DNA from: Tubiluchus corallicola
Lineage: Eukaryota; Priapulida; Priapulimorpha; Priapulimorphida; Tubiluchidae
Length of the DNA: 64,000 nucleotides
Direction: 5' to 3'
NCBI GenBank assembly: GCA_030141605.1
Contig: JAQGDQ010000027.1
Location: 299,812 to 363,811, forward strand
The notes under the pieces are model-generated. The model saw nothing but the letters and a program-made list of their open reading frames with translations, was not told the origin of the DNA and searched no databases. The translations under genes and the position numbers were made by a program. Shown piece after piece: positions 1-64,000 of the stretch. The stretch's first letter is position 1. Each line of letters starts with the position of its first letter.

Positions 1-1
1 T

Positions 2-529
2 GCATCATTCCTGGAGTTTGTGGACACAGACACATCATCCGAAATGCAGTTGCACACATGCAATGGGATTGATTTCGAGGATGCCAAAATTATGGAGATT
101 TGTGTTGACGAGACTCTTTCCAAAACTGAACTGAACGCGTGTGCATATGTCGCAGGTTGGTTGGAGAGTAAGTGCCAAAATGACATTTCTTTTCCTGAGG
201 ATGAGCCTCTCCTTTCTGAGGAAATGAAAATGTTCATTGAAGAAGTGTCTAGGGGAGGTCTTACAGTGCCCCACACATTCACGTTCGAATTCGTAACAAC
301 TGGCTTGTGTTTTGTGAAGAAGTCAACTCACACAGTCTGCTGCCGCAACAAGCTCATGAACATCCTCTCCATAATCAATGCCTACTTTGATTTTGGAGAA
401 TTTTCAAGAAATGCTCTGAGACGCCTGGCGAATGTACTGCTGCATGGACTACACAATTTGGAGAAGGATCACCAGCAGAACTCAGCCCTTTACCAGACCT
501 CCATTAAGAAGGCGCGACTAGCCGACTAA
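2..529 (+). pseudogene. C-terminal part of a DNA-transposase-like ORF (5' end outside window)
   Basis: The frame is open from base 2 to a TAA at 527-529, so the upstream part lies outside the window. The 176 residues carry an AYVAGWLESK stretch and, about 50 residues later, RGGLTVPHTF. This pairing is seen near the C-terminus of P-element/THAP-type and related eukaryotic transposases (family recall, not a search). No DDE catalytic block can be seen because the start is cut off. The sequence has no internal stop, so it may be a young or domesticated copy. It is annotated as a transposon remnant because no host-gene similarity is recognised and no intron is apparent. Confidence 0.45.
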
Positions 530-3500
530 TTGTCGCAAACATCTCTGCAAAATGGTGAGTGCAATAATTTCATGTATTCTAATTTACACAGATGAACCTA
601 TGAATGAGTTTATATAGTCCTGACAAAATGGTGCAGTCTGTTTATTCTCTATAGAAAGTGACAGGTAATCTTCGGGACACAATGAGTTGCAGATATGGTG
701 TGTTTTTTTTTGGGGGGGGGGGGATATCATAGGTACCACTGTTTTTAAATTACTAGATGAATGAGGAATATGTTCTATGTGTATTGTGGCATGCTATAGG
801 TCACCATGGGGGGTAAATATGTCCAAATTATTAGCACTAAATGTTAAAATTAGATCGCCTCCGCTAGCCGAACCAGAGATCTGAGCGTGCACGTCCTGTT
901 GTATAGTAGTCCTTGTCAAAAACATATTTTATTGCAGTTTCACCTGATTTTGTGCGCTTGGAATCACTGGAACCCTTCATTTTCAGTAAGTCCAGGGTAG
1001 ACGTCTCGATCTACATGATCAGGCGATCCTAACTGGAAAAAGAGGAACGAAATTGTTTATTTTCTGTCATGTTAATGTCCTGTGACTAATTAGTGCAAAA
1101 TTAAACTATTGGCATTAATTAGTATGCTAGAAATAAGTTTTTTGTGAATTCTTTTACTTCTGAAAAATTATTTATTGTTTTTAAAATCAGGGAAAAACAT
1201 GTCATCTGTACAACAAAACGGGTATCAAATGAATTTAAGATAATTTGTTCTTATACTAATCATCTCAGACAATTAGGCCCAAGGTAAGTGAATAGAGTAA
1301 AAGAGTGAGTTACAATATGAATGAATATCCATAGATCTAATTTGCCAGTAATACAGTGTTTCTGGTACAAAGTTCCACAGATAAAAATTCCGAAAAAAAA
1401 CTTGCATTTATAAGCAGCTGTTCTATACTTTAGTGGCAGTTTACCGGGCACTATGAAAAACTGTTAAGAATCACTGACAAGATATCCTCAAAGGTTCTTT
1501 TTCAGAAATAGGGACAAAGGAGGTTTATTGTTTAATGTAGCAAAGTTATGGCCTTCCATGACATGATATTTGTGTACACATGTAAACTTATCAGCTTTGT
1601 GTCACAACCATTTAGTTTGATCATTGATGCAATTTCTTTTGGTAAGTGGCGAAAAATAAAGGAACGAGTCTACATTACTTCCTTCTGGTGTGTCACTCCC
1701 CAATTTACCTATTATGGATATTCTTGCATTCATCTGAAGCGGTTCATGACGATTTGTTAGGAAGTTCTGTATTCGAGCTAGAGGTGCACATCGTGTACTC
1801 CATATTTGAGTTTGTTCTTCTTGCCATTGTGATTTGCTTAAATATTTTGTTGACATGATACGTGAAATCATGACTAATATTCAAGACTGATAAAATTATT
1901 TGGTATTAAATTTCAAAGACTGTTAGAACGTAATTCATTACTGTATGAGTTACCTTTGGCAACATTTTGTCTGCGATTGCTTTAGCTTGAAGGTGCATTT
2001 CGCCGGCTCGCCAAGAAGTTGTATCACACCATCTAGAGGTCTCCTTCGTAAATGCAGACCGCTGATGCACTTCTCTGCCGCTTGAAGCACGCTTTATAAA
2101 CTTAATTCACTTTGCTTAATTGTCCCGGAACATTATAGCATTGTTTTAGAATTGTTTGTTATGGGCTTTTGGTGCACGGTAAAATGGTACAAGTAAAAAT
2201 GGCACAGTAAAGAAGGCACGGGAAAAAATGGGCACACTTGTAAAATTAGGATTAGGATTAGTAAAATGAGTTTAGGATTAGGGTTACCGTGGGGAATAAT
2301 TGTTTTAGTTATTTTTTCCTCTGTTAAGGATGTTATGCATCAACGCTGTTTGTTTTTTTTGTCTGTTACACAGAACTAACCTATTAGGCATAAATTATTG
2401 AACAGATTTCCACGAAACTAGGTGGCGGGTGGAGGACAAAAAAGCGCATTTGACGCAGATTCCTGGGCAGAGGGCGGGGATGAAAACTTGCAGGATGGTA
2501 TTCGCTCATCTTTTTTCATAAAACTTGTCCGAAGACCGTTTGCTGCACTGGCGAATTGTGCACTGGCGAAGTAATATACAATCATTTATTGTGTTATACC
2601 TGACTGCAATTCATCTGCAGTTTCGTACCAACAGAAATGAACTATGTACTGGATCAGTGACCGTAATATAAATTAAAGTTAATTTACTAAGGCAATGTGA
2701 TCGGAAATAGAACCAACTTAGAAATTCTAAACTAAGCTAAGCAGATATATATAATGAAAAGACATTTTTTATTAATTATTTTTACAGCTGCCACCTGGAA
2801 ATGATACTAACATTAACATAAAAAGAACAAAACAATTGAATGAAGAACATTAATGCTAAGTAGTAAAGTTTAGTTTCTATATAACAACAACAAAGTAGGA
2901 TGTACAAGTTTTGGATAACATATTTTAGTAGCACATTGATCCCAACACAGTACAAAAACCCTATCCTAAGTATCGAGTATCTCTTAATCTTAGTAAGACA
3001 TCCTGGCATTGTATAGTTATGTTGTAAAAATTTCCACAAAACAGGGAAAATAAATGTACTAAAATCAAAATTAAAAAAAATATTTATTAGTGAAGCTCTA
3101 ACGACTTTGTTTTGTGAAAAGCAAAATGCTCTCAATAGTGGCAACGTCACCAAGGTATCACTAAACGGCTTTAGTGACAGCTTTTGTGACGCGTTTAGTG
3201 ATGGCTTTGTAAAATCGCCTTCAGTTTTTAAAGTGCTCGGACAAGGACGTATTCCAAACGCCAACCGACTTCTTACCGAATTCTTACAAAGCGGAATCCA
3301 GTACATTGATTTCGTATTACATTATGGTACTTAAACCTGTACGTCAGACCTGAACATAAATATTTCGGGTAAGTAGGTAAGTAATTTATTTGAATTTTAC
3401 AATTTACGGAAACATTGAAAAAATATACAGTTATTTATGATAAGACAGCATGCATATATTATTAATGACAAGAACCAGGAGGTAAACTTGTTAAGTGTTT

Positions 3501-5150
3501 GCGTCGCTGTAAAAACGTCCAAATAGTTGAAAAACGAAAAAACCGTGGTATTTAAGTAGCTTAAAAGCAAAAAGCGGCACAAAACATGGATGGAAGTCAC
3601 ACATAAAAGAATGTACAAAATGATTGGCTTGGGAAGATTCAGCTCAAAGAGATCAGAAAGCGCTCTAGTTTCAACTCAAAAAAGAACTCAAGGTGGAACA
3701 ATAGGTAGTTACGGTGACTACTGAATTGATACAAGTAGGTATTAGATAACAGATATTATTTAACTGATGAGGCGAAGCGGTAAATGTTATATCGGCATTT
3801 CACACTGAGGGCCGAGTTCCACAGTTTAGGTCCGCTAAATGTTTTGCAGTATTGGTTGTACAGCAACAGGGTTTGTAATCATTATAAATAGTATTATGTG
3901 ATTTCACGTTCTTAATTACAGGATTCTTGAAGTATGTAGGTAATAAATCGTTAATTTTTTAAACAAAAATTGCAGTGCTATATTTATTAGAATTCTGCAA
4001 CAGGTATAGTATGAGTCAGTAAAGATAGTAAAGTTATGCACAGCGGTTTATATTAAGGGTACTTCTATGAACACAAGTTAGTCATCTTTCTTTCAGGTTT
4101 TAGTTCATTATAAATTTTTGCATCCAGCATTCTGAATATTTTACTCCAGCGCACAATCTCCATGATTTGCATCTACTATTTGATTCCACAGCACCTGACT
4201 AATATATTTCAGCAAAAACTAAATATAGAACGATAAAACTTTGTTTGAACAACGCCATTGATTGGCAAAGAACGTCAACTGTTCAATTTGAATAAATTTA
4301 AAAAATCAGTTAAATTCTATTTGATCGTTGTTAATGACCTATTCAGTAATTGACGTATCTGCGTTAAGAATTATTGCTAGTATCCAAGAACAGCTTTTTA
4401 GGGTTTTTCAATTATTAAAAACATTCAAGTGCCTTCCTATTGTAAAACCAATGTAATATGTAATAAATGTACTTCAAATTTCACAAGTTTCCCGATTACA
4501 ATTTTGTTTTCCAATTGAATTATATAATTATAAATAATAATATTGTTAACTATGGTAGCAATCAGTAGAGGAAACACTAAAAAGCACTCGCTTCTTCTTC
4601 TTCATGGCAACCTTCACAAATTATTATTGTATTGCATCAATTTATTGTATTGATTGCAATAAGTTTGGCAAGCATTGTAATAAGTCATTGACTGGTTATT
4701 GTTAAACAAAATTTCTTTATTTAAAGATTTCTTAATGTTAATCATAAAGAAATCTGATGTGACACTGTGCTTGGTTAACGTTAATGGGGCTAAATACATG
4801 GATGAAAGTGCTGTAGCTCCAAGAGCCTTCCTAAGTATTGCTTAAACATACCCGTGAGTTAAATCAACAAATTTCTTTTAGATGCCGTTCTTGGCAAGAC
4901 GATGTTTGAATGAACTATAATGACAGGAATAAGCATAACGAGATGCACTCACTGTTTTCATATTACGCAGATTGTGGTATTTAGAACCCTGGAAACAATT
5001 TTTCCAATATTTTCCTTTAGAATCCATTGTGTCACTATCCCATCTCTTTGTTCATTGAATGATTTCTTCCCAATCAACTACAATTTGCTTAACAAATAAC
5101 TGTTTTTAAAAGCAGTTTGCGGTAGCAGCAAACGTGAATGTTTGTTACTA
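530..5150. other. Gene-free stretch, AT-rich
   Basis: No convincing exon is seen on either strand. Open frames such as 1602-1871, 2782-3306 (minus) and 3107-3334 (plus) lack motifs and convincing splice sites. Small structures: a G-run after a T-run at 702-722, a short array of TTAGGA-like units around 2244-2286, and a perfect hairpin at 3160-3179 (arms TCACTAAA and TTTAGTGA). None has a clear function. Confidence 0.5.
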
Positions 5151-6082
5151 TACCGTAAAACGGGCCGAATATGGACGATGGGGTGAATAGGAGACAAATC
5201 CCAAGAAATTTATTAAAGGCTACTACTTTGCAGGAATAAGTAATGTACAGTTTATTATAATTTTATAAACCAGGCTGATGCGCAAATGCGTGTACTGTTT
5301 ACCAAGAACTTACATTATTGTGAAGTCATTAGTTCCTGGTAGCCATGGCAACTGTGAACCGAAGACATATTAATAACACAAAAAATAATGGTAGTCTGAA
5401 CTTTTATTGCACAGGCTTAGTCATTAGTCCAGATGTGGTTATTTTGTCCTGGCCGTTGAGTGACTTATCTTCAGTAATACCCAACAATTTTTTCACTTTC
5501 GACTTTATTTTTTTGTGAATTTTTCAGCAATTTTAGACCTAGTTTGATGAAGACAACTGGGCGAATCGGGACAGCATGCCACGCACGTATAAATGACTCC
5601 CTCCAGGAAAACAACACCAAGAACAGTACAATACTATGAGCAAAATGTTAAGTTCAGTTCCAAGACATGAAGCCAATTAGAGAGAATGACAAATTTTGAT
5701 GTTTGATGATATGCAACAGATTGTGTTAGCTAGGAGCAGTGCTGTCTAACCAAGCTTTGTAAATTTATCCTAGATGTCAAGATAACTGATTTTGAAACAC
5801 ATTTTTGAAACCTAAGTTGTATCTCTAACCACTTCATGTAATGCAAGATGGGTACAAGAACTAAAAATAAGGTTGACCCTATTCACCCCAAAATCTGAGA
5901 TGTATAAGGACACTGGTTTTTTAAAAAAACAATTTACGATTTTTGTCACAAGAACAATACCTTCAAAAGATAAATAATGAAATATGTGGCCATATAACTA
6001 TCAAGCACAATTTAGAATAAAAACTAATAAAAAAGTAATGACAGTTTATATGTAAACTGTCCCTATTCACCCTGTTTTGCGG
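5151..6082. mobile_element. Mariner-type MITE or decayed Tc1/mariner element
   Basis: The left end starts TA then CCGTAAAACGGG, followed about 20 bp later by GGGGTGAATAGG. The right end, read on the minus strand, starts CCGCAAAACAGGGTGAATAG. These imperfect terminal inverted repeats match the general pattern of mariner/IS630-type MITEs, and the left end abuts a TA. A third copy of the motif (CCCTATTCACCCC, minus orientation) lies near 5878. No transposase frame survives. The right boundary is uncertain because no clean TA was seen there. Confidence 0.55.
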
Positions 6083-6145
6083 CTGTTTCCAGTTTATTAA
6101 TTAGTGCAATTGCTTAAATTCTTGGGTGCTAGTACAAAGCTCCAT

Positions 6146-6195
6146 GTTTGCCTGACGCAAGGCTAAAGCCGAAATGTTAGTTCTCAATAAAGATA
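6146..6195 (+). repeat. Stem-loop repeat tail (CTGACG-hairpin-GAAA motif)
   Basis: The block reads CTGACGCAAGGCTAAAGCC, then GAAATG, and is followed by AATAAAG. The GGCT/AGCC arms form a small hairpin between a CTGACG box and a GAAA box. This resembles short structured tails of metazoan retroelements and, loosely, the hammerhead core (CTGANGA, stem, GAAA), but the core GA is GC here, so cleavage activity is unlikely. Confidence 0.35.
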
Positions 6196-6226
6196 TTTTC
6201 AAAGCTAGCTTGGGTTTCGCTTTTTG

Positions 6227-6232
6227 TTTATT
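6227..6232 (-). terminator. Candidate poly(A) signal of the 6339-7265 GPCR
   Basis: AATAAA on the minus strand, about 107 nt after the stop codon of the GPCR gene. Confidence 0.4.
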
Positions 6233-6338
6233 TTTTTAACTATACATGTATTTATAATGCACAAAAACAAAAAACACTTGGAATGCAGTAATGCACAACA
6301 TGAATCCTTTGCCTTTATCAGCTACAAAATGATAATGG

Positions 6339-7265
6339 CTAATCATCTGGCAATACAAGTTGAAACTTGCAAATTAGTAACTTTTTGAAAGCTGTGCGAA
6401 ATTCAGAGCTTCTTGTATAAACGAGTGGATACACTATAAGTCTAGAATAGCAAAGCATGTGCTCAAATAAATATGCCCATGGTTCTACACCAAAGACACT
6501 GTGCACAATTTCAAAAACCATATACATTAATGATAGTACTATAAAAGACAACGTTGCACACCCCATTGTGACAGTGCATTTCTTTTCCAACTGAGCACAT
6601 TTCGAATTTTTATGAAAATTACCTAATTCTGTCGATATCTTAATTGCTTGCTGATGAGCCTTGCGCCATATGACACCATATACAATAACCAGTCCAATAG
6701 ATGGCAAAATGTACACGAAAACATATAATGCCGGAACATACGGATCTGAAAAGTTCCAATGGCAAGGAATTCCATTTTTTATCCAGCTAGGCAATAAAAC
6801 AATGCATAATATCAGAGCAGCAAGTACCCAGGAAACGATCATTCCAGCAAGGGCTTTCTTTGCAGTTACAAATGCATGGTAACGCAACGGCAGAAATATG
6901 GATATGCACCTTTCGATCGCAATCAACCACAACACAAAGTAATCCACGGTAGAAAACTGCCACCAGGTGACGTGGTGATAACAGTGGATGCTAGGAGACA
7001 CATCAACTCCTTCAAAGAGCTTGGATAAACGAAACACTGTGAAAGGTGTTAAAACAATTACCATCAGGAGCCCATCCGCTGCCATACAAATAACACCAAA
7101 GTTTCTGCAAACACGCAGACTTCGATACTTTACAACTGAGAGTAAAATCAGCGTATTAACAAAAGTACCAACTGCTGATATAATAAGCAAGTAAAAACAG
7201 TATGTGATGCTTCGTAGAATGTGAGATTGTTGCACTCCCACGCCTACACTACTATTATTATACAT
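6339..7265 (-). CDS. Orphan class A (rhodopsin-like) GPCR, paralogue 1
   Basis: Intronless 308-residue seven-transmembrane receptor at the plasma membrane; ligand unknown. The short N-terminus has one N-glycosylation site (NNSS). TM1 keeps the asparagine (FVNTLILLSVVKY), TM2 has CMAADGLL with Asp2.50, TM3 ends in ERC in place of DRY, TM4 has its Trp (SWVLAA) and TM5 its Pro (YILPSIGLVIVYG). Extracellular loop 2 has the motif WIKNGIPC, whose Cys presumably pairs with the Cys at the top of TM3 (IHCYHH). TM6 lacks CWxP and TM7 reads SRLIVYPLVY, so Asn7.49 of NPxxY is replaced by Tyr. The next gene, 453 bp upstream on the same strand, is a paralogue with the same loop-2 and TM7 signatures, so this is a tandem duplication. 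The start is the first ATG before TM1. Confidence 0.85.
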   Translation of the reverse strand: MYNNSSVGVGVQQSHILRSITYCFYLLIISAVGTFVNTLILLSVVKYRSLRVCRNFGVICMAADGLLMVIVLTPFTVFRLSKLFEGVDVSPSIHCYHHVTWWQFSTVDYFVLWLIAIERCISIFLPLRYHAFVTAKKALAGMIVSWVLAALILCIVLLPSWIKNGIPCHWNFSDPYVPALYVFVYILPSIGLVIVYGVIWRKAHQQAIKISTELGNFHKNSKCAQLEKKCTVTMGCATLSFIVLSLMYMVFEIVHSVFGVEPWAYLFEHMLCYSRLIVYPLVYTRSSEFRTAFKKLLICKFQLVLPDD

Positions 7266-7718
7266 GGCGAATGGTAGAATAAATCAGGAGTTTCACTCTT
7301 ACAACATCTATTATAACAGTTATCTGTCAATCAATGTTCTATGTGCTCTAAAAACATGGCTTCAATGGTAGTATCATGTGTGTGTAAATGTGAATATTAT
7401 TTGAGCGCAAATATTTGAGGGTAAAGAGGAGTGCATTACAAACAATCAGTCAGGTACAAAAGCAATTAGGACATGGATTTCCGATTGACAACTTTTGAGT
7501 TAACAACTCTATGTTATATGTTTGCTGTGACCTGAACACACAGTATTACATTTCGGTGCAAGTTACTGTTTAATTACTCATTAGTTGCATCGCAAATCAT
7601 GCTTTTGATACTTGTAGTGCATTCTGAAAATGCCCTTTTCATTGACATTGAATTATATTGCAATATAGAACAATAATAATAGTTATAATTGATATCCATC
7701 ACTTGTATGTTTAATTTT
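7266..7718. other. Spacer between the two GPCR paralogues
   Basis: AT-rich and without exon-like frames. It must hold the promoter of the downstream receptor and the 3' end of the upstream one, but no element can be named. Confidence 0.5.
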
Positions 7719-8594
7719 TTACCTACTCGTAACACGACGAGATGATATAAATAAGTATTTAATTCCAGATCTAAAATCAGCCATACTTGAATATATCAGT
7801 GGATGTATCAGAGTGCGTGAAACAGCTATAACTCGAAAGGTGAAGTAGAACCACAACGGCATACAATCATGACAAAAAATACCAATAAGTTCTATTATAA
7901 CGTAAATCATCACACAGGTGAAGAAAGATACAACTATGAGTCCGATCGTTTTTGTTGCTTTATTTTCCATGACTATTTTCAACATGTGTGCTTCAGACAA
8001 CGTGGATTCAGTTAGTGTTCTTTTGTAGTGAGATTCAGCTTTGTACCAAAGAAGGCCATAAAGAACAACTACACAGACCATGGGTATTCCAAAGAGCACA
8101 GCAAAACACAATTTAACGTAAAGTTCTTCAAATGACCAACTGCCTTTACAAGGAATTCCAGACTTCACCCAACCTGGAACTGTGAATATACAAACAACCA
8201 AACTAGAGAACATCCAAGTAAGAACTAGAACAATTGTAAGTCTGTCTTGAGTAACCAGTGTTGGGTACTGCAATGGCCAGTATATAGCAACATATCTTTC
8301 AACGGCTATAACACAAATAACGTAGAAATCGACAACAGTCATCAGCCACCAAAAATAATCGAACAAGCAACGCTCACTTGACCTAAGCTTTGCTCCACCA
8401 AGCATTAATGGTAGATGGTAAGTGCAAAAAATACTGAAGAATAAACCACATAAAATCCCTTCGATGGCAATCGATATTAACGGCAAATTTCGCGTAGTGC
8501 GTAGTTTTCTAAACTTAATTATGGCAAATAACAGCAGTGTATTTAAAATGAATCCAAAAATCGATATCACAGAAATACAAGCAAACGAGATCAT
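7719..8594 (-). CDS. Orphan class A (rhodopsin-like) GPCR, paralogue 2
   Basis: Intronless 291-residue receptor. The ATG is preceded in frame by TAA, so unless there is an upstream exon the protein begins almost inside TM1 (ISIFGFILNTLLLFAIIKF). TM2 reads ISIAIEGILCG, with Glu replacing Asp2.50. TM3 carries an ERY box (CVIAVERYVAIYWPL). Loop 2 has WVKSGIPC, matching WIKNGIPC of the neighbour. TM5 has GIPMVCVVVLYG. TM6 lacks CWxP (FFTCVMIYVII). TM7 reads SRTLIHPLIY, with His at 7.49 of NPxxY. The shared signature SRxxxxPLxY and the loop-2 motif join the two receptors into one lineage-specific group. Class A membership is clear; ligand and coupling are unknown. Unusual TM2/TM7 polar residues suggest altered sodium-site behaviour or constitutive activity (inference). 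Confidence 0.85.
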   Translation of the reverse strand: MISFACISVISIFGFILNTLLLFAIIKFRKLRTTRNLPLISIAIEGILCGLFFSIFCTYHLPLMLGGAKLRSSERCLFDYFWWLMTVVDFYVICVIAVERYVAIYWPLQYPTLVTQDRLTIVLVLTWMFSSLVVCIFTVPGWVKSGIPCKGSWSFEELYVKLCFAVLFGIPMVCVVVLYGLLWYKAESHYKRTLTESTLSEAHMLKIVMENKATKTIGLIVVSFFTCVMIYVIIELIGIFCHDCMPLWFYFTFRVIAVSRTLIHPLIYSSMADFRSGIKYLFISSRRVTSR

Positions 8595-9414
8595 GAAAAC
8601 AAAATTTTATCAACCGAAACAAGAGTGTTATTCCTCTCACAACCAATGCTCTCATTGCCAGCCATGTAGTGTTTCAATTTTCTTAAATTTGATATCAGTA
8701 TGAATTTGTCTGCTGAAAAAATTTCCCACTAATTCAGCTAAACATATAGGAAAAAATGCTTTGCTGCATTTGTGCACAACTATAATGCAGTTACAAATCG
8801 TTATGGTACTGGACATTTGTATGGACGCTTTTGTATGGCAAGTTGCATTGTCTTCTAATTTAGCTAAAATGCATTAATGTGTTTATCTTATGTTGATTAT
8901 AGACATTTGATATTTTTGCTCTACATTAGCATAATGTAGCAATCATATAATGTACAGAGATGAAAACTGTCAGTATAATAATGAATCAGCTACTGTGTTG
9001 TTCAAGCTTTTCCACTGTCAAACTATTATTATTGAAATGCCTACCAGACTGTGAACAAAGATGATAACTAACACTAGAAATATATGAACATTATATTATT
9101 TTTAGCAAAGTGAATAAGAAGCTTTTCAAACAATTTCCTGCCAAAACAAAATGCTTTTTCTAAAGCTTCCTTCATTGGTACTGCGTATCTAGAAATTTAA
9201 AAAGCAATTTTGACCTTCATTTCTTTTTGATTGTGGCACACCGTTGCCGCAAACCGGTACCTAAATGACATTTTTTGAAAGCTGAAATCTAACAAAAACA
9301 ATATATTAAAAAACTAATAAATAAAAAACTAATTTTTTTATTACATGTCCTAATTCTTGTTACTAACAATAGTGAACAACAAACATTTACATTTTTTTTA
9401 AATTTCTCTCTCTC
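8595..9414. other. Intergenic spacer, GPCR 5' side to LARS2 3' side
   Basis: No exon or element recognised. It should contain the promoter of the minus-strand receptor on its left and the 3' UTR of LARS2 on its right. Runs of TTAATAT/AAAT give very low GC. Confidence 0.5.
9337..9342 (-). terminator. Candidate LARS2 poly(A) signal
   Basis: AATAAA on the minus strand, 73 nt after the LARS2 stop codon. Confidence 0.5.
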
Positions 9415-39939
<30,525 letters not shown>

Positions 39940-40962
39940 TTAGCTGGGTAAAAACTTATGCAGTGTGACAAAACCTTCAGTTAACTTTAATAGTCATACA
40001 GTACAATAGACTTTAATAACGGTATGGTACCTCACTCTTCACCAACTAAAGAAAAAGCCTAAGACATTCTAAGAAAGTTCCAAACCTTCATTATAACTAC
40101 CTAATGTCTCATTTAGCAACTACCGTATCAGGTATGATCCCCGTCATGACTGTGTGACAATCAAAGTGGTCATGCATCACTGGTGAGTGTCGTGTGACTA
40201 GGTTATCATGCTTGTTGATTGTCATATGCGACAAACAAAGCTCTACAATAGTTGAAAATTGAATTGAAATGAAACAAAATCAGTGGCCTTGTGCAGAAGG
40301 TTCTGGCCTTTGATTGGGTAATTCTACTTGGGGAAAAAGTCATGTCACTCAGGAATCATGTAAACTGAATTTCAACATTAGCATGCAATAAAAATGTCAC
40401 TTGAAAATGACTTATGCATGTCTTCCTGCAACTTCTTCGAGTCACTAATTCACTTACACGTTGCCTACTTCTTTAATTGCTGCTTTGGGTATTCCATCAT
40501 GACCACTGCAACTTCTTTAATTTTCTCTTAGCACTTGTGTACTCCATCAAATCTTCAGCTTGAACCCATCTTTTATTTAAATGAGTAAATGTGACAAAAT
40601 TGTACAAGCTCACGAAGATGAACTACCTGGACACTTCTAATTGGCGTACATAAAGCCAAAAAAACAATACGGACGGTTAATACTTACAAAACTTTGCAAA
40701 CTCTTTACTTACTGCACTATAATTCAATTTGTTTGGGGTTATACCATACTCGAAGTTGGATACTACACTTTCCTTTTTGACTTCGTGCCAATTGAGGGAT
40801 ATGGGAATAAAATAACTTGGATTTTTTACCCAAAATTTAATAACACAACTTTGCAGCAAAAAGTTGACAAAGAGACGATTACAGATAGTAGTTTTATAGC
40901 TAAGCCAAAATTTACCCAAATTTCAAAAATTTAGCGACCAAAATTTGGGATTCGAGAGAGCA

Positions 40963-41716
40963 GAGCTTAAGACACGTGAATCCACTCTGTGGGGCGCCGA
41001 GTAACCCACTAGCTGAAGTAGGACAATTGGCGTACATGGGCTAGCCCAAGTAGGACGCGTCGTACAAGGGCTAGCCCAAGTAGGACACGTCGTACAAGGG
41101 CTGCCCAAGTAGGACACTAGAGACAGGTCACAAATTGAGTCGTTAGCCGTACTGGCAGCACCAGTTGTCCTTGTTTATTTAATAATAATAACTGAAAATG
41201 TCAAAAACGTTGAATAATCTTATTTTGAATTAGTAAAATTTCCAATATGAAATTTGGCTTCAATATTAATCTTTTTGTAGTGAAATAAGCCCACCTCTTA
41301 GGCGATTCCAACATTTGCTTAAGGTATATCATTTTTATTTTGTCTCCCTTCACAGACACGTTGTTTCACTACCTCTTGGACAAATTATTGTTTTCTGCTA
41401 AGTAAATGGGCTAGCGAGCTATATGCCCTACATAGTTCCTTTCTTTAAAACATTAGATAGTTAGTTGAATGTTATGATGATATTAATGGACCTAATAATA
41501 ATGAAGATATTACTGTAAAAACAGATTGTAAATTGTCAAGGAGTATCCATCATTATTATAAAGTTTTTTTTTCTAAAACATTATGTCATAATTCTCGACA
41601 GCAATGTAGGACGCTGCTTTTCCGCAAATTTAGCACATGCATTTTACACGAACTGTTAAACTTTGGCTAGTGGCTTACTCGGCGCCCTACACACTCAATC
41701 CAGTGCATCAATTCTG
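40963..41716. mobile_element. Non-autonomous DNA transposon with long TIRs and internal tandem repeats
   Basis: The terminal inverted repeats share GGGCGCCGAGTAA.CCACTAG (left near 40992-41013; right, on minus, near 41650-41695) and extend outward with weaker matches. Inside the left end lie about 3.5 tandem 30-bp units (41011-41118). The element sits in the LARS2-RPL13 interval. The exact ends and target duplication were not resolved. Confidence 0.6.
41011..41118. repeat. 30-bp tandem repeat array
   Basis: Units at 41011-41040 (diverged), 41041-41070, 41071-41100 and a partial copy to 41118. The core is CTAGCCCAAGTAGGAC. On the minus strand the array encodes repeated PTWASPCTTR, a by-product of the 30-bp period. 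Confidence 0.85.
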
Positions 41717-42369
41717 TAGTAGGTGACAGCACAAACTTCCTTTTCCGGCTTCGGCCATAGTAAAATTGGTTGGTATTTTTAATACTTGCAAAATCCGTTT
41801 GTACCTTTGCAATCATAAGCAAATAATAATTATTTATTTCTATAATTTATCGTGTTATTTTTTCCTCGTAAACAAGTTAAAAATCTTTTTCGCCCTGCAT
41901 GCCTATCAAAGTAAACTGTATACGAATTTACTAAGTAACATACAACAGCGATAATTCTCTTGTTTATCTTTCAACCCCACAGTGTTTTGAGAGTCAAGTT
42001 AGTATATTTGTAATAATGCTGCACATAACATTGTTTAGACACCAGTATTAAAAGAAGTAGCGATATCACTATCTTTGTTTACCATAGGTTCACCAACATC
42101 TAAAGACACTCTAAATCATTTTTTCGAAAATTTGCTTCCTATTATGTATCTTATTGTATTAATTGTGTATTTGTGTTGATGTGAAATAAATAAACAAAAC
42201 AAAATAAACTACCGCCACCATTTTGACTTGGTGTAAGGAACCGAAAACTAGAAACCATACACTCAATCTGTAAACAAGTTTTCTGTGACGTTTGCGCCTT
42301 GACTACAATAATTGTAACGACTTGGTACACTATACACATAGTCTATAGCTAAGGCCCTGACTAATATCA

Positions 42370-43050
42370 TGCTGTAGAAAAACTTGGGTGTTTGCAGACT
42401 TGTTTCTCATGAATCCAATCTATATTTCTTTTTTCAATAGCATTAACAAACTTTTGGATAGCCCCTTTGAGGTAAACAATTCCACAAGTCAATTGTCCTG
42501 TGTCTGAAAAAATATTTTCTTAAATCCTGCTTAAAACTTGTACAATTGTAACTGATGTCCTCGCATTGCCTGTTATTTATGTGAAGATAACTGTCTTGTT
42601 ACACAACAAATATCACAACGTGCTCACCGTTATGGTAAGCATCATTCTGCTATGGCTAATAAATGTGAAGAAGTTTCCAATATCCACTTCATCATTTCTT
42701 TTAATAACTTCGAATGTTTGTATTGAATCAGCACACGTCCTTCTAGTTGATAATGTATGCGACTTAGACACTTATGTCACTGACTATATAGAACATTCTT
42801 TAACTCTTCAACCATTTTTATAACCCTTCTTTGGACATCCTTGATCAAACATGTCTTTAATAAAGTGTAGAGTCCAAACAGGACTAGCATATTCCACAAC
42901 TGGACGGACTTCGGATTTATATAGTGTGATGAATATGCTTGCGTTTTTATCATGCCAAGTAGCTTGTTTTGCTTTTTTGACTTTTATGGAAATGTGCTTT
43001 CCGGATTTTATGTATGATTTCGAAACTTTTCGAATTTTTTTTTAATTTTT
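42370..43050 (-). mobile_element. Decayed 3' part of a LINE reverse transcriptase
   Basis: The minus strand encodes SEVRPVVEYASPVWTL (about 42940-42870), the thumb-region signature of CR1/Jockey-like reverse transcriptases, followed with several stops and shifts by a GNFFTF segment and a C-terminal stretch resembling the usual WNSLP..VV..A..FK ending. It is clearly non-functional. It lies between LARS2 and RPL13. Confidence 0.65.
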
Positions 43051-43794
43051 TTAATGTTGATACTGTAATTTTTTTGTTTTTGTTCCTGAATTTTTCCTGT
43101 TTTCTAAATCTAACTTCACAAACAAGTTGGTAAAACCAAGCCAAGATAAAAATAGTTCTTTATTTTTATATTTGCCTAGTTATGCCGAAGATTAATGATT
43201 TAGTTAAAATGATAATTCAGGAGTTTCAGTGATGTGAATTTGACTGAGTTTTCTAAGTGTCTTTTTCTTTATCAGTGTGATATCCATAGTTGGAATTTGT
43301 CAATTATTCTGCTAGAACCGGAACTTGCTAACTGATTTTTAGATACCAAATTTTGTACATTTCTATTAGTGTTACTGGTGCATTACCTTGTGTATGTTCA
43401 ACTAATCATACTGTAGAGCATAGCTTAGAAGTAGGTCTTGCACTTTCTATGAAATGACGGTATAGGCAACAGTGAGACGATGTCAGCCTTTAAACTGTCC
43501 TTGCACCATGAGTTGTTAGTTAATAAAACTAAAAATGTTTTGTAATAGTTTTTGAGTTGAAATATACTATAATACCACACACACTACCAGCACCAGTGGC
43601 AGTCCTGTGTGTGGGTATAGACATGCAAACATATCTCATTTTATTGTAGTATTATTGTGTTACATTTAGTAAGCATCCTGCCAACAGAATGCCTATATTA
43701 TGTAGGCATTAACCATAGCTATTTTTACCTTTATTTAAGTATTGCAGAATGAAATTTTATTATTACCAGGTTCTGTCTCTTTTGCAGATTCAAC

Positions 43795-46700
43795 ATGCCG
43801 TTAAAACGGAATAGTATGGTGCCCAATGGGCACTTTCATAAAGATTGGCAAAGGTAATGTTTATAATTTGCAGTCAGAACCTTTGCTTTTAAATTCATTC
43901 AAGCACTGTTTACTCAGGTCGAATATTGTGCAGTGTTTGGCGCACTAGCCCATATACCGCATTTGCACTACTGCGCATGCACCAAAAATCTGGAAAACAA
44001 ATGCGGTATAGCAGCTGCCCGAGTACTGCACTGAGTTTCATTATACATGAAATTAGTTAATCAAAATTTTAGGTGAGGATTTTTATTTCTGGCTAATTTC
44101 TTTGCAAAGTGTTGTGGCATTTTGACTAGTTGCATTTAATTCTGTTTTTGTCTGTTTTGTGCATTCAGTGATCTTATCATCTAGAACTTGAAAATTTATC
44201 TTGTCTAACTTCTATAATAATGACAATAATGTAACATTTTTATTAATAACAGTAAATTATAGTGAAATAAAGTAGCTAGGCCTATTTCATTCTAAGAGAT
44301 TTTTGCTGGCAAAATCAAAAGAGAGGCCACAACGACTATCTCTGGTTTAAAAAAAACTGCGAGTAAAACTGCCTGCAAGCAAAAATAGTGTCCAAATTAA
44401 TGACAAATAGTCATTTTCATGTATAAAGAAACAAAAATTGTATGAAAATGCATTGGAACCAACTTGTAATCCTCAACCAACAAGTTTAGCACTTAGAAAA
44501 GATAATACCAAAATAAAATCAAAGAGTATATTTTATAGATAGTACAAAAATAGTATTAAGGAATAAAAGCTAAACAGCATTAGCTAAGCAGCAGCACTTA
44601 CATAACAAAACACACACTTGAAGGTAAATGGCTCATCAGCCCATATGCCATACTTCAGACGAAAAATGTTTGATTTTGATCTCGCCTGTCCATATATGTA
44701 CCACTATAATTTCAAATGAGATACTAAATGAAGTGTTATTGTTATTTATTGCTACCTATAATTAAGTCATTTATTGCTACCTATAATTAAGTCAAAGGGG
44801 CAGACACTGTTAAGATTAAGAAGTATGTAAAATTAAAAATATCAGTTCTGGAAACCAATGCTCATCCTAATTTTATGGCTCAAAATTGATAAAGTATGTC
44901 ATTTTATTAAATTTAAAATTTAAATTTGATTAATTAATATTTTGATATATATTATTATTAAATAAAAAGGAAAAGACGATTAACTCCATACATTTCAAAA
45001 GCTTCTGATGCAGCTCAGTTTCTGTTGCTGAGGTATTTGGGAAGCCTGGCCAGACTGAGTAAGCATGAGTAGTATATGGGGCAGTGACCAAGTGCTGCAA
45101 TGTGCGGTATAGTAAAGAATCAATTACGTCTGAATATTTAGTGGGGATGCCTTGCTCGTCTCGCGCAGCTTTGTTACAAACTTGAGCGGTGTGATCGAAG
45201 CAGGAAATTGAAAACTCTGTGATTAGTTTTTTCGACTGAATCGAATGAGAGACTTGAGAGCAATGTGATCCAGGAATATGTGGTAGATATTCAAACTATT
45301 ATACAGGCTTTTGAGACATTTGTAAGCAGTCGTGGCCGATGTTGAGTTAGAAAATGACCTCTTTGATACGCCTCAAGATCGCAGTTTGCACAAGACTTTC
45401 CGACCAAATATTGAAATGTGTGATAGATTCTTTACTGTTTCAGCATTGCTTGTTGTAATAAATTATTTTGTGCAATTATTCAGTGTTTTTGTATGTCCCC
45501 AGCAAAAGGTTAGGTGTGACCTTGTACTTTACGTGTGTTTGTGCCTTGAAGATTCTTTTTTCCACGCATTGACTGTGCAGACGACATCCCAATTCAGTGT
45601 TTTCAGTGAATAATTAATTGTAATTAACTATAACATATAACCATTTCTTTTGTTTCAGATATGTGAAAACATGGTTTAATCAACCTGCAAGGAAAAAGCG
45701 GCGCCATGACAAGCGGGTTAAAAAGGCACGCCTTATTGCACCCCGACCAGCTGCTGGGCCATTAAGACCCATTGTTCGTTGTCCAACATTTAGGTACAAT
45801 ACGAAAGTGCGAGCAGGACGTGGATTCACACTGCAAGAACTTAAGGTAGTCCTTATTGACCACCACTGCAGGAAATAGTTCCAGACTGTATTATGTGTAA
45901 GGTGGCTACATCTGTTAATAATAAAGAGGAAACATAAGTTGGTATACCATTAAACAATGACAACTCAAAGACTGGCTATTGATAAGAGTTGTATGTTTAA
46001 ATTATAGTAATATACATTTATAATAGATTGGCAAGATTGATTACTATGATCTTAGCCTTCCGTGTGATGCTGAGGCTGTCGAAAGCAAGGCTGAAAAATA
46101 TAGCGAGTCACTCAGGATCTGAACCAAGACCTTGCAGTTAGAATTCTTATTTTCAACCATTTTAGCTCTATCACAGTAATGAGATACTAATTGTAACATC
46201 CTATAAATTACCTGGAATTAGATAGTGACTGCAAGTACCCAGAAATCAACAAACTATTGCAGTTTATTGCCCAACAACTGCAAACAACATCACTTATCAA
46301 CCTAGTGCATAACCAGTGACAATTACTAATTTAGGTCACTTATCCTAAACTAATTCATTGTATTTCAATTCAGAGTAATTTTATGAAGGTCATAACAACT
46401 TCTGATTGAGTCAAAAGGTCTTGAGTCATTTGGCATAAATTTTGTTTTAAAATGGTAAGCATTAAATAACTGATTATAGAATTGAATTATAAATTCTTGC
46501 ACTAAGAAATTAGATGTTATTTTTTTAGGGTGCAGCGATTAACAAGAAAGTAGCTAAAACAATTGGCATTGCCGTAGACTATAGACGACGGAACTCTTCA
46601 GTAGAATCATTGCAGGCTAACGTGCAGAGATTAAAGGAGTATAAATCTAAGTTAATCCTTTTCCCTAGGAAGTCTAAAAAGGGTGGCTCCAGTGTAAGTT

Positions 46701-47709
46701 ATTGCGTTTATGTCTTTGTTTACCAAAACCTTTGACTATTTATTAGTCGTGTTATTTTTGTTAACCATGCCAAGTTAGTTGTGCATTCTGCAAGTACATG
46801 AGATCGTACATAAAGAATGGAGCTAAGCGCAAACATGCTAAAATAAATTGAAAATGCCAATATGTTTTGTAATATATATTGCTTGCTTATATATATTAAT
46901 GCTTGCAAACCAGAACCGTCCATTGGTCAATTTTTGTCAATTTTTTGTTTTCGTAAAAACAAATGCTAAATATATTGCACTTTTATATTCTAGCATCAAA
47001 TTATCAAGAAAATGTTCAAAAATACTGAAAATGTAATTTTATAAACCGGTTTTCTCGCTAGAAACTAGTAATGCAATTGTAAAAAACCACTAAATTGTAG
47101 TTTTATGATTGCCAGTTTATATACATTTACCATATATATGTGCTGTACATTTAGACATTGGTTACAAGAGACTGTTGAAATCTAAAATTAAGACTAAGAG
47201 ATTATAACTCTGCTGCAGAGAGAATAGCGAGCCAGGAACCCTTCAGTTTTCCAGCTATTTTATTATCATCATTTTGTCCTTTTAGTGCCAAATTAGCTTT
47301 CACCATACATATGTAACATAGCAAACATCAATATATAATATAAATTTCCAGCAACTTAGTGTAGTGATTTTGCAGCACAAATAAAACCCTTGGGGACTGA
47401 TAAGGTAACGAGATGCATTTTGATACTTGTTAATCCCAGGTGTAGCTTTAAATTTTACTTGAAAGCATGTTTCTTATCTTTTAGGAAGAAGAGTTGAAGA
47501 TGGCCACTCAGCTGAAGGGTATTGTGATGCCAATTAAAGCAGAACATAAAAAAGAGAAGGCACGCATGATTACTGATGAGGATCGTAAATATAGCGCTTT
47601 TACTGCAATACGGCAAGCTCGTGCACATAAGCGTCTGGCTGGTCTGCGAGCAAAGCGAGCTAAAGAAGCAGCAGAGGAAGCGGAGGCAGCCAAGCCCAGA
47701 GGAAAGTAG
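43795..47709 (+). CDS. RPL13: Large-subunit ribosomal protein eL13
   Basis: Structural protein of the cytosolic 60S subunit. Exons 43795-43853, 45659-45845, 46529-46693 and 47485-47709 join in phase to give 211 residues, exactly the human length. Conserved blocks: [59 protein letters not shown] and [11 protein letters not shown] at the basic C-terminus. The ATG lies 7 nt after a strong splice acceptor (CTTTTGCAG), so there is an upstream leader exon or trans-spliced leader. Introns 1 and 2 hold repeats. No box C/D or H/ACA snoRNA was recognised in its introns, although ribosomal protein genes often host them. LARS2 is divergent, about 3.9 kb away. Confidence 0.97.
43953..44010. repeat. Hairpin repeat in RPL13 intron 1
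   Basis: Perfect 13-bp arms TATACCGCATTTG (43953-43965) and CAAATGCGGTATA (43998-44010) around a 32-nt loop. A related fragment (TGTGCGGTATAG) recurs near 45099, suggesting a decayed palindromic element. Confidence 0.7.
46035..46180 (-). repeat. Possible tRNA-derived SINE fragment in RPL13 intron 2
   Basis: On the minus strand there is an A-box-like GATAGAGCTAAAATGGTT followed about 40 nt later by GGTTCAGATCC, one base from a B box. It is followed by a unique-looking body with CAGCCTCAGCATCACACGG. No cloverleaf can be drawn. Confidence 0.4.
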
Positions 47710-47757
47710 TTCCACCTCTATTGTGTCATTAATGGTTTTGTGTATAATATTTGACAA

Positions 47758-47763
47758 AATAAA
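47758..47763 (+). terminator. RPL13 poly(A) signal
   Basis: AATAAA 48 nt after the stop codon, giving the short 3' UTR typical of ribosomal protein genes. Confidence 0.7.
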
Positions 47764-48912
47764 TGCCATGTACTTGATACATCAATACGAGATCTGTTTG
47801 ATTTGTGTATACATTCTTTTGAAAACTGACAAAATTACATCTCCTCGCATAGGAGACATGGTGTAAAACCTGGTAGGCAGTATTTATAGATTTTTAACAG
47901 TGGAACGTGCAGGGAGAATCTATCTAAACTTGCATTTTATGTTGGACACACTTTTAGGAGCAGGCACTTGTCACACGTACTTTCTAAATGTAGTGAGCAG
48001 TTAGACAGTATTAATATTAGTAAACTGTTTAATGTAATTCCATCCTTTCAAAAGTACCTTGCACTGAAAGTGCATACTGCACACATTTTGAACTGAAATC
48101 ATAAACTCCCTAAACTCGCTTATGTATGACTATCCTTTCTAAGCTTTTTTTGTGGTTTTCATTCCGGTACTAGTATTAACTGGGGTTCCATTTAGTTGTG
48201 ATGTGTAGTAATGTATCGGTTTACCTTACTGGAGTAGCCTAATTATGACGATTTTTGTCAATACCTGAAACTGGCCAGTAATAGGGAGAGCAGCCTGGTG
48301 ATTGGGGAACCTCCACAAAGGCTGTCACCGTATAATTAATGACAAATGATGATCTTACTGACCGCCTCAGCTTAGGTTTAAATTAATGCATCTGGGAGTG
48401 AGAGAAATATCCACATAAATATCTTGGTGACTAAGTTTCACCTCAAATGTGAGATTGTGGAAATGCGCCAAAGCATCATATTACTTATCCGACCTACCTA
48501 ATTTCATGTACGGCACGAATATTTGGCAGAAAGTGTCGGAATTTTACATCGAAATTCCTTCTCAGCTTTTTCACTAGTATAAGTTTAATAAGTAATGACT
48601 GAAAACAAATGAATAGAATACAACAATATTTAAAACATTGTCACATGCAACTAGGCTAGTGGTATTAGAGTAAATTAATATTTGTGAAAATGTTAGACTT
48701 GAATATAGTAGCAATAGCATAAAACTAATCACCTAGCAGTAGTGTTTAATTATTTAGTGTCTAGACAGTGAATTTCAACCGTGTGTAGAGCTCTGCAAAA
48801 CAATGGTGTAGTGGAGGAATTATGTGAGTCACGTTTGGCACAGTGTTAGAAATATTGTTCTACTACAGTAAAATACTGATTACCACACCAGATGCTGTAA
48901 TTCTGAAATGAG
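47764..48912. other. Gene-free stretch after RPL13
   Basis: No exon or element recognised. Confidence 0.5.
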
Positions 48913-49309
48913 TACAAATAGTCAACCTCGGATATAAGGGACACTTCCGGACCGGAAAAAAGCGTTCCTTATATCCGATGTCCCTTATAGCCAAAGTGGA
49001 GTCAGATCGAGGGTGTATCTAGACCTGTACTTTTACCATATTTTTATGGATTATTGCTACACATTCAGTGCAAATGGTATATAGGAAGCTCCTTCAGTGA
49101 TGCGAGGTGTATGTGACCGTGGAAACTGAGTTGTTTGAAGGCCGAGTTTGCAAAAAATTGAAGTTAAAAATCGGTTTTGCTATGATCATAGGGTCCCTTA
49201 TATCCGTGTACCTTATACACGAAGATTTTTACATAGAAAAAACGTTACGAAAAATCAGGACCGGTGTTGGTGGTCCCTTATAAGCGAGTACCTTGTACCC
49301 GCTTTTGTA
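48913..49309. mobile_element. Pogo/Tigger-like MITE
   Basis: The left end is TACAAA...CTCGGATATAAGGGAC; the right end on the minus strand is TACAAAAGCGGG...CTCGCTTATAAGGGAC. The CTCG.NTATAAGGGAC block recurs internally in both orientations (CCTTATATCCG, CCCTTATATCCGTG), as in Tigger/pogo-derived MITEs. It is flanked by TA on both sides and has no coding capacity. Confidence 0.7.
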
Positions 49310-51482
49310 TACTATCTATAATTAAACACAAGTTTTGATATTTTTGTTAAAAAACTGTTGGCGAAGCTGATGACAGGAAATGTGCAAGCTCCAGATTAAC
49401 CTTTATTATGTTTCTAGCACTTTAATACGCCACCTTATCTTTCAAGCAGTAATTATATCCTAGTAATTCTAATTACACACATGGGACTGTCTTAACTCTA
49501 CTGCCTGTCTGTATGAAGTGTTGATGCTAAGGGCTGTACAAACCACCTAACTATATATAATGCCTGATGTCAATAAAGTTCCTGCAAAAGGCTTTTATGT
49601 TGGAGTGGATGTGTGTCAGATTACCACTGACCTGTAAACTGGTCAGTGGTCAATGTGTGTGAAACAGGTTTGGCTAGTTATGAACACTTGTTGAATTTTA
49701 GTGTCCACTGTCCACACCCTGGAGAATTCGGTAAACAACGTAGTAACAAAATACTGCTGTGATTGTGCACCAGAAATCTCTGAGGAATCAGGTACTAGTG
49801 AAGTTTTTTTGTTCCTTATTGTTTTATTATACGTATTATGCAGTTCAGCACATTTTCTGATTTACTTGTGCATTTACAAATATCAGGAAGAAATGCTGAG
49901 GAGTTGTTAAAATATAATTTGGAAGTGACAACATCTTTGTATTTAAATCAGCAGTTCTACATTGGCTTGCGATTATAAATAACTAGATTTCTTATAGCAT
50001 CAAGAAAGCATATGTAATCGACAAGATAACTACAGCATTTTAATAATAAAATCTGCGAATGTGGCCAAGAGCACTGTAAACAGTTATTATTGGTATACCA
50101 CAAGAAAATACAAGCATGCCAAGAAAGAGAATGATGGGGTAGTTGAAGGGACTTGGTACTTGGATATAGTTTGAAAACAATTTAAAGCAATAAAAATCTG
50201 GCTGGACAAAAGAAGTGAGACAAGCGACATGTGGGGTGGACAAAACCAGTATGGGAAAGAAATGTAGGCTGATTATTGAGAAATAGGAAAGAGCAGTGGA
50301 GAAAAGCAATATGGCTTATCACAAGTACCCACATAACATCGTGTGGAAGACAATACAGGAGAAACAGAACTGAGATTTTTAAGATAATAGAGAAAGGCAG
50401 CTAAGAAAAGCAATATCATACTTGAAAGGAAATGAGAAAACGGAATGGAAACATAACTAAGTAACTTAGTAAAAAAGCTAATTATCGAATCAAATTTAAA
50501 ACAGTTGTGGAAGGTCCACATTTCATGTCATTTTTTCCTTCCTAAGTTTATTGAGTTGTCATTAATTAACGTTCATTTGTACAGATATAGTTTAATTTTC
50601 TCTTTTTGTTTTAACTTGAAACATTAATACTTAGGTTAAAATTATAGTAACCATTTTGTTATTTTCTGTTCGTTCTCCAGTTAAAAGTTGGAATATTCTA
50701 TGTATAGTAAATCATAGGCAAATGAAGTACATAATTCAATGAAATAATTAAGCAGTAAGCAAATGTTTTAAATTCTTTCTAATCTTATATATATTTACAG
50801 TTTATAATTATATATATATATATATAATTATAAATTGTAAATATATGTACTGTAGTAAGATTAAAAATATTATATATATGTATGTATGTTTGTACATACT
50901 TCAGTTTATATACAGTTAATATATTTATACTGCATAACACTAATTTAATACTCAGCTTGGAGTGGCTGACTTGATAACTGATTTTTGCCACCCCTTCCCA
51001 TTGTTTAGTTTTTTAATTTATACTTATTTTCCATGTATTTTTATTGGGATGAAAAATAAATGATTTGATTACCATAATGCAGAAGATACATCTGGACACC
51101 TATTGTTGTACATTAAGGGTACAGAGTACTACTACATGTATACATATTTCATACAAATACAATAAGTTATACAAATAAATAAGTATTGAACTATCACAGT
51201 ATTGAACTGCAATAAGTATTGAAGTATTGAATTTGAAACGCCATAACTTTTTTCCCCAAAGTGGATTTCAGGGAATTTTGAATATGTTATTCTGGAAGAC
51301 TTTCTGGGTACCTGTGCAAAAATTCAGCTTTACGCTATTTGTGGCTGGATCACAGCTTATTTTGACCGGATTATATATATAAACTACAAAGATGGAGCAT
51401 GTGTGAGGAAGTGTATGATTAGAAGAGGCTTAGAAAGTGTACAGACTACCGGATAAAGTATTGGGATAAACAGTTTGTAGTG
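49310..51482. other. Gene-free stretch upstream of ebony
   Basis: Contains the palindrome at 50789-50846. The open frames 49701-49910, 50040-50309 and 50273-50521 have no motifs. Promoter elements of ebony may lie at its right end but cannot be pointed to. Confidence 0.5.
50789..50846. repeat. 58-bp near-perfect AT palindrome
   Basis: Arms of 29 bp centred between 50817 and 50818 with one mismatch (50800/50835); the core is (TA)n flanked by AATTATAAA and GTAAATAT. Further out, TAATCTTA and TAAGATTA extend the symmetry with a gap. It would extrude as a cruciform and may be a small palindromic transposon. Confidence 0.85.
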
Positions 51483-51796
51483 CAGGGCCGGAACTAGATG
51501 TGGCAAGCAGGGGGGGGGCGCAAAAATTTTCTGGGAGGGCGAGGTATCCGAAGTGGCTAAATAATGGTTAAGCCAATTTTTAACCCCCTTTATACTACAT
51601 GCAGGCCTATAATTAGCATGTGTGTAGGACGGCGTAGCGAACATTTTTTTACCTAATTCTAATTCATATTGAAAATGATTACATGCGAACTGCAATTTTC
51701 ACTGCAAAAAAATTATTCGTCCGATTTTGCAGGGGAGGCGCAAATTTTGACAGGGGGCGTGCGCCCCCCCCTCGCTCCCCCCTAGTTCCGCCCCTG
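51483..51796. mobile_element. hAT-type MITE with intact target duplication, 255 bp upstream of ebony
   Basis: 314 bp. The left end is CAGGGCCGGAACTAG and the right end on the minus strand is CAGGGGCGGAACTAG, the usual hAT terminal motif. It is flanked by a perfect 8-bp duplication TTGTAGTG (51475-51482 and 51797-51804). Long G and C runs next to the ends could form strong secondary structure. No coding capacity. Confidence 0.9.
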
Positions 51797-52051
51797 TTGT
51801 AGTGGAACTTTTGGAAGACGCAATAAATCAGTATTATAAATATATTAATTATTGTTAAGATACTTGATAAAATTAAGGAAAATATTAGTGTCCAAACATA
51901 AATTTGAGAAAACAAAAACTAGTTCTATAATAGTTTAACTAATAGATTTTTCAGACAAATTGTACTTTATATCATATTTAAAATGAAGTCAGTAGAAATT
52001 ATCAAGAACAGCTTGACTAATTAGTTTGTTTTATCAGCAAATTATTTCAGA

Positions 52052-55000
52052 ATGAATGGGACTAAAAAGACCACAGGAAGTGTACTCAATGGGGAAATAA
52101 AAACACCTTGCACCTACAGGACATTACAGGAAGCCTTTGAGGAAAACGTTGATGATATTGCCGAAAAAGTTGGTATCATTTATGATGGCAAGAGAGTGAG
52201 TTTTGAAAACATAAACAAGAGTGCAAATAAAGTAGCTCGCCAACTTTTGTTCAGAATTGGTAAAGATAAATCACATGCATATGAAGCCAGTGATCCAGTA
52301 ATTGCTGTAAATATGAAACCAAGTGAGAAACTCGTTATCGCTATATTAGCGATATTAAAGGCCGGTGGAGCTTATCTTCCAATACCCTCATCACTTCCAC
52401 CTAAACGTATAGCATATATACTAAATGATTCAAACCCCATCATTGCTGTTGTCGATAAAGAAGCAGAAAAGTTTCCATATGAAATACCCGTGCTTGTTTT
52501 TGATGATATCATTCATAATGAAGAATGTGGTGAAAATTTATCCCAAAACAATTCCACATTAGCGTGTGTACTCTACACATCTGGCAGTACAGGAGTCCCA
52601 AAAGGTGTTCGCCTACCACATAAAGCTGTACTTAACCGGCTGAGTTGGCAGTGGCACGAATTACCATACGAACCTAATGAAGTTGGTGCATTTAAAACTT
52701 CAATCACATTTGTTGATCACATTGCTGAAATATTTGGTCCTTTGTTAAAGGGCATACCACTTGTTATTGTACCAGAAGGAACAACTCGTAACCCAGGCAA
52801 CTTTATAAACTTACTGGAAATGAGGAATGTAACAAGATTGGTCCTCGTTCCATCTCTTCTTCTCAACATGATCACTTTCCTCAAAATGTCATCTGCTCAA
52901 AGGAACAGGTTGCCAAAACTATCCAAGTGGATATGCAGTGGTGACGTTTTACATGCAAAACTGGCGAACGAATTCTTCGACTACTTTGCAGATAAAAGCA
53001 CATTATATAATTTCTATGGGAGTACTGAAGTAATGGGTGATGTTTCTTATGATGTTTTTCATTCGAAACTAGAACTAGATAGCAAGATTAAACATGGTAT
53101 GGTTCCAATAGGAAAACCAATTGACAATACAATCTTGTATGCTGTAGATGATCAACTGCAAATTGTGGATGAAGGGAAAGTAGGAGAAATAGTTGTAGCA
53201 GGACTTAATGTTTCAAATGGTTATGTTGGTGAAAGCAGTGACGGCTCGAACAAATTCAAAGCAAATCTATTTACCATGGACACAGCCTTTTCTTCTGTAT
53301 TTTTGACCGGAGATTATGGCTTTGTAGAGGACGGAACAATGTTTTTTAATGGACGACATGACAATCAAGTCAAATTAAGGGGCCACAAAATTGACTTGCA
53401 GGAAATAGAAAATGCTGCACAAACTGTTCAAGGGATAGAATCTTGTGCAGCCATTTGTGTAACAGGAGAAACAAGTCAGAAACTGGTTGTATATTTCACC
53501 AATCGTCCTTGTTCAAGCTGCATGGAAGAAATTGTCCATTCAGCACTGCATGCAAAACTTCCTTCATACATGGTTCCTAAAGCTATAAAAATAGCCAAAT
53601 TTCCTTTACTGCCAAATGGAAAGATAGACAGAGAGAAACTGAAAGAAATGTTCTTGAAACAGCAGCATGACTCGTCACTTGAACATGCACATGATGACAA
53701 CGAAAACGCTCCAGAAGTACAAATTTTGCTGAAAACTATCTCCATTGCGACAGGGATTCCAAAGAATCTCATTGACCTGCAAGCAAATTTTTTTGATATT
53801 GGTGGCGATTCAGCCACAGTTATCTCAACAGTAATGCGTCTACATGAAGAAGGCTACACTGTTGCTGTTGGCGATTTTCTCACAGCAAGAACAATAGCAG
53901 ATATAGTAACGCTGATGCAGAACAATAAAATTACCTCATTAGAATGTAAATGGAGTGAGTGTACAGAAAAATACAAGATAATTTCACTCAGTGAACTCGA
54001 AGATCCCAATGAATTTATCAGAATCATTTCAGATGCTACTGCAAAAAAAGAACCCTTAACAAGTAATGCATTCACACCTACAGAAGATGTTTTTGCTCTA
54101 GTGGCCAGCGTCTGGAGCACTTTTGTCAGCGAGGGTCTCGCCTATGGCATCGTTGACCAAAACGGACGTCTTGTTGCTGGCTCCTTAAGTTTCGATTTTC
54201 ACAACGAGCCAGTACTGGATGTTCCAGACAGTTTCAAAGTTGTCATGGATGTGTTAGAGAAGGTCGAGACGCCAGCAAGGATCAAGCTAAAGGGAAGAGG
54301 AGTATTTTACAATTTTCTCATTGCTACCGACTTGTCTCTTTCATATGAAGAAAACGTGCAGTTAACAATTCTGCTGGAGGGCACAAACGTACAACAAGCA
54401 AAAAAATATGGTTTCGATGTCGCAATTTGTGTTAACACACATGATATCACAAAGGTAAGACAAAAATCTTCAACATGGTATCATAATCATAATCAATGTA
54501 TCAGTAATTGTTAATGTGACTATGTTATTGATTCCCCGATTTCCTCCATTACCGATCATTGGTTTATTGTGTCTCTTCACTCAAATACATCGATGTTTAG
54601 TATCAAAGATCTTGAGGACCAATAAAAATTAAAAAACTGGTCCCATTTTCTCACCACCAAGACAATTTTTTCTCCTATCCACATTAGATGTTTCTATTTA
54701 TGCTTTCTTGATGTTGACATCAGCACTGACTTTAGACTGAATAACAGCAGCAGCTTCTTGGAACATCCTCTTAATTTAACAGCTTATCCCTGGTTATTAT
54801 CTTTCTGTAACCCATTTCCATTCCTGCCAGTAGCCTGTTTTCCTTCCCATCACCTCTTTCAATTTAAGAACAACAAAATGTTTTGAAAACTTTTTCTGGA
54901 AGATACAGCCCCTCTGTGGTGAACATTGGAAATGCTCTGAAAATGCCCTCTGGTAATGAACACAGATTATCGAAGTAACTTTTAGTAATTTAGTGGCTAC

Positions 55001-55210
55001 TTTTAAGCAGTCAGTACATAATTGCATTTACAGAGACATTATCAATTTGTTTTGCAGATGATATGTTCCAAAATCTTTGGCTATGAGTTGATAGATGCCT
55101 ACAAATACAAAGGACACAAATGGAATGGCAAGAAATACTATACTCATATGCCAAATGAAGCAGATATTCACGTGATGGTAAAATATCTTACTAAAGAAAA
55201 ATCCCATTGA
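52052..55210 (+). CDS. ebony: Ebony-type beta-alanyl amine synthetase (NRPS-like)
   Basis: Cytosolic peptide synthetase; in insects Ebony joins beta-alanine to dopamine, histamine and other amines. Exons 52052-54454 and 55058-55210 join in phase to 851 residues (Drosophila Ebony is about 880). Adenylation domain about 1-525: LYTSGSTGVPKG near 174, TFVDHIAEIFGPLL near 219 with the carboxylate-pocket Asp position, NFYGSTEVMGD near 320, LTGDYG near 419 and PNGKID near 521. Thiolation domain: FDIGGDSA near 582-588, whose Ser carries phosphopantetheine. About 625-851 matches the Ebony-specific GNAT-fold amine-selecting domain; exon 2 supplies its last 50 residues (GYELIDAY, THMPNEADIHVMVKYL). There is no condensation or thioesterase domain, as in Ebony. 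The ATG is 1 nt after a splice acceptor (TTATTTCAG). Dysbindin is convergent downstream. The amine substrate here is not known. Confidence 0.93.
54455..55057 (+). other. Intron of ebony
   Basis: GTAAGA donor and TTTTGCAG acceptor, 603 bp. If retained, the frame continues 20 codons to a TAA at 54512-54514 and would remove the end of the amine-selecting domain. Confidence 0.9.
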
Positions 55211-55350
55211 TTGGACAACTGTACAGCTAGCTTGAGCAATAGCAATTATCAGTCGGCCAAAATAGCATTTGTAAATTATACTGGACACACACTGTGTTAC
55301 GTACACCATACTACCCACGTGAATGTACCAGTTTTTATGGTGATGTTACA

Positions 55351-55395
55351 AATAAACTATGAAGAGGCAATTAAAACTAAACAGGCAAATTTATT
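55351..55395. terminator. Back-to-back poly(A) signals of ebony (+) and dysbindin (-)
   Basis: AATAAA on plus at 55351-55356 (141 nt after the ebony stop) and AATAAA on minus at 55390-55395 (224 nt after the dysbindin stop). Cleavage 10-30 nt past each signal would make the two 3' ends meet or overlap near 55365-55385. Confidence 0.55.
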
Positions 55396-55618
55396 ATACT
55401 GGAAAATCTGAATTAATCAACAGGGTCGCACTAGTTGAGTTTATGTCAATATTTACAAGTTAATTTTGATCACAAATAATGACCACCTGGGCGACAAATT
55501 AGTCAGTTTGTACTTGACTAAAAAATGGCACAAATTTGTATTGATATAGATTATAAACCAGGTACCGAGATTAATAGGGTATCAACTAGACAAGATTTCA
55601 TAATCACATGTATAAAGT

Positions 55619-57150
55619 TCATAGTTCATGGTAATCTGTTCGGTCCCTAGCTGCCTCGATGATTTCTTCTGATTTACTGTCGTCCACATTTAGTGTTTGT
55701 TCCACTGTCTCTGTCGTGTCACTCAGAAACTCTTCTAATACTGCACTTTCAGCTTCTGTGCCCAAGGAAACATCTTCAAGTTTAGGAGAATCCATCAGTG
55801 AAATTTGTGCAGCACTTCCTAGAAAAATTCATGCTTTTATAACCAGCCCAGCTTACTGCATTTTTTTGTATTATATTCATGATAAACTGCATGAAAAGCC
55901 ACTAAACATATATTACAGCAAAGAGGCATGGTTTGTAAGCAAGCTAACACTCAACAAAGGTAAAACTACTTTATTTTTAATGAAAGCATAGTTCATCAAA
56001 AACTTGATAGATGGAGTACCCTACTTTCTCAACAGAGAATGGAACTGACTGATGAACAACAAACAGTGAGAGTTCTACATAACATCAAAAGTCATATAGT
56101 TCTATGATTTGCCGAACTACAAAAACCCAATGCGGGATATAGTAACATCAGTGATGGTATATTAACCATCCCAGAAAAGTTAATTAAACAGTGAAAATAA
56201 ACAACTGAAAAAATCCAGACATCAGCTGTATCGAATGAATGAATCAGCCGCATGTTAAAGCTAATCTAGGCAGGTACATGGTGCCAACATCAAACCTGGT
56301 AAGAAGTGCCGGATGCTGGATGCTCTCATGTTGTCGGTTAGTCAGCATCATTTCTACAAAAAACTTACTATTAATACGCCCCGATTGTCTGTATTCTTCA
56401 ATTTCTTTTAAAAATTCGTCTTCAAACACCTTTTCTTTTTCTTTACGCAAAGTGACATTTTTTCGCTCATACTCCGTGACCTTTTTTGCATGTTGCACTG
56501 CTAAGTTAGCTGAAACAGAATTAATTTACAAAATAATATACTGCTCTATAAATTTTCCAATCAATCCAGTTTTTCCCTCGGGTTTCTTTTCTGTGAAATT
56601 CTCTGCCAGGAAAATGCTACTTTTAATGTCAAACCTCACTCAATTCAAGAAGATCTACCAACAGTTACCTAGATGCATCACAACATTTTTACTTTTGTTT
56701 TTAAGTATAAGTAATCATTGGCCTGGCAATTTGTATAAACAAAATTCTGAATCCACAATAACAAGTTCTGAGATTTGCTTTTTTCACCTGTAACATAAAT
56801 TTTCGCTAGATTTTAATTGTCTACACAGACTTCTAATTTGAACACGCTAAAAACTTTTGTCAAAATTAATAAATTTTATGTAACAGTTCCACGTATCATG
56901 ATATATAATTTACAGCGTGAATGCCATTAGGTTTAAATCTTTCGAATTTGTGCAGAGAAAACAACAGTTGTCAGAAAAACTAAACATTACTTGCCTCTCA
57001 ATTTGTCCAAATCTGTTAACCTCTGCTGCCTGTAGGTGGTAACACTGTGTACAATTTCCTGAATGCTGTCCCTTCTATCCAACTCTGCTTGTAAATGCTC
57101 CAGCTCGCTCATTGCAGCTTCTACACTTTTAAAATTTTCTTCAAGACTAA
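55619..57150 (-). CDS. DTNBP1: Dysbindin, last three exons (5' end not found)
   Basis: BLOC-1 subunit acting in endosome-to-lysosome-related-organelle and synaptic vesicle traffic. Exons 57150-56995, 56509-56369 and 55818-55619 (stop TGA 55621-55619) join in phase. The first two encode a long coiled coil: LEENFKSVEAAMSELEHL, then DLDKLRANLAVQHAKKV and VFEDEFLKEIEEYRQSGR. From the LE of exon 1 to the HA of HAKKV the spacing is 58 residues, the same as in human dysbindin (recalled alignment), and VFEDEF..EIE.Y matches its FFEEAF..DMEQY. The last exon is acidic, with AVLEEFLSD matching the human EALDVFLNS segment. The intron between the first two exons uses a GC donor (GAG|GCAAGT). Upstream exons were not found up to 64000; they may lie beyond the LINE or outside the window. 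Confidence 0.88.
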
Positions 57151-57189
57151 CTGAAAGAATAATCCATTACAGTAGGGGTGCTTACCTGT

Positions 57190-57256
57190 TTAATAAAGCA
57201 ATAACAATAATAACAATAATAAGCAGTAGCAACAACAATAGCAATAGCAATAACTA
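57190..57256. repeat. AACAAT/AGCAAT microsatellite in dysbindin intron
   Basis: An irregular run of AACAAT, AATAAC and AGCAAT units just upstream (in transcript sense) of the 57150 exon. Confidence 0.75.
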
Positions 57257-57456
57257 ACCTTTCACTAAATTTTATTGCTTATGTATCTATTATTGTTATA
57301 CTTGTCTTGTCTACCAATAGCATGATATCATCATAAATCTGGCTTCTCGTCTGTTTAATTGCGCAGTACATACTCCTTAGTCACACATTTGTTTTTTTTT
57401 AGCTAATTTCACATTTTTTAAACTTTCTCATACTCATCTCCACATAACATTTTGCA

Positions 57457-59650
57457 ATGAATACATCTACATATCCTGTTTGTGACAGAGGTACCCATGC
57501 TGGCCAGCGGCACGTCCATTGTCATTGTTGTCATAGATGGTTACACTGGACATGCACATCTTTATCACTAGCAGGTTATCAAAACTTTGGTAACGACCAC
57601 ACTGACTTCTTTTGCACTAAATGCCTTCAAACGTTGTTTCCATTTAATAATATAGCTGACGAAGATGAATTTAGATTACTTGAAAGATTTTCCAATATTA
57701 GTCCTGTATTAGATAACAGCTTTCCAACACTCTAATCGTTTGATACTATTGAGGAAAACGAACATGATGGCAACAACAACATTGACCCAGATAAGCATTT
57801 CTTTAATCATTTGAGCTCTATGCCAAACAGTAAATATTACAACTGTAAGGTTCTTACACATAGCTAAACTAGATATTGCTGTAGTATAGTCTGTGGGAAG
57901 AGCTTCCTACCTATCACCCCTCCTTTCATAATATACTATAACCTATCCATGCATAACATGATCTTGGAAAGTGCATGACACAGATATCCAGGATAGTACA
58001 GTGTAACTGCTGAATCTGAAAGCAGCCAAAATGCTTTAACTTTTTTAACTTTACTTTACAAAAACGGTTAAAATCCTAAACTTGGTAATAAGAGTCTCTG
58101 AAGCACTAAACTTGTGCACATCTGCTATTTGACTGATCTAACATAAAGAGACTATCAGTGGTGATACCAAACTACTTCAGTTTTGATGTTGTGGATGGAG
58201 CTTTATTCACACTGATGAGATCTTGGAACTCTCTTATTCTAAACTACATGGAGAGGCATGACTAGCCACCAGTGTCCAGACGTTGTGGATTGTGGACGTA
58301 TCCTGAGTCAACCACGAAGACTTGTGAGCCATTCCTTAGTTCATATTTGATTGGTGCTGCAGCCGGCGTCATCACCGTTGATTGTTATGGCCCTAGACTT
58401 GAAGTCGTTGATGTGTTGCTGTGACTGATTGGAGTGAGCTACGTCCGCGGACTCCTCTCCCATGTCCTTGTCCTCTCAGGGGAAGGGTTAACTGATAAGT
58501 AGACATTTTGTTTTCTTTTCACTTTGTCATTTTTGTTATTATTAACTGCCTTTACGCGAGACTGTTATTGATAATATAACCTGTTCTAATTTATCTAAAC
58601 AGAGTAAAAAGTGAATAAAAATAGTAAACATAATCATAATCTTTTTCTCCCTTTCATATGAGATTTTATTGTTGGAATGTTTGGAATCTATGTACGTCAT
58701 GGTCAACATGGAAAACCATAATACCTAAGTAAACCCCCGTAAAACGTAACATCAAGCCTTAGACCCGCTGGTTTTTCACGGGAGCCCTTCGACATTGCAA
58801 CCTCTCTAAAGACATATTAATTATACCTGTGTGGTTGAATTTTTGGTTCATATGCCTTGTTGCCCTCTGGAAAATTGTAGGACAACAACCGCCCACGCAT
58901 GTTGCACAACCCTTTTATTGTGAATAAAAGATGACGCGACAGGTTAGTCAGATTTGTGGATGAGTTGGGAGGTAAAGAGTTGCACCCCCACCATAAAAAT
59001 CTACTAGCTCCCAACACAACGAAAATCAATTTAACTCTTTATACTGCAACACAAAATTTCGTAATCCATTCTCACTTTTACATTTTAATGCACATGTAGC
59101 TGGAAAGCTAATTTCAACCAAATCAGTAATTACATTGAGCTTTTACAGGGAAACTTTTTCTGTGAGTGCCATTACTGAAACCTGGCTAACAGATGAAATT
59201 TGCACCATACTTACTATGTCCGGAAATAAACGTGAATGTAAAAACAGACAATCTAAGAAGGGAGGTGGTGTGGCATTATTTATTCGAGACGATTTACCTT
59301 ATACTATTATGGAAAATTTGATCTGATGCATGAAATGGAAACGTTATTCATTGAAATTCATGCTTATCGAAGCAAAAACATAAATGACGGTGTAACTTAT
59401 CGACTTCTTGGTATCAATCCAACTAATTTCATCGATAAATTCTCTATCTTTTTGCACAATCTGAATCGGCATCGTAAACATACATTTCTTCTTGGTGACT
59501 ACAATCTCAACCTATTGAACTACTCTATCCGTAATAACACAAAACTAGTTCTAGATAGTATACTTGCGATTTTTTCTTTTCCTCTCATTACCCATCCAAC
59601 TAGAATTACTGTCCTATAGGCTACACTCATTGACAATATATTTACCAATA
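57457..59650 (+). mobile_element. Broken LINE: PHD-finger ORF and first part of endonuclease
   Basis: 57457-57735 encodes a PHD-like zinc finger (VCDRG, CHCCHRW, HWTC, FFCTKC) of the kind found in ORFs of CR1/Jockey-group LINEs; the first Cys is Tyr. Similarity then fades from about 57843 to 59090, which may be another insertion. The AP-endonuclease follows at about 59135-59620 in two frames: AITETWLTDE, KKGGGVALFIRDDLPY, then LLGDYNLNLL and THPTRIT. Stops and frameshifts rule out function. If dysbindin exons lie further right, this LINE is in a dysbindin intron, antisense. Confidence 0.75.
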
Positions 59651-60516
59651 AAGTAGTCACCACTTAATAGACTCACTTTGGGACCGACGTGTTTTGACCC
59701 AATTAACCGATTGAACCTACTAACCGATAGGTGTAGTATTACTGCTAAAGAAGTAGAGTCATCAGCTTACTATGCACTGCAAGGCTTTTAATCAATTATA
59801 GAAACGAAGTAATGCCCAAATTCCTTTGTGCAGTTAAAAATTAGAAAAAATATTGTAAGATATCAATTTATATAAGTGAATTAACAATAAGCTGAAAAGT
59901 ATACTTTTCTACATCACACAAGTCTGTTAGATCTTTACGCTTATGCTCCATTTTTCGAACTTCGTAACTCTACGCTCTTATTTGCTGTACGATGTTTACT
60001 CTTGTAAGCCACAAGAATACTGGCTGATTACTGTACCTGCATCTTTGACTATTAACTCATTAAGCCTGAAAGAGTGGTTTGCAACTACAGCATCAAAAGG
60101 AAAATGCTAGGCAAGTGATTAAATGTTTAGCTTCCAGAAACTCTTTGGGTAACGAGGTTAATTGCAGTGGGTGAGCGGGTAACAGATTCAAAGCAAAACC
60201 GCTAAACTAGCGCATTAGCACATGATAAACATACCTGCTTATAAACAAAATGGTACTTAACATGATTGTTTCTCATATATAAAGCACAGAAGGGAAGTAA
60301 AGATGACATAAAAGTAGGAAAGGCTGTTTGGGCACATACAAATGTCTTATTTTAAGTAAGTGAAGGAAAAATATTGAGGCAATTAAGCGAAGTTATTTGA
60401 GTCAATTACCGATAGTTCTTATGTATATTTGAATAGAAGTGGCCCGTTCCAGGCGTTTTTGAGTCAGTTAAGAGATTGAGTCTATTAACCGTGAGTCTAT
60501 TAAGCGACTACTACTG
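59651..60516. mobile_element. MITE inserted in the LINE endonuclease region
   Basis: 866 bp. The left end has AGTAGTCACCACTTAATAGA and CTCAC; the right end on the minus strand has AGTAGTCGCTTAATAGA and CTCAC. It is flanked by TA on each side. Removing the element and one TA joins LINE codons in frame (FTN to IDHQLISG), so the insertion boundaries are exact. No coding capacity recognised. Confidence 0.85.
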
Positions 60517-60518
60517 TA

Positions 60519-62650
60519 TAATCGATCATCAGCTCATTTCAGGGTGCTTATTGTCAGATATTTCCGACCACCTTCCCATCTTTACAATATGTGATTTAAG
60601 CTTGTCAACATCCAACCAAAAACTGAGTAATAAATTTCCGTATAATAATAACATTAAAACAAATATATAAAATGAGCTTAGTGGCAATGTTGGAATGACA
60701 TCTTGGCCTGTGAGAATGTCAATCAAGCTACTGAAACGTTCTTTGATTAATTCATCGATATTTGCTCTAAGCATATTAAAGAACGCACAACAAATAATAA
60801 ATAATTAAAAAATAAAAAACCTTGGATAAGTCCATTAAACATAAAAACAATTATACAAACAAAACCTTAAAACACTCTTCTGACAATAATGTTAAACAAA
60901 AATACAAACAATATCGTAACAGGATAACTACATCCAGATTGACATATTGCAAAAAGAAACTTGAAATATATGAGCATAATATAAAAAAACATGGGACGTC
61001 ATGAAGGAACTACTAAATAAACAAACGTAATTCTGCAAGAAGGATTAAGAATAAAAATAAATTTATTACAAACAACTATGCTGCTGGAAATATGTTCAAT
61101 ACTCACTTCGTCAAGATTGGTCCTAAATTAGCCGAAAATATTAGCCCGTCAACATTTCATTTACCAATTTCTTAAAGGGTAATTATAGTCATTCCTTCTT
61201 TTTTTATCCAACTATACCTGATGACATAATCAAGATCAGCAAATCACTTAGTCCAAAGACCACTCTTGGTGTCTTTAATATTTCCCCGAAAATTGTATCT
61301 GACATAATTGAGCCAATTTCTGTGCATTTAAATCATTTGATCAACCTCTCTCTCTTAGTAAAGGCATTTTTCCTGATCAAATGAAGCATGCTGTAATAAC
61401 TCCCATTTTCAAATCTGGTGACACTACAAATATATAAACAATTACAAATCCATTTCTTTGCTTCCTGTTTTCTCAAAAATTCTAGAAAGATATACATACA
61501 ATCAACTGAACAACTATTTAATTATAAACGAAATTTTAAACCCTAACCAATTTGGCTTTTGCAAAAATTCTTCTACTGACCTGGCACTCTTAACAGTCTG
61601 AAAAAAATTAATGAACACCGTTGAAAATAATTCTGTTACAGCTGGAATCTTCTAAGACCTCTCTAAAGCATCTGATACGGTCAACCATACAATATTAGTC
61701 AATAAATTATCTCAGTACGGCTTTAGGGGGCATAAGACTGACTCTAAAGTTACCTAAGTAATCGTCCACAATGTGTCAAGTGCAACAACATCTTTTCTGA
61801 CCAGGCAATAGCAATTTGTGGAGTACCACAAGGGTCAATCCTAGGACCCCTCTTATTTGTAATTTATATCAACGACATACAAAACATCCAACACAATAAG
61901 AAAATAACACAATTTGCAGACGGCATGACAATCTTCTTAGACTTTGATAATTTTTCTGAAAATAATATGACTACAATTTTGGGTGACCTATCTAAATGGT
62001 TCAAAGCTATTGAACTTTCTCTTAATGCAAATAAAACTAAATGTGTCATGTTTTGCTCTAGAAACAAACCACTTCCCCCAAATTCTGATCTTCTAATAAT
62101 CGATGGTTCCCCTATTGAACAAATTAAACAAATAAAATTTGTAGGCATCATGTTACACGAAAATCTAGACTGGAACCCTCACATTAATATGATTAGCCTC
62201 AGAATGGCCAAAAATGTTGGAATCATTTCTTATATCAAAAATAGTCTTTCTCAAAAGCATTTAAGAACCTTATATAATTGTTTAGTCATACCATATTTAA
62301 ACTATGCCTGTATTTTATGGGGTCCAACCTATCCATCAAACCTAGATTCTCTCCATGCTCTTCAACATAAGTTTATTTGCATTTTTCATGCCTCTTTTGA
62401 ATTGGCACCTCAAAGATTTCAAACAAATCACCATTGACGACTTAATGCACTATAAATCTCTGTCACCTTTTTTCGTTAATCCTGTTAATCTTAATCAGAA
62501 ACATTACAATATAAGATTTAATGAGTATCAAGTTGGCCGGTATAGGATAATGTTGCGAAACATTTCATCTCATTTATTGATCCTATCATGTGGAACCTGC
62601 AAAAATACCTGCAAATATTAAGTCAATTTTGTCGTTACCAAGATTCAAAA
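60519..62650 (+). mobile_element. Broken LINE: end of endonuclease and reverse transcriptase
   Basis: Starts with IDHQLISG and SDISDHLPIFT, the conserved endonuclease end. Reverse transcriptase follows in several frames: SPKTTLG, FPDQMKHAVITPIFKSGD, NQFGF, a DLSKA-like stretch, GVPQGSILGPLLFVIYIND, then FADGMTIF where the active-site FADD is expected. The 61925-62437 frame covers LNANKTKCVMF, KFVGIMLHENLDW and CLVIPYLNYACILWG. The catalytic motif has D to G and there are many stops. The 3' end is near 62650, with no clear tail repeat. Confidence 0.8.
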
Positions 62651-64000
62651 AAAGTTTGAAAAATTTATTCAATAATTCATATTAAATATTAAGCTTGTGT
62701 AGTATATGACGCATGTTCAAATTCACGGTATGTGCCAGACTGGTCCATAGTATACTTCTGTTCATAAATGTGTATATATTTTAGCGATGTCCTAATAGCA
62801 ATCTCATATTCATTCTCATTCACATCATTTCACTAACTTAATCCTCATTCCATCATTTTACCTTCCCTTTTTTGCACCTTAACACCAGCACCCATTAATT
62901 GCATTATAGTCGCACAAGTAATGCTTGTGACTGTAATGCAAGCAACAATTTATATAGTTGAATAAAAAGCAGAATAAAAAAACTAATCACTTGCGCTAAA
63001 TTAATAGAACTCTCTAGACTCTGAAAAGAACCTGTTTTGCTCAAAGCTGGCACTAGGAAATATGCATTAGTACCACATCACACATGGTATTGAAACTGCT
63101 CATTAACGATCAAAAACAAATGAAGTGTGAACATTCCACAAAGTATCTTGGTTATGGAGAAAATAATGGATGCAACAACTTGGGGCCATTATGTAATTTT
63201 TCACGTAAAAACATGAAATTGGAATGCCAAATTGAATTATCCCAATTAGATTCACTGGACATGTAAGTGGATATCCTAGTAAACCATTTTTTCTCTGTCC
63301 ATAATGTGCTTGTTTTTCATCTGCAAAGTTTACTTTTTTCAAAGAACGTTTGTTCCATTTGCGTGAAACCCTGTCGAAAAGCAAATCCTATGCAAAAACT
63401 CTGGATCTTTATGAAAAGCAAACCAGGCCTGTAAATCTCTATGTAATACTGTAATAATGATATATAGCAAGCTCCTTAACGCAATTCCATCCATTAATAA
63501 TCTAAGTTATGACAGACACACGAAATACTTGAAAATGGCAGCTGTTTGCTTGGCATTTTATTTTTTCAATAGACTTACTGAAAAATAAAGCATCATTACG
63601 ATGTTACAAAAGGAAATTGTATATCCACAAACTGGTAAAATCCAGATATATGCTAGCAGAATCATCATGAATTATACCCTATGTTAAAGTCGGAAATTTT
63701 GTAGCACACTGACTCGAGCAGTAAATTGTAGTATAGTGTACCAAATACCTCTCAATTTAATTAGAAAAAACACAAAACGCGGTGTTATAATTCAGGTCAG
63801 AATGTCAAATATAAATGTTGAAGTAATCCAGTACAGTTATTTGGTGACGTAGAAGTAAACTTTTTGTGTGCAAGCAGGTACACGTACTTCTAACTGATAC
63901 TTCTGAGTAAGAAAGTTATTTATTCATTGCCTGAATGCCAGTATAAAAATCACACACAGTTGTCAGAGAAGATTAACAAAAAAATTACCGAGTAATGTGT
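62651..64000. other. Window end, mostly without recognisable content
   Basis: Apart from the candidate exon at 63345-63442, no gene or repeat was recognised. The 63084-63266 frame ends at a good donor-like GTAAGT but has no known motif. Confidence 0.4.
63345..63442 (+). CDS. Candidate internal exon of an unrecognised gene
   Basis: 98 bp between a pyrimidine-rich acceptor (ACTTTTTTCAAAG) and a GTAATA donor, open for 32 codons in one frame and reading RLFHLRETLSKSKSYAKTL, then DLYEKQTRPVNLY. The amphipathic, charged sequence looks protein-like. No flanking exon could be joined: the upstream 63084-63266 frame meets a stop when spliced to it. It may be chance. Confidence 0.3.

Follow-up and report, generated by a model that had tools for sequence, protein, structure and literature searches.

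Does the tail-to-tail position of an Ebony-type synthetase gene and a dysbindin gene reflect an old or functional linkage, or did the two genes come to lie side by side by chance? The question arises from work in the fly. A review passage (PMC7402321, citing Shao et al. 2011) states that the glia of Drosophila dysb mutants express less Ebony, and the dysbindin-Ebony link in glia, to which an earlier sequence-only reading of this locus had pointed, is real as far as that passage goes. The effect, known from an insect, is exerted in trans and does not require physical linkage. We analyzed the gene pair in a stretch of 64,000 nucleotides (referred to as the window), together with the rest of the genome.

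The plus-strand gene encodes a putative beta-alanyl-amine synthetase

The plus-strand gene consists of two exons (52052-54454 and 55058-55210), which together encode 851 aa in a frame that is intact and open throughout. Its reading frame, counted from stop to stop, is 52025-54514. The first exon begins with the ATG at 52052 and harbors the adenylation domain, the carrier domain, and most of the amine-selecting domain. The donor AAAG/GTAAG at 54455 and the acceptor TTTTGCAG/A at 55058 delimit a single GT-AG intron (54455-55057) located near the end of the amine-selecting domain, and the second exon ends with the stop codon TGA at 55208-55210.

Pfam analysis revealed an AMP-binding domain (PF00501; 9.7e-57), which corresponds to the adenylation domain, and a PP-binding domain (PF00550; 7.6e-10), which corresponds to the carrier domain and contains the phosphopantetheine-serine motif FFDIGGDS. 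The C-terminal adenylation subdomain was weak, with a score slightly under the Pfam cut-off. Furthermore, the last 220 aa matched the aryl-alkylamine-selecting domain of Drosophila Ebony (PDB 6dym; E 2.6e-10), and the NEP motif was aligned. This domain is located at the C terminus, where a condensation domain would otherwise stand. The open frame of 851 aa, the AMP-binding and PP-binding domains, and the 6dym match confirmed the earlier proposal of a complete Ebony-type synthetase that ends at 55210. No rival gene was found for this reading frame or for that of dysbindin.

The ten specificity positions of the adenylation domain, as read off the alignment, are VDAVISFGDK, with the Asp shifted from position 235 to 236. 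We take a VD... code with this shift to be a mark of beta-alanine-activating domains; a full-text literature search revealed no paper linking the VD... adenylation code to beta-alanine. Because of its domain architecture and its specificity pocket, the predicted protein fits a beta-alanyl-amine synthetase. As judged by its domains and motifs, the adenylation domain would activate a beta-amino acid, probably beta-alanine, and load it onto the carrier domain, and the C-terminal amine-selecting domain would hand the loaded amino acid to a biogenic amine.

The window copy and Drosophila Ebony share the A-T-amine-selecting architecture, the NEP motif in the amine-selecting domain, a beta-alanine-like adenylation code, and a similar length (851 aa in the window versus 879 aa in the fly). 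However, their identity is 33.5%, and the fly protein is more similar to another copy in the same genome (on contig C1594). Outside insects, a flatworm single-module nonribosomal peptide synthetase (NRPS) makes beta-alanyl-tryptamine, a reproductive signal (PMC11214079). The schistosome and planarian enzymes described there are likewise Ebony-like and join beta-alanine to a monoamine.

The minus-strand gene matches dysbindin and extends beyond the window

On the minus strand, five exons with consistent splice sites join in phase. The last exon (55619-55818) contains the stop codon at 55619-55621 and is preceded by an exon at 56369-56509, which aligned to about residues 171-215 of the human protein, and by the coiled-coil exon at 56995-57150, which is followed by a GC-AG intron (AG/GCAAGT). 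Of the next exon (63989-64121), only 63989-64000 lies within the window, and the exon at 65416-65476 (window numbering) is located wholly beyond the window end. The window thus holds the 3' part of a gene that extends beyond it to position +65476 or further.

The joined product of 230 aa is collinear with residues 54-262 of human dysbindin-1, for which an unverified reference sequence was used as the query. The Smith-Waterman score of this alignment was 240, while the maxima of 500 shuffles each were 89 (full), 87 (heptad preserving), and 110 (local). The collinearity includes the acidic C-terminal LMD...FL region. In contrast, the identity to DTNBP1 (dysbindin-1) is low (about 29% over 143 aa), the C-terminal tail, which is long in the human protein, is short in this one, and the Pfam Dysbindin model PF04440 gave no match to the predicted product. 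In a search of the whole genome, PF04440 also detected nothing; the model was silent in every control genome too. Its silence speaks against a formal assignment to the family but leaves the collinear dysbindin match unaffected. A search of solved structures (PDB) with the product also yielded nothing. That the gene instead encodes some other coiled-coil protein, as the missing PF04440 and PDB matches and the low identity might suggest, is hardly credible, since the collinearity spans five exons and also covers stretches that are not part of the long coiled coil (RYQDYWAQIHNETETCA versus RYEDTWAALHRRAKDCA), and since the score of 240 contrasts with maxima of 87 and 110 in the heptad-preserving and local shuffles, respectively.

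The predicted product is thus dysbindin, a subunit of BLOC-1, and its gene is present as a single copy in this genome. The stop codon at 55619-55621 and the five-exon match agree with the sequence-only reading, in which the last dysbindin exons on the minus strand end at 55619. The end given in that reading, 57150, is that of the third exon from the 3' end, and the gene continues beyond the window.

The large dysbindin intron (57150 to 63989) contains pieces of a non-LTR retroelement on the plus strand (57448-62437), which are antisense to the gene. They comprise a Cys/His-rich PHD-like frame, an endonuclease-like frame, and a reverse transcriptase (RVT_1) at 61748-62437.

The neighbor of dysbindin is one of at least six Ebony-like genes

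The genome contains at least six Ebony-like genes. In addition to the window copy, at least five were detected, all of them on other contigs. The identity is 47% for C1594 (over the match), 46% for C338, 44% for C541 (adenylation part), 36% for C1152, and 35% for C2063. All five have beta-alanine-like adenylation codes (VDxxVSFGDK), and a clear amine-selecting domain is present in all except C2063. In several of them, the match is interrupted at the same late position at which the intron of the window gene is located.

When fly Ebony was compared with these copies, the highest score was obtained with C1594 (526 bits), followed by C541 (492 bits), while the window copy reached 447 bits. The fly query was an unverified reference sequence, the amine-selecting part of which agrees with the PDB chain of 6dym. 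Similarly, the score of the fly amine-selecting domain alone was 212 against C1594 but 142 against the window copy. In a tree of the Ebony-like copies, the window copy paired with C338 (95/96), and the remaining branching, including the position of the fly Ebony orthologue, was without resolution. The best match of fly Ebony in the genome is C1594 and not the window copy. Because C1594 and C541 outscore the window copy against fly Ebony, the neighbor of dysbindin appears to be a lineage paralogue rather than an evident counterpart of fly ebony, the most fly-like copies being located elsewhere. Furthermore, since dysbindin is present only once, no other Ebony copy has a dysbindin neighbor.

Ebony-like adenylation domains are known from Annelida, Priapulida, Hemichordata, Nemertea, Cnidaria, Platyhelminthes, and amphioxus (PMC10531068). 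The expanded family of at least six genes found here bears on the spread of beta-alanyl-amine chemistry beyond insects and flatworms.

A further adenylation domain was detected at C1761:376392-377873. Its code, DPLLDCAMGK (read off the alignment), is NRPS-like and unlike that of the Ebony group. This domain could be an acquired NRPS piece or a contamination.

Poly(A)-like signals in the junction are at chance level

The space between the two stop codons (55211-55618) is exactly 408 bp long, which is the distance originally given for the convergent genes. It has a GC content of 33% and contains no N. On the plus strand, the poly(A)-like hexamers AATAAA and ATTAAA are present at 55351 and 55370, respectively, and on the minus strand, AATAAA is present at 55390-55395 (TTTATT on the plus strand). 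The predicted poly(A) signals of the two genes thus face each other at a distance of 34-39 bp. If they are used, the 3' ends of the two genes would meet with little or no overlap. However, hexamers on both strands were found in 40% of dinucleotide shuffles of the junction (P = 0.40). The poly(A)-like signals are at the chance level in such AT-rich DNA, and the 408-bp junction offers no indication beyond chance that the 3' ends are coupled. The arrangement, with two genes whose ends face each other across a few hundred bases, is that of other convergent neighbors, and nothing distinctive was found here.

The adjacency is most probably a coincidence

The adjacency is probably that of an ordinary convergent pair of unrelated genes, which lie tail to tail by chance after insertion of an Ebony paralogue or a rearrangement. 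Coincidence, which the sequence-only reading had offered as its own alternative, is the best-supported explanation. An old functional linkage is weakened, because the genome contains at least six Ebony-like genes, of which the neighbor of dysbindin is not the one closest to fly Ebony. Most likely, the window copy would have been placed beside the single-copy dysbindin gene in this lineage, either by duplication and insertion or by rearrangement. Each gene would have a promoter of its own on the outer side of the pair, so that only the 3' ends face each other, and the effect of fly dysbindin on the Ebony level is exerted in trans, independently of linkage.

With at least six Ebony-like copies and an assumed number of about 25,000 genes, we estimate the chance that a given gene has an Ebony-like neighbor to be near 12/25,000. 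Nevertheless, the adjacency alone is weak evidence, because a reported link of any kind between any neighbors, looked for over a 64-kb window and over many windows, turns up regularly. The neighborhood of the two genes would be of importance only if it proved to be conserved in comparisons of synteny.

Among the other explanations, we considered that the pair represents ancestral microsynteny of a clade or of several phyla, retained through low rearrangement or weak selection and without shared regulation. Dysbindin is old, being present from flies to humans, Ebony-like adenylation domains are distributed over the broad range of animals listed above, and the junction is compact with a short gap, all of which would be in line with such a history. 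We nevertheless consider it unlikely, since the Ebony-like copies (at least six) are scattered over contigs and the one next to dysbindin is not the most fly-like. In addition, Drosophila ebony and Dysb are located on different arms of chromosome 3 (3R and 3L, respectively), and full-text literature searches revealed no report of ebony-dysbindin linkage.

A more elaborate proposal, namely that the convergent arrangement of Ebony-like and dysbindin genes is old and conserved among spiralian animals, that opposed transcription couples amine inactivation to BLOC-1 function, and that fly glia keep only the trans part of this coupling, is in our view very improbable. We also considered a functional coupling in which opposed transcription or overlapping 3' ends tune the Ebony level to dysbindin activity, as a cis version of the trans effect in fly glia. 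The convergent order, the 408 bp between the stop codons, the facing predicted poly(A) signals 34-39 bp apart, and the lowered Ebony in glia of fly dysb mutants, as stated in the review passage, could be taken as indications of such coupling. However, the poly(A)-like signals do not exceed the chance level, and the fly effect occurs between unlinked genes and involves a more similar copy of Ebony. Moreover, close convergent gene pairs are common in animal genomes. Such coupling is therefore extremely unlikely.

Other genes in the window and in the genome

Beyond the gene pair, we noted three single-exon genes for rhodopsin-class receptors in the window. Two of them are on the minus strand (6339-7283 and 7719-8606) and one is on the plus strand (27883-28905); among solved structures, those of trace-amine and beta-adrenergic receptors come closest to the product of the latter, although weakly.

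Hox genes are distributed over several contigs. They comprise single candidates for lab, pb, Hox3, Dfd, and Scr, single Lox5-like, Antp-like, and Lox4-like genes, and two Post-like genes, all assigned by eye. The Lox4-like gene has a Ubd-A-like tail. Ten Hox genes have been described in the brachiopod Terebratalia (PMC6325747), and the spiralian-looking set found here, with its by-eye assignments, resembles those ten. This repertoire suggests a spiralian and is consistent with an animal that is far from insects yet still a protostome. A search for COX1 yielded no mitochondrial match. A mollusc haemocyanin domain was not matched in the genome in a domain search that was silent in the controls, too.

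Finally, a single-exon gene on the minus strand is located beyond the window, at 89086-93189 (window numbering). It encodes a protein of 1367 aa that carries numerous ankyrin repeats, followed at the C terminus by a Mab-21 domain with a GS...EYDFLVVL stretch, and that resembles cGAS-like receptors.
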